From positions 310,001 to 374,000 of the forward strand of contig NZ_JAIUCY010000005.1 in NCBI RefSeq assembly GCF_020179755.1: a DNA stretch of 64,000 bases, given 5' to 3'. The notes below the pieces were generated by a model. That model did no database searches. It saw only the letters and a list, made by a program, of their open reading frames with translations, and was not told where the DNA came from. This document shows positions 1 through 64,000 of the stretch, piece after piece. The translations under genes and the position numbers were made by a program. Position 1 is the stretch's first letter; every line of letters starts with the position of its first letter. This stretch comes from Herbaspirillum sp. alder98. GTDB lineage: Bacteria > Pseudomonadota > Gammaproteobacteria > Burkholderiales > Burkholderiaceae_D.

Positions 1-143
1 GCTGACGATTGCGGGCGGACGAATTATCGGATCGGGCCATGGGCGATATCTATGCGAGAACCAGTCGAGCCAGGGCACGTTGCCCCGGTGGCAGGCTGCT
101 ATGATACCTGCTCTGATCCAACGTTCCTCATCTTCGATACCCC
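1..143. other. left edge, leader of moaC
   Basis: No gene is supported here. Overlapping reading frames on the minus strand run antisense through moaC and have no family signature. A TATGAT hexamer at 100-105 could be a -10 element for moaC, but the nearest TTGCCC at 80-85 leaves only 14 bases of spacer, so I do not call a promoter. Confidence 0.4.
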
Positions 144-653
144 ATGAGCACAAGCAGCAAACCCTCCACCGACAACAGCGGCCTGACCCATTTCGACAGC
201 ACCGGCCAGGCGCACATGGTCGACGTCGGCGGCAAGGACGAAACGCGGCGCGTGGCCGTGGCCAGCGGCGTGATCCGCATGCAGCCTGCGACGCTGGCCA
301 TCATCGACAGCGGCACCGCCAAGAAGGGCGACGTGCTGGGCATTGCGCGAATCGCCGCCATCATGGCTGCCAAGCGCACCAGCGACCTGATCCCGCTGTG
401 CCATCCGCTCGCGCTGACGCATGTCTCGGTCGAATTCGAGACCCGGGCCGACGACGCCAGCGTGCTGTGTACCGCACGAGTCGAGACGACCGGCAAGACC
501 GGGGTCGAGATGGAAGCGCTCACGGCGGTGCAGATCGGCCTGTTGACGGTCTACGACATGTGCAAGGCAGTCGACAAGAGTATGGTGATGAGCGATATCT
601 GCGTCACCGAGAAGCGCGGCGGCAAGAGCGATATCACCATGGCGCGGCCTTAG
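144..653 (+). CDS. moaC: cyclic pyranopterin monophosphate synthase MoaC
   Basis: MoaC converts the cyclic 3',8-cGTP intermediate made by MoaA into cyclic pyranopterin monophosphate, an early step of molybdenum cofactor synthesis in the cytoplasm. The 169-residue product has the usual family length plus a short N-terminal extension. Family blocks are visible in order: [11 protein letters not shown], a lysine pair in [29 protein letters not shown] and [11 protein letters not shown], the last holding the conserved active-site aspartate. The ATG at 144 is the first in frame that gives a family-like N-terminus. It is the only plus-strand gene before 7.1 kb and is followed at once by a bidirectional terminator that separates it from the convergent pilin gene. 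No other moa gene is in the window. Confidence 0.96.
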
Positions 654-673
654 TTTTTGCTGGCCCGTTCGTG

Positions 674-699
674 AAAAAAGCGCCTGGAGGCGCTTTTTT
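674..699. terminator. bidirectional intrinsic terminator between moaC and the pilin gene
   Basis: Stem GCGCC/GGCGC at 680-684 and 689-693 with loop TGGA, flanked by six A on the left and six T on the right. It can end moaC transcripts on the plus strand and pilin transcripts on the minus strand; the two stop codons face each other across it. Confidence 0.85.
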
Positions 700-717
700 C
701 TTGTCTGACTACTGCCG

Positions 718-1227
718 TCAACCTCGGCAGTTGGCCGGCGCCACATCGGCCGGCAGGGTGCCTGCGATAAAACCAGTATTGGCGCCCTCACCTGTGGGGG
801 CCGCCACACCGGCTGCGGCGCAAAGCCACTGGATGGCGCTAGAAGTGATGGTCGGGGTCAGCGTCAGCGTACCGCCACCGCCCACACGCTGGGCAAACGT
901 TATCGTGATCACGCCACCGATACCTTTCGAGGCCATCGGTGTCACGTCAATCTTAGTGACGTCAGGAGTCGCCACGAACGCGGGCACTCCCAGTTGCTCC
1001 ACCTTAAACACACCGCCGTTGGCAGTGATCTGCTCAGCCACGGCCAACTTGTAGGGCTGCACCAGGTTCAGGCCTTCGGTGACACGGGCGCGGGCGATAT
1101 AACCCTGGAACTGGCTGGCGCCGATGGTGGCAAGAATACCGATGATGGCCAGCACCACCATCAGTTCGAGCAGGGTAAAGCCTTGTTGGCGAATTGTTTG
1201 CTGCTTTTTTTGCACGACCGGTTTCAT
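718..1227 (-). CDS. type IV pilin (PilA-like prepilin)
   Basis: Major-pilin-type subunit of a type IV pilus, processed by prepilin peptidase and assembled at the inner membrane. The start at 1227 gives a 16-residue basic leader ending in glycine, then FTLLELMVVLAIIGILATIG, the classic prepilin cleavage site with Glu at mature position 5 and a hydrophobic N-terminal helix. Cys136 and Cys167 near the end can form the C-terminal disulfide loop typical of type IVa pilins. A GGGG Shine-Dalgarno lies upstream. The frame stays open to 1275, but that stretch would encode the upstream hairpin and would push the leader to an unusual length. No other pil gene is present, so this is an orphan pilin locus. 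Whether it is the main pilin or a minor one cannot be told from sequence alone. Confidence 0.88.
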   Translation of the reverse strand: MKPVVQKKQQTIRQQGFTLLELMVVLAIIGILATIGASQFQGYIARARVTEGLNLVQPYKLAVAEQITANGGVFKVEQLGVPAFVATPDVTKIDVTPMASKGIGGVITITFAQRVGGGGTLTLTPTITSSAIQWLCAAAGVAAPTGEGANTGFIAGTLPADVAPANCRG

Positions 1228-1238
1228 TGAATCCCCGT

Positions 1239-1290
1239 AAAAAATAAAAAGACACTGTCCAGTGGAGTGGAACACCAGCCCACCAGTGTC
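1239..1290 (-). promoter_or_regulatory. terminator-like hairpin in the pilin 5' leader
   Basis: Read on the minus strand, GACACTG (1290-1284) pairs with CAGTGTC (1257-1251), extended inside by GTGG/CCAC, and is followed directly by a T-rich run (1250-1239, one A). This has the shape of an intrinsic terminator, but it lies just before the pilin Shine-Dalgarno and start codon, so it may act as an attenuator, or it may end transcripts arriving from terC. What I see is the structure; the regulatory role is inferred. Confidence 0.45.
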
Positions 1291-1378
1291 GGCAGTGCCG
1301 CCGCTGCTTCATAGCGAATTACTTCCAACCTATCACCCTATCAGGGGCGGCCAATGCGCACACTGACCTGCATCAACG

Positions 1379-2104
1379 TCACGGCCGGGTTGCCCGTTGC
1401 CGCCTGCGCTTCAGGCTCAGACCGGTGAGCACCACGCCGATGGCCCCGACCAGTCCGGGCAGGCTCAAGTGCAACTGCGCGCCCGGGATGATGAATTCGC
1501 TATCGGCGATGAACGGCTGCAGGTGTTCGCGCAGGCCGGCGTCGCTGAAGATCATGCCGCCGGCGATATAGCCCAGCAGTGCCGCGCCGAGCGTGATGAT
1601 AACCGGGAATTTCTCCATCAGCTTCAATACCAGGGTGCTGCCCCAGACGATGATGGGAATGCTCACCACGATGCCGAACACCACCAGCAGCATCTGGTGC
1701 TCGCCGGCCTGCTCGGCGGCGCTGGCGATGGCGATCACGTTGTCCACGCTCATCACCAGGTCGGCCACCACCACTGTCTTGACGGCGCTCCACAGGCGGT
1801 CGCTGCCGGTGATCTCGCCATGGTCCTCGTCCTCGTTCAACAGCTTGATGCCGATCCACAGCAGCAACAGGCCACCGGTCAACTTGAGAAATGGCAGCTC
1901 GAGCAGGGTGACGGCAAACGCGATCAGGGCGATGCGAATGGCGATTGCGCCCACGGTGCCCCAGACAATCCCCTTCATGCGCAGGTTGGCCGGGAGGTTG
2001 CGACAGGCCAGCGCGATCACGATGGCGTTGTCGCCACCGAGCAGGATGTCGATGAGGATGATCTGTGCGACAGCGACCCAGTTCAGGTTTGCCAGAAATT
2101 CCAT
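1379..2104 (-). CDS. TerC-family integral membrane protein (YjbE-like)
   Basis: A 241-residue polytopic inner-membrane protein with about seven hydrophobic segments. It has the two TerC signature repeats: GGDNAIVIAL near residue 23 and MSVDNVIAIA near residue 118, whose Asp and Asn residues lie in the membrane and are thought to bind metal. TerC proteins are linked to tellurium resistance and, in the MeeY/Alx group, to manganese export. The YjbE-type subgroup of this length is common in betaproteobacteria, so manganese export is possible but not shown. It lies downstream of sucCD on the same strand, separated by a strong hairpin with a T-run, with its own AAGGA ribosome binding site 6-10 bases before the ATG. 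The C-terminus ends in a basic tail. Confidence 0.85.
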   Translation of the reverse strand: MEFLANLNWVAVAQIILIDILLGGDNAIVIALACRNLPANLRMKGIVWGTVGAIAIRIALIAFAVTLLELPFLKLTGGLLLLWIGIKLLNEDEDHGEITGSDRLWSAVKTVVVADLVMSVDNVIAIASAAEQAGEHQMLLVVFGIVVSIPIIVWGSTLVLKLMEKFPVIITLGAALLGYIAGGMIFSDAGLREHLQPFIADSEFIIPGAQLHLSLPGLVGAIGVVLTGLSLKRRRQRATRP

Positions 2105-2125
2105 GCTCGTCCTTGTTTATCCATG

Positions 2126-2155
2126 AAAAAACATGGGGAGCCGCGGCTCCCCATG
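2126..2155 (-). terminator. intrinsic terminator after sucD
   Basis: A perfect 24-base palindrome at 2132-2155 is followed on the minus strand by six T (2131-2126). It lies about 50 bases after the sucD stop and only 21 bases before the terC start, so terC is either expressed by read-through or from a promoter inside this short gap. Confidence 0.88.
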
Positions 2156-2206
2156 CAGGTATTGCAGTGCTTGACCGGCGCGCCAGGCGCGCCGGATCGG
2201 CAGATA

Positions 2207-3088
2207 TTACAGCATTGCCTTCAGCAGACGCGCCATTTCTGACGGGTTGCGGGTAGCCTTGATGCCGCACTCTTCCATGATCGCCAGCTTGGCTTCAGCC
2301 GTGTCGGCACCGCCCGAGATCAGCGCGCCGGCGTGGCCCATGCGCTTGCCCGGAGGCGCGGTCACGCCAGCGATGAAGCCAACCACCGGCTTCTTCATGT
2401 TGTCACGGACCCAGTACGAAGCGTTGGCTTCGTCAGGACCACCGATTTCACCGATCATGATGACGGCGTCGGTGTCAGGATCTTCGTTGAATGCCTTCAT
2501 GATGTCGATGTGCTTCAGACCGTTGATCGGGTCACCACCGATACCGACTGCCGACGACTGGCCCAGGCCCAGTGCGGTCAATTGACCCACTGCTTCATAG
2601 GTCAGCGTGCCCGAACGCGACACCACGCCGATACGGCCCTTCTTGTGGATGTGACCTGGCATGATGCCGATCTTGATCTCGTCAGGCGTGATCAGGCCTG
2701 GGCAGTTCGGGCCCAGCAGCAGGGTCTTGGAACCGGCCTTTGCCATGCGATCCTTCAGGGCCAGCATGTCGCGAACAGGAATGCCTTCGGTGATGCAGAT
2801 GGCCAGGTCCAGCTCGGCTTCGACGGCTTCCCAGATGGCAGCGGCAGCGCCGGCTGGCGGCACGTAGATCACCGACACGGTAGCGCCGGTGGCCTTCTTG
2901 GCGTCAGTCACGTTGGCGAAGATGGGGATGCCTTCGAAATCTTCACCGGCCTTCTTCGGGTTCACACCGGCGACAAAGGCGTTCTTGCCATTGGCGTATT
3001 CACGGCACAAACGGGTGTGGAACTGGCCGGTCTTGCCAGTAATGCCTTGCGTGATGACCTTGGTATCTTTGTTGATGAGGATCGACAT
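2207..3088 (-). CDS. sucD: succinyl-CoA synthetase alpha subunit
   Basis: SucD binds CoA and carries the phosphohistidine of succinyl-CoA synthetase, which makes ATP or GTP from succinyl-CoA in the TCA cycle. The 293-residue product begins MSILINKDTKVITQGITGKT, the standard N-terminus, contains the CoA-binding Rossmann region, GPNCPGLITP, and the phosphorylated histidine His252 in GHAGALISGG. An in-frame ATG eleven codons upstream is passed over because the family start at 3088 has a strong AAGGAAGAG Shine-Dalgarno. It follows sucC with a 99-base gap in the usual sucC-sucD order and forms the heterodimer or heterotetramer with it. Confidence 0.98.
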   Translation of the reverse strand: MSILINKDTKVITQGITGKTGQFHTRLCREYANGKNAFVAGVNPKKAGEDFEGIPIFANVTDAKKATGATVSVIYVPPAGAAAAIWEAVEAELDLAICITEGIPVRDMLALKDRMAKAGSKTLLLGPNCPGLITPDEIKIGIMPGHIHKKGRIGVVSRSGTLTYEAVGQLTALGLGQSSAVGIGGDPINGLKHIDIMKAFNEDPDTDAVIMIGEIGGPDEANASYWVRDNMKKPVVGFIAGVTAPPGKRMGHAGALISGGADTAEAKLAIMEECGIKATRNPSEMARLLKAML

Positions 3089-3187
3089 TTCTCTTCCTTG
3101 TCTGTGATGCCTGCACTGCATGCGGCCCGGATGCGTCTTGTCGCATCGGGCGCGGCCGCAGCTGCGCAGGCTTGCATGTATGAGTTC

Positions 3188-4354
3188 TTACTTGCCCGCG
3201 GCAGCAGCCACGACCGCCTTGGCTGCATCTTCCATCGAATCTGCGGCAATGATTGGCAGACCGGATTCGGCCAGCATCTTCTTGCCCAGGTCTTCGTTGG
3301 TGCCCTTCATGCGGACCACCAGCGGCACGTTCAGCGACACTGCCTTGGAGGCGGTGATCACGCCTTCGGCGATCACGTCACAGCGCATGATGCCGCCGAA
3401 GATGTTGACCAGGATGGCCTTCAGCTCAGGGTTCTTCAGCATGATCTTGAACGCTTCGGTCACCTTCTCGGCCGTGGCGCCACCGCCCACGTCGAGGAAG
3501 TTGGCCGGCTCGCCGCCGAACAGCTTGATGGTGTCCATGGTGGCCATGGCCAGACCGGCGCCATTGACCAGGCAGCCGATGTTGCCGTCCAGCGAGATGT
3601 AGGCCAGATCGAACTTCGATGCTTCGACTTCAGCCGGGTCTTCTTCGTCCAGGTCGCGGTAGGCGACGATTTCCGGATGACGGAACAGGGCGTTGGAGTC
3701 GAAGTTGAACTTGGCGTCCAGGGCGATAACCTTGCCGTCGCCGGTCAGGATCAGCGGGTTGATTTCGGCCAGCGATGCATCGGTTTCCCAGTAGGCCTTG
3801 TACAAACCTTGCAGTTGCTTGCGCGCGTCGGCGAGGGAAGCGGCCGGCACACCGATCTTGGTGGCGACTGCGTCGGCGTCGGCGTCGGTCAGGCCGGTGG
3901 CCGGATCGATGATGACGTTGTGGATCAGTTCAGGATGGCTTTCGGCCACTTCTTCGATGTCCATGCCGCCTTCGCTCGATGCCATCAGCACCACGCGCTG
4001 GCTCACGCGGTCGGTGACCAGCGAGACGTACAGTTCTTTCTTGATGTCGGCGCCTTCTTCGATCAGCAGGCGACGAACCTTCTGGCCTTCAGGACCGGTC
4101 TGGTGCGTGACCAGCTGCATGCCCATGATTTGCTTGGCGTATTCCTGGACCTGTTCCAGGGACTTGGCCACCTTCACGCCACCGCCCTTGCCACGGCCAC
4201 CGGCGTGGATCTGTGCCTTCACGACCCAGACCGGGCCACCGAGCGACTTTGCTGCCGCTTCGACTTCGTCGAGGGACGTGACAGGAATGCCGCGCGGAAC
4301 GGTTACGCCGAACTGGCGCAGGATTTCTTTACCCTGATACTCATGGATTTTCAT
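3188..4354 (-). CDS. sucC: succinyl-CoA synthetase beta subunit (ADP-forming)
   Basis: SucC is the nucleotide-binding ATP-grasp subunit of succinyl-CoA synthetase. The 388-residue product starts [20 protein letters not shown] and has the ATP-grasp lysine/glycine loop [16 protein letters not shown] near residue 46, the central EINPLILT metal-binding block and the C-terminal [12 protein letters not shown] subunit-contact region. Length and N-terminus match the family. A Shine-Dalgarno AAGGGA lies 7 bases before the ATG. It is first in the sucCD transcript; the promoter should lie in the 500-base gap between it and recX. Confidence 0.98.
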
Positions 4355-4700
4355 GGGAGCTTCCCTTTAGACACTAAATGAATAAGACTTGCCGGATTGA
4401 AAATGTCGTCGGCGCGATGCCAGCTGACGAGAAAGCAGACCGCAACCCGCAGGCGGGCGTAGCATCCGTGACCGGATGAGAACTGGCGCAGGCGTGAGCT
4501 GCACAGGTTGCGAATGAATTCGTAGAATTGGGCATGTTCATGCCGTCTGCATGAGTTGGTCTGATATCCGGGACCGCATTGACGCCAGGCGCCCTGCAAT
4601 CCGCATTATCTGTCTTCGCCGCCGTCGTCAGCCCTGCATCGACATGCCGTTTTAACCAACCGGCAATGGGCGATATCTCCTCAGACTCCCGCGCCGCAGC
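4355..4700. other. intergenic region upstream of sucC
   Basis: No gene is supported. It must hold the sucCD promoter on the minus strand. A GATAAT hexamer at 4610-4605 (minus) could be a -10 element, but I find no matching -35 at 16-18 bases, so no promoter is called. Short minus-strand frames here lack any family signature. Confidence 0.5.
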
Positions 4701-4746
4701 AAAAAACCTCCGGATTTTAGCACACGCCAGCAGGGCTGGGCGGAGG
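4701..4746 (-). terminator. intrinsic terminator of the recA-recX unit
   Basis: On the minus strand CCTCCG (4746-4741) pairs with CGGAGG (4712-4707) and is followed by six T (4706-4701). A second small stem, CCAGC/GCTGG, lies inside the loop. It lies about 130 bases after the recX stop. Confidence 0.55.
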
Positions 4747-4879
4747 CTGCGCTATCACGGGGTCATATAGGTCGCTGCGACTGGCGACGAAAGCGGTTCT
4801 CACTCAAGCGCAAGACCTGAAATCCGAACAATTCCCACAGTGGCATGCCGAACCAGCCATGCTGGAGAGACGACGGCGC

Positions 4880-5341
4880 TTATTGGTCGTCGCCAGCCAG
4901 CCAGGCCAGCTTCAGTGCCGCCCGGATACTGTCATGAGAAAAACCGCGCTGCATCAGGAAGCGTTGCTGCTTGGCCCGCGATTCGGCGTCCGGCGCGGGC
5001 GCGGCATATTTACGGCGCAGCACCTCGGCTGCACGAGCGGCCTCGCCAAGCTTGAGGTCCTGCCGGAGTTCAGAGAGCGCATCACCTTCGATACCATGGC
5101 TATGCAACTCGGAAAGGATGCGATTGTTGCCGTAGCGGGCAGCGCGACGGTGCACCAGCGATTCGGAAAATCGCTCCTGGGAGAGAAAGCGGGATTGTTC
5201 GAGCCAGTCGAGCAGTGCCTCAATGTCATCGCCCTCTTGCGCGTAAGGGGCAAGCTTACGCGCAAGTTCCAGGCGACTATGCTCACGTGAAGAGAGGTAC
5301 TTGAGTGCCCGTGCTTTCAGGCTGATCGGCGGTCTAGGCAT
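4880..5341 (-). CDS. recX: RecA regulatory protein RecX
   Basis: RecX binds RecA filaments and limits RecA activity during recombination and the SOS response. The 153-residue product has the family's three-helix repeat pattern, with [19 protein letters not shown] at the start, a central [20 protein letters not shown], and a C-terminal [20 protein letters not shown]. Length is normal for the family. It lies 273 bases downstream of recA on the same strand, the usual partner position. A weak terminator-like hairpin and a 9-bp tandem repeat lie between the two, which could keep RecX levels well below RecA, as known in Escherichia coli. Confidence 0.95.
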
Positions 5342-5388
5342 TGACGTTCGATAGCCCGGGCAATAGTGCAGATAAAGAGATTACTGTT

Positions 5389-5433
5389 GGATGTTGCGGA
5401 TGTGGCGGATGTTGCGGATGTTGCGGATGTTGC
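5389..5433. repeat. five-copy 9-bp tandem repeat in the recA-recX gap
   Basis: Five head-to-tail copies of the unit GGATGTTGC with a single mismatch (copy 2 reads GGATGTGGC). It lies in non-coding sequence just upstream of recX. Such arrays can vary in copy number by slippage. Confidence 0.9.
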
Positions 5434-5455
5434 CAGTTTTACAATCTCTCCCGGC

Positions 5456-5485
5456 AAAAACTGTCCGCAGACGCTACTCGCGGAC
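5456..5485 (-). terminator. probable partial terminator after recA
   Basis: On the minus strand GTCCGC (5485-5480) pairs with GCGGAC (5468-5463), followed by AG and five T. The stem is only 6 bp, so termination is probably incomplete and would let some transcripts reach recX. Confidence 0.45.
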
Positions 5486-5614
5486 TGCACTGACAGGGAG
5501 TTGCGGGAAGGCGAGCGATGAAATCCCTCCCCTTCTCCACACAGCAATACAGATTCTTGTCCGACATGTCAGGCAAACCATGCCAAACATGCCGGCCCCG
5601 ACTTGAGCAAAGAA

Positions 5615-6745
<1,131 letters not shown>

Positions 6746-7144
6746 AAATATCTCTCGGCAAAAAGGTCGTGATGAAGGTGTGTGGTGAAGCGAGCATACA
6801 ATGCTGACAATTCGATATCGAAACCTGAGTATCGATGCGCCCCGCCAATGAACGACACTGTATAAAAAAACAGTGTATTGCGCAAGCACTTTGTCGCTCA
6901 ATTTGTCGGCACAGTGGCACATCGCTGGCGCCACGCCTCCAGAAAGATTATAAAGAGGGCATCATTGGCCAGTACAGACACCTCATTTACACGTCAGTTG
7001 GCTGCAAAATGGGTGAAAACCCGGCACACTTCGCCCGTGCCACGAATTGGCTGAAGATTAACCCCCTATATTTGCTACCAGGACAGTTGGTTCTGATATA
7101 CATTCCGGTGCAGCAATATATAACGAGATTTAAAGACGGTTGTC
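6746..7144. other. divergent intergenic region recA / TPR response regulator
   Basis: Holds the recA promoter and LexA operator (6857-6885) on the minus strand. The right-hand half (about 6890-7144) is AT-rich and should hold the promoter for the response regulator at 7145, but no convincing -35/-10 pair is seen. No gene is supported here. Confidence 0.6.
6857..6885 (-). promoter_or_regulatory. recA promoter with LexA operator
   Basis: The forward-strand palindrome ACACTGT-N8-ACAGTGT (6855-6876 region) contains CTGT-N8-ACAG at 6858-6873, the LexA box of gamma- and betaproteobacteria. On the minus strand a TTGCGC -35 (6885-6880) and TACAGT -10 (6862-6857) are spaced by 17 bases, and the operator fills the spacer, so bound LexA would block RNA polymerase. 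Confidence 0.88.
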
Positions 7145-8773
7145 ATGAGTTTAGTCCCCTTTAGCCACATCAGCGCCCTGCGCTGCCTGATCATCGACGA
7201 CATGCCGACGATGCGCCAGAACATGCGCATGCACCTCGGCCAACTCGGCGTGACCAAGGTAGACCAGGCCGCCACCCCTGATGAGGCGATCCGTTTCGTC
7301 CAGGCGGGGATGTACGACCTGATCATCTGCGACTACAACCTGAACAAGGAAAGCAACGGCCAGCAGTTGCTGGAGTTCTTCCGCACCCAGAACATGCTCT
7401 CGCCGACGTCCATGTTCATCATGGTGACGGCCGAGAGCGGCTACAACCTGGTCGCCAGCGCGGCCGAGTTCCAGCCCGATGCCTACATGCTCAAGCCGCT
7501 CACGGCCAGCCGCATCGCGGAACGGGTCGACCGCCTGCTTGAAAAGCAGCATGCGATGCGCCCGGTGACCGAAAAGATGAAGCGCAAGGACTTCGCCGGC
7601 GCCATTATCGAATGCGACAACGTGCTCAAGGCGGCCCCCAAGTGGATCGTCGAGATCATGAAGACCAAGGGCACGCTGCTGATCGACCAGCGCCGCATCG
7701 ACGAGGCACGCGAAGTCTACGCGCAGGCGCTGGCCATGCGCGACGACCTGGTGTGGGCCAAGATCGGCCTGGCGCGCTGCAATATCGTGGCCGGCCAGAT
7801 GGATGACGCCCGCGTGATCGTCGAGGACGTGCTGGCCGCCAACAAGCAATTCATCGCCGCCTACGACCTGCTGGCCCAGATCGACGAGGCGCAGGGCAAC
7901 CAGGAAGGCGCCCTGGCGGCGCTGACCAAGTCGTCCGAGATCATCCCTTCGGCGCGGCGCAGCCGCCTGGTGGGTGAAGTGGCCTACCGCAGCGGCCATC
8001 TGGACCAGGCGCGCGAAGCCTATGACAACGTGCTCAAGCACACCAAGGGTTCGCTCACGGCGCAACCCGGCGACCTGTTGTCGCTGGCGCAGGTGCATGT
8101 CGACAGCGGCGACGCCGATGCCGCGCTGCGACTGCTCGAGAGCGCACCGCGTCGTTACGACGAGTCGAAGTTGTTCACGGCGGCCCAGGCGGCGGTGCAG
8201 GCCCAGGCCTATGTGCAGCTGGGCGACACCATTTCGGCCCAGCAGGCCTTCGAGGCGGCGAAACATGCCACCGGCGGCGAGGTCTCCGATTTCGCCACGC
8301 TGGCCCTGGCCAAGGCGGCTTTCTCGATGGGCAACGACGACGAGGGCGCGCGCCTGATCGCTGACGCCATCAAGTCCGACCACGAGAACAAGAACCTGCA
8401 GACGCTGGCGCGCAAGGTCTTGGCCGATACCGGCAAGAATGCACTGGCCGACGAACTCATCGACGGCGCCGTGAAGCACTGCATGAGCGTCATCGCCGAA
8501 GCCAATGCGCTCATGCGCAGCGCCAAGCCCGACGAATCGCTGGCCAAGCTGCAGGAAGCGCTGACCAGCATGCCCGAGAACACCGGCGTGCTGCTGGCGG
8601 CGGCGCAGTTGCATTTGCTGTGGATGAGCCAGCGTGGCTGGAACGACGAATACGTCAAGCGTGTGCGCCGTTATCTGGCCACGCTGGACCGCCTGATTCC
8701 GGGCAACGAACGCGTAGCCAAGATGCACAAGTTCTTGCGCGACACCCTGAGCAAAGTAGCCCCGAAGAGCTGA
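7145..8773 (+). CDS. response regulator with TPR repeat output
   Basis: A cytoplasmic signalling protein of 542 residues. Residues 12-130 form a CheY-like receiver with the acidic pair D18/D19, phosphoacceptor D63 in LIICDYNL and conserved lysine K117 in YMLKPLT. The rest, about 150-540, is helical with TPR-like repeats (for example AREVYAQALAMRDDLVWAKIG and AREAYDNVLKHT), so the output is likely protein-protein binding rather than DNA binding. The next gene starts 2 bases after its stop and encodes a small histidine kinase, the probable partner. The target is unknown. Receiver-TPR proteins occur widely in proteobacteria, with few assigned functions. Confidence 0.88.
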   Translation: MSLVPFSHISALRCLIIDDMPTMRQNMRMHLGQLGVTKVDQAATPDEAIRFVQAGMYDLIICDYNLNKESNGQQLLEFFRTQNMLSPTSMFIMVTAESGYNLVASAAEFQPDAYMLKPLTASRIAERVDRLLEKQHAMRPVTEKMKRKDFAGAIIECDNVLKAAPKWIVEIMKTKGTLLIDQRRIDEAREVYAQALAMRDDLVWAKIGLARCNIVAGQMDDARVIVEDVLAANKQFIAAYDLLAQIDEAQGNQEGALAALTKSSEIIPSARRSRLVGEVAYRSGHLDQAREAYDNVLKHTKGSLTAQPGDLLSLAQVHVDSGDADAALRLLESAPRRYDESKLFTAAQAAVQAQAYVQLGDTISAQQAFEAAKHATGGEVSDFATLALAKAAFSMGNDDEGARLIADAIKSDHENKNLQTLARKVLADTGKNALADELIDGAVKHCMSVIAEANALMRSAKPDESLAKLQEALTSMPENTGVLLAAAQLHLLWMSQRGWNDEYVKRVRRYLATLDRLIPGNERVAKMHKFLRDTLSKVAPKS

Positions 8774-8775
8774 GC

Positions 8776-9384
8776 ATGGACCCCAAACTGGCCGCGATCA
8801 TCATTCACGACATCAAGAACTCGCTGGGCAACCTCGAGGGCGAATTGCGTCGCCTGACCGATGACGTGCCACGCGCGCAGCAGGCCCACGTGACCTGCCT
8901 GGCGCTGCAGGAAAAGCTGATCGCCTTCCTCACGCTGTACAAGGCAGATTCGCAAGGCCTGCGGGCGCAGGTCGAGGCGCTCTCGCCGCTGGATTTTCTC
9001 GAATCGCTGCTGCGCGAGCACCAGGCCAGCCGCAACGGCCACGGCGTGGCGATCGTGATCGATCCGGCCGACATGCCGCTGGTCGGATTCTTCGACGAAC
9101 ACCTGGTGGCGCTGGCGCTGGAAGCCGCATTGCAGAACGCCAGCCGCTTCGCCCGCAACCGCATCGAACTCGGATGCCACAAGAACCCGGCAGGCGGCCT
9201 GATCTTCACCGTGCACGATGACGGTCCTGGCGTGGGCACGCAAGAGAAAAAGCCGTCCACCGGCCTTGGCATGGATCTGTGCAACGCCATCGCCACCGCC
9301 CACAACAAGGAAAACCAGCAAGGCGAGGCGCGCCTGTCGAACCACCCCGATGGCGGTGCGTTGTTCGAACTCTGCCTGCCCTGA
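8776..9384 (+). CDS. small soluble sensor histidine kinase
   Basis: A 202-residue cytoplasmic kinase with almost no N-terminal input domain. H-box His11 is in IIHDIKNSLGN; the N-box ALEAALQNASRFARN and G-boxes DDGPGVG and STGLGMDLC follow, so the ATPase domain covers about residues 95-202. No membrane segment or PAS domain is seen, so the signal probably comes from a partner protein. The ATG at 8776 follows the stop of the TPR regulator by 2 bases, so the two genes are translationally linked. An open frame runs upstream inside the previous gene but adds no kinase sequence. Confidence 0.85.
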   Translation: MDPKLAAIIIHDIKNSLGNLEGELRRLTDDVPRAQQAHVTCLALQEKLIAFLTLYKADSQGLRAQVEALSPLDFLESLLREHQASRNGHGVAIVIDPADMPLVGFFDEHLVALALEAALQNASRFARNRIELGCHKNPAGGLIFTVHDDGPGVGTQEKKPSTGLGMDLCNAIATAHNKENQQGEARLSNHPDGGALFELCLP

Positions 9385-9533
9385 ACGCCGTCCGTGATCC
9401 GGCCAGTCTGCATCGCAGACATGCGCCGAACGTATAAATAAACTTGAAAATAGTCGTTCTGCCGTCCGCCATTCGTGCTTAGAGTGCTTGTCTGCCACGC
9501 AGCCTCGCCCTCTCACAACAACAACGGATAGCC

Positions 9534-10526
9534 ATGGAACGCAGACACTTTCTTCGCCTGGGCAGCACCGCCCTCGGCCTGGCCGCACTGGGATCGACTC
9601 CCGCCATCAGCCTGGCCGCCAATGCCGCGCCGCCGCGCACCATCCGCCTCGACTATGCCTATTATTCGCCGCCCAGCCTGGTGCTGCGCAAGTTCGGCTG
9701 GCTCGAGGAAGACCTGAAGGCGCAAGGCACCGAGGTCAAGTGGGTATTGAGCCAGGGCAGCAATCGCGCCCTCGAATACCTCAACAGCGACAGCATCGAC
9801 TTCGGCAGCACCGCCGGGCTGGCGGCATTGCTGGCGCGGGCCAACGGCAATCCGATCAAGGCGGTGTACGTCTATTCGCGCCCTGAATGGACCGCACTGG
9901 CGGTGGCCAGGGATTCGCAGATCAAGTCGGTGCGCGAGCTCAAGGGCAAGAAGGTGGCCGCCACCAAGGGCACCGATCCTTACCTGTTCCTGCTGCGCGC
10001 GCTGCACGAGAACGGCTTGAGCAAGAATGATGTCGAGATCGTCCACCTGCAGCATGCCGACGGCCGCGCCGCGCTCGAACAGCGCCGGGTCGATGCCTGG
10101 GCCGGGCTCGACCCGCACCTGGCCGCCAGCGAACTGGAAGCCGGCTCGCGGCTGATCTATCGCAACGTCAATTTCAACACCTACGGTTTCCTCAACGTCA
10201 GCGACACCTTCGCCGTGCGTCATCCGGACCAGGTCAAGCGCGTGATCGCCGCCTACGAGCGCGCACGTGCATGGATCATCGCCCACCCCGAAGACACCGT
10301 CGCCCTGCTCTCGGAAGAATCCAAGCTGTCGCCGCAGGTAGCGCGCCTGCAGCTCAAGCGCAATGACTTCTCGCATCCGCAGATCGGCCGCGAGCACGTC
10401 GAGGCACTGCGCGCGGCCGCGCCGATCCTGCTGGAAGAAGACCTGGTCAAGAGTGGCACCGATCTGCCGCGCACCATCGGCGCACTGATCGATCCAGCCT
10501 TCGGCCAGGGGGTGATCCGTGCCTGA
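9534..10526 (+). CDS. sulfonate/nitrate/taurine-type ABC transporter substrate-binding protein (first copy)
   Basis: A 330-residue periplasmic binding protein of the SsuA/NrtA/TauA family. The N-terminus MERRHFLRLGSTALGLAALG is a likely Tat-type signal (twin arginine, RRxFLR), with cleavage near residue 30. The mature part has RKFGWLEEDLKAQGTEVKWV, SDSIDFGSTAGLAALLA and RELKGKKVAATKGTDPYLFLLRAL, the ligand-pocket blocks of the family. The substrate could be an alkanesulfonate, but sequence alone does not settle it. The permease gene starts inside its last codons (8-base overlap), so they are cotranslated. Confidence 0.88.
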   Translation: MERRHFLRLGSTALGLAALGSTPAISLAANAAPPRTIRLDYAYYSPPSLVLRKFGWLEEDLKAQGTEVKWVLSQGSNRALEYLNSDSIDFGSTAGLAALLARANGNPIKAVYVYSRPEWTALAVARDSQIKSVRELKGKKVAATKGTDPYLFLLRALHENGLSKNDVEIVHLQHADGRAALEQRRVDAWAGLDPHLAASELEAGSRLIYRNVNFNTYGFLNVSDTFAVRHPDQVKRVIAAYERARAWIIAHPEDTVALLSEESKLSPQVARLQLKRNDFSHPQIGREHVEALRAAAPILLEEDLVKSGTDLPRTIGALIDPAFGQGVIRA

Positions 10527-11382
10527 CACCACGGCCGAGCCGGTTGCCATCGCGCAGCAGCATCGGCGCACGCGCGCTGTTGCAGTGCGTCGCTGGCCGC
10601 GCGACAGCGGCTACCGGCCGGGTCGCCTGACCGGCTGGTGGCTGCCGCTGGCTTTTTTCGCGCTGGTGGAGCTGGGCGCGCGACTGGAGATCATTCCGGC
10701 GCGCCTGTTTCCGCCACCCAGCGAATTGGCACAGACCCTTTGGAACCTGGCCCGGCGCGGCGAGCTGGCGCCGCATATCGGAGCCAGCCTGGCACGGGTG
10801 CTGGCCGGCTTCGTCGCCGGTAGCATGCTGGCCGTACTGTTCGGCTTTCTGGTCGGCATCAGCCGTCGGGCCGAGGCCTTGCTGGAACCAACTTTCCAGG
10901 CATTGCGCGCTATTCCCAGCCTGGCCTGGATCCCGCTGCTGCTGCTGTGGCTGGGTATCGACGAGACGCCCAAGATCGTCCTCATCGCCATCGGCGCATT
11001 CTTTCCCGTCTATCTGAACCTGGTCGCAGGCCTGCGCGACATCGACCACAAACTGGTGGAGCTTGGAACCAGTTGCGGCTTGTCGACCACCGAATTGATC
11101 CGTCATGTACTGCTGCCGGCAAGCTTGCCCTATCTGTTTGCCGGACTGCGCGGCGGCCTGTCGCTGGCGTGGATGTTCCTGGTAGCGGCCGAACTGATTG
11201 CCGCTACCCGGGGCGTGGGTTACCTGCTCTCCGATGGTCGCGAAAGCAGCCGGCCCGATCTGGTGCTGGCGGCGATCCTGGTGCTGGCAGTGCTGGGCAA
11301 GCTATCCGACAGCCTGCTGCGCGCCGTCGAAAACGCTTCGCTGCGCTGGCGCGACGCGCACCGGCCGCAACATCAACGATAA
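10519..11382 (+). CDS. ABC transporter permease (SsuC-like)
   Basis: A 287-residue inner-membrane permease of the binding-protein-dependent type with about six membrane segments. The cytoplasmic EAA loop, which docks on the ATPase, is at about residues 180-200 (LVELGTSCGLSTTELIRHVL followed by PASLPYLFAGL). The start is a GTG at 10519 with a strong AGGGGGTG ribosome binding site inside the end of the upstream gene. It should work with one or both adjacent binding proteins. No ATP-binding subunit gene lies next to it. The first 30 residues are basic and not conserved in the family. Confidence 0.88.
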   Translation: MPDTTAEPVAIAQQHRRTRAVAVRRWPRDSGYRPGRLTGWWLPLAFFALVELGARLEIIPARLFPPPSELAQTLWNLARRGELAPHIGASLARVLAGFVAGSMLAVLFGFLVGISRRAEALLEPTFQALRAIPSLAWIPLLLLWLGIDETPKIVLIAIGAFFPVYLNLVAGLRDIDHKLVELGTSCGLSTTELIRHVLLPASLPYLFAGLRGGLSLAWMFLVAAELIAATRGVGYLLSDGRESSRPDLVLAAILVLAVLGKLSDSLLRAVENASLRWRDAHRPQHQR

Positions 11383-11401
11383 CAATAACGAACCTCATCT
11401 C

Positions 11402-12376
11402 ATGAAGCCAACTTCCAAACATTTAGTGAATCGCCGCCGCCTGCTGCAGGCGGGTGCATTGATAGCGGCGTTGCCGGCGCTGGCGCGCGCTCAATCGGGT
11501 GGCCGCGCGGTGCGTATCGGTTACCAGAAATCGTCGACGCTGCTGACCATCATCAAGGCCAACGGCACGCTCGAAAAGCTGCTGGCGCCGAGCGGCGCAA
11601 AGCTCAGCTGGCATGAATTTTCCAGCGGCCTGCCGCTGCTCGAAGCGCTCAATGTCGGCGGCATCGACATCAGTGCCGACGTCGCCGATACGGTGCCGGT
11701 GTTCGCCCAGGCAGCAGGAGCACGACTAACGTACCTGGCACAGGAGTCACCGTCGCCTTCGGCGCAGGCCATCGTGGTGCGCACCGACTCGCCGATTCGC
11801 GCCGTGAGCGATCTCAAGCGCAGGAAGGTCGCAGTGACCAAGGCAGCCGGCGTGCACTACCTGCTGATCGCCACGCTGGAACAGGCCGGCCTGAAATTCT
11901 CGGACATCGATGCCGCCTATCTGTCGCCGGCCGACGCGCGCGCCGCCTTCGAGCGCGGCAGCGTCGACGCCTGGGTAACGTGGGACCCTTTCCTGGCTGG
12001 TGTGCAGCGCCAATCCCAGGTGCGTATTCTGTCCGATGGACGGGGCATTGCCGATTACCAGCGTTACTACCTGGCCTCGACCACCTTTGCCAATACCAAT
12101 CCGGACGTGTTGCGGATCGTGTTCGAGCAGTTGCAGGTAACAGGCAAGTGGGTCAAGCAGAATGCCAGGGAAGCCGCAAATTTTCTCTCGCCGTTGTGGG
12201 GGCTGGATGCCGATACCATCGAACTGGCCAACGGGCGGCGCAGTTATGAAGTGCGGGCGGTAAGGAAAGAAGCGTTGGGAGAACAGCAGAAGATTGCCGA
12301 CACCTTCTTCAATGCCGGGCTGCTGCCCAGGAAGGTCGATACGGCTGACGTCGCCATCTGGCAAGCGGGAAAATAA
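11402..12376 (+). CDS. sulfonate/nitrate-type ABC transporter substrate-binding protein (second copy)
   Basis: A 324-residue SsuA-like periplasmic binding protein, distinct from the first copy but from the same family. The signal region VNRRRLLQAGALIAALPALARA is Tat-like with cleavage after ALARA. The mature part has RIGYQKSSTLLTIIKANGTLE, VDAWVTWDPFLAG and RKVAVTKAAGVHYLLIATLEQAGL, the usual pocket blocks. The start at 11402 follows the permease stop by 19 bases and has no good Shine-Dalgarno. Two binding proteins for one permease suggest either two ligands or a duplicated, diverged receptor. Confidence 0.87.
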   Translation: MKPTSKHLVNRRRLLQAGALIAALPALARAQSGGRAVRIGYQKSSTLLTIIKANGTLEKLLAPSGAKLSWHEFSSGLPLLEALNVGGIDISADVADTVPVFAQAAGARLTYLAQESPSPSAQAIVVRTDSPIRAVSDLKRRKVAVTKAAGVHYLLIATLEQAGLKFSDIDAAYLSPADARAAFERGSVDAWVTWDPFLAGVQRQSQVRILSDGRGIADYQRYYLASTTFANTNPDVLRIVFEQLQVTGKWVKQNAREAANFLSPLWGLDADTIELANGRRSYEVRAVRKEALGEQQKIADTFFNAGLLPRKVDTADVAIWQAGK

Positions 12377-12502
12377 ATGGATAACCTGGACAAGTTCACC
12401 CTGGTACTGCTGGTGTGCCTGGTCATCGTCGCGTTGCTTTTCCCGCTGTCTGCGGGCAAGCATCGCGAGCCGCCAGAGCGGTCGGACGACCGCTCCAGCT
12501 AA
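12377..12502 (+). CDS. 41-residue single-pass membrane peptide
   Basis: The ATG follows the stop codon of the second binding protein with no gap. The translation is a short N-terminus with two acidic residues, one hydrophobic segment of about 18 residues (FTLVLLVCLVIVALLF) and a hydrophilic, charged C-terminal tail ending in SDDRSS. Position and codon use fit a cotranslated last gene of the ABC operon. It has no recognised family. It could be a small transporter-associated membrane protein; without comparative data it stays hypothetical. Confidence 0.55.
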   Translation: MDNLDKFTLVLLVCLVIVALLFPLSAGKHREPPERSDDRSS

Positions 12503-12508
12503 CATCGA

Positions 12509-12931
12509 TCAAGCCAGCACGGCATTGACCGAGATGTCGGCGTTGAGCACCTTCGACACCGGGCAACCGTCCTTGGCTGCCGCCACTGCCTCATTGAATT
12601 TCTGTTCATCGCGGTCGTTCAGTTCAACCTTGACCGACAGCTCGACCTTGGTAATGGCGAAGCCAGGATCGCTGGGCTCCAGCGTCACAGTCGCCTCGGT
12701 ATCGATGCGCTTCGGACCGAGGCCGGCCTTGTCCAGCCGCGCCGAGAGATCCATCGAAAAACAGCCCGCATGAGCGGCTGCAATCAGTTCTTCGGGATTG
12801 GTGCCGACGCCATTCTCAAAACGGGTCGAGAACGAATATTGGGTGGCCGATAGCGTCTTGCTGTCGGTAGTCAGCGTACCCTTGCCTTCCTTGAGATTGC
12901 CGCTCCATGCGGCCGATGCCTTGCGCTTCAT
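12509..12931 (-). CDS. osmC: OsmC-family peroxiredoxin
   Basis: A 140-residue cytoplasmic thiol peroxidase of the OsmC group, which reduces organic hydroperoxides. It has the two catalytic cysteines in [12 protein letters not shown] and DGCPVSKVL, and the N-terminal [20 protein letters not shown] block that is typical of OsmC rather than Ohr. The start at 12931 has a strong AAGGAG ribosome binding site; ten further upstream codons in frame are not needed. It is convergent with the ABC cluster, the stops being only 6 bases apart, with no terminator visible between them. Confidence 0.92.
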
Positions 12932-13145
12932 TGCTGGCTCCTTCACTGTGGTTGGTCTCACGATACGGCAGCGTGCTCATGGCGCATCGCAGACTTCGAT
13001 CATGCTTGAGCTGTACAGCGGTTGCGATAGGACAATCACGCAGCAATGCGTAGGAAGAGGTGAGTGTCGTGACGGGAAAGTTGATGCGCAGCCAGAACCG
13101 ACTGGCATGACATGGGGACGCGCAAAATGCGTTTGGAACGGACAT
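12932..13145. other. intergenic region upstream of osmC
   Basis: Probably holds the osmC promoter on the minus strand. A 10-base palindrome GCTGTACAGC at 13010-13019 is the only marked structure; it lacks the spacing of a LexA box. No gene is supported. Confidence 0.4.
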
Positions 13146-13172
13146 AAAAAAACCGCCGGCCTAAGCCGGCGG
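13146..13172 (-). terminator. intrinsic terminator after the Tim44-like gene
   Basis: On the minus strand CCGCCGGC (13172-13165) pairs with GCCGGCGG (13160-13153) over a 4-base loop and is followed by seven T (13152-13146). It lies about 90 bases after the stop of the gene at 13263. Confidence 0.9.
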
Positions 13173-13262
13173 TAAAACGGACTGGCGACGCTCATCCACT
13201 AACCGCCGCCTTCCGCGCCAAACATTTACAAACTACAAAACCTGTCTTGCTGATGCTGAACC

Positions 13263-14216
13263 TTAAGCCTGCACCGGATCCAGTTGCTGGATACCTGCCA
13301 GCACCCAACCGCCCTGGCCGACTGCCGGCTTGGACATGTTCCAGATCTCGGCGAACTGCGACGGCGAGCTGGTGGCGTCTTCCTTGATGAAGCCAAAGAA
13401 CTTCACGCTCGCCATATAATCGTTGCCCACGGTTTCAACGCCCAGTACTTCAGCGTCCAGCGACACCACATCGGTATGGTTGGCCGAGGCGCCGCGTTCC
13501 TGCAATTGCAGACGCAGTTCGGCAAACATCTCTGGCGTGGTGAATTCGCGGATATCGTTGATGTCGGCCTTGTCCCATGCCGCTTGCAAGCGGATGAAGT
13601 AGGTCTTGGCGTTGCGCACGAAACCATTGGTATCGAAATCAGCCGGAATGCCATAGGCAGGTGCTGCCTCGACATTGCCGAAACCACCACCGAAGCCACC
13701 ACCCTGCGGACCTGCTGCAGGTTGCGACGCTTCCAGCATCGAACCGATCTTGGGCGTCGCGTTGACGTCAGATGGTGCATTGTGGTTGGCACCAGCCCAT
13801 GCCGGACGCGGCTGCGAAGCCTCCGATTTGCGGCGGAACATGCGATAGATGAACATCGCCGCCATCGCGATCAGCGCGACGGTGAGGATGGTGCTGATCA
13901 TGCTGGCCAGGGCGCCGCCCATGCCCATGCTCGACAGCAGTGCGCCCAGGCCGAGGCCCAGCAGCGCGCCGCCCAGCAAACCCTTCCACATGCTCGGCTT
14001 GGCGGCGGCTGCCGCAGGCGCAGCAGCTGCGGCACCCGGCTTGGCAGCGGCGGCCTGGTTCTGCTGCATAGGCGCCGGGCTCTGGGCTTGACGGCTGGCC
14101 GACGACGATTGCTTGCCGATCGACCCGCCGCCGCCAAGACGCTTGGCTTCGACTGCGGTCATGCCTACCGACAGTGTCATGACCGCCACTATCAGTGCGA
14201 CAAATGCTTTTTTCAT
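13263..14216 (-). CDS. Tim44-like domain membrane protein
   Basis: A 317-residue protein with an N-terminal signal or anchor (MKKAFVALIVAVMTLSVGMTAVEA), an Ala/Gln/Pro-rich linker (about 35-75), a very glycine-rich hydrophobic hairpin (WKGLLGGALLGLGLGALLSS and a following segment, about 78-125) and a C-terminal Tim44-like domain from about 200 to the end. This domain binds lipid or protein in mitochondrial Tim44; the bacterial relatives have no firm function. Arrangement matches the common betaproteobacterial form. The start at 14216 has a good AGGAG site. Standalone transcription is likely, with a strong terminator after it. Confidence 0.86.
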   Translation of the reverse strand: MKKAFVALIVAVMTLSVGMTAVEAKRLGGGGSIGKQSSSASRQAQSPAPMQQNQAAAAKPGAAAAAPAAAAAKPSMWKGLLGGALLGLGLGALLSSMGMGGALASMISTILTVALIAMAAMFIYRMFRRKSEASQPRPAWAGANHNAPSDVNATPKIGSMLEASQPAAGPQGGGFGGGFGNVEAAPAYGIPADFDTNGFVRNAKTYFIRLQAAWDKADINDIREFTTPEMFAELRLQLQERGASANHTDVVSLDAEVLGVETVGNDYMASVKFFGFIKEDATSSPSQFAEIWNMSKPAVGQGGWVLAGIQQLDPVQA

Positions 14217-14423
14217 TACTATCTCCTGGATGGAATCTGATGTGATGCGGTCACATCGGCCGTGATATTGCAGAAATCTTGTTCGAGTGCGCGCGTCGCC
14301 ACGTCGATAACAGACGGCGACACCAGTCACTTGCGATCAGAACTGCCGACGCGCGACACGAAGCTTCGAAATGTTGGAGCGATTCAGCGGGCGCAGCGAG
14401 GCAGTCGCGCAAGCGACAGTTGA

Positions 14424-14837
14424 TCAGGCCCGGGGCGGACGACCTGCGAGGGGCAGGAAAGGAGGCTGGCTGGCGTCGTCGCTGCGAAGCGCCGGCGCTA
14501 CCTGGGAAGTTTGTGGCAAGGCTGCCAATGTCTGGGTCAGGACCGGCTCGTCGCCGATGCCCGCATGTGTCGAGAAATCTTCGCCACTGTCTGCGTAACC
14601 GGTGCTGTCATCGCCCGACGAGCTCTTCTCGCCAATGGCGGCGTGTTGCTCATTGTCGGCAACAGCCTGTTCGGCGGCGGCAGCAATCTGCTTCGCGTCG
14701 AGATACTTGACGGCAACGCTGATCTCGGCCGGTGCCGAGAAATCTGTTGCGGCTACCGAGCTGGCGTACGTCAGCACCGCTGCAAATACTTGCACCGGTA
14801 ACAGACAGATCAGCAACAGAACCCACAAACGTTTCAT
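14424..14837 (-). CDS. small exported protein of unknown function
   Basis: A 137-residue product with a clear Sec signal (MKRLWVLLLICLLPVQVFA, cleavage near residue 20) and a hydrophilic, Ala/Ser/Asp-rich mature part with no family signature. The mature part holds a short helical stretch around YLDAKQIAAAAEQAVADNE and a proline-rich end. The ribosome binding site is weak. It is transcribed away from the regulator at 15211 and could be a periplasmic or surface protein. Codon use looks like its neighbours by eye. It may be lineage-specific; I do not recognise it. Confidence 0.5.
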   Translation of the reverse strand: MKRLWVLLLICLLPVQVFAAVLTYASSVAATDFSAPAEISVAVKYLDAKQIAAAAEQAVADNEQHAAIGEKSSSGDDSTGYADSGEDFSTHAGIGDEPVLTQTLAALPQTSQVAPALRSDDASQPPFLPLAGRPPRA

Positions 14838-15210
14838 CAGTTTTTCCAGCAGAGAATGCGAGAAATTATAACAACAAAAAAACAGGCCACAACGGAAAAC
14901 ACATCAAGTAGAACATTAAATGACATCCCAGCCATTTATGTAATCGATATGCGCGCAATATCGCACACTTCAATAGCGCATTCGCACTATAGGCGACACT
15001 GTTACACTTTTTTCGGGTGGACCAGCGCAATCGACACCCCTGTCTTTTGCGCCAGGCATTATTGGCCTGAATTACGAGTTTCTACTCTTATCCGCATCCA
15101 TCGTCGCCCTCATTTGCATTGACGAATGAATTAGTGGAATATGCATAAAAATACCACAATAATTCTAACTCACGAGACAAATCGGCTGGGGCGACCCGCT
15201 GATCAAACCT
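14838..15210. other. AT-rich divergent intergenic region
   Basis: Lower in GC than its surroundings. It separates the small exported protein from the OmpR-type regulator and should carry both promoters. A spaced inverted repeat GTGG (15134-15137) and CCAC (15154-15157) lies about 55 bases before the regulator and could be a binding site; this is only a suggestion. No gene is supported. Confidence 0.5.
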
Positions 15211-15930
15211 ATGCGCATCTTGCTGGCTGAAGACGATAGCGTTCTGGCGGATGGACTGACCCGCTCGCTGCGGCATTCCGGTTACGCCGCCGATTGCGTC
15301 AAGAACGGGATCGAAGCCGATTCGGCCCTCTCGACCCAGGATTTCGATCTGCTCATCCTCGACCTCGGGCTACCGCGCATGTCGGGCCTGGAGGTGCTGC
15401 GCCGCTTGCGGGCACGCAATTCGCGCCTGCCGGTGCTGATCCTGACGGCGGCCGATTCGGTCGAGCAGCGGGTGCAGGGGCTCGATCTGGGCGCCGACGA
15501 TTACATGGCCAAGCCGTTTGCGCTGTCCGAACTCGAAGCACGGGTCCGCGCGCTGACCCGACGCGGCGCCGGTGGCGGGCCGACCGTCATCCGCCATGGT
15601 CCGCTGTCGTATGACCAGGTGGGCCGGATTGCCTACATCGGCGAACAGATGCTGGAACTGTCAGCGCGAGAACTGGGGCTGCTGGAGGTATTATTGCAAC
15701 GCACCGGGCGACTGGTCTCGAAGGAGCAACTGGTCGATCACCTGTGCGAATGGGGAGAGGAAGTCAGCAACAATGCCATCGAAGTCTATGTCCATCGCCT
15801 GCGCAAGAAAATCGAAGTCGGCGGCGTGCGCATCGCCACTGTGCGCGGCTTGGGTTATTGCCTCGAGAAACTCCCCGAAAACGCCGCCAACGCTGCCGTG
15901 TCGATCGCACCGGCCGCCAGCAGCGGCTGA
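15211..15930 (+). CDS. OmpR/PhoB-family response regulator
   Basis: A 239-residue DNA-binding response regulator. The receiver (1-120) has E7/D8/D9, phosphoacceptor D51 in LLILDLGLP and K101. The winged-helix output domain covers about 130-225, ending in the usual RIATVRGLGYCLE wing. A short Ala-rich tail follows. It pairs with the kinase 23 bases downstream. The receiver resembles the TctD/QseB group. The kinase is followed directly by a symporter operon, so this pair probably controls that transporter, as in other carboxylate uptake systems; the ligand is not known. Confidence 0.93.
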   Translation: MRILLAEDDSVLADGLTRSLRHSGYAADCVKNGIEADSALSTQDFDLLILDLGLPRMSGLEVLRRLRARNSRLPVLILTAADSVEQRVQGLDLGADDYMAKPFALSELEARVRALTRRGAGGGPTVIRHGPLSYDQVGRIAYIGEQMLELSARELGLLEVLLQRTGRLVSKEQLVDHLCEWGEEVSNNAIEVYVHRLRKKIEVGGVRIATVRGLGYCLEKLPENAANAAVSIAPAASSG

Positions 15931-15953
15931 ACCGATGATCTCGCGCACGGGGC

Positions 15954-17528
15954 ATGTCCATGCCGCGTGACACCCCCAACCACCCTGCTCCCGACGGCGC
16001 CGCCAGTGCCGCCGCGCCGCGCAAGAAACGCCGCTCCGCCATCGCCACCCAGCCGGTAGAACGCATCCAGCGCTCGCTGTTCGGCGAAATCCTCGACTGG
16101 ATGCTGGCGCCGCTGCTGCTGCTGTGGCCGATGAGCATTGCCATCACCTACCTGATCGCGCAGTCGATCGCCAATCAACCGTTCGACCGGGCGCTGGAAG
16201 ACAGCGTCACGGTGCTGGCCCAGCAGGTCTCCGAGGTCAATGGCAAGATCGTGGCGCGCCTGCCGGTGTCGGCCCGCGACTTGCTGCGGGCCGACGATAT
16301 CGACAATATCTATTACAAGGTCAGCGGCCCCAACGGCGAATACGTCGAGGGCGATGTCGAGATGTCGCAACCTCCGCCTGACGACGATCGCGTCGGCCAC
16401 GGCACGGTGCAGTTTCGCAGCGACATCCTGCACGGCAGCGACGTGCGCATCGCCTACATGCAGGTCGACGTGCGGCGCAGCGCGGCCCAGCGCAACGCCT
16501 CGCCGCAGCCGCGCCTGGCCACGGTGCAGGTCGGCGAAACGCTGGAAAAGCGCGCCCAGCTGGCCAATGAAATCATCAAGGGTGTGATCCTGCCGCAGTT
16601 CATCATCCTGCCGGTGGCGCTGGCGCTGGTGTGGTTCGCACTCTCACGCGGCCTGTCGCCGCTGTCCGAATTGCAGGAGCGCATTCGCGACCGCCGCCCG
16701 GACGATCTCAGTCCCATCGATTCGGGCCAGGTGCCCGAAGAGATCTCGCCCCTGGTGCGCTCCCTCAACGACATGCTGGCGCGGCTGTCGCAGACCATCG
16801 CGATCCAGAAGCGCTTCATCGCCGACGCCGCCCACCAGATGAAGACGCCGCTGGCGGGCATGCGCATGCAATCCGAACTGGCGCTGCGCCAGGACGACCA
16901 GGTCGACGTGCGGCGCTCGCTGGAACAACTGGCCAAGAGCTCCGAGAGCGCCACCCGGCTGGTCAACCAGTTGCTGTCGCTGGCGCGGGCCGAGAACCAG
17001 CAGTCACAGGCCGGCGGCATGGCGCCGCTGGAGTTGAGCGAACTGGTCCGCACCGTGGTGCAGGATTGGGTGCCGGCGTCCTTTACCCGGCGCATCGACC
17101 TCGGGTTCGAACAACCCGGCCATCCCATCATGATCGTGGGCAATGCATTGATGCTGCGCGAACTGCTCTCCAACCTGCTCGACAACGCGCTGCACTACAC
17201 GCCGCACGACGGCAACGGCAGCGTCACCGTGCGCGCCCGCGTCGACGAGGGCGGAGGCCTGGCGATCCTCGAGATCGAGGATAACGGCCCCGGCATCGCA
17301 CTGGCCGAACGGCAGCATGTATTCGAACGTTTCTATCGCGTGCTGGGCACCCCCAGCACCGGCAGCGGACTGGGCCTGGCCATCGTGCGCGAGATCGCCC
17401 AACAGCATCAGGCCACGGTCGATATCGTCGACAATCCACGCAGCACCGACCCACGCAATCCGGGCAGCCTGTTCCGCGTCAGCTTCCAGCTGACCCCGCG
17501 CAACGCCACCATCGACGACATCGGCTGA
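15954..17528 (+). CDS. two-component sensor histidine kinase (TctE/QseC-like)
   Basis: A 524-residue membrane kinase. A basic, proline-rich N-terminus of about 45 residues precedes TM1 (about 50-72). A periplasmic domain (about 75-205) with the family's FDRALEDSVTVLAQQVSE motif follows, then TM2 (about 210-230), a HAMP-like linker, the H-box with His294 in ADAAHQMKTPLAG, the N-box LLSNLLDNALHYTPHDG, and G-boxes EDNGPGIA and GSGLGLAIV. The periplasmic part places it with kinases that sense carboxylates or small molecules outside the inner membrane. It is the partner of the regulator just upstream; the symporter subunit starts 2 bases after its stop. Confidence 0.93.
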   Translation: MSMPRDTPNHPAPDGAASAAAPRKKRRSAIATQPVERIQRSLFGEILDWMLAPLLLLWPMSIAITYLIAQSIANQPFDRALEDSVTVLAQQVSEVNGKIVARLPVSARDLLRADDIDNIYYKVSGPNGEYVEGDVEMSQPPPDDDRVGHGTVQFRSDILHGSDVRIAYMQVDVRRSAAQRNASPQPRLATVQVGETLEKRAQLANEIIKGVILPQFIILPVALALVWFALSRGLSPLSELQERIRDRRPDDLSPIDSGQVPEEISPLVRSLNDMLARLSQTIAIQKRFIADAAHQMKTPLAGMRMQSELALRQDDQVDVRRSLEQLAKSSESATRLVNQLLSLARAENQQSQAGGMAPLELSELVRTVVQDWVPASFTRRIDLGFEQPGHPIMIVGNALMLRELLSNLLDNALHYTPHDGNGSVTVRARVDEGGGLAILEIEDNGPGIALAERQHVFERFYRVLGTPSTGSGLGLAIVREIAQQHQATVDIVDNPRSTDPRNPGSLFRVSFQLTPRNATIDDIG

Positions 17529-17530
17529 CC

Positions 17531-17836
17531 ATGAACCAGACCCCGCCTTCACCGCCACCGACGCCAGCTCCGGTGACCACGACGGACGCCGTCCCGCCAT
17601 GGGTGGCCATGCGTCGCATGACGGCGATACTGCTGCTGACATGGTTCATGGTCACCTTCCTGTGCATCTGGTTTGCGCGTGAACTGGATCAGTTGCACCT
17701 GTTCGGCTGGCCGGTCTCGTTCTACATGGCAGCGCAAGGCACGATGCTGATCTACCTGGCCATCGTCGCCATCTACATCCGCCGCATGCGGCGTATCGAT
17801 CAACTGGCCCACCGCGAGCAGAGCCATGGAGAGTAA
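17531..17836 (+). CDS. DUF4212 small subunit of sodium:solute symporter
   Basis: A 101-residue protein with two membrane segments (about 30-50 and 62-85) preceded by a proline/threonine-rich cytoplasmic tail. DUF4212 proteins occur next to VC_2705-type sodium:solute symporters and are taken as their accessory subunit. Features seen are WFMVTFLCIWFARELDQ and FGWPVSFYMAAQGTMLIYL. The gene lies 2 bases after the sensor kinase and overlaps the symporter start by 11 bases, so all four genes from 15211 look like one operon. Confidence 0.88.
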   Translation: MNQTPPSPPPTPAPVTTTDAVPPWVAMRRMTAILLLTWFMVTFLCIWFARELDQLHLFGWPVSFYMAAQGTMLIYLAIVAIYIRRMRRIDQLAHREQSHGE

Positions 17837-19868
17837 CCGCGATTTCTTCTGGCGCCTCACGCGCTACTACAGTTTCTACACGGCGGGCTTCATCGCCTTC
17901 CTGTGCGTGCTGGCGATCCTCGAACACGAAGGCATGCCCCGCACCTGGATCGGCTATCTGTTCCTGTTTGTCACCATCGGCCTGTACGCTGCCATCGGCG
18001 TGGTGTGCCGCACCTCCGACGTGCCCGAATACTATGTCGCCGGACGGCGCGTGCCGCCGCTGTTCAACGGCATGGCCACCGCCGCCGACTGGATCTCGGC
18101 CGCTACCTTCATCAGCCTGGCCGGCGGCCTGTACCTGCAAGGCTTCGACGGCCTGGCCTACATCCTCGGCTGGACCGGCGGCTATTGCCTGGTGGCCCTG
18201 CTGATCGCGCCCTACCTGCGCAAGTTCGGCCAGTACACCATCGCCGATTTCCTGGCGGCGCGTTATCCGGGACGGCTGGGCAACAACCTGATCCGCATCC
18301 TGGCCGTGGCGGCCACCATCCTGATCTCATTTACCTATGTGGTGGCGCAGATCTATGGCGTGGGCCTGATCACGTCGCGTTTCACCGGCATCGACTTTTC
18401 GATCGGCATCTTCCTGGGGCTGGCCAGCATCCTGGTGTGTTCCTTCCTGGGGGGCATGCGCGCCATCACCTGGACCCAGGTGGCGCAGTACATCATCATC
18501 CTGCTGGCCTACCTGCTGCCTGTGATCTGGCTCTCGGCCAAGCACACCACGGTGCCGGTGCCGCCGGTGGCCTACGGCGCGGTGCTGCCCAAGCTCAACG
18601 CGATCGAGGAAAGGCTCAAGGACGATCCTAAGGAACAGGACATCCGCAAGATCTTCCAGGAACGCGCCGACGACTATCAACGACGCCTGAAGAACCTGCC
18701 GCGCTCCTGGGAAGAAGGCCGCCTGGAGGCGCAACACCATATCGACGAGGTCAAGCGCAATCCGCAGGCATCGCTGGCCGAGATCAAGGCTGCCAGCCGC
18801 GCCTTGTCGTCCTATCCCAAGAGCGTCGAGGAAGCGCAGCGTCGCTGGAGCGATGCGCGCGCCGCCAACCTGCTGCGGGCGCAGCCGCCGGTGTCGCAGA
18901 CCGAGCCTTTCCCGGGGCGCGATGCGGCCAGTTCCGACATCAAGCGCAACAACTTCCTGGCGCTGGTGTTCTGCCTGATGCTGGGCACGGCCGCGCTGCC
19001 GCACATCCTGATGCGCTACTACACCACGCCCACCGTCGCGGCGGCGCGCAAATCGGTGTTCTGGACGCTGTTCTTCATCATGCTGATCTACCTCACCGTG
19101 CCGGCGCTGACGGTGCTGGTGAAGTACGACATCTATACCTCGCTGGTCGGCAGCAGCTACAACCACCTGCCCGACTGGGTCTACTACTGGGCCAACATCG
19201 ACAAGCTCAATCCGCTGGTCGCGGTCACCGACCTGAACCGCGACGGCGTCGTCCAGCTGGGCGAAATTTCCCTGGACGGCGACATCATCGTGCTGGCCAT
19301 GCCCGAGATTGCCGGCCTGCCCTATTTCATCTCCGGCCTGGTTGCCGCCGGCGGGCTGGCGGCGGCGCTGTCGACTGCCGACGGCCTGCTGCTGACGATC
19401 TCCAACGCGCTTTCGCACGACATCTACTACAAGGTGGTCGACCCGCAGGCCTCGACCCAGAAACGGGTCACCATCTCCAAGCTGCTGTTGCTGGTGGTGG
19501 CGCTGCTGGCGGCGTATGCCGCCTCGTTGAAGCCGGGCGACATCCTGTCGATGGTGGGCGCGGCATTCTCGCTGGCGGCGTCCACGCTGTTCCCGGCGCT
19601 GGTGCTGGGCGTGTTCTGGAAACGCGCCAACCAGAGCGGTGCGGTGGCCGCCATCGTGTGCGGCTTCACCGTGTGCGTCTACTACATGCTGCACACCATG
19701 CCGGCCTTCGGCGGCAGCGCGGCCGACCAGTGGTTTCATATCGCACCGATTTCAGCGGGCGTGTTCGGCGTGCCGGCCGGATTCGCCGCCATGATCGTGG
19801 CCAGCCTGCTGACGGCGCCGCCCGACGAAGCCACCATGGCGCTGGTCGATCACATTCGCGCGCCGTAA
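17826..19868 (+). CDS. sodium:solute symporter, VC_2705-type
   Basis: A 680-residue inner-membrane symporter of the SSS family, close to ActP-type acetate/pyruvate carriers. TM segments are seen throughout, with family landmarks YYVAGRRVPPLFNGMATAAD, LRKFGQYTIADFLAARYPGR and GLAAALSTADGLLLTISNAL. It is longer than the usual 550 residues because of a hydrophilic, probably helical insertion at about residues 245-370. The substrate is likely a short carboxylate, but this is inferred from family and regulation only. It is cotranscribed with the DUF4212 subunit and lies downstream of a two-component pair. Confidence 0.9.
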   Translation: MESNRDFFWRLTRYYSFYTAGFIAFLCVLAILEHEGMPRTWIGYLFLFVTIGLYAAIGVVCRTSDVPEYYVAGRRVPPLFNGMATAADWISAATFISLAGGLYLQGFDGLAYILGWTGGYCLVALLIAPYLRKFGQYTIADFLAARYPGRLGNNLIRILAVAATILISFTYVVAQIYGVGLITSRFTGIDFSIGIFLGLASILVCSFLGGMRAITWTQVAQYIIILLAYLLPVIWLSAKHTTVPVPPVAYGAVLPKLNAIEERLKDDPKEQDIRKIFQERADDYQRRLKNLPRSWEEGRLEAQHHIDEVKRNPQASLAEIKAASRALSSYPKSVEEAQRRWSDARAANLLRAQPPVSQTEPFPGRDAASSDIKRNNFLALVFCLMLGTAALPHILMRYYTTPTVAAARKSVFWTLFFIMLIYLTVPALTVLVKYDIYTSLVGSSYNHLPDWVYYWANIDKLNPLVAVTDLNRDGVVQLGEISLDGDIIVLAMPEIAGLPYFISGLVAAGGLAAALSTADGLLLTISNALSHDIYYKVVDPQASTQKRVTISKLLLLVVALLAAYAASLKPGDILSMVGAAFSLAASTLFPALVLGVFWKRANQSGAVAAIVCGFTVCVYYMLHTMPAFGGSAADQWFHIAPISAGVFGVPAGFAAMIVASLLTAPPDEATMALVDHIRAP

Positions 19869-20120
19869 TGCCTTGCAGCAATACGTTCTCAGTTTCTCCA
19901 GGGTCATTTCCATCTCCTGCCAATTTGGGTAGGATTCATCACTAATACTCACCCGCTCGACCGACGTCCGGGACCAGAGGCACGGCGCCGCAGAGCGACC
20001 TGCCCGCAATACGCCTTCGCCAGGCCATCAATACAGTCGGCAAGTGAAGCCGGCACATCCACGCACAAGAAATCATCCGCAGTCGCGGATGGATATAACT
20101 CGCCCCCCGGAGGAATTCAC

Positions 20121-21908
20121 ATGTCGTTCACCAACTCGAAAGTCGGTACCAAACTGGCGCTGGGCTTTGGCCTGGTATTGCTGTTGCTGGCCGCGATCAC
20201 CGCCATCGGCATTGCGCGCATGGTGCAGATCAACCAACAGGTCGAAAACATCGTCAACATCAATAACGTCGAGATCCGCGCGGTCATGACCATGCGCGCC
20301 GCCATCTTCGAGCAGTCGATTGCCATTCGCAACGTGGCGCTGCTGAGCGAACGCGCTGCGATTGACCGCGAACTCGACGGCCTGATCAAGCAGGACGAAC
20401 GCTACAAGACGGCCCAGGCAAAACTGGGCGAGATGTTCGGCATCGACCCGCAGACCAGCACGCGCGAGAAAGAACTGCTGGCGATGGCCACCAAGGAGTC
20501 GGCATCGACCAGCGCCTTGTTCGCCCGCGCCGTCGAACTGAGCCGCGCCGGCGAAGACGCGGTGCTGCGCACGCTGATCACCGAAGAAATCGGTCCGCAG
20601 CAGGTTCTGCGCCGTCGCACCCTGGCCGAGCTGGCCACGATGGAAGACGAATCCAATATCCAGGCCGGCGTGCATGCGCGCGAGGTATTCGAGAGCGCTC
20701 GCCTGCAGATGCTGATCATGGGCGGCCTGGCCTTGCTGATGGGGGTGGTGGCGTCGCTGCTGATCACACGCAAGTTGTTGCGTCAGTTGGGCGGCGAGCC
20801 GACCTATGCGGCTGATATCGCGCAGAAGATCGCAGTGGGCGACCTGACGGTGCAGGTCGAGCTGCAGGCGCATGACAACAGCAGCATGCTGTTTGCGATG
20901 AAGCAGATGCGCGACGCGCTGGCGCGTATCGTGGCGCAGGTGCGCCTGGGCACCGACACCATCGCAACCGCCTCGGGCCAGATTGCCACCGGCAACCTCG
21001 ACCTGTCGTCACGCACCGAAGAACAGGCCAGTTCACTCGAAGAGACCGCCTCATCGATGGAACAACTGACCTCCACCGTGCGCCAGAACGCCGACAACGC
21101 GCGCCAGGCCAACCAGTTGGCCAGCTCGGCCTCGAACGTGGCCAGTGAAGGCGGCTCAGTGGTCAAGCAAGTGGTCGACACGATGGGATCGATCAACGAA
21201 TCGTCGCGCAAGATCGTCGACATCATCGCCGTGATCGACGGCATTGCCTTCCAGACCAACATCCTGGCGCTCAACGCTGCCGTGGAGGCGGCCCGCGCCG
21301 GCGAGCAGGGGCGCGGCTTCGCCGTGGTCGCCTCCGAGGTGCGCACGCTGGCGCAGCGTTCGGCAGCCGCAGCCAAGGAAATCAAGGAGCTCATCGATGA
21401 CTCGGTGGCCAAGGTCGAGGTCGGCAGCAAACTGGTGGTGCAGGCAGGCGGCACCATGGACCAGGTGGTCGACAGCGTCCAGCGCGTGACCGACATCGTG
21501 GCCGAGATCAGTTCGGCCAGCCGTGAACAGACCGATGGCATCGAGCAGATCAACCAGGCGGTGGTGCAGATGGACCAGGTCACGCAACAGAATGCGGCGC
21601 TGGTCGAGGAAGCGGCAGCGGCGGCGCAATCGCTGCAGGATCAGGCGGCAGCGCTGCAGGAGATCGTCAGCATCTTCCGTCTCGACGGCGGCCAGGCGAG
21701 CGCCACGGCAGCGCCATCGGTGCGACGCGCGCCAATCAGATCGAACGTCCCGAGCGGGCCGGCCAAGGTCACCACATCGGTCAAGGCGAGCGCGCCGCGC
21801 CCGGAGCCCGCTGCCGCTGCGACTGCGACTATCGCTCCTGCGTCTCGCCCTGCCGCACCGACGCGTACCGCACTGCCGGCCGGCGAGGACGATTGGGAAC
21901 AGTTCTGA
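20121..21908 (+). CDS. methyl-accepting chemotaxis protein (first)
   Basis: A 595-residue transmembrane chemoreceptor. TM1 is at about 10-33, a four-helix-bundle type periplasmic domain follows (about 35-190), then TM2 (about 193-214), a HAMP-type linker after RQLGGEP, and the cytoplasmic signalling domain with the hairpin tip [31 protein letters not shown]. After an Ala/Pro-rich linker the protein ends in DWEQF, the xWxxF pentapeptide that tethers CheR and CheB. A strong GGAGG ribosome binding site precedes the ATG. It lies alone, not in a che operon, and probably feeds the flagellar chemotaxis pathway. Confidence 0.95.
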
Positions 21909-21933
21909 CATTGACGATGCACTGAAGCCAAAG

Positions 21934-21970
21934 ACGCAGGCCTGACATTATTTTCGATTCAGGCTTGCGT
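21934..21970. other. stem-loop between chemoreceptor and toxin-like gene
   Basis: ACGCAGGCCTGA (21934-21945) pairs with TCAGGCTTGCGT (21959-21970), with one G-T wobble, around a 13-base AT-rich loop. No T-run follows on the plus strand, so it is not a classic terminator. It may cut or stabilise a shared mRNA or mark the end of the receptor transcript. Confidence 0.5.
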
Positions 21971-22044
21971 GCGACGTGAGAAACCGGACACACCCGTTGG
22001 TCGCATGACACTCGCCGACCTGCCAACATGTCCGGGATCCTGTC

Positions 22045-25000
22045 ATGCAAGAACGCACCATCGTCACCCTCGATCGCAACCAGATCGAACTGCGCGCTCA
22101 CCAGACCCTGTTGATACCGGTCGTGCAACGCGCTCCTTTGGCGCACTACACGGTGCGCCTGATGCGTGCCTGGAACGACAGCGACATCGATATCGCCATC
22201 CCCACCGCGCACCTGATATCGCCGGAAGGATTCAGCCTGGCCCGCGTAGTCGGCCCGCCCCACCGCAGGCACTGCGAAGTCGAGGTCAGCAACCGCCACG
22301 GCCGCATTCGCTATCGGTTCATTTCAGACCACCGCGCTCCCATCGCAGCACTGCGACAGCGCATCGATGCCCTGCCGCAACGCGCCCGTCGCCTGCGCCA
22401 GGCGCGACTCGACCTCATGCTCGCGGCCAGGCCGACGCCGCCATCGATGCCACTACAAGTCGATCCGGAGGTGCGTGTCGACATCCGCAGGCTGAGCCGG
22501 GCCACGACTTCATGCGCCATCAACCTCGTCTTTGCAGGGGCGGCCGAGCCGCCGCAGATCCTCGACATGTTCGGCCCGATCGACGCCTGGCGCGACGGTG
22601 GTTTTTCGAGCATCAGGATCGACGTCGACGACACCCTGGCAGGGTCTGCCCGCTATGCGCTTGTCTGGCCCGCTGGCGTGACGACCACCATCGTCGTCGA
22701 GATTGGATCGCGTTCCGCCTCGAACTTTCATCAATACATGATGCAGGTAGCCGGCCACGACGATACCGCATCGGGCGCGCGACAACTGCCGATCGCGGTG
22801 CAAGAACTCGGCCGCGACGAACTGGAACTGGCCATCACACGGCTGCGCAACCATGCCCTGTCGGCACGCGGCGAGGGTGCCTTCGATATGGTCACCGACG
22901 AAGTCTGGCGCCATGTCCTGACGCGGCGCCAGACGCCGCGCAGCCTGGTGTATCCGTCCTCGGCGATCTGGCGTGCGTCCTGGGATCGCCTGTGCGACGA
23001 CGCCTTCGCCATGCAAGATCTCTATCAGTTCAGCAACGACTGGTTCCTGCGGCATGCGTTGCCGCGCCTGGCGCTGGGGTCGCTCAACCAGATCTTCGAT
23101 AGCACCGGCCAGGACCCGCGGGCGTACCGGCAGACGGTTCCGCCGATGCTGCGCCAGCTGGAGGTGCCCTTTGCGGGGCTCGACCACGCGCAAGTCATGC
23201 AAGCCTGCCGCAGTTTGCGCAATGCATGGCTGACCTCTTCGGCCGTGAGGCTGGTGCCGGCCTTGCAACGACATCGCCTGTTACGCAGCTCGGCGTGTCG
23301 GCAGGCCCTGGCCGACCGTGGTTCGGTCGTGATCGACTGGCTGCTGCCCGAACCCGACATGGGCGCTGCCACGACCGCTGCCCACCCCGCCTGGAACGCG
23401 GTCATCGGGCGGGCGATGGCCACGCCGCCGCCCCAGCATGAGCGCATGACGGGCTATCAGCAGTTCATGCGCCTGCGTCACGTGCTGGCGTCGAGCTATC
23501 CCGACTACCTCCAGCTACAACTTGCCGAGTTGAAGCGGCTGCTGCGTGGTGCGGGCGTCTACCACAGCCTGCATGCCCTGGCGCTGGTCGAGTTCGAGCG
23601 GGATGACACCGATCGCCTCCTGCCGCCGTTGCGCGTCTGTTTTGTCGAGACCTTGCTGCAGGATGGATTGCCTGATGATCTCTCGCCGCAGGCTGACCTC
23701 TACCTGATGCATGCACAAGCCGGCGCGCTGGCCTGGCAAGCCGCCGCGCTGACGCGCTCGTCACTGGAGCAGATGCTGATGCAAGCCGCCGCCGACGCCC
23801 GGCAACGGCACCACACTGCGGTGGCACGCTACTGGAGCCGCTATGACGACGCGCAATCCGGGGGCGATGACACGCACGCCATGATCCTGTCCGCCCAGGC
23901 CTGCCTGGCGGCGCACGACCTGTGCAACGCCGGCCATCTTTCGGCAACCGGCCTGCGGCTCATCATCGCCGCGGCCGGCTTTGGCACGCCCGGGACAGGA
24001 GAGGCAAGAACCCACCTGCTCGACCTCGGCGGCGTGATCTCGATCGACCTGGTGACGATCCGTGGCGACGATGGCACGGTCATCCTGTATCGCCCCGGTC
24101 AATGGCCACTATTCCAGCAGTATCCGGACATGAGCGCCATGCGCCTGGCGCTGGCGGAAGAGTGCGCGAACGATGTCGCCTGTCGGCAATGGGCGTCCCA
24201 TTTCGACCCGGCGGCGCGCCCCGATTCGTTCAAGGCCGGCATCGACAGCCTGCTGTCCGGGCTCGGCTGCGGCGAGGCCGTGGCACGGGTGGCACTGGCC
24301 GAAGCGCGGGTCCGTGTCGAAGGCGATGTATTTCACCAGGTGGCGCGACGTCAGCAACAGGCCGCCACGACTGCGGCAACCGAGACCCATGCGATGTCCG
24401 CCTCTCCATGGAGCGATGCCGAGCGATTCTTCGACGACGATCTCGACCTGTCGACCTACCCCGCCTCGGGCGCATGGCTGGATGCGCTGATGGCCGCATC
24501 GGATCGCCACGCGCCGGGCCGCTCAACCTGGGAACGCGACAGCCACATCGTGACCATGCCACTGACGGGTGTGCTGGCGCTGTCATCCGAACTGCAACAA
24601 GAGCTGTTGCAAACCGCGTGCCGGCAAGAGCGCGAACAGGCGCTCTGGCACCAGCGGGCGCCGGACATCGGCATCGACGGGGCACGCTACATGCACGATT
24701 TCCTGCGCAGGACCTTCGCCGATCGCTTCACGGGCGACGCCCTCGATGTCGACCAGTTGCTGCTCAACGAATATTACCCACCGCAGTCGCATGTCGCTTT
24801 CTACATGTTCAACGACATCGATCTGCTGCGTCGGCGCAAGACCTCGATCCCCCTGTCGCAATTGAGCTATCGCAACATCGATGTCGTCAATGTATGGGAG
24901 AGCCTGATCAACGGTGGCGAGCGCTATTTCACCGTCTCGCACCGGGACACCTCGCCCCAGTACTACGACGAGCAGTTCGACAATGTGGTCGACCCGGAAG

Positions 25001-27006
25001 CGCTGGTACGCGCCCTCATCGACAGCGGCGAATTCGACTTTGTCGCCCATCACCAGCAGCAGATCATCCGCTACTTCACCGATCACGCCACGACCCTGGC
25101 ACGGCTTGCCCGCGAGCGCGCCCAACTGACGGCACAACTGATGGTGCATGAGGGCCAATTGAGCGCTGACGATTACCGGCTCGCCGCGTCCGCTTTCGGG
25201 ACGACAGCCGACCTGAGGGACGACGTGCTTGCCTACCCGTTGCGCGTGGGCGGCCATGCCGCCCGCGATTGCCTGCACCTGCACTGCACCGCCAGCGGCA
25301 GGCGGCTGCTCTACCTGGCCGGCGATGACATGCCGTACCTGGGCTTCGATAACCTGCAGGCGGCGCGACAATTCCTGCTCGATCTGGGACGCGACCGACC
25401 ACGACTGCTGGACTTCGCGCAGACCCACTTTGCCCAAGAAGATGCGCACGACCGGCGCGCGCCGGGCGGCCTGCGACTGACGCTGGTGCCCGGCGTCATC
25501 AGCGTGCTGCAGTCGGTCGACCAGGCTTCGATGCTCAATGCCAACCCGCAGCTTGCACGGGAACGTCCCAAGACCCGGCATGATGCGCTGATGCGACGAC
25601 GCAGCCAGGAGCGACTGCATGGCCTGCTGGCGGCCCGGTCGCCGATCGCCGGTGACCCCTTCATGGCGCTGGTGACGATCAGCCAGCAAGGTGCGATGGC
25701 AGACGCGGCCTATTTCATCCGTTCGGCATCCGATCGGGCCAAGGAAGAATGGATGGAATATGCCCGCATCGTGCCGGTGGATTTCGTCGATGGCGTGGTC
25801 AGGCTGGCGCTGGGGAAAACCGCCGACGATCTGCGCGCAGCACGCCTGAGCCTGGGCATCGACCTGATCCTGAACCTGATTCCGGCGCCCACGTTCTCAC
25901 CCAAATCAATCAGCCTGCGCCGCACCGCCAACCCGGTGATTGCGATCGCGGGCAGCCGCAGCGCGCACGCCCTGGCGCGCAGCGCCACCGGCAACGAGCC
26001 GGTCGCTCGCCTGGCCCGCTGGTTCAAGCCGCCGCAACGCATCAATGGCAAGATCGGCTACGTGCTGAGCCCTTCGCGCGCGCATCTCTGGCATCGCGCC
26101 GAACACAAGCTGATCTCGACCCTGCTGGACAGCCGCGCCTTCAACGCCACGGTCCAGGACGCCCGGGCCATTTTGCATACCCCTTCGCCCCCCAGCTCGC
26201 CGCGCTGGTACACAGTCGCTACGCAGGCGATCCGCCTGGATCGGGCGGCCACCCGATTCTTCAACCAACTCACACCGCCAGCGCGGCACTACCTGCGTGA
26301 ACTGGCCGACGTCGACGACTTGTTCGAGCTGGCCTATCGCTCGGCCCCGGTGCATGGTTACGCAGCCCTGGGGCGCGGGCTGGTGGTGGGTGAAAACCAT
26401 GCCACCACAGCGGCCCGACGGTTCATCAACGACAACCTGGAGCGACTTTCCAACTGCGGCGTGAGGCTGCTCTATACCGAGGTCTTCAAGCGCGACGCCG
26501 ACAACGAGCTCCTCAGGATATTCAACGCCGGCGGCGATTTTCCGGATCACGTGCTGAGGCGCTTGAACAACCTGGACAGGAACGCCATGCCCCGCAGCGG
26601 CGCCGAATTTTCGGATGGGCAACCCAGTGCCAGCCTGCTGAGGCTGTTCGAGAACGCACGCCGTCATGGTCTTGAAGTGCGTGCCGTGGACAATGTCCCG
26701 GCCGCCGCCGCCGATTACCTGCACCAGCCGTTCACCTCGCCCCACCCGCGCACGTCGTCGATGAATTACGTCGCCTATCAGGTCATTCGGCATGACCAGG
26801 CCCACTTCAGAGGGCAGGCCTGGGTGGCGCATGTAGGCGCCGGCCATGCAGTGAGGGATCACGGCATCCCGGGCCTCAACGAAATCACGGCGGCCCCTTC
26901 CGTGTTCGTCCATTCCGGCAATGACGCGACGCCGTTGACCCTTGGCGACTATCACCTTGCTGTCGATGGCATCACGGCAATACCTCGGTTGCAGCCGCCT
27001 GCGTGA
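22045..27006 (+). CDS. giant toxin/effector-like protein with C-terminal EreA/ChaN/TIKI-like domain
   Basis: A 1653-residue protein with no signal peptide. Residues 1 to about 1250 are mostly helical and not assigned; the middle and late parts recall the large toxins annotated with dermonecrotic-toxin or membrane-targeting domains in Pseudomonas and relatives. A hydrophobic stretch near 1270-1285 (LSLGIDLILNLIPAPTF) may contact membrane. The C-terminal 200 or so residues carry the EreA/ChaN/TIKI superfamily pattern: GENH with Glu1450 and His1452, a second acidic residue Glu1479 in LLYTEVF, and HVGAGH with His1596 and His1601. Members include erythromycin esterase, ChaN, Tiki proteases and domains of MARTX-type toxins. 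The gene stands alone between two chemoreceptors with no immunity or chaperone gene. The secretion route is unknown. Family placement is by motif and needs a profile search. Confidence 0.62.
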   Translation: MQERTIVTLDRNQIELRAHQTLLIPVVQRAPLAHYTVRLMRAWNDSDIDIAIPTAHLISPEGFSLARVVGPPHRRHCEVEVSNRHGRIRYRFISDHRAPIAALRQRIDALPQRARRLRQARLDLMLAARPTPPSMPLQVDPEVRVDIRRLSRATTSCAINLVFAGAAEPPQILDMFGPIDAWRDGGFSSIRIDVDDTLAGSARYALVWPAGVTTTIVVEIGSRSASNFHQYMMQVAGHDDTASGARQLPIAVQELGRDELELAITRLRNHALSARGEGAFDMVTDEVWRHVLTRRQTPRSLVYPSSAIWRASWDRLCDDAFAMQDLYQFSNDWFLRHALPRLALGSLNQIFDSTGQDPRAYRQTVPPMLRQLEVPFAGLDHAQVMQACRSLRNAWLTSSAVRLVPALQRHRLLRSSACRQALADRGSVVIDWLLPEPDMGAATTAAHPAWNAVIGRAMATPPPQHERMTGYQQFMRLRHVLASSYPDYLQLQLAELKRLLRGAGVYHSLHALALVEFERDDTDRLLPPLRVCFVETLLQDGLPDDLSPQADLYLMHAQAGALAWQAAALTRSSLEQMLMQAAADARQRHHTAVARYWSRYDDAQSGGDDTHAMILSAQACLAAHDLCNAGHLSATGLRLIIAAAGFGTPGTGEARTHLLDLGGVISIDLVTIRGDDGTVILYRPGQWPLFQQYPDMSAMRLALAEECANDVACRQWASHFDPAARPDSFKAGIDSLLSGLGCGEAVARVALAEARVRVEGDVFHQVARRQQQAATTAATETHAMSASPWSDAERFFDDDLDLSTYPASGAWLDALMAASDRHAPGRSTWERDSHIVTMPLTGVLALSSELQQELLQTACRQEREQALWHQRAPDIGIDGARYMHDFLRRTFADRFTGDALDVDQLLLNEYYPPQSHVAFYMFNDIDLLRRRKTSIPLSQLSYRNIDVVNVWESLINGGERYFTVSHRDTSPQYYDEQFDNVVDPEALVRALIDSGEFDFVAHHQQQIIRYFTDHATTLARLARERAQLTAQLMVHEGQLSADDYRLAASAFGTTADLRDDVLAYPLRVGGHAARDCLHLHCTASGRRLLYLAGDDMPYLGFDNLQAARQFLLDLGRDRPRLLDFAQTHFAQEDAHDRRAPGGLRLTLVPGVISVLQSVDQASMLNANPQLARERPKTRHDALMRRRSQERLHGLLAARSPIAGDPFMALVTISQQGAMADAAYFIRSASDRAKEEWMEYARIVPVDFVDGVVRLALGKTADDLRAARLSLGIDLILNLIPAPTFSPKSISLRRTANPVIAIAGSRSAHALARSATGNEPVARLARWFKPPQRINGKIGYVLSPSRAHLWHRAEHKLISTLLDSRAFNATVQDARAILHTPSPPSSPRWYTVATQAIRLDRAATRFFNQLTPPARHYLRELADVDDLFELAYRSAPVHGYAALGRGLVVGENHATTAARRFINDNLERLSNCGVRLLYTEVFKRDADNELLRIFNAGGDFPDHVLRRLNNLDRNAMPRSGAEFSDGQPSASLLRLFENARRHGLEVRAVDNVPAAAADYLHQPFTSPHPRTSSMNYVAYQVIRHDQAHFRGQAWVAHVGAGHAVRDHGIPGLNEITAAPSVFVHSGNDATPLTLGDYHLAVDGITAIPRLQPPA

Positions 27007-27226
27007 GACCGGCGTGGAAGATTGATCACGACGCCATGCCGTCGTGCCCGCAGGCAATGGATTTCACGTCAGTCGGGGCGCTGGCGCAAACAGCGGGGCA
27101 AAGACCTCCCTGCTCTTCGTTCCGGGCGATACGGGCCCCGCATTAGAATCAATGCATTGTCAGGAAATTGCTGGCATCGGCTATCAACACGGTTCCCCCC
27201 GACCATCCAGTCCACGAAAGGGTTCC

Positions 27227-28804
27227 ATGATGAAGCTGTCCCAGATGAAAGTTTCCCGTCGCCTCGACCTTGGGTTCGGTGTCCTGCTGCTGCAGCTGGC
27301 GCTGATCGTCGCCATCGGCGTCCACCTCATGGGCGAAGTCAATACCCGCCTCAATTCCATCAGCAACGTCAACAACGTCGAAACGCAGCTGGCCGTCGCC
27401 CTGCATGCCTCGCTCTATGAGCAATCGCTTGTCACCCGCGATCTGCTGCTGGCGCCGGATAGGGCGACCCGCAATCTCTTCAGCGAACGCCTCAAGGACG
27501 AAATCGTCAATTACCAGAACATCGAAAAGAAGCTCGATGTCATGTTCAACAGCCTGGAAGAAACCGCCGACATCGAAAAGGCCACCATGGCGCAGGTCAT
27601 CACACTGTCAACCTCTGCCGCCCCGATCCTGAAAAAACTGATCGAATTGGTGGATGCCGACGACATGACCGGGGCGCGTCGACTGCAGGTTGACAGCCTG
27701 TCGGCCAAGCAAGCGCTGCGCCGCACGAAACTCAATGAACTGACCAAACTGGAAGAGCGGCTCAACAAAGTCGCCAGCGAAGACGCCACCTCGTTCTATG
27801 TGACCGCCAAGCACAGCATGATCATGCTGGGCGGCCTTGCCTTGACACTCGGCATTGCCCTGGCCCTGGCCATCTCGCGCGGGCTGGTCGGGCAGTTGGG
27901 GGGTGAGCCGGCCTATGCGACCGACATCGCCAACCGCATCGCGACCGGCAACCTCAGTGGCGAAATCAGGGTCGGTAGCAAGCAGGCCAGTTTGCTCGGG
28001 GCCATCAAGTCGATGAGCGGCAATTTGAAAGTGATTGTCAGTGAAGTGCGTAGCGGCACCGACGCCATGGTGACCGCCACCAGCGAAATCGCCACCGGCA
28101 ACTTCGATCTCTCGGCCCGCACCGAACAGCAGGCCGGCGCACTGGAAGAAACGGCAGCCGCCATCGAAGAGCTGACCGCCGCCATACGGAAAAATGCCGA
28201 GCATACGGCGCAGGCCAGCCAATTGGCCAACTCCGCGTCCGGGATCGCCGAGAATGCCGGCCAGGCGATTACTCGCATGATCAACACCATGAATGCCATC
28301 GACTCGTCGTCCAAGCAGATCGTCAACATCATCAACGTGATCGACACCATTTCGTTCCAGACCAATATCCTGGCATTGAATGCTGCAGTGGAGGCCGCGC
28401 GCGCCGGCGAACAGGGGCGCGGTTTCGCGGTGGTGGCCTCGGAGGTGCGATCGCTGGCCCAGCGCAGCACGGCGGCGGCCCGAGAAATCAAGACCCTGAT
28501 CGAAGAATCGGTCACCAACGTCAACAACGGTTACCAACTGGTGCAGCAGACCGGCGGCACCATGGATGGCGTGGTGGAGAGCATTCGCAAGGTGTCCGAA
28601 GTGGTCGCCGAGATTACCGCTGCCGGCCGTGACCAGGCCTCGGGCATCCAGCAGATCGCCGATGCCATCGTGCAGATGGACCAGACCACCCAGCAGAACG
28701 CGGCGCTGGTGGAACAGGCTGCGGCTGCGGCCAGCACGCTGCAGGATCAGGCGCGACGGCTGCAACAATCGGTCAGCGTATTTTTATTGAAGCCGCAGGC
28801 GTAG
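27227..28804 (+). CDS. methyl-accepting chemotaxis protein (second)
   Basis: A 525-residue chemoreceptor closely related in layout to the one at 20121: TM1 (about 13-32), a four-helix-bundle periplasmic domain, TM2 (about 190-212), a linker starting GQLGGEP, and the signalling domain with [20 protein letters not shown] at the tip. Two adjacent ATGs at 27227 and 27230 could start it; AAAGGG upstream fits both. The frame is open further upstream but without a family-like sequence. It lacks the C-terminal xWxxF pentapeptide and ends soon after the signalling helices. The pair may have come from duplication, with the toxin-like gene now between them. Confidence 0.93.
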   Translation: MMKLSQMKVSRRLDLGFGVLLLQLALIVAIGVHLMGEVNTRLNSISNVNNVETQLAVALHASLYEQSLVTRDLLLAPDRATRNLFSERLKDEIVNYQNIEKKLDVMFNSLEETADIEKATMAQVITLSTSAAPILKKLIELVDADDMTGARRLQVDSLSAKQALRRTKLNELTKLEERLNKVASEDATSFYVTAKHSMIMLGGLALTLGIALALAISRGLVGQLGGEPAYATDIANRIATGNLSGEIRVGSKQASLLGAIKSMSGNLKVIVSEVRSGTDAMVTATSEIATGNFDLSARTEQQAGALEETAAAIEELTAAIRKNAEHTAQASQLANSASGIAENAGQAITRMINTMNAIDSSSKQIVNIINVIDTISFQTNILALNAAVEAARAGEQGRGFAVVASEVRSLAQRSTAAAREIKTLIEESVTNVNNGYQLVQQTGGTMDGVVESIRKVSEVVAEITAAGRDQASGIQQIADAIVQMDQTTQQNAALVEQAAAAASTLQDQARRLQQSVSVFLLKPQA

Positions 28805-28819
28805 TTCAGATGGCAGACT

Positions 28820-29764
28820 TCAGATGGAAAACGCCAGCTCCCCTGCTTCGTCGTTGGGCATCACGGTCACCGCCACCTGCATTTCCTGCTGGCCACCGCC
28901 GATGAGCACGCCCCGCAGCGGCGAGAGGTCGAGAAAATCGCGGCCCCAGCCCAGCGTGATGTGGCCGGTGTCGGGAAAGATGCCGTTGGTGGGATCGGCA
29001 TCGATCCAGGCCCCGGAGGCGCCATCGATGCCGGGGCAATACACCGACACCCAGGCATGCGAGGCATCGGCGCCGATCAGTCTCGGCTGTCCCGGCGGCG
29101 GCTCGGTCAGCAGGTAACCGCTGACGTAGCGCGCCGGCAAGCCGATCGAGCGCAGGCACGACAGCATCAGGTGCGCAAAATCCTGGCAGACGCCACGCCG
29201 GTTGACAAACACTTCCGTGACCGGCGTCGATACGGTGGTGGCTTCGGGATCGAATGAAAATTCCTCGAAGATGCGCCACATAAGGGTGCGCACGCCTTCG
29301 ACCACCGAGGTCCCGGGGCGAAAGCACTGCGCCGCATACTGGATGAATTCGCGCTTGATGCGTACATGCGACGACTCGAACATGAAATTGCTGGCATCGA
29401 GCATGTCGGGCGAGAGCGGACGCGCGCCCTGATACGACGTCAGCATGGCCGCCTCTTCCCACGACATGGTGTCGCCCGGCACCTGGCGCGGCGTCAGCTC
29501 GACCAGCGAATCGGCATGGACCTCAAGGCTGGTGTGATCGGTGTCGAGCGAGAAGGACTTGATCACATTGCCGAAGTTGTCTTCGTAGCTGCGCACCAGC
29601 TGCGGCGCCGGCGCCACGTTGACCTGGTGCGACAGGCAGCGCTGCCACGGCAGCGTGCGCGGGGTCAGGTGCAGCATCTGGTGCGACAGCCGCACCGGCA
29701 GCGAATACTGGTAGCTGGTCTGATGCCGGATCCGGTAGACGAAACGCGTCAGTTCTTCGGTCAT
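28820..29764 (-). CDS. transglutaminase-like cysteine protease family protein
   Basis: A 314-residue protein with the bacterial transglutaminase-type N-terminal region (1-80, RIRHQTSYQYSLPVRLSHQ) followed by a transglutaminase-like core. The triad is visible as Cys193 in GVCQDFAHLM, His236 in ASHAWVSVY and Asp257 in ADPTNG. In this family the fold usually acts as a peptidase or amidase rather than a cross-linker. It is the last gene of a minus-strand operon (start 1 base after the stop of the ATP-grasp/alpha-E gene), the context described for ATP-grasp ligase systems that build or remove peptide tags. Its stop lies 15 bases from the convergent chemoreceptor. Confidence 0.9.
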   Translation of the reverse strand: MTEELTRFVYRIRHQTSYQYSLPVRLSHQMLHLTPRTLPWQRCLSHQVNVAPAPQLVRSYEDNFGNVIKSFSLDTDHTSLEVHADSLVELTPRQVPGDTMSWEEAAMLTSYQGARPLSPDMLDASNFMFESSHVRIKREFIQYAAQCFRPGTSVVEGVRTLMWRIFEEFSFDPEATTVSTPVTEVFVNRRGVCQDFAHLMLSCLRSIGLPARYVSGYLLTEPPPGQPRLIGADASHAWVSVYCPGIDGASGAWIDADPTNGIFPDTGHITLGWGRDFLDLSPLRGVLIGGGQQEMQVAVTVMPNDEAGELAFSI

Positions 29765-29765
29765 C

Positions 29766-32267
29766 TCAAACCCCCTGGCTGACCGGCGCGGTCAGCGGTG
29801 TGAAGTAGTGGCGCGACAGATCGTCGGAGAGCATGTAGCCGCCGCTGACCGCATCGCGCATCAATTGCGTCAGGCGCGCATTGGCCTGCTCCATGGTGGG
29901 CGTGCCATGCGCGAAGTCGGCCAGGTTCATCGCCTCGAGCTGAGTCGACAGGTGGGTCGGGATGGTCATGCTGAGCAGGCCAAGCTGCTGGCCGATATCG
30001 GCCAGGTATTGCTGCAGCATGCGGAACTGGTAGGCCATGCCATGCGGGTTCGATACATCGAACACCAGCAGGTGCAGCACCGGCAGCCATTCGGGCGTGC
30101 GCCGGTAACGCACGCGATAGGTCACGATGCTGCTGGCGGACTCCAGCAGCCACGACAGCGCCGCCGTCTGGCGCGCCGGCGGCAGCCGCAGGAAGTTGTC
30201 GAACAGGGTCGCCATGTTGACCATGCGCTCGATATGCCGCCCCACCATCAGGAACTGCCACCCGGCGTCGCGCGTCATGTCGTCCAGCGCATGGCCGGCC
30301 AGCCCGGAGCAGGCGTCGATGACATTGCCCAGCACCTGCTGGGCCGATGCCGGACTGTTGATGCGGTCATTGACCATGGCCGGCATCTTGGTGAGGGCAT
30401 GCCAGTTGTCCAGCGAGAGATGTTCGCGTACCTGGTAGGCGGCCTGTGCCAGCTGACGCAACTGGGTGGCGACGGTGACCGCCGCCGATGGATCAATCAC
30501 CGCCGCCTGCAGGCTCTGCTGCAACCCGGTGATGGTCGGCCTGGGATCGGCCTTGGGCATCAGCACCCCCAGCTGGCCGCAGATCCAGCTGACACTGCCG
30601 AGCATGCCACGGCTTTCGCTCTGGCCGTCGGTGGTGTATTGCAGCGTCGTGCGCAGCAACCGCGCCAGGTTCTTGACCCGCTCCGAATAACGTCCCATCC
30701 AGAACAGGTTTTCACCGGCATGCGATGACACATCGACCGTATTGCGGATCACCAGGCCACCGGGGGCAACCACGTTTTCTTCTTCAGGGATTTCACGACC
30801 GGTATCGTTGTCGTGCAATACCCAGACATCCTTGGTGGTGCCGCCCTGCTGCATCGACACCACGTCGCGCTTCTGGCGCGACGCCACGCGGGTCAAGCCG
30901 CCGGGCATCACCTTGTAGCCACCGGCGCCGTCTGCCACCGCAAACACGCGCAGGCTGATGGTGCGATTCATCAGGCGATAGTCGCCACTGCGCGACATCA
31001 CCGGCGCCTGCGACAGCCGCACCCACTCCTGGGCGGCATACGCATGCGGCTGCAGTTGCAAGCTTTCGATCAGGCGACGTCGTGCGCTGCCGGTGATGCT
31101 GTGGCCGAACACCGGCTGCATGCGCATCGATGAAAAGGCAGGCACGATCACCAGATCGTCGAAGTGCGCCAGCGTGTAATCGAGCGCCGGCTTTTCGCCG
31201 CACCACCAGGACGCCACGGTCGGCAACGCCAGCGGCTCGCCCAGCAAGCGCTCGCTGATGGCCGGCAGGAACCCGTGCAGCGCGGTCGATTCGAGCATGC
31301 CGCTGCCCAGCGAATTGGCCACCAGCACATTGCCCAGCCGCGCGGCCTGGGTCAGGCCGGGCACGCCCAGCGCCGAGTCGGCGCGCAATTCGAGTGGATC
31401 GCAGAAATCATCGTCCATGCGGCGCAGGATCGCATGCACCCGCCGCAAGCCATTGAGGGTCTTCAGGAAGACCTGGTCGCCGCGCACCGTCAGGTCCACC
31501 CCTTCGACCAGGGGAAAGCCCAGCGTATGCGCCAGGAAGGCGTGCTCGGAATAGGTTTCGTTATAGGGACCGGGCGTGAGCAGCACCACCAGCGGCTGCT
31601 CGCCGTTGGCCGGCGCCAGTCGCATCAAGGTCGAGCGCAGCGCATGGAAGTAGGCGTGCGGCGACTCGACCTGCATGTCGCGCAGCGCCTCGGGCATGGC
31701 GCGCGCCATGATCTGCCGGTTCTGCAATGCATAGCCGGTGCCGGACGGCCCCTGGGTACGATCCGACACCACCCACCAGGTGCCATCGGCCGAACGCGCC
31801 AGGTCGATCGCATAGGCATGCAGGTGCACTCCGCCCGGTGGCGTGAAACCATGGCACGGCAACAGATAGCCGTGCTGGCCGAACACCAGCGCCGGCGGCA
31901 GCAGGCCTTCGCGCAGCAGGCGTTGCTCGCCGTAGATGTCGGCCAGCATGGCATTCATCAGGCGCGCGCGCTGGGCTACCGCGCGCTCCAGCGAACGCCA
32001 CTCGTCGGCGGCCACGATATGCGGCAGCAGGTCGAGCTCCCACGGGCGATTGGCGCCCTTGGGGTCGGCATAGACGTTATAGGTCACGCCGTCGCTGGCG
32101 ATGGCGTCGCGGACTTCGTTGGCGCGCCGGCGCAGCATTTCCGGCGACAGGTTTTCGAGCTGGTCGATCAGCGTGCGCCAGTGCGGCCGCAAGCGGCCGT
32201 CGGCCTGCAGCATCTCGTCATAGCGATCGCTGCTGACTGGATAACTTTCCAGAAGACGCTGGGGCAT
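29766..32267 (-). CDS. circularly permuted ATP-grasp fused to alpha-E domain
   Basis: An 833-residue fusion. Residues 1 to about 480 are a circularly permuted type-2 ATP-grasp domain (formerly DUF404/DUF407), with AYAIDLARSADGTWWVVSDRTQGPSGTGYALQNR read in parts and the C-terminal GGLTRVASRQ block. About 505-833 is an alpha-E (DUF403) all-helical domain opening with AGENLFWMGRYSERVKNLAR. ATP-grasp enzymes of this type are predicted amide or peptide ligases; alpha-E is their constant partner of unknown role. The ATG at 32267 is chosen over a TTG eight codons upstream; neither has a good ribosome binding site. The separate genes at 38207 and 39636 are paralogs of the two halves. Confidence 0.9.
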   Translation of the reverse strand: MPQRLLESYPVSSDRYDEMLQADGRLRPHWRTLIDQLENLSPEMLRRRANEVRDAIASDGVTYNVYADPKGANRPWELDLLPHIVAADEWRSLERAVAQRARLMNAMLADIYGEQRLLREGLLPPALVFGQHGYLLPCHGFTPPGGVHLHAYAIDLARSADGTWWVVSDRTQGPSGTGYALQNRQIMARAMPEALRDMQVESPHAYFHALRSTLMRLAPANGEQPLVVLLTPGPYNETYSEHAFLAHTLGFPLVEGVDLTVRGDQVFLKTLNGLRRVHAILRRMDDDFCDPLELRADSALGVPGLTQAARLGNVLVANSLGSGMLESTALHGFLPAISERLLGEPLALPTVASWWCGEKPALDYTLAHFDDLVIVPAFSSMRMQPVFGHSITGSARRRLIESLQLQPHAYAAQEWVRLSQAPVMSRSGDYRLMNRTISLRVFAVADGAGGYKVMPGGLTRVASRQKRDVVSMQQGGTTKDVWVLHDNDTGREIPEEENVVAPGGLVIRNTVDVSSHAGENLFWMGRYSERVKNLARLLRTTLQYTTDGQSESRGMLGSVSWICGQLGVLMPKADPRPTITGLQQSLQAAVIDPSAAVTVATQLRQLAQAAYQVREHLSLDNWHALTKMPAMVNDRINSPASAQQVLGNVIDACSGLAGHALDDMTRDAGWQFLMVGRHIERMVNMATLFDNFLRLPPARQTAALSWLLESASSIVTYRVRYRRTPEWLPVLHLLVFDVSNPHGMAYQFRMLQQYLADIGQQLGLLSMTIPTHLSTQLEAMNLADFAHGTPTMEQANARLTQLMRDAVSGGYMLSDDLSRHYFTPLTAPVSQGV

Positions 32268-32312
32268 AGGAACAGGGAATGGGCGCGGCAATCATGCCGC
32301 GCCAGACCGGGA

Positions 32313-35654
<3,342 letters not shown>

Positions 35655-35774
35655 GGATATCCTTTACGACATGCGAATAGATGAAATCACGGCGCTGGAA
35701 TCGACGGCTGACGATTGGCACGACCTGCGGGATTGATAATGCATTTTTCTTACCGCCTCGTTACAGTGCATGAG

Positions 35775-37004
35775 CTATGCCCTGTGATGCATATTAATGA
35801 AATCACGCAGGCGCGGGTAGATTTCATTTTCCCAGCGGCGACCATTGAAGACGCCATAATGACCTACGGCCGTCTGAACATGGTGCAAGCGCATGGCAGG
35901 ACGGATGCCAGTGCACAGTTCCTGTGCAGCGAGGGTCTGACCCACGGCGCAGATGTCGTCCTTTTCGCCTTCGATGGTAAATAACGCCGTGCGCCGGATG
36001 GCGGCGGGGTTCACTGGCGCCCCCTGGTAGCGCAGCGCGCCCAGCGGTAACGCGTGCTCCTGGAACACGGTGCGCACGGTTTCGAGGTAAAACTCTGCCG
36101 GCAGGTCGGCCATGGCGAAATATTCTTCGTAAAAGGTCTTGATCTGGGTCGCCCGATCGATTTCGCCATCGGCCAGGTGCTGGTAAAGATTGCGAAACGC
36201 ATCCACGTGACGGTTCAGGTTCATGTTCATGAACGCCCCCAACTGCACAAAACCAGGGTAGACCCGACGCCCCGCGCCCGCATGGCGCGCCGGGACGGTG
36301 CTGATCAGGTTGCGCTCGAACCATTCGATGGGCCGGCTCTTGGCGAGTTCATTGACGGCGGTCGGATTGATGCGGGTATCGATCGGCCCGGCCATCAACG
36401 TCAGGCTGCGCGGCTGCGCCGGGTTGCCGGCCTCGGCCATGACGGCCGCCGCGCTCAGCGCGGCCACCGTCGGCTGGCACACCGCCAGCAAATGCGCCCC
36501 CGGCCCCAGGGCCTCCAGGAAAGAGATCACATGCGCCACATATTCGTCCATGCCGAAGCGGCCATGACCAAGCTCGACATCGCGTGCATTGCGCCAGTCG
36601 GTGATATAGACATCGTGGTCACGCAACAGGGTCTTGACGGTGCCCCGCAGCAAGGTGGCGAAATGGCCTGACATGGGCGCCACCACCAGTACGCGCGGCT
36701 GCGGCTCGGATGTTGCCTTGCGAAAACGTAGCAAGGTGCAGAACGGCGTGGCGCTGACGATCTCTTCATGCACCGCAATCGTGCGTCCGCCCTCGCTGAC
36801 CGAGCCGATATCGAAGGCCGGTCGCGCATGGGTGAGCTGGGTGCGGGCAAATACCTCGCAGGCCGAGGCCAGCTTGCGCATCGGCGGCGGCCCGGGCAAG
36901 CCGGGCCACTGGTAGCCCAAGACCGGCACCATCATCCTGGCCCAGGCCCGCAGCGGATCGGTGGCATCGGCGTATTGCTGGTAGAGCTGGTAGGTATTGA
37001 TCAT
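35775..37004 (-). CDS. phaZ: intracellular polyhydroxybutyrate depolymerase
   Basis: PhaZ degrades stored polyhydroxyalkanoate granules in the cytoplasm. The 409-residue product begins MINTYQLYQQYADATDPLRA and matches the PhaZ1 type of Ralstonia in length. Its nucleophile is a cysteine, Cys176 in LLAVCQPTV, in place of the serine of lipase boxes, with the likely triad partners Asp350 (EKDDI) and His382 (VGHYGVF). No signal peptide, in line with intracellular action. It lies upstream of the DUF2126 gene on the same strand with a 120-base gap; a functional link to that operon is not evident. Its presence implies that the organism stores PHB. Confidence 0.93.
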   Translation of the reverse strand: MINTYQLYQQYADATDPLRAWARMMVPVLGYQWPGLPGPPPMRKLASACEVFARTQLTHARPAFDIGSVSEGGRTIAVHEEIVSATPFCTLLRFRKATSEPQPRVLVVAPMSGHFATLLRGTVKTLLRDHDVYITDWRNARDVELGHGRFGMDEYVAHVISFLEALGPGAHLLAVCQPTVAALSAAAVMAEAGNPAQPRSLTLMAGPIDTRINPTAVNELAKSRPIEWFERNLISTVPARHAGAGRRVYPGFVQLGAFMNMNLNRHVDAFRNLYQHLADGEIDRATQIKTFYEEYFAMADLPAEFYLETVRTVFQEHALPLGALRYQGAPVNPAAIRRTALFTIEGEKDDICAVGQTLAAQELCTGIRPAMRLHHVQTAVGHYGVFNGRRWENEIYPRLRDFINMHHRA

Positions 37005-37304
37005 CAGTTGCCGCCTTTAGCTCTTGATCTTGTATCGCGTAGTCTCGGTCGCTCGTGAACCGTTGCGATGCAATATGCATGCCACGGAAGTTCAGCCCGA
37101 CAAGGCTTTGTCGGCAGCGCGGTGCGACAAATCACGCGCCTGGCACGCGCTTTGCAAGCATTGGCTTCAAGCGCCGCGCACAACGCTCGCCCACCCCCTT
37201 GATTCCGACTGAGCAGATACGAGACCAAGGGACGTGCCCACGCCACTCGCGTTGGCACTGAGTGCTCAAAGTCAAACCCGATAGAAAACCGATAAAGGAC
37301 TGAC
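37005..37304. other. divergent intergenic region phaZ / glutathione S-transferase
   Basis: About 300 bases that should hold both promoters. An AAAGGA ribosome binding site for the plus-strand gene lies at about 37293-37298. I see no strong operator palindrome and no gene; short frames in both directions lack signatures. Confidence 0.45.
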
Positions 37305-37961
37305 ATGCCTAAAACGACTTTGCGCATCACCAGCAAGAATTATTCTTCGTGGTCGCTGCGCGGCTGGCTGCTGGCCCGCTTCGCCGGCCTCTCGTTCGAA
37401 GAAGACATCGTGCCGCCGGACGACGCCGCCGCACGCGCCGAAATCCTGCTGCTGTCATCGTCGATCCTGGTGCCGAGCCTGAAACATGGGTCGGTGCTGG
37501 TATGGGACACCCTGGCCATTGCCGAATACCTTAACGAAATCCGACCGTCGGCTAAGCTGCTGCCGGCCGACCAGGCCGCCCGCGCGCACTGCCGTTCGGT
37601 GTGCGGCGAGATGCATTCGGGTTTTGCCGCCCTGCGCGCGGCGCTGCCCATGAACCTCAAGGGACACTTTCCCAATTTCAAGGTCTGGTCACGCGCCGAA
37701 GCCGACATCACTCGCATCACCACCATCTGGAGGGAATGCCTGGCGCAATATGGCGGTCCCTTCCTGTTCGGCGAGCAGCGCAGCATGGCCGACGCCATGT
37801 ACGCGCCGGTGGTGACGCGCTTCGTGACCTACGATGTCAAGCTGGACCCGATCTGCACCGCCTACGGCAAGCGCATCATGGCCATGCCGGAAATGCAGGA
37901 ATGGATCACCGCCGCCCGCAAGGAGCCGGAGGATATCGATGAACTGGATGTGGAGTTCTAA
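37305..37961 (+). CDS. glutathione S-transferase family protein
   Basis: A 218-residue cytoplasmic GST. The N-terminal thioredoxin-like half has RITSKNYSSWSLRGWLLARF, whose serine pair is the likely glutathione-activating site, and the SLKHGSVLVWDTLAIAEYL block with the conserved turn before the DTLAI helix. The helical C-terminal half follows from about 90. It resembles the YfcF/GstB-type group with a serine active site. It opens a plus-strand set that continues with the second ATP-grasp gene after a 245-base gap, so cotranscription is uncertain. Confidence 0.9.
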   Translation: MPKTTLRITSKNYSSWSLRGWLLARFAGLSFEEDIVPPDDAAARAEILLLSSSILVPSLKHGSVLVWDTLAIAEYLNEIRPSAKLLPADQAARAHCRSVCGEMHSGFAALRAALPMNLKGHFPNFKVWSRAEADITRITTIWRECLAQYGGPFLFGEQRSMADAMYAPVVTRFVTYDVKLDPICTAYGKRIMAMPEMQEWITAARKEPEDIDELDVEF

Positions 37962-38206
37962 CTGTTTGATGCGACCGGAAAAGTTAATCAATCGAGGGCT
38001 GGCGCGTCGGACGAATCCGACAGCCGGCTGTCAGCCAATGCGCCGGCGCCGGACGGGCCGAGGGTCTGGATGAACTTTCCACTGTCCAAAAACTAAGGCC
38101 TCTGATAGTCTTGTTTCACGCACGCAGGTGCAGCTTCTCCTTGCCTCGTTTGTCACAACTCAACCCAAGAAGAGTTCTTTCTTCAGCAGGAAAAAGAATC
38201 AAACTT

Positions 38207-39634
38207 ATGGCAAATTTTTTCGATGAGATGTACTCAGGCGGCGCCGCTGGCGCTTCGCCGGACGTGCGCCAGCACTATAGCCAATTCGCTACGTGGCTGG
38301 CGTCCCAGTCGGCCGAGACCATCGCCCGCAAGCGGGCCGAATCGGACCTGATCTTCCGCCGCGTCGGCATTACCTTCGCCGTCTACGGCAACGACGCCGG
38401 CACCGAGCGGTTGATCCCGTTCGACATCATCCCGCGCATCATCCACAAGGCCGAATGGGCCAAGCTCGAAGCCGGGCTGGTGCAGCGCGTGAAGACGCTC
38501 AACATGTTCATTCATGACATCTATCATGAGCAGAAGATCGTCAAGGCCGGCATCATTCCGGCCGAGCAGATCTTCCAGAACGCCCAGTACCGGCGCGAGA
38601 TGCAGGACGTCAAGGTAGTCAACGACATCTACGCCCACATCGCCGGGGTCGACATCGTGCGCGCCGGCGAGGGCGAGTTCTATGTGCTCGAGGACAACCT
38701 GCGGGTGCCATCGGGCGTGTCGTACATGCTGGAAAACCGCAAGATGATGATGCGGCTCTTCCCGGACCTGTTCACCCGCCACAAGATCGCCCCGGTCGAT
38801 CATTATCCCGACCTGCTGCTGGACAACCTGCGCTCGGTGGCGCCGGCCGGCGTGACCGATCCGGTGGTGGTGGTGATGACACCCGGCATGTACAACTCGG
38901 CCTATTTCGAGCACGCCTTCCTGGCCCAGCAGATGGGCGTGGAGCTGGTCGAGGGGCAGGATCTGTTCGTCAAGGACAATGTGGTCTACATGCGGACCAC
39001 CCGCGGCCCGCGTCGGGTCGACGTGATCTATCGCCGCATCGACGACGACTTCCTCGATCCGCTGGCGTTCCGTCCCGATTCGGCATTGGGTGTGCCGGGC
39101 CTGCTGCAGGCGTACCGCGCCGGCAAGGTGACGCTGACCAATGCCATCGGCACCGGCGTAGCCGACGACAAGTCGATCTATCCCTACGTGCCGGACATGG
39201 TGCGTTTCTACCTGTCGGAAGAACCCATCCTCAACAACGTGCCGACCTTCCAGTGTCGCAAGAAGGAAGACCTGTCCTATACGCTGGCCAATCTGGACAA
39301 GCTGGTCGTGAAGGAAGTGCACGGCGCGGGCGGCTACGGCATGCTGGTCGGCCCCGCCTCCACCAAACAGGAAATCGAAGACTTCCGTGCCCGCATCATC
39401 GCCAAGCCCGACGGCTATATCGCCCAGCCCACGCTGGCGCTGTCGGTCTGCCCGACCTATGTCGACGCCGGCATCGCGCCGCGCCACCTCGACCTGCGCC
39501 CGTTCGTGTTGTCCGGCAAGCAGGTGACGATGGTCAAGGGTGGCCTGACGCGCGTGGCGCTCAAGGAGGGCTCGCTGGTGGTGAATTCGTCGCAGGGCGG
39601 CGGCACCAAGGACACCTGGATTCTGGAGAAATGA
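38207..39634 (+). CDS. circularly permuted ATP-grasp protein (second copy)
   Basis: A 475-residue stand-alone circularly permuted type-2 ATP-grasp protein (formerly DUF404/DUF407), paralogous to the first half of the 833-residue fusion at 29766. Matching blocks include ITFAVYGNDAGTERLIPFDI near the start, LRVPSGVSYMLENRKMMMRL in the middle, FVKDNVVYMRTTRGPRRVDV and the terminal GGLTRVALKEGSLVVNSSQGG. It is predicted to activate a carboxylate with ATP and join it to an amine. The start at 38207 gives the family N-terminus MANFFDEM; the open frame upstream does not. The alpha-E gene begins 1 base after its stop, so the two are tightly coupled. Confidence 0.92.
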   Translation: MANFFDEMYSGGAAGASPDVRQHYSQFATWLASQSAETIARKRAESDLIFRRVGITFAVYGNDAGTERLIPFDIIPRIIHKAEWAKLEAGLVQRVKTLNMFIHDIYHEQKIVKAGIIPAEQIFQNAQYRREMQDVKVVNDIYAHIAGVDIVRAGEGEFYVLEDNLRVPSGVSYMLENRKMMMRLFPDLFTRHKIAPVDHYPDLLLDNLRSVAPAGVTDPVVVVMTPGMYNSAYFEHAFLAQQMGVELVEGQDLFVKDNVVYMRTTRGPRRVDVIYRRIDDDFLDPLAFRPDSALGVPGLLQAYRAGKVTLTNAIGTGVADDKSIYPYVPDMVRFYLSEEPILNNVPTFQCRKKEDLSYTLANLDKLVVKEVHGAGGYGMLVGPASTKQEIEDFRARIIAKPDGYIAQPTLALSVCPTYVDAGIAPRHLDLRPFVLSGKQVTMVKGGLTRVALKEGSLVVNSSQGGGTKDTWILEK

Positions 39635-39635
39635 C

Positions 39636-40640
39636 ATGTTGAGCCGTACCGCCGATCACCTGTTCTGGATGGCGCGCTACACCGAGCGCGCCGAAAATAC
39701 CGCCCGCATGCTCGACGTGCATGTACAGACCGCGCTGCTGCCGCAATCGACCGACGACGCCGAACAGGGCTGGCGCGCCGTGCTGGGCATCTCCGAACTG
39801 CTGCACGGCTATGACCAGAAGTACAAGCAGGTCACGCAAAAGGATGTGATCGACTTCATGGTGCGCGACCCCGACAACCCGTCGTCGATTGCCGCCTGCC
39901 TGCGCCAGGCGCGTGAGAACGCGCGTGCCGTGCGTGGCGCCCTGACCACCGAAGCGTGGGAAATCCAGAACGCCACCTGGATCAAGATGCAGTCGTACCT
40001 GCAGACCAATGCGCTGGAGCAGAATCCCAGTGATTTCTTCGAATGGGTCAAGCACCGTTCGCACCTCTCGCGTGGCGTCACCATCGGCACCATGTTGAAG
40101 GATGAGGCGTTTCACTTCATCCGCCTGGGCACCTTCCTTGAGCGGGCCGACAACACCGCCCGCATCATCGACGTCAAGTTCCACGGCGCCAAGGAAGGCC
40201 AGAGCCAAAGCCAGAGTCAAAGCCAGGGAGGGCAGTCGCAATCCCAATCGCAGGGCAGCGATGATGACAGCGCCCAGATCGACTTCTACTACTGGGCGGC
40301 GATCCTGCGTTCGGTGTCGGGCTTCGAGATCTATCGCAAGGTGTATCGCGATGTCATCACGCCCGAGCGGGTCGCTGAATTGCTGATCTTGCGCGCCGAC
40401 ATGCCAAGATCGCTGCTGGGTTGCATGGGCCAGGTGCTGTCGAACCTGAAGAATGTGCATAACGACGTGTCGGCCGATACCGAGCGTTTCGCCGGCAAGC
40501 TGCATGCCGACCTGCAATTCGCCCGCATCGAAGAAGTGCTCGACGCCGGCCTGCACGATTACCTGACGGTGTTTCTCGAACGCATCTTCGAGCTGGGCAA
40601 TCGGATCAGCCGCGATTTTCTTGTTCCTTTGGCAGCATGA
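39636..40640 (+). CDS. alpha-E domain protein (second copy)
   Basis: A 334-residue all-helical alpha-E (DUF403) protein, paralogous to the C-terminal half of the fusion at 29766. It opens MLSRTADHLFWMARYTERAE, the counterpart of AGENLFWMGRYSERVKNLAR there. A Gln/Ser repeat of about 20 residues (about 188-209, GQSQSQSQSQ and further QS pairs) followed by acidic residues interrupts the domain between two helices and looks like a flexible loop. It is partner to the ATP-grasp protein just upstream. The Anbu gene follows after 143 bases. Confidence 0.92.
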   Translation: MLSRTADHLFWMARYTERAENTARMLDVHVQTALLPQSTDDAEQGWRAVLGISELLHGYDQKYKQVTQKDVIDFMVRDPDNPSSIAACLRQARENARAVRGALTTEAWEIQNATWIKMQSYLQTNALEQNPSDFFEWVKHRSHLSRGVTIGTMLKDEAFHFIRLGTFLERADNTARIIDVKFHGAKEGQSQSQSQSQGGQSQSQSQGSDDDSAQIDFYYWAAILRSVSGFEIYRKVYRDVITPERVAELLILRADMPRSLLGCMGQVLSNLKNVHNDVSADTERFAGKLHADLQFARIEEVLDAGLHDYLTVFLERIFELGNRISRDFLVPLAA

Positions 40641-40783
40641 AAATTTGCCTATTCAGGCAACGCACCTAAGAAAATTCAAAATTGTGCCGTTAGTGTAGAT
40701 ACTCGGCGACAGAAACACCCGGGCGCGCTTTTGCGCGAACGGGGTTCCTGTAAAATTCGCGTTTTACATTAGCAGATCACATC

Positions 40784-41662
40784 ATGACCTATTGCGTTGC
40801 CATGCGCCTGAACAGCGGCCTGGTATTCCTGTCCGATTCTCGAACCAATGCGGGCGTCGATCACATCGGCACTTTCCGCAAGATGAGTGTTTACGAGAAT
40901 CCAGGCGATCGCGTGATGATCCTGATGACCGCCGGCAACCTGTCGATCTCGCAATCCATCAGGCAACTGTTGAGTGATCGCACCAATACCGACGGCCGCA
41001 GCATCTGGACCGCCACGTCGATGTACGAAGCGGCGCAGATCCTGGGCGATGCCATCCGCGCAGTGCACGACCGCGAAGCGGGCGAACTCAACAAGTTCGG
41101 CATCGACTTCAACGTCAGCATCATCTTCGGTGGCCAGATCAAGGGCGAGCGCTGCCGCCTGTTCCAGATGTACTCGGCCGGCAACTTCATCGAATCGCAC
41201 GACGAAAACACTTATTTCCAGATCGGCGAAGCCAAATACGGCAAGCCCATCATCGACCGCGTGGTCACGCCGCAGACTACCCTCGACGAAGCCGCCAAGT
41301 GCGCGCTGATCTCGATGGACTCGACGCTGAAGTCCAATATCTCGGTCGGCCTGCCGCTCGACCTGCTGGTCTACAACACCGACGAGCTGGCGGTGACGCG
41401 TTTTGTCACCATCGATGAGCAGAACCAGTATTTCCAGATGATTCGCCGCAGCTGGGGTGCGCAATTGAAGCGCGTGTTCGAGGCTATCGACGACCCGGTC
41501 TGGGATGCCGCCCCCGAGGCCACGCTCAATGTACTGTCGTCTTCGTCCGAGCACAGCGAACCGGTACGCGTGCCGCCGCCCCATGGCGTCGCCCGCGAAG
41601 CGCAGGCGGTGCCGCGCCAGACTCTGGCGCAGCAGGACGGCGATTCCGAACAGGCTACCTGA
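40784..41662 (+). CDS. Anbu-type proteasome-like peptidase
   Basis: A 292-residue member of the Anbu group (ancestral beta subunit), a bacterial relative of proteasome beta and HslV subunits. It starts MTYCVAMRLNSGLVFLSDSR; removal of Met would leave the N-terminal threonine nucleophile, with Asp (in LSDSRTN) and Lys (in FRKM) where the proteasome catalytic Asp17 and Lys33 lie. The core ends near 245 and a disordered, Ser/Pro/Gln-rich tail follows. Anbu genes are known to sit with ATP-grasp, alpha-E and transglutaminase genes; here the transglutaminase is missing from this strand and is found in the facing operon. Its substrate is unknown. Confidence 0.92.
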   Translation: MTYCVAMRLNSGLVFLSDSRTNAGVDHIGTFRKMSVYENPGDRVMILMTAGNLSISQSIRQLLSDRTNTDGRSIWTATSMYEAAQILGDAIRAVHDREAGELNKFGIDFNVSIIFGGQIKGERCRLFQMYSAGNFIESHDENTYFQIGEAKYGKPIIDRVVTPQTTLDEAAKCALISMDSTLKSNISVGLPLDLLVYNTDELAVTRFVTIDEQNQYFQMIRRSWGAQLKRVFEAIDDPVWDAAPEATLNVLSSSSEHSEPVRVPPPHGVAREAQAVPRQTLAQQDGDSEQAT

Positions 41663-41683
41663 GCCTATTTTCCTTTTGGCAAT

Positions 41684-41717
41684 AAAAAATGGCTGCAATT
41701 GCTTGCAGCCATTTTCT
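41684..41717. terminator. bidirectional terminator between the Anbu gene and purM
   Basis: ATGGCTGCAA (41689-41698) pairs perfectly with TTGCAGCCAT (41703-41712) around a 4-base loop, with an A-run on the left and TTTTCTTT on the right. It serves the plus-strand Anbu gene and the minus-strand purM, whose stops face each other. Confidence 0.93.
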
Positions 41718-41758
41718 TTGGTGCGGCCCGTTCAGGGTCGGGCCGCGGCCATCCGAAC

Positions 41759-42802
41759 TTACTTCACGATGGTCTGCGCTTCGCCTTCGGCGCGGGCGCG
41801 GATCTGGCCGATGCGGAACACGGTCTCGCCGGCGGCCTTCAGCTGCGCTTCGGCAGCGTCGGCGTTTTCCTTCGAGACGATCACGGTCATGCCGATGCCG
41901 CAGTTGAAGACGCGGTGCATCTCGGCGTCAGCCACGCCGCCATGCTGTTGCAGCCAGGTAAAGAGCGGCGGCATGGTCCAGGACTTGGCGTCCAGTTCGG
42001 CGGTCAGGTGATCGCGCAGCACGCGGGGAATGTTCTCGACCAGGCCGCCACCGGTGATGTGGACCATGCCCTTGACTTCCAGTGTCTCCATCAGCGCCAG
42101 CAGCGGCTTGACGTAGATGCGGGTCGGCGCCAGCAGCACATCGGCCAGCTTGCGGCCGTGGAAATCGGCATTCAGGTCAGGCTTGGCGACGTCCAGGATC
42201 TTGCGCACCAGCGAATAACCGTTGGAGTGTGCGCCCGAGGACGCCAGGCCCAGGATCACGTCGCCCGGCACGATCTTGCTGCCATCGATGATCTTCGATT
42301 TCTCGACCGCGCCGACGGCAAAGCCGGCCAGGTCGTATTCGCCGTCGGGGTACATGCTCGGCATTTCGGCGGTTTCGCCACCGATCAGCGCGCAACCGGC
42401 CTGTTCGCAGCCAGCCGCGATGCCCTTGATGACATCGGTGGCCGATGGCACGTCCAGCTTGCCGCAGGCAAAGTAATCGAGGAAGAACAGCGGCTCGGCG
42501 CCCTGCACCAGGATGTCGTTGACGCTCATGGCCACCAGGTCGATACCGACCGTATCGTGACGATTCAGGTGGAAGGCCAGCTTCAGCTTGGTGCCGACGC
42601 CGTCGGTGCCCGACACCAGGACCGGCTCCTTGAATTTCTTGCTGATCTCGAACAGGGCGCCGAAACCACCAATGCCGCCCAGCACGCCTTCGCGGCTCGT
42701 GCGCTTGGCAAACGGCTTGATTGCCTCGACCAGGGCGTCGCCGGCATCGATGTCGACGCCAGCGTCACGGTAGGAAAGGGACACATTGGTAGATGAAGTC
42801 AT
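41759..42802 (-). CDS. purM: phosphoribosylformylglycinamidine cyclo-ligase
   Basis: PurM closes the imidazole ring to form aminoimidazole ribonucleotide in purine synthesis. The 347-residue product starts [21 protein letters not shown], the family N-terminus, and has [39 protein letters not shown] and [15 protein letters not shown] in order. A long upstream open frame is ignored because it runs antisense into the next gene. It is divergent from the PerM-type permease and needs its own promoter in the 103-base gap. Confidence 0.97.
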
Positions 42803-42905
42803 GATGATATTGCCACTGAAGACGGTAAAATAGGGAAATTCAAGGGCTTCTAGCCCCTGCCAGACCGTGATTTTAACAAAACCGACACCCTCAAACCCCG
42901 ATTCC

Positions 42906-43994
42906 ATGCCTTTTTCTTTGTCTGACGAGCAAAAACAAAATCTGGTGTGGCTGATCGTCGGGTTCTTGCTACTCGCCCTGCTCGTGGCGCTAGGCCCCAT
43001 GCTGTCGCCTTTCGTGGCCGCCGGCATCATCGGCTACGCCCTCAATCCAGGGGTCGACTGGATCGCTCGCAAGCGCATCGGACCGTTGCGGATTCCCCGC
43101 TTTGTCGCCGTCTCCATCATGGTGCTGTTGCTGGCGCTGGCGATGCTGGCGCTGGTGCTGATCGTGGTGCCGCTGGTGCTGCGCCAGATTCCCCAATTGC
43201 AGGCGCAGATTCCGCCGCTGCTGGACCAGCTCAACGCCTTCGTCTCGCCGCGCCTGCATCAACTGGGCATCGAGGTACGCCTCGACATGGCCGGCATCAA
43301 GGCGCTCCTGACCCAGCAGATCAGCACCAGCAGCGACGAGATGTGGGCGTCGGTGCTGGCGTCGCTGCGGGTCGGCGGCACCGCCCTGCTGGCCGGCCTG
43401 GCCAACCTGCTGTTCGTGCCGATGGTGCTGTTCTACCTGCTGCAGGACTGGCACCCCTTCCTCAAGCGCATGCAGACGATGATCCCGCGCCGCTGGGCCG
43501 GACGGGTCAACCTGATGGCCACCGAGGTCGACGACCTGCTGGGACAATACCTGCGGGGACAATTGCTGGTCATGCTGGTTCTGGCGATCTATTATTCAGC
43601 AGCATTGAGCGCGGCCGGCTTCGACAGCGCGCTGCCGGTGGGCGTACTGACCGGGATATTGGTATTCATCCCCTATGTGGGTTTCGGACTGGGCCTGGTG
43701 CTGGCGATCCTGGCGGCGGTGCTGCAGTTCGACGGCGTCTACGGGCTGCTGTGGGTCGCCCTGATCTATGGCGCCGGCCAGGTGCTGGAAAGCTTTATCC
43801 TGACCCCGAAACTGGTCGGCGAACGCATCGGGCTGCACCCGCTGGTGGTCATTTTTGCCTTGTTGGCATTTGGCCAATTGTTCGGGTTCGTCGGCGTCTT
43901 GCTGGCGCTGCCGGCGTCGGCGATTCTCTCGGTGCTGGCCCTGCATGTGCGCCGCGAATACCTTGCCAGTAATTTCTATAACCGTCAGCCATGA
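42906..43994 (+). CDS. AI-2E/PerM-family transporter
   Basis: A 362-residue inner-membrane protein with about eight membrane segments and the family's soluble central part (about 75-150, [20 protein letters not shown]). Family landmarks are [20 protein letters not shown] at the start, [10 protein letters not shown] and, later, [20 protein letters not shown]. Members export varied solutes or sodium; the AI-2 name is not proof of substrate. The ATG at 42906 gives the expected [12 protein letters not shown]; an in-frame GTG at 42867 is possible. Its stop overlaps hda by 4 bases, and this coupling of PerM and hda is common in betaproteobacteria. Confidence 0.92.
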
Positions 43995-44695
43995 AACAGA
44001 TTCCGCTCGATCTCAGCGCGGACCGCCCGCAAAGCTTCGAGACCATCATCGCCGGTCGCAACCAGGAGCTGCTGCAACGACTGCAACAGTTGCTGGTCGG
44101 GCCGGACCGCGCCAGTCACATCGTCAGTGCCAGCACCGACCGTTTTCTCTACCTGTGGGCTGAAAGCGGCGTGGGCAAGAGCAGCCTGCTGCAGGCCATC
44201 GCCCGCGAAGTCGGCGAGCACGCCCGGCTCATCGGCGCGACCGCTCCCGAACAGGATTTCGACTACACGCCGCAGGTGTCGCATTACCTCATCGACGATG
44301 TCGACCAGTTGCCCGACGAAACGCAGGTCGCCGCCTTCAACCTGTTCAACCAGATTCGCGAACAGGGCGGCTGGCTGATCTCGACCGGCAAGCTGCCCCC
44401 GACCCGCCTCGAAATGCGCGAGGATCTGCGCACCCGGCTGGGCTGGGGCCTGATCTACCAGGTGCACGACCTGTCGGACGACGAAAAGATCGCCGCGCTG
44501 TTGCATGCGGCGCTGGCACGTGGCATGGAAGTGCCGCTGGGCGTGCTGCAGTACATGCTGACCCATTACCGGCGCGACATGCCATCCTTGTCGCGCATGC
44601 TCGATGCGCTCGACCGCTACTCGCTGGCGACCAAGCGCGCCATCACGCTGCCCCTGCTGCGTGAGCTGATACAACAGGAATCCGAACAACAATGA
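43991..44695 (+). CDS. hda: DnaA regulatory inactivator Hda
   Basis: Hda binds the beta clamp and stimulates ATP hydrolysis by DnaA to stop re-initiation of replication. The 234-residue product opens MKQIPLDLS, the clamp-binding peptide, followed by an AAA+ domain with Walker A ESGVGKSSLLQA near 60-70, Walker B YLIDDVDQL and the sensor and arginine-finger region LREDLRTRLGWGL-type block (here REDLRTRLGWG). The ATGA overlaps at both ends place it in a run of cotranslated genes: permease, hda, HAD phosphatase, pcnB. Confidence 0.96.
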   Translation: MKQIPLDLSADRPQSFETIIAGRNQELLQRLQQLLVGPDRASHIVSASTDRFLYLWAESGVGKSSLLQAIAREVGEHARLIGATAPEQDFDYTPQVSHYLIDDVDQLPDETQVAAFNLFNQIREQGGWLISTGKLPPTRLEMREDLRTRLGWGLIYQVHDLSDDEKIAALLHAALARGMEVPLGVLQYMLTHYRRDMPSLSRMLDALDRYSLATKRAITLPLLRELIQQESEQQ

Positions 44696-45372
44696 ACCTC
44701 GCCTTATTCGATCTCGATCACACCCTGCTTCCACTCGACTCCGACCATGAATGGGGCGAGTTCCTGGCCCGCACCGGCGCAGTCGAAGCCGACAGCTTCC
44801 GCCAGGCCAACGACGCCTGGTTCGCGCACTACCAGGCCGGCACCCTCGATCCGTACAAGTACCTCGAATTCGCGTTCGGCATCCTGTCCAGGTTTCCGCG
44901 CACGCAACTCGACGAGATGCATCGCCAGTTCATGGCTGAAGTGGTGCAACCGGCGATCCTGCCGCAAGCCGTGGCGCTGGTGCAGAAGCACCTGGCCGAT
45001 GGCGACCTGGTGGCCATCGTCACCGCCACCAACCATTTCGTGACCAAGCCGATTGCCGAGCAATTCGGCAAGGTTCACCTGATTGCCGCCATGCCCGAGC
45101 TGGACCAGGCCGGCAACCTCACCGGCAAGCTGCTGGGCACGCCGACCTTCGGCCCCGGCAAGATCACCCACACCGAAGCCTGGCTCGATCAACTGGGGCA
45201 TGACCTGTCCAAGTTCGAGCGCAGCTACTTCTACAGCGATTCGCAGAACGATATCCCGTTGCTCGAACGCGTCACCCACCCGGTCGCCACCAACCCCAAT
45301 GCCAAGCTGCTGGCACACGCCCAGGCGCGCGGCTGGCCGGTGCTGGATCTCTTCGACGGCCACGCCCAATGA
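44692..45372 (+). CDS. HAD-superfamily hydrolase (SerB-like, HAD-IB)
   Basis: A 226-residue cytoplasmic phosphatase of the HAD-IB subfamily. Motif I FDLDHTLLPLDSD holds the nucleophile and general acid aspartates, motif II is the VTATN block, and motif IV YSDSQNDIPLL ends the core. The PSP-like cap domain lies between motif I and II. The family includes phosphoserine phosphatase and histidinol-phosphatase-like enzymes; the natural substrate is not clear. It overlaps hda and pcnB by 4 bases each, a gene order kept in related genomes. Confidence 0.92.
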   Translation: MNLALFDLDHTLLPLDSDHEWGEFLARTGAVEADSFRQANDAWFAHYQAGTLDPYKYLEFAFGILSRFPRTQLDEMHRQFMAEVVQPAILPQAVALVQKHLADGDLVAIVTATNHFVTKPIAEQFGKVHLIAAMPELDQAGNLTGKLLGTPTFGPGKITHTEAWLDQLGHDLSKFERSYFYSDSQNDIPLLERVTHPVATNPNAKLLAHAQARGWPVLDLFDGHAQ

Positions 45373-46925
45373 TCAAAAAACTGATTCGCTCGATCATCGG
45401 CCGCGGCCGCGCCAAGGTCGAGGCGCCGGTGGTGTCTTCTACCGAGCCGCAGATCCTCGGCCCCAAGCTGCATGGCATCGACCCGCAGCTGGTGTCGCCC
45501 AACGCCGTGCGCGTGACGCAAACCCTGCAAGAGGCGGGCTTCAAGGCCTTCATCGTCGGTGGCGCGGTGCGCGACCTGCTGTTGTCGATCAAGCCCAAGG
45601 ACTTCGACGTGGCCACCAACGCCACCCCGGAGCAGGTCAAGCAACTGTTCCGGCGCGCCTTCATCATCGGTCGCCGGTTCCAGATCGTGCACGTGATGTT
45701 TGGCCAGGAGCTGATTGAGGTCACCACCTTCCGTGGCGCCTCGGCCGATGCCTCGCCCAAGGACGAGCATGGCCGCGTGCTGCGTGACAACACCTTCGGC
45801 GAACAGCACGAAGATGCGGTGCGGCGCGACTTCACCATCAACGCCATGTACTACGACCCGGCCGCCCAGACCGTGCTCGACTACCACGGCGGCATCGCCG
45901 ACATCCGCGCCAAGACGCTGCGCATCATCGGCGAACCCGAGGCCCGCTATCGCGAAGACCCGGTGCGCATGCTGCGCGTGGTGCGCTTCGCGGCCAAGCT
46001 CAAGTTCAACATCGACCCGGCCAGCAGCCAGCCGATCCGGGTGATGGCGCCGTTGATCGACAACGTGCCGGCGGCACGCGTGTTCGACGAAATGCTCAAG
46101 CTGCTCATGAGCGGTCACGCCCTGGCCTGCCTGCAGCAGTTGCGCAAGGAAGGCCTGCATCACGGCTTGCTGCCCCTGCTCGACGTGGTGCTGGAACAAC
46201 CGCTGGGCGAGAAGTTCGTCACCCTGGCGCTGGCCAATACCGACGAACGGGTGCGCCAGGGCAAGCCGGTGTCACCCGGCTTCCTGTTCGCCTCGCTGCT
46301 GTGGCACCAGGTGCTCGAGAAGTGGCGCGCCTACCAGGCCGCTGGCGAATACCCGATCCCGGCGCTGCACCTGGCCGCTGACGACGTGCTCGAAGCGCAG
46401 ACCGACAAGCTGGCGCTGCAACGCAAGATCGCTTCCGACATGCGCGACATCTGGGCCATGCAGCCGCGCTTCGAACGGCGCACCGGCAAGGCGCCGTACA
46501 AGCTGCTGGAACACCTGCGCCTGCGCGCCGGGTACGACTTCCTGCTGCTGCGTTGCGAGTCGGGCGAACTCGATACCGAACTGTCGCAGTGGTGGACCGA
46601 CTTCATGAATGGCGGCGGCGCCGAGCGCGAAGAACTGCTGGCGCGCAAGCCGGCCGATGGCGCATCGAGCGCCGGCGCGCCCAAGAAACGCAAGCGTCGC
46701 GGTGGCCGCGGCCGCTCGCGCGCCGATGGTGAAACCGGTGCGCCGGATGGCGGCCACGAGCACGGCGAAAGCGAGGCACGCGCCGAACCTGCCGCTGCTG
46801 CCCCCGCCACCGCCCCCGCTCAGGATGACGTCGCTGCCGCCCCACGCGCCCCACGCAGCCGGACCCGCACGCGGCGTCGCAAGCCCGCCGGCGATGCCGG
46901 CCCGGGACCGTCCGATCAGGATTGA
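45369..46925 (+). CDS. pcnB: polynucleotide adenylyltransferase PcnB
   Basis: PcnB adds poly(A) tails to RNA and so promotes decay. The 518-residue protein has the class II nucleotidyltransferase block FIVGGAVRDLLLSIKPKDFDVATNATP (read in parts), the RRDFTINAMYYD motif with RNA-head residues, and helical domains to about 430. The last 90 residues are a basic and Ala/Pro/Glu-rich tail (KKRKRRGGRGRSR) that likely binds RNA and is longer than in E. coli. It overlaps the HAD gene by 4 bases and is followed by folK after 7. Confidence 0.96.
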   Translation: MIKKLIRSIIGRGRAKVEAPVVSSTEPQILGPKLHGIDPQLVSPNAVRVTQTLQEAGFKAFIVGGAVRDLLLSIKPKDFDVATNATPEQVKQLFRRAFIIGRRFQIVHVMFGQELIEVTTFRGASADASPKDEHGRVLRDNTFGEQHEDAVRRDFTINAMYYDPAAQTVLDYHGGIADIRAKTLRIIGEPEARYREDPVRMLRVVRFAAKLKFNIDPASSQPIRVMAPLIDNVPAARVFDEMLKLLMSGHALACLQQLRKEGLHHGLLPLLDVVLEQPLGEKFVTLALANTDERVRQGKPVSPGFLFASLLWHQVLEKWRAYQAAGEYPIPALHLAADDVLEAQTDKLALQRKIASDMRDIWAMQPRFERRTGKAPYKLLEHLRLRAGYDFLLLRCESGELDTELSQWWTDFMNGGGAEREELLARKPADGASSAGAPKKRKRRGGRGRSRADGETGAPDGGHEHGESEARAEPAAAAPATAPAQDDVAAAPRAPRSRTRTRRRKPAGDAGPGPSDQD

Positions 46926-46932
46926 ACGGTCG

Positions 46933-47409
46933 ATGTCGGTGACGGCCTATATCGGCATTGGCGCCAACCTGGGCGATGCCCGTGCCAGCGTCGAGCAGGC
47001 GATTGCGCAACTGGCATCAGTTGCCGGTTGTCGCCTGCTGGATCAGTCTTCGTTGTACCGCACCGCGCCGGTCGATGCCGGTGGCGACGACTACGTCAAT
47101 GCGGTGGCCGCGGTGGCCACCGACCTGACGCCGCAGGCCTTGCTGCATGCGCTGCAAGAGATCGAACGGCAGCATGGCCGCCAGCGCTCTTATCGCAACG
47201 CCCCTCGCACGCTCGACATGGACCTGCTGCTGCATGGCGAGCAACGCCTCGACAGCGCCGAGCTGACGCTGCCCCACCCGCGCATGACGCAACGCGCCTT
47301 CGTCCTGGTTCCCCTGCTTGAAATTGCGCCGGCCATCGTCATCCCCGGCCATGGCGCCGCACAGTCTTGCCTGTCGGGCGTGGCCGACCAGGCCATCGCC
47401 AGGCTCTGA
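46933..47409 (+). CDS. folK: 2-amino-4-hydroxy-6-hydroxymethyldihydropteridine pyrophosphokinase
   Basis: FolK transfers pyrophosphate from ATP to the hydroxymethyl pterin in folate synthesis. The 158-residue product starts MSVTAYIGIGANLGDARASV and has the family signature RNAPRTLDMDLLLHG and HPRMTQRAFVLVPL. Length is standard. An open frame runs upstream across the end of pcnB but the family start is at 46933. Its stop faces the stop of the EAL gene across a single base, with no room for a terminator, so read-through antisense RNA is possible. Confidence 0.96.
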   Translation: MSVTAYIGIGANLGDARASVEQAIAQLASVAGCRLLDQSSLYRTAPVDAGGDDYVNAVAAVATDLTPQALLHALQEIERQHGRQRSYRNAPRTLDMDLLLHGEQRLDSAELTLPHPRMTQRAFVLVPLLEIAPAIVIPGHGAAQSCLSGVADQAIARL

Positions 47410-47410
47410 A

Positions 47411-48670
47411 TCACTCGGGGCGCGCGATGCCGTCGTCGCCCTCCACCCGCAATTCGGGCAGGCGGCGGTGATGGCCTTTCAGCCAGATCGGCAATTCATT
47501 GGCCGGCATCGGCTTGGCGATCAGATAGCCCTGGCCGATATTGCAACCGGAACTCTGTAGCAGTCGCCAGTCCTCGATGGTCTCGATACCTTCGGCCACG
47601 GTCACCAGTTCCAGCCGTTGCGCCATGTCCAGCGCCGACTGCAGGATCACCCGCAGGTTCTTGCGCCGATGCGCCCCATGCACGAATGATCGATCGATCT
47701 TGAGTTCGGTAAAGGGAATCCGCGCCAGTTGCTGCATCGACGAAAAACCCGTGCCGTAGTCATCGATCGACAAGCCGAAGCCCTTCAGCCGCAGCCGCGC
47801 CAGCATGCCCAGCGAGTTGCCCTTGTTGGCCACCACCGATCCTTCCGTGATCTCCAGCACCAGCCGATCGGCCGCCAGCGAGTGGCGCCCCAGCAGGTCG
47901 AGGATGCGCTGCATGAAATCGGGTTGCTCCAGCGACAGCGGCGACAGGTTCACCGCCACCTTGATCGGCAGGCCGCGACTGTGCCAGACGGCCGCCTGCT
48001 GCATCGCCTGATCCATCATGGCGATGGTCAGGTCATGGATCAGGCCGCAAGCCTCGGCCAGCGGGATGAAATGGTCCGGCGGGATCACGCCACGCTCGGG
48101 ATGGATCCAGCGCGCCAGCGCCTCCACGCCCTTCAGGATGCCGGTCTGCACATCGACCTTGGGCTGATAGAAGGGCACGATCTGGCGCTCGGCGATCGCC
48201 AGGGCAAGATCATCTTCGCAGATCGCGGGTCCCGGGTCGGCCCGTTTCTGGCTGACGTTGCCGCCCGGCTTGAAGGCGTGCAGCGCCGACATGAGCTTTT
48301 CGCTGCTCAGCGGTTTTTGCAACGCGCCCAGCACATTCATGCCCAGCGCCTGAATCATGGTCTCGACCGACTGCAGCAACGAGGCTTCACGACTGGAGGC
48401 CACGATCAGCGGCATCTCCACGCCCTTCTGCTGCAACTGCTGGATCAGTTCGATACCATCCATGCCCGGCATCTCCAGATCGATCACCGCCAGGCCCGGC
48501 GGCAACTTGAGCAGCGCCAGCAATTCAAGCGCCTCGTTGCCATTGCCGGCCTCGTAGATGACCTCCACCCCCAGCTCCTGCAACAGGCGCACCGTGTGCT
48601 GGCGCTGCGGCGCGCTGTCGTCGACCACCAGCGCCGACTCGATCTGCTTACTCTGGTTTGCGGTAGGCAT
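47411..48670 (-). CDS. response regulator with EAL c-di-GMP phosphodiesterase domain
   Basis: A 419-residue protein. Receiver (about 15-135) with the acidic pair VVDDSA, phosphoacceptor Asp in [13 protein letters not shown] and Lys in LQKPLS. The EAL domain (about 155-405) keeps the residues needed for catalysis: VEALARW, the Asn of [34 protein letters not shown] and [10 protein letters not shown]. It should hydrolyse c-di-GMP when activated by phosphorylation. The ATG at 48670 overlaps the end of cheB by 23 bases; a TTG three codons upstream is an alternative. It is the last gene of the chemosensory operon and its likely output. It resembles RocR-type regulators. Confidence 0.93.
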
Positions 48671-49760
48671 AGTCTTCAATCAATGCAGAAATGTTTGCAA
48701 GGGAGATGACGCCACCGACGCCACCCAACTGGATTGCTTCCTTCGGCATGCCGAAGACGACGCTGCTGCGTTCGTCCTGTGCATAGGTGGCAGCGCCGCG
48801 CTCGGACATCTCCTTGAGTCCGCGCGCACCGTCGTCGCCCATGCCGGTCATGATGATGCCTACCGCATTGCTACCAGCCGATTTCGCCACCGAGCGAAAC
48901 AGCACGTCGACCGATGGCTTGTGCCGGCTCACCAATGGTCCATTAACCACCTCGACGTAGTACTGCACGCCATCCCGGCGCACCATCAGATGCATGCCGC
49001 CCGGTGCAATCAGGACCCGTCCCGGCAGGACCAGGTCCATGTGCTGTGCTTCCCTGACCTCGACTGCCGATATCTGATCCAGCCGCTCGGCGAAGCTGCG
49101 GGTAAAGCGTTGCGGCATATGCTGCACCACCACCACCCCGGGACAACGCGGCGTCAGTCCCGCCAGGACTGCCTCCAGCGCCTGCGGCCCGCCGGTCGAT
49201 GCGCCGATGGCGACGATATGCTCGGTTGCTGGATGAAACGCATCGGTCGCCCCCGGCGCAGCCAGCACCACGTCGGCCGTGTGGCGCTGCAGGTTGTTAG
49301 TGACCGTTGCGGGCATCGGCCATGCCGGCAACTCGCTGCTTGCCAAGGCACCAGTACGCGCCAGCCGGGCCGACGCCGCCGCGCGGATCGCATTGGCCAG
49401 GTCATCGCAAGCGTCATGCAGGAAATCTCGTACCCCCAGCGCCGGCTTGGTGATGATGCTGACCGCACCGGCCGCCAGCGCCTCCATGGTGACCGCCGCG
49501 CCGCCCTCGGTGAGGGTGGAGCAGATGATCACCGGCGTCGGCCGGATCGCCATGATCTGCTTCAGGAAAGTGATGCCATCCATGCGTGGCATCTGGATGT
49601 CGAGCACGATCACGTCCGGCCACTGCTGGCGCATCTTGCGCATGGCAAAGATCGGATCCGAGGCAGTCGCGATGACTTCGATGTCGCTGCTCCCGGCCAA
49701 CAGTTCCTGCATCAACTGGCGCACCACCGACGAATCGTCGACCACCAGCACGCCGATCAT
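48648..49760 (-). CDS. cheB: chemotaxis protein-glutamate methylesterase CheB
   Basis: CheB removes methyl groups from, and deamidates, chemoreceptors. The 370-residue protein has a receiver (1-120) with VVDDSS and Asp in [13 protein letters not shown], a linker, and the methylesterase domain from about 180 with Ser in [10 protein letters not shown], His in QHMPQRFT and Asp in [10 protein letters not shown]. It overlaps cheR by 4 bases. The start at 49760 gives [16 protein letters not shown]; a longer open frame upstream runs antisense-free through cheR in another frame and is not used. Confidence 0.95.
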
Positions 49761-50602
49761 GACGGCTTCCTGTAGACCGACGGCGAATGCATCTCGATCG
49801 GCAGCTGCATGCCGTGCAGCGACTCGGAGTGTCCCACCACCAGATAACCGCCCGGCCGCAATCGGGCGATCACATCGCTCACCACCTTGAGCTTGGTCTC
49901 GAAATCGAAATAAATGATCACATTGCGCAGGAACACCAGATCGAACTGGCCATCGTCGGTGGCGGCCAGGTCCGTCAGGTTGCGCTGATCGAATTCGACC
50001 GCGCTGCGCAACGCGCGCTCGATCAGGAAATGCCCTTCGTACTCGCCGGTGCCACGCAGGCAATAGCGCTTCAGCAACGGCGCCGGAATATTCTGCCCGC
50101 GCATCATCGGATACAACGCACGGCGCGCAAAGCTGAGCACCCGCAGGCTGATATCGGAACCGAACACCGACCAGCCGCCGCGCGGCCGATGCTGATCCAG
50201 CAACATGGCCAGCGTATAGGCTTCTTCGCCGGTGGAGCTGGCCGCGCTCCATACCCGCAGCTGCGGGCGCTTGCCCCAGGCCGGCAACAGTTCGCGCACG
50301 ACAAAATCGAAATGGGCCTGCTCGCGGAAAAAATAAGTCTCGTTGGTGGTGATCAGGTCAATCGCCCGCTGCCGCTCGACGCCGTTGGCGTCGCCAGCGA
50401 TCAGCGCGTGGTAGTCGGATAAGCGCACCAGCCCCAGCTCGTGCATGCGCGCCCCCAGGCGACTCTGCAGCAAGGCCTTCTTCGAGACCGGCAGATGCAG
50501 GCCGATGTGACGCTTGAACAATTGCTGGAACAGCAGCATCTCGCGATCGCTGACATCCTGCATGAGCGTCATCGGCGCTGGCGTCATGGCATCATCCGCC
50601 AT
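49757..50602 (-). CDS. cheR: chemotaxis protein methyltransferase CheR
   Basis: CheR uses S-adenosylmethionine to methylate receptor glutamates. The 281-residue protein has the N-terminal helical domain ([21 protein letters not shown]) and the SAM-binding domain with [29 protein letters not shown] and FLRNVIIYF. The start at 50602 gives a product of normal length and overlaps cheW by 11 bases; a second ATG five codons later is an alternative. Position between cheW and cheB is usual for chemosensory operons. Confidence 0.95.
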
Positions 50603-51161
50603 TGAGTTCCGACCGATCCTCACCGGCCAGGATCCCGTCGGCACTCATGCCAAGCAAACTCGACAACTCATCCACCGACAGCACTTCCCTGACATCCAGC
50701 ACCACCACGAAGCGTTCGTTGATCCGGATCATGCCCTCGATGAAACTGGCGCGAATGCCGGCGCCAAAGGAGGGTCGCGGCTCGACGCTGGTGGCATCCA
50801 GGGTCAGCACCGCGCTTACCGCATCGACCATGACCCCGAGCAGCAGTGGCTGGTCGTCCTGCTCCAGCTCCATGATGATGATGCAGGTGCGCTTGGCAAA
50901 CACCGTCGGCGCGCGCCCGAAGCGTACCGACAGGTCGATCACCGGCACCACCGCCCCGCGCAGGTTGATGACCCCGCGCAGGAAACTGGGCATCAGCGGA
51001 ATCTCGGTCAGGCCGCCGAATTCGATGATTTCGCGAATCCGGTCGATGGGCATGGCAAAGCTTTCGCTGCCCACCATGAAGGTGAGGAACTGGCGGCTTT
51101 CCACCACCACTTCCGGTTGCCTGTTCCTGGCGAAGGCCCCATTGAGCGTCACACTGGGCAT
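50592..51161 (-). CDS. cheW: chemotaxis scaffold protein CheW
   Basis: CheW links receptors to CheA. The 189-residue protein has the double SH3-like fold with FLTFMVGSESFAMPIDRIREI, then IPLMPSFLRGVINLRGAVVPVIDL and IEGMIRINERFVVVLDV. It is a little longer than E. coli CheW owing to a C-terminal extension (DELSSLLGMSADGIL). The AGGAGA ribosome binding site is strong. One CheW serves the two receptors of this operon. Confidence 0.95.
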   Translation of the reverse strand: MPSVTLNGAFARNRQPEVVVESRQFLTFMVGSESFAMPIDRIREIIEFGGLTEIPLMPSFLRGVINLRGAVVPVIDLSVRFGRAPTVFAKRTCIIIMELEQDDQPLLLGVMVDAVSAVLTLDATSVEPRPSFGAGIRASFIEGMIRINERFVVVLDVREVLSVDELSSLLGMSADGILAGEDRSELNGG

Positions 51162-51210
51162 TGCTTTCTCCTGTTGCCGATCTGGCTGTATTGGTTGAAC
51201 CTGACGGCGC

Positions 51211-52764
51211 TCATGCCGCCCCTAGCGCCGCGGCCCTGGCGCTGGCCAGCTCTCGCTGGTAGAGCACTTCCGAGCGCGCTCCCTGCAGCGAGAAATAGCC
51301 CATCAGCTCGCGCAGGTTGAGCGCTTGCGAACTCATCTCTTCGGAGGTGGCCGACAGTTCTTCGGAGGCGGCCGCGTTGAGTTGGGCCGCCGCCGATATC
51401 TGGGTGATCGCGGTATTGATCTGCAGCAGCCCGGAATTCTGCTCGCGCGCCGAGAACGAGATATCGTCGACCAGGTCGGCGGTGCGCTGGATCGACGGCA
51501 GCACGCCATCGATCAGCTCACCGGCCCGCTCGGCCAGCTCGGTGCTGCGCCGGGCCACCTCGACGATCTCCTGGGCCGCCGCCTGCGAGCGCTCGGCCAG
51601 CTTGCGCACTTCGCCGGCGACCACGCCAAAGCCGCGTCCGTGTTCGCCGGCGCGGGCCGCCTCGATCGAGGCATTCAGTGCCAGCAGGTTGGTCTGGTAG
51701 GCGATGTCGTCGATCACGCCGATCTGGCCGGCGATGGCGCGCAGCGCATCTATCGTGTCGCGCACCACCTGCACGCTTTCGCTGGCCATGCGAGCCGAGT
51801 CGCCGGCGATCGCATTGGTCTTGTTGGCATTGTCGGTGTTGTGCAGCACGGTGGCGGTCATCTCTTCGACCACGCTGCCGGTCTCTTCGGCGTCCGACGC
51901 CTGGCGCGACGAGTTATCGCTCAGTTGCATGGCCGCAGCCGCCAGCTGGCTGGCACCGTTGGCCAACATGGTGGTGGCCTGGTTGACGTCGCCCAGCACA
52001 CCGCCCAGGCGCTCGGTCATCTGCTGGGCGCTGTGCAGCATGCTGCCATGCCCCCAGCGCGATACCTTGAAACGCACCGTCATGTCCCCCTCGGCGGCGC
52101 GGCGCAGGCTCATCATCGCCTCGCGCGGATCGCCACCGATCTGGCGCGCAAACAGGAAGCGCACATACAGCCCCATGGCCAGTGCGATCAGCGCCGCCAT
52201 CGACGTGACCACCGCCAGCTCGATGATATTGCGGCGCTGCAGATCGTCGGCGAGCTGCTTGTTGCTGGTGGCCTGGCGCACGTTTTCCTCGGTCAGCAAT
52301 TGCAGCTGGTTGCGCATGCGCTCGGCATGCAACTCGATCTCGGCGCTGTCCTGGGGAATACCGCGCAACACCGTCGTGCGCGCCTCAGAGAGCACCCGCT
52401 GGTAGTCGGCCAGGATGCGATCGGCCTGGCGCTGCAGATCGGCCTCCAGCTGCGACAGGACGGTGGTGCCCTGGTACGCCACGTAGGATGCCACCATCTC
52501 CTGCAACTGGCGCTCCACCATGGCGGCATTGCGGCTGCGTTCGGCCGCCTCCTGGGATTTCTGCAACAGCATCATGCTCAGGAAAGCCTCCTGGGCGAAC
52601 TTGCGCGTGTCGTTGAGGTAGACGATGGTCTTGAGGTTGGAGCGGTAGATATCCTGCAGCAGATTGTTGACCTTGTACAGGTTGTATGCGGCCTGGGTGC
52701 CGACGCCCAATGTGATCACGGCGCCCAGCAAGAAAAACAGCGTCAGTTTGTTCGACAGCTTCAT
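51211..52764 (-). CDS. methyl-accepting chemotaxis protein (third)
   Basis: A 517-residue chemoreceptor of the che operon. TM1 (about 7-27), a four-helix-bundle periplasmic domain (about 28-180), TM2 (about 187-208), HAMP-type linker and signalling domain with [20 protein letters not shown] at the tip. The methylation helices are present. It has no xWxxF tail; the protein ends in an Ala-rich stretch. It lies 49 bases before cheW and 66 bases after the next receptor. Confidence 0.94.
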
Positions 52765-52830
52765 ATCCCACCCCCGGTTCAGTCCGACACCCCCGTGCCC
52801 GACCCTTGCTGTACCACTATCCTGCCGAAT

Positions 52831-54612
52831 TCAAAAGCGCTTGAAGGACGATTCGTCGACCGGCTGGTCCGCGTTGTCCAGCATCGACAGCCGCCGCGCC
52901 CGCGCATGCGGACTGATCACCGTCGGCTCGTTGACGGCCGCGCTCGGTCGCAACGAAGCCCCGCGTGACTCCCCTACCCTGAAAAAGCGCATCAGGTCCT
53001 GCAGATGGATCGCCTGGGCGCTCATCTCTTCGGACGTCGACGACAACTCTTCCGACGCCGACGCGGTCATCTGCGTCGTCTGCGCCATCTGGTGCACGGC
53101 ATTGTTGATCTGTTCCAAACCGGCCGATTGTTCCTGGGACGCGGCGGCGATTTCCTGCACCAGGTCGGCCGTCTTGCGGATCGAGGGCACCATCTGGTTC
53201 AACAGCCCGCCGGCCTTCTCGGCCAACCCCACGCTCTGCTCTGCCACGGCGATGATTTCCTGCGCCGCCACCTGCGAGCGTTCGGCCAGCTTGCGCACTT
53301 CGGCCGCCACCACCGCAAACCCCTTGCCATGCTCCCCGGCGCGCGCGGCTTCGATGGCCGCGTTGAGCGCCAGCAGATTGGTCTGGTAGGCGATATCGTC
53401 GATGATACCGATCTTGCCGGCAATCTGCTTCATCGCCACCACCGTTTCCCGTACGGCATCACCGCCGTCACTGGCGGCGCGCGCCGACAGGCTGGCGATA
53501 TTGTCGGTGGTGCGGGCGTTCTCGGCATTCTGGGCGATGGTGGCGGTGATCTGCTCGACCGAGGCGCTGGTTTCCTCGACATTGGACGCCTGCTGCGACG
53601 CATTGTGCGACAACGCCTGCGACGACGACGATATCTGCTCCGAAGCCGACGCCAGCGAAGTGGCGGTGCCGCCGACATCGCCGATGACATCGGTCCATTT
53701 GTTGATCACCTGCTGGGTGCTGTAGAGCACGCTGACCTTGTCCCGGGCCGACAGGGGCACATTGACGGTGAGGTCGCCCTCGGCCACCCGGCGCAGCACC
53801 GCCATGGCATCACGCGGCTCGCCGCCGATCTGCGAGCGAATCGTGTAATACGCAAACCACAGGCACAGGAACAGCACCAGCACCGACGCCGCCAGCAGCC
53901 AGAATATCTTCAACTGCAATTGACCATACTGCTGCTGGGCATGCAGCACCTTGGCCTGGGTACGCTCGTCCACCAGCCGCAGGAAATCGTTGATCGGACT
54001 CATCGCGCGACCAAACAGGTTGCGATAGTTCTGGTCGAACACCAGCTCCTGCGCCATCGCCTGGTTCGGTGCGCCGACCACGGTGAACTTGCCCTCGCCA
54101 TCGTCGAACTCGCCCTTGACCGCATGGAAGGCCGTGATGTCGACCTTGGACAGCTGATCGGCGACCTGCAGCGCGTCGCGCATCTTGGCCAGTTCCTGCT
54201 CGGTGAAACCGGACTGCTTGATCAGCTCGGCCAGCGGCACCGGGCGTGCATCCTTGCCGTCGACGATCTTGCGGGCGATGACCAGGTCCCAGTTGAAGCG
54301 ATCGTAGTTCTGGGGCCGCGCGCGCTTGCCGTTGCGGATGTCGACGATCATGGCGTAGCGCTCTTCGTCATTGGGATCGCCCGTGGTCACATAGGCCCGG
54401 GCGAACTTGGTCATGTCCTCGGTGGTACGTCGCAACTCGTTGGCCAGGGTGGCCGAGTAATAACGCGACTCATGCGCATGCTCCAGCGCCAGGTTGGCCT
54501 CGCGCAGCGCGCCGGTGAGGCTGATGACCACCGCCACCAGCAGCGACAGGACCAGCGCCAGCCAGATGAAAAGCTGCTTGATGCTCATCCTTTGGGTCAA
54601 TGTTTTCTTCAT
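52831..54612 (-). CDS. methyl-accepting chemotaxis protein (fourth)
   Basis: A 593-residue chemoreceptor. TM1 (about 12-33), a larger periplasmic domain (about 35-235) rich in helices with [22 protein letters not shown]2 (about 236-257), a linker and the signalling domain with [20 protein letters not shown] at the tip. The C-terminal tail ends in SSFKRF, which is not a CheR pentapeptide. The periplasmic domain differs from that of its neighbour, so the two receptors probably sense different signals. It follows cheA after 23 bases. Confidence 0.94.
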
Positions 54613-54635
54613 CTTGCGTCCCTATCTGGGGTCGT

Positions 54636-56873
54636 TCACGATTCGGACATGCTGCTGCGTTCCAGCTGGGGCGCATGTGCCATCTGATGCTGATCATGCT
54701 GCTGCGTGTAGTGGATCAGGTGCGGCACATCCAGTATCAGCGCCACCCGGCCGTCACCCAGGATAGTCGAGCCCGACAATCCCTTGACCTTGCCGAACAG
54801 CATGCCGAGCGGCTTGATCACGGCCTGGCACTCGCCCAGCAGTCCATCGACCAGAAGGCCCGCGCGCTGCTGGCCGTACTGCACGATCACCAGGCTCTTG
54901 CGGCCGCGGCCCTGGTCGGCCAGGTCGAACAGCTCCCGCAGCGGGACATAGGGCAACGCCTCGTCGCGCACCGAGACGATATGGTGATCGCCATCGTGCT
55001 GCGGCATGTCGATGCATTCGACCACCATGTCCAGCGGCACCACGAAGACGGCATTGCCGACCACCACCTGGAAGCCCGAGATGATCGCCAGCGTCAGTGG
55101 CAGGCGCACCCGCACCACGGTGCCCACCCCGGCCTGGGTATCGATATCGATCTCGCCGCGCAAGGCATCGATGTTGCGTCTTACTACATCCATTCCCACG
55201 CCGCGCCCGGACAACGCCGTGACCTGCCGCGCGGTGGAAAAACCGGGTTCGAAGATGAAGCGGAAGATCTCGGCGTCCGACAGATCGGCGTCGGCCGTGG
55301 TCAGCCCCCGGCTCACTGCGGTGGCCAGGATGCGATCGCGATCCATGCCGCGACCATCGTCCATCACCTCGATGACCACGCTGCCCGACTCGTGCGAGGC
55401 GTTGAGCTGCAACGTGGCCTTGGCCGGCTTGCCGCTGGCCACGCGCTGCGCCGCCGTCTCGATGCCGTGATCGATGGCGTTGCGCACGATGTGCATCAAC
55501 GGCTCGGCGATGCGTTCCACCATCGACTTGTCGAGTTCGGTGTCGGCGCCGGTCATGACCAGTTCGATGTCCTTGTCGAGGTCGTGCGCCAGATCGCGCA
55601 CCACGCGCGGAAAACGCTGGAATACCTCGTTGATCTGCACCATGCGCAGGGTCAGCGCGGCATCGCGAATCTGTTCCATCAGGTCGTGGATGGACTGGGT
55701 CGCCTCTTCGAACTGGCTATCCTTGCGACGCCGTGCGATCAGGCGCGCACCGGCGCCGGCGATCACCAGTTCGCCCACCAGGTCGATCAGTTGATCCAGC
55801 TTGGCGACCTCGATCTTGATGAATTTCTGCTCCTGCGCGCGGCGCTCTTCCAGCAGCCTGGGACGCCCGCCGCCGGCGGTCGCGCTGCGGCCATCGGACG
55901 ACCTGGGCAATGGCACGACCGGATCGATCTCGGCCGCCGACACCACCAGGTCACCCAGTTCGTCACGCGGCACGGCACCCAGGCCATCGAGCTCGTCGGC
56001 GCTCAAGGCGCCATGCACGTGCCAGGCCTGCACCAGCGCCAGCGCGCTGGGCTGGGCCAGCCGCTGCAGCACCGCGCCATAGGCCGACAGCGCGCTATGC
56101 GGAGCAATGATCTCGATGCGGCTGTCGTCGCGCACGAATTCGAACACGTTCTCGAGCGTCTGCTGGCTCGAGTCCGAGATCAGGCAGATCTCGAAACCGA
56201 GATAGCAGGTCTCCGGGTCCATCTGCGCCACCGGCGGCAGGTCATCGTGCACCGTGACAATCGCCACGATACGCCCCAGCGTGCGCAGGTAATGCAGGAA
56301 AGACACGGGATCGAGGCCGTCGCGCATGACGTTCTGATTGAACTGCAGCGACAGGTGCCAATAAGGATTGGACGCGGCAGCGCCTGGCGAACCGGCGGTG
56401 GCAGCAACAGCAGCAGGTCTTGCGATCGATGACGGCGCGGCCGGATTGGCACCTGGCGCGACGGCCGCTGCGGCGTCGCCAGGCATGCTCAGCAACAGGT
56501 TCAGCGACGCTTCGAGTTCAGTGCGACGCGGCAGGTCGGGCTCGCTGTCTTCCTCGCGTCGCTCGATGGCGTCGACCAATTCACCGATGTAGTCACCGCA
56601 CCTGAGCAGCAATGACATCAGGCGCGGGTCGAGCGCCAGTTGTTCATTTCGGACGCGGTCGAGCACGCTCTCGACCAGATGCGTGAACTGGACGATGCTG
56701 TCGAAGGCGAACAGGCCAGCCGATCCCTTGATGGTATGGGCGGCACGAAAGATGGCATTGATGGCATCGCGCGACGGGCCATCCAGCTCGATCTGGAGCA
56801 GGGCCGATTCCATCGCCACCAGCAGTTCGCGCGCTTCCTGCACCACCGCGTCGCGTGCCGAATCCTTCTTCAT
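54636..56873 (-). CDS. cheA: chemotaxis histidine kinase CheA
   Basis: A 745-residue CheA. P1 has the phosphorylated His46 in AAHTIKGSAG. A 100-residue Ala/Pro-rich linker and a second region (about 175-290) replace a standard P2. The dimerisation region (about 365-430), the ATPase domain with N-box HIVRNAIDHGIETA and G-boxes DDGRGMDRD and GRGVGMDVV, and the C-terminal CheW-like domain (about 610-735) follow. It should phosphorylate CheY, CheB and perhaps the REC-EAL protein. It overlaps the STAS gene by 4 bases. Confidence 0.96.
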   Translation of the reverse strand: MKKDSARDAVVQEARELLVAMESALLQIELDGPSRDAINAIFRAAHTIKGSAGLFAFDSIVQFTHLVESVLDRVRNEQLALDPRLMSLLLRCGDYIGELVDAIERREEDSEPDLPRRTELEASLNLLLSMPGDAAAAVAPGANPAAPSSIARPAAVAATAGSPGAAASNPYWHLSLQFNQNVMRDGLDPVSFLHYLRTLGRIVAIVTVHDDLPPVAQMDPETCYLGFEICLISDSSQQTLENVFEFVRDDSRIEIIAPHSALSAYGAVLQRLAQPSALALVQAWHVHGALSADELDGLGAVPRDELGDLVVSAAEIDPVVPLPRSSDGRSATAGGGRPRLLEERRAQEQKFIKIEVAKLDQLIDLVGELVIAGAGARLIARRRKDSQFEEATQSIHDLMEQIRDAALTLRMVQINEVFQRFPRVVRDLAHDLDKDIELVMTGADTELDKSMVERIAEPLMHIVRNAIDHGIETAAQRVASGKPAKATLQLNASHESGSVVIEVMDDGRGMDRDRILATAVSRGLTTADADLSDAEIFRFIFEPGFSTARQVTALSGRGVGMDVVRRNIDALRGEIDIDTQAGVGTVVRVRLPLTLAIISGFQVVVGNAVFVVPLDMVVECIDMPQHDGDHHIVSVRDEALPYVPLRELFDLADQGRGRKSLVIVQYGQQRAGLLVDGLLGECQAVIKPLGMLFGKVKGLSGSTILGDGRVALILDVPHLIHYTQQHDQHQMAHAPQLERSSMSES

Positions 56874-57202
56874 GCGTCCCCCTTCGCGCCGGATGTCGGC
56901 GGCGCCGCGAAAAACAGCGAATGCAATTGCAGCAGGTCGAATACCGCCAGCACGGCCGGACTGTAGGCCACCACATCAACCGCGCGTTGCAGCGCTGCCG
57001 CTTCCCGCCGCAGCAGCAACAGCAGCTGCACCCCGGCGGTATCGATCTCGTCCACTCCGGACAGGTCCAGCGCCAGCGTCCCCTCGCTGCGCGCCAGGAT
57101 GTGCAACAGTTCAGGCTTGCGCTCGGCCGCCTGGAAAATCGTGAAGCCACCGTTGAACGTCAACAGCGACCGGTCTTGCTGGAAGGAATGCTTCAATGGC
57201 AT
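56870..57202 (-). CDS. STAS-domain protein of the chemosensory operon
   Basis: A 110-residue single STAS domain of the anti-sigma-antagonist type: LTFNGGFTIFQAAERKPELL, TLALDLSGVDEID, and TAGVQLLLLL. The residue that is a phosphorylated serine in SpoIIAA is threonine here (DTAG). STAS proteins are found next to cheA/cheY in several alternative chemosensory operons; their role there is not well known and may be a scaffold. It overlaps cheA by 4 bases and follows cheY by 17. Confidence 0.85.
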   Translation of the reverse strand: MPLKHSFQQDRSLLTFNGGFTIFQAAERKPELLHILARSEGTLALDLSGVDEIDTAGVQLLLLLRREAAALQRAVDVVAYSPAVLAVFDLLQLHSLFFAAPPTSGAKGDA

Positions 57203-57219
57203 CGAACAGTATCCATCAT

Positions 57220-57588
57220 TCAGGGCAGCACCAGTTTGGCGACCGCTTCAAGCAACACCGTCGGCTGGAACGGCTTGTGGACCCAGGCCCGGATGCCGGC
57301 CGCCTTGCCCTCCTGCTTGAGCGCTTCGCCGCTTTCGGTGGTGAGCATGATCACCGGCGTAAAACGATAAGCCGTCATCTGCTTCATTTCGCGCACGAAG
57401 CTGAGGCCGTCCAGATTAGGCATGTTGAGATCCGAAATGACCAGATTGAACTTGCGTCCATCCAGTCTGGCGAGCGCATCCCGGCCATCACTGGCCTCGA
57501 CCACGTTATAGCCGGCCGCCTTGAGGGCGATCGAGATGGTCTGGCGCAGGCTGAATGAATCGTCGACGATCAAAATGCTCTTTTCCAT
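57220..57588 (-). CDS. cheY: CheY-type response regulator
   Basis: A 122-residue single receiver domain with acidic pair VDDSF, phosphoacceptor Asp in LVISDLNMPNLDG, Thr in LTTESG and Lys in VHKPFQP. It is the phospho-target of the adjacent CheA and may bind a partner other than the flagellar switch. The start at 57588 has GGAG seven bases upstream; another ATG at 57600 overlaps the stop of the upstream gene (TGATG) and would add four residues. Confidence 0.94.
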   Translation of the reverse strand: MEKSILIVDDSFSLRQTISIALKAAGYNVVEASDGRDALARLDGRKFNLVISDLNMPNLDGLSFVREMKQMTAYRFTPVIMLTTESGEALKQEGKAAGIRAWVHKPFQPTVLLEAVAKLVLP

Positions 57589-57599
57589 GCGTGGCTCCA

Positions 57600-58631
57600 T
57601 CAGAAGAAGTCGACCTGCGACTGCAGCGTCGGTCGGGCCCCGCCGCCGGCGTGCACCTGGCGTTGCTCGGGGGTGGTATAGGTCTTCTCGAGTTCGGCCA
57701 GCCATTGCTGCGGCGACGGCAGCGCGGCCGCAGGCGCACTGTCTTGCAGGCGCACGATGTCGCCCTGCAACTGCGCGAGTATCTGGCTGATGCGATCCTG
57801 GAATTGCAGGTTGACCAGGATGTCGCTCACTTCCTGGTCGACCGCCCGGTTTTCCGCTGCCATCTGGTCCACCGTATTGGCCAGGGTGGTGGCCGCCTGG
57901 CCAAACCCGGCCAGCACCCGGTCGATTGCCGCATGTGAATGCTCGACGATGCCGTCGGCGCCATCCGGCAGGTCCGCAGCGGCCATCACCGCCGCCTGGA
58001 TCTGCTGGCGGGCGGCCTTGGTGCGCAGCACGATCTGGCGGCTGTTGGCGGCCGCCCGTTCGGCCAGCTCCTGCCAGCTTTGCTGGCTGCTGAGCAGGTC
58101 GCTCACGCCGGTCTGCCCGGCCAGTTGTTCGTTCTGCAACGCCAACTGACGAATTTCGTCATTGGCCGCCGCCAGGCCTTCGAGCTTGCCCTGGAGCGAC
58201 TGACGGGACGCCAGTACGCTCTCGAGCGCCTTGGCCAGCACCCCCAGCTGCTCGCCAGCGCCTTGCAGCAACTGCTGCAGCTCGGCGCTGCGGGCGTCCT
58301 GTGACAATTGCCGGCTGCGGCCGAGGCGTTCGTTGATGCCGGCAAAACGGGTGGTGAGCGTATCGATCGCGCTCTGGGTCTGGGTCCGCGCCAGTTCGAC
58401 GTGCCCGCGCCACACCGGCAGCACCTGATGCAACAGGGCAGCCAGGCCGTCAGGAGCGTCCTTCGGCGAGTCCTCCTTTGCCTGCGCCGGCGCCGGCAGG
58501 CAGGTGAGGTAAAAGGCGCCGCCGATGAACAGACCAACCAGCGCGCCCAGCCACCAGCGACCGGCCAGCATCATGAAGAGCAGCAGGTTGAGCACACATA
58601 ACACCGGCAAGACATGACGTAGCGATTTCAA
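57600..58631 (-). CDS. membrane-anchored CheZ-like chemotaxis protein
   Basis: A 343-residue protein with two close N-terminal membrane segments (about 7-45) and a long helical, coiled-coil cytoplasmic part. Near the C-terminus VNLQFQDRISQIL holds Asp279 and Gln283 with the spacing and context of the FQDLTGQ active site of CheZ, the CheY-P phosphatase. The last residues QVDFF may be a CheY-binding tail, as in CheZ. It is often annotated as a methyl-accepting protein, but it lacks the receptor hairpin tip. The start is a TTG at 58631 with an AAGGA site 7 bases upstream; the next in-frame ATG lies inside the membrane segment. First gene of the chemosensory operon, next to cheY. Confidence 0.72.
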   Translation of the reverse strand: MKSLRHVLPVLCVLNLLLFMMLAGRWWLGALVGLFIGGAFYLTCLPAPAQAKEDSPKDAPDGLAALLHQVLPVWRGHVELARTQTQSAIDTLTTRFAGINERLGRSRQLSQDARSAELQQLLQGAGEQLGVLAKALESVLASRQSLQGKLEGLAAANDEIRQLALQNEQLAGQTGVSDLLSSQQSWQELAERAAANSRQIVLRTKAARQQIQAAVMAAADLPDGADGIVEHSHAAIDRVLAGFGQAATTLANTVDQMAAENRAVDQEVSDILVNLQFQDRISQILAQLQGDIVRLQDSAPAAALPSPQQWLAELEKTYTTPEQRQVHAGGGARPTLQSQVDFF

Positions 58632-58994
58632 TCCCTGATCCTTCCTGTTGTCTTTGTTTTATCCCTCTGTGGCGGGGTCTGGATTCCTCCGCGGCACTAT
58701 TGGTGCCACTGGCGTGTCTATCTCCGGTCGCAAACGCGGGCGAGGCAGACCCATCAATGGGCTAACCCATTTTGCAGTGTCACCGGGCCTCGCTTTCTTT
58801 CGAATAAAGGGCCATTTACTACCGAATTGTCAGGGACACCACATTATTTCAAACTAAAAATTGCCAAAATAACCACATAAATTCTCTTTAATCAACGAAC
58901 TAGCGCTCGACAACACGCTACGGCGGCAGCGGAAAAATAAATTACAATGCCGCACCCGCCGGTACCCGATCTCCGAACTTCAAACAGGACATCC
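58632..58994. other. divergent intergenic region chemosensory operon / dck
   Basis: An AT-rich stretch of about 360 bases. On the plus strand a TACAAT hexamer at 58943-58948 could be the -10 element for dck; no good -35 is seen. On the minus strand I do not find a flagellar sigma-28 promoter (TAAA/GCCGATAA) in front of the chemosensory operon, in line with it being a non-flagellar system. No gene is supported. Confidence 0.5.
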
Positions 58995-59636
58995 ATGGAA
59001 CTGGACAGCTATCGTTATATCGCCATTGAAGGCCCCATCGGGGTCGGCAAGACTTCGCTCGCGCAACGCCTGTCGACCCTGTTCGGGGCGCATGCCCTGC
59101 TGGAGCAACCCGAGGCCAACCCGTTTCTGGCCGAGTTCTACCGCGACGCCCCGCGTTTTGCGTTCCAGACGCAGACCTGCTTCCTGTTGCAGCGCCTGCA
59201 GCAGTTGCAGGCGCCGCTGGACGAGGCACTGCTGGATCAGCGTTTCGTGGCCGACTTCATGCTCGAGAAGAACATGCTGTTCTCGCAGTTGACCCTGCCC
59301 GAAGCCGAGTTGCTGCTCTACCAGCAATTGCATGCGCAGTTGCGGGCGCAGGTGCGGGTGCCGGACCTGGTGCTGTATCTACAGGCGCCGGTGGAGGTAT
59401 TGCAGGGTCGCATCGCGCAACGCGCCATCGACATGGAACAGGCGATTTCGGCGGAGTACCTGCAAAGCCTGTCGGAGGGCTACAGCAACTTTTTCTATCA
59501 CTATGAAGAGGCGCCGGTGCTGACCATCAACACCGAGCACCTGGACCCGGCGCACAAGGACGCCGACCTCCAGACGCTGCTGCTGCACATCGAAGCGATG
59601 CGCGGCAAGCGTGCCTTTCTTAATCAGGGAGTTTGA
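58995..59636 (+). CDS. deoxynucleoside kinase
   Basis: A 213-residue kinase of the deoxynucleoside/thymidine kinase type that phosphorylates deoxynucleosides in nucleotide salvage. The P-loop IEGPIGVGKTSLAQRL is at about 9-24, the DQRFVADFMLEKNMLFSQ block in the middle and the lid region around RIAQRAIDMEQ. The start at 58995 follows an AGGACATCC site. It lies 3 bases before panB; in related betaproteobacteria a gene of this type lies between folK and panB. The specific base is not predictable here. Confidence 0.92.
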   Translation: MELDSYRYIAIEGPIGVGKTSLAQRLSTLFGAHALLEQPEANPFLAEFYRDAPRFAFQTQTCFLLQRLQQLQAPLDEALLDQRFVADFMLEKNMLFSQLTLPEAELLLYQQLHAQLRAQVRVPDLVLYLQAPVEVLQGRIAQRAIDMEQAISAEYLQSLSEGYSNFFYHYEEAPVLTINTEHLDPAHKDADLQTLLLHIEAMRGKRAFLNQGV

Positions 59637-59639
59637 ACG

Positions 59640-60470
59640 ATGGCAGGTTATCTTCAGCAATCCGGTTCGGCCGCGCGCAGCAAGCCGGTCACGACACATA
59701 CGCTGCAGGCGATGCGCAACAAGGGCGAAAAAATCTCGATGCTGACCTGCTATGACGCCAGCTTCGCCACCCTGATGGATCGCGCCGGCGTGGACACGGT
59801 ATTGATCGGAGATTCGCTGGGCATGGTCTGCCAGGGCCATGGCTCGACCCTGCCGGTGACGCTGGCCGACATTGCCTATCACACGGCCAGCGTAGTGCGC
59901 GGCGCCGGCGCGATGCTGGTCATCGCCGACCTGCCATTCGGCACCTACGCCACGCGCGAGGATGCTTTCCGCAATGCGGCCGTGCTGATGCAGGCGGGCG
60001 CCCAGATGGTCAAGCTCGAAGGCGGCGCCTGGCTGGCCGACACGGTCAGGTTCCTGACCGAGCGCGGCATCCCGGTGTGTGCGCACATCGGCCTGACGCC
60101 GCAATCGGTACATCAGCTGGGCGGGTTCAAGGTTCAAGGCAAGACCAGCGACGGCGCCACCCAGCTGCAGGCCGATGGCCTGGCGCTACAGCAGGCCGGC
60201 GCTTCGCTGATCGTGATCGAGGCAGTGCCGGCCGCCCTCGGCCGGGAAGTCACCGAGCGCCTGGCGATCCCCACCATCGGCATCGGCGCCGGTCCCGACT
60301 GTTCGGGCCAGGTGCTGGTGATGCATGACATGCTGGGCGTTTTTCCAGGCCACAAGAGTCGCTTCGTGCGCAACTTCATGGAAGGCGCCAGCGGTATCGA
60401 TGCGGCGCTGGCGGCCTATGTGGCGGCGGTGCAGGATGGTTCATTCCCAGCCCCGGAACATTGTTTCTGA
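59640..60470 (+). CDS. panB: 3-methyl-2-oxobutanoate hydroxymethyltransferase
   Basis: PanB makes ketopantoate from ketoisovalerate and methylene-tetrahydrofolate for pantothenate and CoA. The 276-residue product has [61 protein letters not shown] and [20 protein letters not shown], the blocks of the decameric barrel enzyme. Length and start are standard. It forms a pair with the kinase gene upstream. It is convergent with the 828-residue gene; stops are 45 bases apart. Confidence 0.97.
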
Positions 60471-60515
60471 GAGGCCGCCAGAGACCCGGCGCAGCGCGGC
60501 CGGCGCGCAACGCCG

Positions 60516-63002
60516 TCAGTGAGCAGCATCGTCCGCCAGGGGGCGTTGCGCCAGCGGCACCAGATGCGGGTAATCACCGCGCCCCAACAGCTTGACGAAG
60601 GGGCTGGCTATCTTCAGCGACCACTCGGCTGCGATCTTGTCGAGCGCGTTCAGGGTCCGGTGGTCAAACTCGTCCGGGGTGATCGGCGCGGTATTGCCCC
60701 GGGCTGCCTCGTCGATGCATTTTTCCTTGATCTTCTTGATAGCGCCTCTCTTGGATGCCTCGTGGCTATCCATCGCAACGACGCGGACGATGTTCTCCAT
60801 GCCTGGCATGAGCGGCTCAAGCGCAAAGTCGATCAATTCCTGCGGCACCACGAACCCCATCAGCTTCGCGCTCGACGCCAGCGGCGCCAGCAGGAAGGCG
60901 ATGTTGCCGGCACCGTTACCGGTCTGCATCATCAGTTGATTCATGGCTTCCTTGCTGCAGAACTCGGTGACTGCGGCATGATCCTGCATATCGAGATCCG
61001 CTGGCGCTTGCAGCGTCTCATCGTGAAGTCGCATTTTCACCGCCAGGGCAAGGTCGGCATGCAACATGCCGAAACCGATTGCCGGCGAAATAGAGGTGCC
61101 CATGATGGCGCCGGCGCCGAGCAGCGCCAGGACTGCGGGGTTGGACGATAACGCGCCGGCCGCGGAATAGATCGTGGTCATGCCGATGCTGACCGCCGAA
61201 CCGGTGAGGAACGATTGCATCTGGGTCTCGGTGATGGAGGCCAGTGGCCCGACCGGTTTTTCAAAACCCATCGCCGCGGCCATCGCGGCCAACTTGCTAT
61301 CTGGCTGGGCCGCGCCCGCGCCCAGCAGGACCAGATGCGACAGCATGGTCGTCATGCTGGCGCCGGCACGACCGAAGGTCTTTTCGTAAAGATCGGCGAT
61401 GCCGCCCACTTCGATTCCCTTGACGGTCATTGCCTGCGACCTCAGCTCGGCCATGCATCCCATGCCGTTGTCGCCCAGATCGGCGCCGCCCAGGAAACTT
61501 TCGGTCACCACCGATTTCAATACGCCGTCCGGCATCATGTTCTTGATGCCTTCCATCAGCATGCCCGCGCCGGCGTAGGGGGCGACGTCCTTGGCCGTTT
61601 CCGAGGCCGAACCGCCCTCGAGGAAGGTGTTCATCAACTCGGCCGCCACCAGCTTGCGGTGCAGACACATCGCCGCCGCATTGTCAGGGTTGCGCAGCGC
61701 CTGCGACACCTCAGCTGCAAATTCGGGATTGCGCGTCGAGAAGGCCGCGACGATGTTGGCGTCATCCAGAATATCGAGCACATCGCGATGCACGTGGTCT
61801 TCCTTGCCGCAGATGACATATTTGAGTGCCAGCAGCATCGGCACCTGCTCGATATCGACCATGGTGTGCCCGGTGGCAGCGCCATGCAGCAGGGGCGTCG
61901 CTTCCACATCCGCCTTGCGGGGATCCCTGGCGGCGAAGGGTTGATCGACAATCAGTCGTGCACGCAGATGCGCCTCGGTGGTTTCGCTGAAGTGTTCGCG
62001 CATGGCGCACTCCCGCAGCAGCAGTGGCGTGTTGACAGGCGCCTTGCCGGTATCGACTCCCGCCACCTTCAATAAATTTTCCAGCAGGACCTGATCCTCC
62101 GTGGTCACCACTTCCGGGCTCTTGTTGATGAACCCGTAACGGACTGCCTCGGTGGTTTCAACCGGCTTGCCCTGCGCGATCCAGTTGCCGACCGTCCGGG
62201 CATCGATCTCTTCATTGTTACTCGGGTTTTCCTTGATACGGGTCGATACCCGGCCGAAGATCCCGCCTGATGCTTCCAGCCTGGCCGTCGCCGCCTTCAA
62301 GGCTTGCGTGATGTCCTGATCCGACTCGCCCGGTTTGCGGGCCTTCACTATCTGATGGAACATGTCGTCAATCGCATCCATCGTCACCGCCACGCTCGGA
62401 CTGCTGGCGGCCAGATGCCCCAGTGCCGCGACGCCTTTGCTCCGGCAGGCATGTTCGATGACCTCGGCCAGGTCGGGATGGTACGAGAAGAGCGTGACCA
62501 GCTTCATCTCCAGCTTGAGCTGCTCGATAAGCTCGCCGTACTGGGCGCTTGCAGCGGACGCGTTGGTCGAAGGCCCTTGTTTTTCCATCAATCTGGCAGC
62601 CAGTTGGCGCACCTTGCCGCTGGCATTTTCCTTGCCCGGGAAGAGCCTGAAATTGGTCGCCTCGCTGGTCTTCTCCATCAGGTTTGCGAACCCTGTCCTG
62701 ACCGGATTGCGCTTGATCAATGCGCCGGAGCCGTCCTCCTCTTGCGCCTCGCGACGCAGGGTCGCTTCCAGGGCGACGAATTCGGATCCGAGCTCATGCG
62801 CGGCTTGTTGCATGGCCCGCGCGGTGTTGGTCAGCTTGGATTGAGCGCTGCCGGCAAGCTGCATGCGGGCGGGCGTATCTGCGCCCCGTTTCTGGCGTTG
62901 ATCGACGGTCAATGCCGTGACCTGCGCCGGGAGAGCAGCTGTTGGCGCAGGGATGTTGATGCCTTCTGTAGAGATATAGGCGCGTGGACCGATTGTCGTC
63001 AT
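60516..63002 (-). CDS. 828-residue protein of unknown family, candidate type III effector
   Basis: I do not recognise a family. The N-terminal 60 residues are rich in Thr, Ala, Pro and Gln with few acidic residues, a profile common to type III secretion signals, and there is no Sec signal. The middle is helical and soluble. A stretch at about 590-660 has two hydrophobic, Gly/Ala/Ser-rich segments (SIGMTTIYSAAGALSSNPAV and the following LALLGAGAIMG...) that could insert in membrane. The end is charged. The upstream hrp-box-like element on the same strand supports a virulence or host-contact role. No chaperone gene is adjacent. It lies between convergent panB and the terminator of the carbonic anhydrase, so it is a single-gene unit. 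It could equally be another large membrane-active protein. Confidence 0.55.
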   Translation of the reverse strand: MTTIGPRAYISTEGINIPAPTAALPAQVTALTVDQRQKRGADTPARMQLAGSAQSKLTNTARAMQQAAHELGSEFVALEATLRREAQEEDGSGALIKRNPVRTGFANLMEKTSEATNFRLFPGKENASGKVRQLAARLMEKQGPSTNASAASAQYGELIEQLKLEMKLVTLFSYHPDLAEVIEHACRSKGVAALGHLAASSPSVAVTMDAIDDMFHQIVKARKPGESDQDITQALKAATARLEASGGIFGRVSTRIKENPSNNEEIDARTVGNWIAQGKPVETTEAVRYGFINKSPEVVTTEDQVLLENLLKVAGVDTGKAPVNTPLLLRECAMREHFSETTEAHLRARLIVDQPFAARDPRKADVEATPLLHGAATGHTMVDIEQVPMLLALKYVICGKEDHVHRDVLDILDDANIVAAFSTRNPEFAAEVSQALRNPDNAAAMCLHRKLVAAELMNTFLEGGSASETAKDVAPYAGAGMLMEGIKNMMPDGVLKSVVTESFLGGADLGDNGMGCMAELRSQAMTVKGIEVGGIADLYEKTFGRAGASMTTMLSHLVLLGAGAAQPDSKLAAMAAAMGFEKPVGPLASITETQMQSFLTGSAVSIGMTTIYSAAGALSSNPAVLALLGAGAIMGTSISPAIGFGMLHADLALAVKMRLHDETLQAPADLDMQDHAAVTEFCSKEAMNQLMMQTGNGAGNIAFLLAPLASSAKLMGFVVPQELIDFALEPLMPGMENIVRVVAMDSHEASKRGAIKKIKEKCIDEAARGNTAPITPDEFDHRTLNALDKIAAEWSLKIASPFVKLLGRGDYPHLVPLAQRPLADDAAH

Positions 63003-63115
63003 TCTGGTTTTTCTTCACATGATCACGCCTGGGGAGAATCCTCATGATCGCGGGCAAAGTGCTGGCGGGATCCATTCATCTCAGGCTGGGTGGGCGGGGG
63101 TAAATCTAACGAAAA

Positions 63116-63144
63116 TAAGTGACGAATCCTTCATCCCCGGTTCC
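63116..63144 (-). promoter_or_regulatory. hrp-box-like promoter upstream of the 828-residue gene
   Basis: On the minus strand GGAACC (63144-63139), 16 bases, then TCACTTA (63122-63116). The consensus of HrpL-type ECF sigma promoters is GGAACC-N15/16-CCACNNA, so 10 of 11 fixed positions match. It lies 113 bases before the start codon. One such match per spacer length is expected by chance in a window of this size, so placement is the main support. Confidence 0.45.
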
Positions 63145-63169
63145 ATCGGCAACCAGTCACATGCGCAAC

Positions 63170-63203
63170 GAAAACGGCCCGGTCGAAAGATCGACCGGGC
63201 CGT
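63170..63203 (-). terminator. intrinsic terminator after the carbonic anhydrase gene
   Basis: A 13-bp perfect stem, 63174-63186 with 63191-63203, around a 4-base loop, followed on the minus strand by four T. It lies about 40 bases after the stop of the carbonic anhydrase and isolates the next gene downstream. Confidence 0.85.
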
Positions 63204-63241
63204 TCGCACTGCTCGTTGCGCTCAGGCGCAACGTCATCCCG

Positions 63242-63919
63242 TCAAGGTGCCGCGTCGGCGTAGCGCGCCAGGCTTTGCGTGAGATGGCGCTGGCAATCGT
63301 CGGCGCTGCCGATGGCTTCGGTCAGGTTGCGCAGCAGGCCGTCATGCACGCCATAGACCAGGCCGTAGATGCTCAGCTCCTGGCCGCGTTCCCAGGCGTC
63401 AGTGACGATGGTGGTGCGGCAGATATTGGCCATCTGTTCCAGCACGTTGAGTTCGCACAGGCGATCATGCTGTTCGCTGTGGCTCATGCCGTCGTGGAAG
63501 CAGTGCACGTGCTTTTCGTGCACATCCTGCACGTGCTGCAACCAGTTGTCGGCCAGGCCGACACGGCGCTTGGTGAGCGCGGCCGAGACGCCGGCGCAGC
63601 CGTAATGGCCGCAGATGATCACGTGCTTGACCTTCAGCACGTCCACGGCGAACTGCAATACCGACAGGCAGTTCAGGTCGGTATGCACCACCACGTTGGC
63701 GATGTTGCGGTGGACGAACAATTCGCCCGGCAACAAACCCAGCAGGTCATTGGCCGGTACGCGGTTGTCGGAGCAACCGATCCACATGTATTCGGGCGAG
63801 CGCTGGGCGCCCAGTTTCTTGAAGAAATCCGGGTCGCGTGCGGTGATTTCGGAGGCCCAGCGGCGGTTTCCCTTGAGCAGCTGTTCCTGGATCATGTCTT
63901 GTGGGCTTGGTGTTGTCAT
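63242..63919 (-). CDS. can: beta-class carbonic anhydrase
   Basis: Zinc enzyme that interconverts CO2 and bicarbonate for carboxylation reactions in the cytoplasm. The 225-residue product has WIGCSDNRVPANDLLGLLPG with the zinc Cys and the Asp/Arg dyad, FVHRNIANVV, and ICGHYGCAGVSAAL with the zinc His and Cys. Length matches the Can/CynT type. The start at 63919 gives MTTPSPQDMIQEQLL; another ATG ten codons upstream at 63949 is possible and neither has a clear ribosome binding site. It is transcribed alone and ends in a strong terminator. Confidence 0.95.
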   Translation of the reverse strand: MTTPSPQDMIQEQLLKGNRRWASEITARDPDFFKKLGAQRSPEYMWIGCSDNRVPANDLLGLLPGELFVHRNIANVVVHTDLNCLSVLQFAVDVLKVKHVIICGHYGCAGVSAALTKRRVGLADNWLQHVQDVHEKHVHCFHDGMSHSEQHDRLCELNVLEQMANICRTTIVTDAWERGQELSIYGLVYGVHDGLLRNLTEAIGSADDCQRHLTQSLARYADAAP

Positions 63920-63949
63920 GGTCGGCAAGATCTGGTTGGTCGCGCGCAT

Positions 63950-64000
63950 CGATACGCCGCATGCTCAGGCAGGCGGCGCTCAGGCGCGCTGGTTGGATGA
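63950..64000. other. right edge of the window
   Basis: Fifty bases upstream of the carbonic anhydrase gene. No gene or signal can be supported from this short stretch. Confidence 0.4.

Follow-up and report, generated by a model that had tools for sequence, protein, structure and literature searches.

A Herbaspirillum Anbu locus of two divergent operons that look reciprocally incomplete

The Anbu locus of Herbaspirillum sp. alder98, contained in a window of 64,000 nucleotides (the whole stretch of DNA that was analysed), is probably one functional system laid out as two divergent operons rather than as two copies. Compared by sequence, its halves seem reciprocally incomplete, and exceptions to this pattern exist. 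Its parts are already known, and the exchange of transglutaminases and the dead ligase may be new. A first-pass annotation of the same DNA, which proposed two facing versions of a ligase and transglutaminase system possibly joined in one pathway, is partly supported in its overall interpretation. Here ATPg and AlE denote the unfused ATP-grasp and alpha-E proteins, FUS the fused ATP-grasp/alpha-E protein, TG a transglutaminase and TGa the Anbu-type stand-alone TG; 'module' stands for DUF2126/FUS/TG1 and 'core' for ATPg, AlE and Anbu.

The minus-strand run contains TG1 (28820..29764), a transglutaminase-fold protein of 314 residues, assigned to the module type by the TG tree and its Pfam domains Bact_transglu_N and Transglut_core, whose usual motifs contain Cys193, His236 and, at 255/257, an Asp. 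One base pair separates it from FUS (29766..32291), which has a TTG start and in which Pfam places a circularly permuted ATP-grasp (CP_ATPgrasp_2) and Alpha-E in one reading frame of 841 residues. A gap of 21 bp follows, then a protein of 1113 residues (32313..35654) in which Pfam recognizes a TG domain, with its motifs present (C180, H229 and D245), and DUF2126, a putative amidoligase; 120 bp further lies PhaZ, a PHB depolymerase (35775..37004; Pfam, NCBIfam TIGR01849). On the plus strand, 300 bp from PhaZ, a GST-family protein (37305..37961; Pfam) is followed after 245 bp by ATPg (38207..39634; identified by Pfam CP_ATPgrasp_2, kinship with PDB 3N6X and residue comparison), whose open reading frame opens at TTG 38111 and whose likely true start is the ATG at 38207. 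AlE (39636..40640; Pfam Alpha-E; 334 residues with both ER motifs) begins 1 bp later, and Anbu (40784..41662; 292 residues) a further 143 bp downstream. The order and gaps of these genes place PhaZ at the head of the minus run and GST at the head of the plus run, and show that the runs diverge. The first-pass annotation had named the gene families as Pfam confirms them, every one, and had assigned the halves correctly to two strands, but it described as facing what in fact diverges and omitted PhaZ and GST in between.

The plus strand carries ATP-grasp, alpha-E and Anbu in canonical order on a single strand and, as had been noted before, without a transglutaminase, none being present in the 143-bp gap between AlE and Anbu. 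FUS and AlE are the only alpha-E genes found in the whole genome. A terminator scan gave no entry in the DUF2126-PhaZ or GST-ATPg gaps, its 8 regional hits being at chance level (9.7 expected). The same layout occurs in 13 further loci of the genus (L003-L013, L083 and L162), so that the arrangement is not an accident of one assembly; it is seen whole in L083 and L162, the fetched stretch of L003-L013 stopping inside the fusion gene, short of TG1. AlE contains a Gln/Ser-rich low-complexity insert at about residues 186-212, modelled with low confidence. A cupin-like gene of about 155 residues, which we take to encode a cupin, lies between GST and ATPg in L004, L011, L162 and L110; it is missing from the window and from L003, the remaining loci being judged by gap length only. 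Elsewhere in the window, a 1653-residue protein with a ToxA_N domain (PF20178) is encoded at 22045-27006 on the plus strand, adjoining a chemoreceptor gene at 27044-28804.

Anbu has a proteasome fold by Pfam, the residues Thr1, Asp17 and Lys32, Anbu-1-type S1 residues and, as best match, a solved Anbu; its five PDB relatives at E 0.001 are all Anbu entries, some titled just 'Peptidase'. Among the matches listed, the nearest named record is the Anbu of Herbaspirillum sp. YR522, with 99% identity. PADLOC defence-protein models, the single library compared, gave 0 matches to the six locus proteins. Structures of Anbu have been solved, yet its physiological substrate and partner are described as not known in the available text of PMC5666114. 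The canonical Anbu operon, that of Yersinia bercovieri, encodes an ATP-grasp, an alpha-E, a transglutaminase and Anbu (PMC6376114). Attempts with the other proteins of this four-gene operon are reported in the accessible parts of PMC5666114 and PMC6376114; in those of the latter, pull-downs with the Yersinia proteins gave no specific contact and Anbu peptidase activity was not detected in vitro.

Trees of the ATP-grasp (41 unfused, 19 fused) and of the alpha-E (40 unfused, 19 fused domains) each separate fused from unfused copies by a single fully supported branch, at which, the program warned, long branches meet. At the sequence level the fused and unfused sets are old paralogues, one clade each, and the fused ligase is without catalytic residues, which contradicts the earlier view of two versions of one system. 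The 207 unfused ATP-grasps share 171 columns with an invariance of 95% or more; at 39 of these, fewer than 10% of the fused copies keep the residue, L061 still being counted as fused in this comparison. E162, N164, R166 and the Gly-rich loop KEVHGAGGYGML are near-invariant in unfused ATP-grasps and intact in the window's ATPg; in 31 of 31 true fused copies, the window's included, the three residues are replaced and the loop is gone. E162 and N164 correspond to magnesium ligands of glutathionylspermidine synthetase. Fused copies retain R276, R277 and D279 (unfused numbering), as well as both alpha-E ER motifs (E17-R18 and E169-R170, in 31/31). FUS is under purifying selection (dN/dS of 0.17 against L083, 0.15 against L162 and 0.31 against L110, a locus of the genus g2); ATPg is under tighter constraint than FUS (0.07, 0.06 and 0.13 against the same loci) and is the most conserved of the six genes compared. 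Judging by these residues and rates, FUS is probably a conserved dead ligase. An unfused ATP-grasp was present in all 63 DUF2126 genomes tested (28 from the phylum sample, being all that lack Anbu there, and 35 out of 136 from the order sample), with best identities of 51-78%. The family sample has 12 genomes with DUF2126 but no Anbu; in 9 of them the unfused alpha-E adjoins DUF2126, in 8 of these cases on the opposite strand, and in the other 3 it is on a different contig. The DUF2126 fold itself was reportedly assigned by Iyer in 2009 to glutamine-synthetase-like ligases; its predicted structure (mean pLDDT 36.9) is too poor for an assessment of the fold.

The distribution of TGa was followed in three sets of loci: named loci, being the best 80 of at least 560 Anbu relatives; a family sample of 145 genomes, 93 of them Anbu-positive, from which 87 regions of 86 genomes were used, leaving out the window's genome and six others, five from its genus; and a phylum sample of 200 genomes, with Anbu-positive regions from 66, the window's own genome (G000) and G007 excluded. 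The named-locus and family sets share some members. Sequence searches for TGa covered 38 genomes and counted hits at E 1e-5 or better, a threshold beyond which more distant TG-fold proteins may exist; at this threshold, TGa was found in 0 of 8 genomes of the window's genus, the window's included, each giving just two hits, TG1 and TG-DUF2126. In 12 further genomes, the same kind of search returned no hit for G015 and G093 and weak hits only for G638 and G788. Sixty of the named loci, within the best 80 of at least 560, have the core and TGa without the module, 13 the core and an adjacent module without TGa and 4 the core with neither; 3, on short contigs, miss part of the core. The 78 core loci of the family sample divide into 55 with TGa, among which 6 have an adjacent module and 7 a DUF2126 elsewhere, and 23 without it; DUF2126 is present in the genome for 20 of these 23 as against 13 of the 55 (Fisher p 3.7e-7, uncorrected for descent). 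As to TGa-less loci of this sample without DUF2126, the contig of G435 begins inside the module, a TG-only protein resembling the DUF2126 N terminus adjoins Anbu in G434, and the genome of G455 is 81% complete. Outside the family, the phylum sample has no adjacent module at 39/39 TGa-bearing core loci (the TG type of L217 being ambiguous) and no TGa at 13/13 core loci with an adjacent module; one locus combines module and Anbu without the core, 8 have Anbu alone and 5 have the core with neither, including L225, with a TG-only DUF2126-like protein, and L232, a contig of 3.2 kb.

Where the module lies beside Anbu, at least five kinds of layout occur without TGa: divergent with PhaZ and GST in between, as in the window's genus; a single operon ATPg-AlE-DUF2126-FUS-TG1-Anbu (L025, L088, L150, L154, L156-L158); DUF2126-FUS-TG1-ATPg-AlE-Anbu (L146, L153, L155); ATPg-AlE, with TG1-FUS on the other strand, and Anbu-DUF2126 (for example L170 and L172); and DUF2126-Anbu (L175, L179, L180). 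In L175 and L180 a further TG adjoins ATPg-AlE, so that there this gene, and not the module, may replace TGa; it scores nearer TG1, but in the tree it is a third kind, on a long branch outside both the TGa and TG1 clades. The genus g2, which the tree places near that of the window (within a starred set of 14 rows), has the window's layout with both PhaZ and GST and still carries TGa in 6/6 loci, which suggests that TGa was probably lost after the locus had formed. Other arrangements were seen as well. In L022, L038, L091, L098 and L099, a stretch of about 7 kb containing other genes separates Anbu from ATPg-AlE, with no TGa at the locus and DUF2126 elsewhere in the genome. In the stretch fetched for L142 (G409), Anbu is accompanied by neither ATP-grasp nor alpha-E, and a TGa-type gene lies on another contig; DUF2126 directly follows Anbu in L165 and L166, its place being taken in L164 by a TG-only protein like the DUF2126 N-terminal part.

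The suggestion in the first-pass annotation that the plus set may depend on the facing operon draws its support from genome comparison: the TGa search hit TG1 and TG-DUF2126 alone in all eight genomes of the genus, in other lineages too TGa tends to be missing where DUF2126 is present, and Anbu and DUF2126 lie within 15 kb on one contig in 16 of the 35 phylum-sample genomes (out of 200) that have both, for which chance would, by our estimate, yield well under one. Unrelated histories together with rare co-occurrence had been named as speaking against a shared pathway; the histories are indeed separate and deep, but the two sets are often linked.

Correction for descent used a tree built from 140 core loci, 138 of them different, on which the presence of TGa requires 13 changes, at least 10 of them on well-supported branches. 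These loci comprise 88 with TGa and no module, 32 with a module and no TGa, 6 with TGa and an adjacent DUF2126 module, all from a single genus, and 14 with neither; the label 'module' here also covers two TG-only cases and L152, set by hand. Of 10 independent contrasts, a mean of 4.6 had the adjacent module going against TGa, 0.0 had it going with TGa and 5.4 showed no difference (median p 0.0625, not significant); for DUF2126 anywhere in the genome, the means were 4.5 opposite and 0.3 the same (median p 0.125). The direction of the opposition is consistent, and the corrected test is not significant. By rows, DUF2126 is present in 36 of 46 TGa-less against 28 of 94 TGa-bearing genomes. Counter to the reading as one system, no DUF2126 hit was obtained for 10 of the 46 TGa-less rows, three of which are complete genomes: G015, without a TG-family hit, and G638 and G788, with weak TG hits.

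Two sigma-54-like -24/-12 sites stand back to back in the PhaZ-GST gap: one facing GST (37141..37156, plus strand), the sole perfect match in the 64 kb to the consensus used, and one facing PhaZ (37069..37084, minus strand) with 1 mismatch. Across the 19 other loci with this gap, which represent only two clades, the GST-facing site never has more than 1 mismatch (19/19, 16 of them perfect) and the PhaZ-facing site never more than 2 (19/19, 13 of them with 1 or none); as background, all loci taken together give 0.0017 perfect and 0.009 near-perfect sites for every 400 bases of strand. In the 13 loci of the genus, neither the PhaZ-DUF2126 gap nor the GST-ATPg gap has a site with up to 2 mismatches. 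In L039, where PhaZ and GST are missing, a perfect site points to ATPg and a 1-mismatch site to DUF2126. TGa operons without the module have a TGGCACGnTTCTTGAT-like motif with an atypical -12 element upstream of ATPg (at most 1 mismatch in 40/95, at most 2 in 78/95); in the window's genus, the region upstream of ATPg is without this sigma-54-like motif of other operons and has its own conserved block in the 4 sequences aligned. Among unlinked modules, 0/20 have a near-perfect site toward DUF2126, and in 5/20 a TGGCACG-TTCTTG-like motif with 1 mismatch points away from DUF2126, to the side where the unfused alpha-E sits. Since the unlinked modules are without the site and ATPg without the usual motif, joint control of the two halves can be proposed no more than tentatively. 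The conserved paired sites nevertheless suggest, as sequence motifs, control by nitrogen starvation. COG3484 we take to be Anbu. This proteasome-type protease is among the sigma-54-linked functions reported for the alpha, beta and gamma classes (PMC12316311), Anbu rises in P. putida under nitrogen limitation (PMC5666114, citing Hervas 2008), these domains co-vary with urea metabolism in marine metagenomes (PMC3597751), and in B. cenocepacia NtrC and sigma-54 are needed for both the I35_5080-83 cluster and the PhaZ/GST pair I35_4672-73 (PMC5491218).

If the locus is one system, nitrogen starvation would lead NtrC and sigma-54 to activate the two operons through the PhaZ-GST gap, supposing that its sites are used, and read-through would reach the genes downstream of PhaZ and GST. 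ATPg with AlE would be the one circularly permuted ATP-grasp ligase still live and, going by their family, form an amide or peptide bond driven by ATP; FUS, as a dead ligase, would be partner or regulator of the live pair; TG1 and TG-DUF2126 would provide the TG-fold step done by TGa in most Anbu operons; and Anbu would trim or degrade the product. More tentatively, and with well under even confidence, we propose that Anbu works with interchangeable TG partners, either TGa or the whole DUF2126 module, that the module's dead FUS binds and controls the live pair, and that this mixed live/dead ligase complex feeds the TG step and Anbu in nitrogen starvation. An enzyme together with its pseudo-enzyme would then drive a bacterial pathway of ligase and protease.

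The halves might instead be two independent nitrogen-responsive systems that happen to be neighbours, both answering nitrogen starvation, with TGa lost from the genus without replacement. We find this rather doubtful: the separation fits the 19 of 35 phylum genomes (some of them drafts) in which no single contig has Anbu and DUF2126 within 15 kb of each other, the 28 of 63 DUF2126 genomes without Anbu, the TGa-less genomes without DUF2126 and the intervening PhaZ/GST pair, a nitrogen target in B. cenocepacia (PMC5491218), but it sits badly with the mere 6/140 loci that unite TGa and an adjacent module, with a fused ligase that looks dead and with an unfused one in every DUF2126 genome tested. 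The last point equally opposes the idea, which we consider unlikely, that FUS is still an enzyme, with an altered nucleotide site or another reaction, and the module a complete second ligase system. Purifying selection on FUS, the retained R276, R277, D279 and ER motifs, and the DUF2126 domain, which by its Pfam name may itself be a ligase, would agree with an active module; the loss of E162, N164, R166 and the Gly-rich loop from every fused copy argues against it.

It is possible, if short of probable, that the locus is catabolic, the TG-fold proteins and Anbu freeing nitrogen from proteins or amides in starvation and the ATP-grasp/alpha-E pair acting on the fragments, as opposed to tagging or peptide synthesis. 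The sigma-54/NtrC context, the P. putida response and the link to urea metabolism point that way, against which stand the undetected peptidase activity mentioned above and a live ligase as the most conserved gene. This catabolic route is compatible with a single system of two operons because they differ in direction and not in parts. Complementary halves instead of duplicates would make the role of Anbu easier to test, and the locus would be a clean test, with no TGa found, one predicted live ligase, one module and nitrogen-type promoter sites together. If Anbu also works with a separate, partly dead module, earlier assays of the four-gene operon may have lacked a partner.

Compared with known systems, ATPg is a close relative of PDB 3N6X, a putative glutathionylspermidine synthase (E 1.5e-225), and shares its catalytic motifs, whereas FUS is a weaker match (E 8.3e-85) without them. 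The B. cenocepacia I35_5080-83 cluster resembles the module in combining DUF404/407, DUF403, a TG and a large TG protein, which we infer to be TG-DUF2126, in one NtrC/sigma-54-dependent cluster; as far as that source describes it, it differs in that the ATP-grasp and alpha-E of the window's module are fused, with the ligase predicted dead, and that the window's unfused pair and Anbu sit on the other strand (PMC5491218). With the canonical Anbu operon, as given in the available text of PMC6376114, the window shares ATP-grasp, alpha-E and Anbu in identical order and Anbu-1-type residues; in contrast to it, TGa is missing and a divergent DUF2126/FUS/TG1 module adjoins the core instead.
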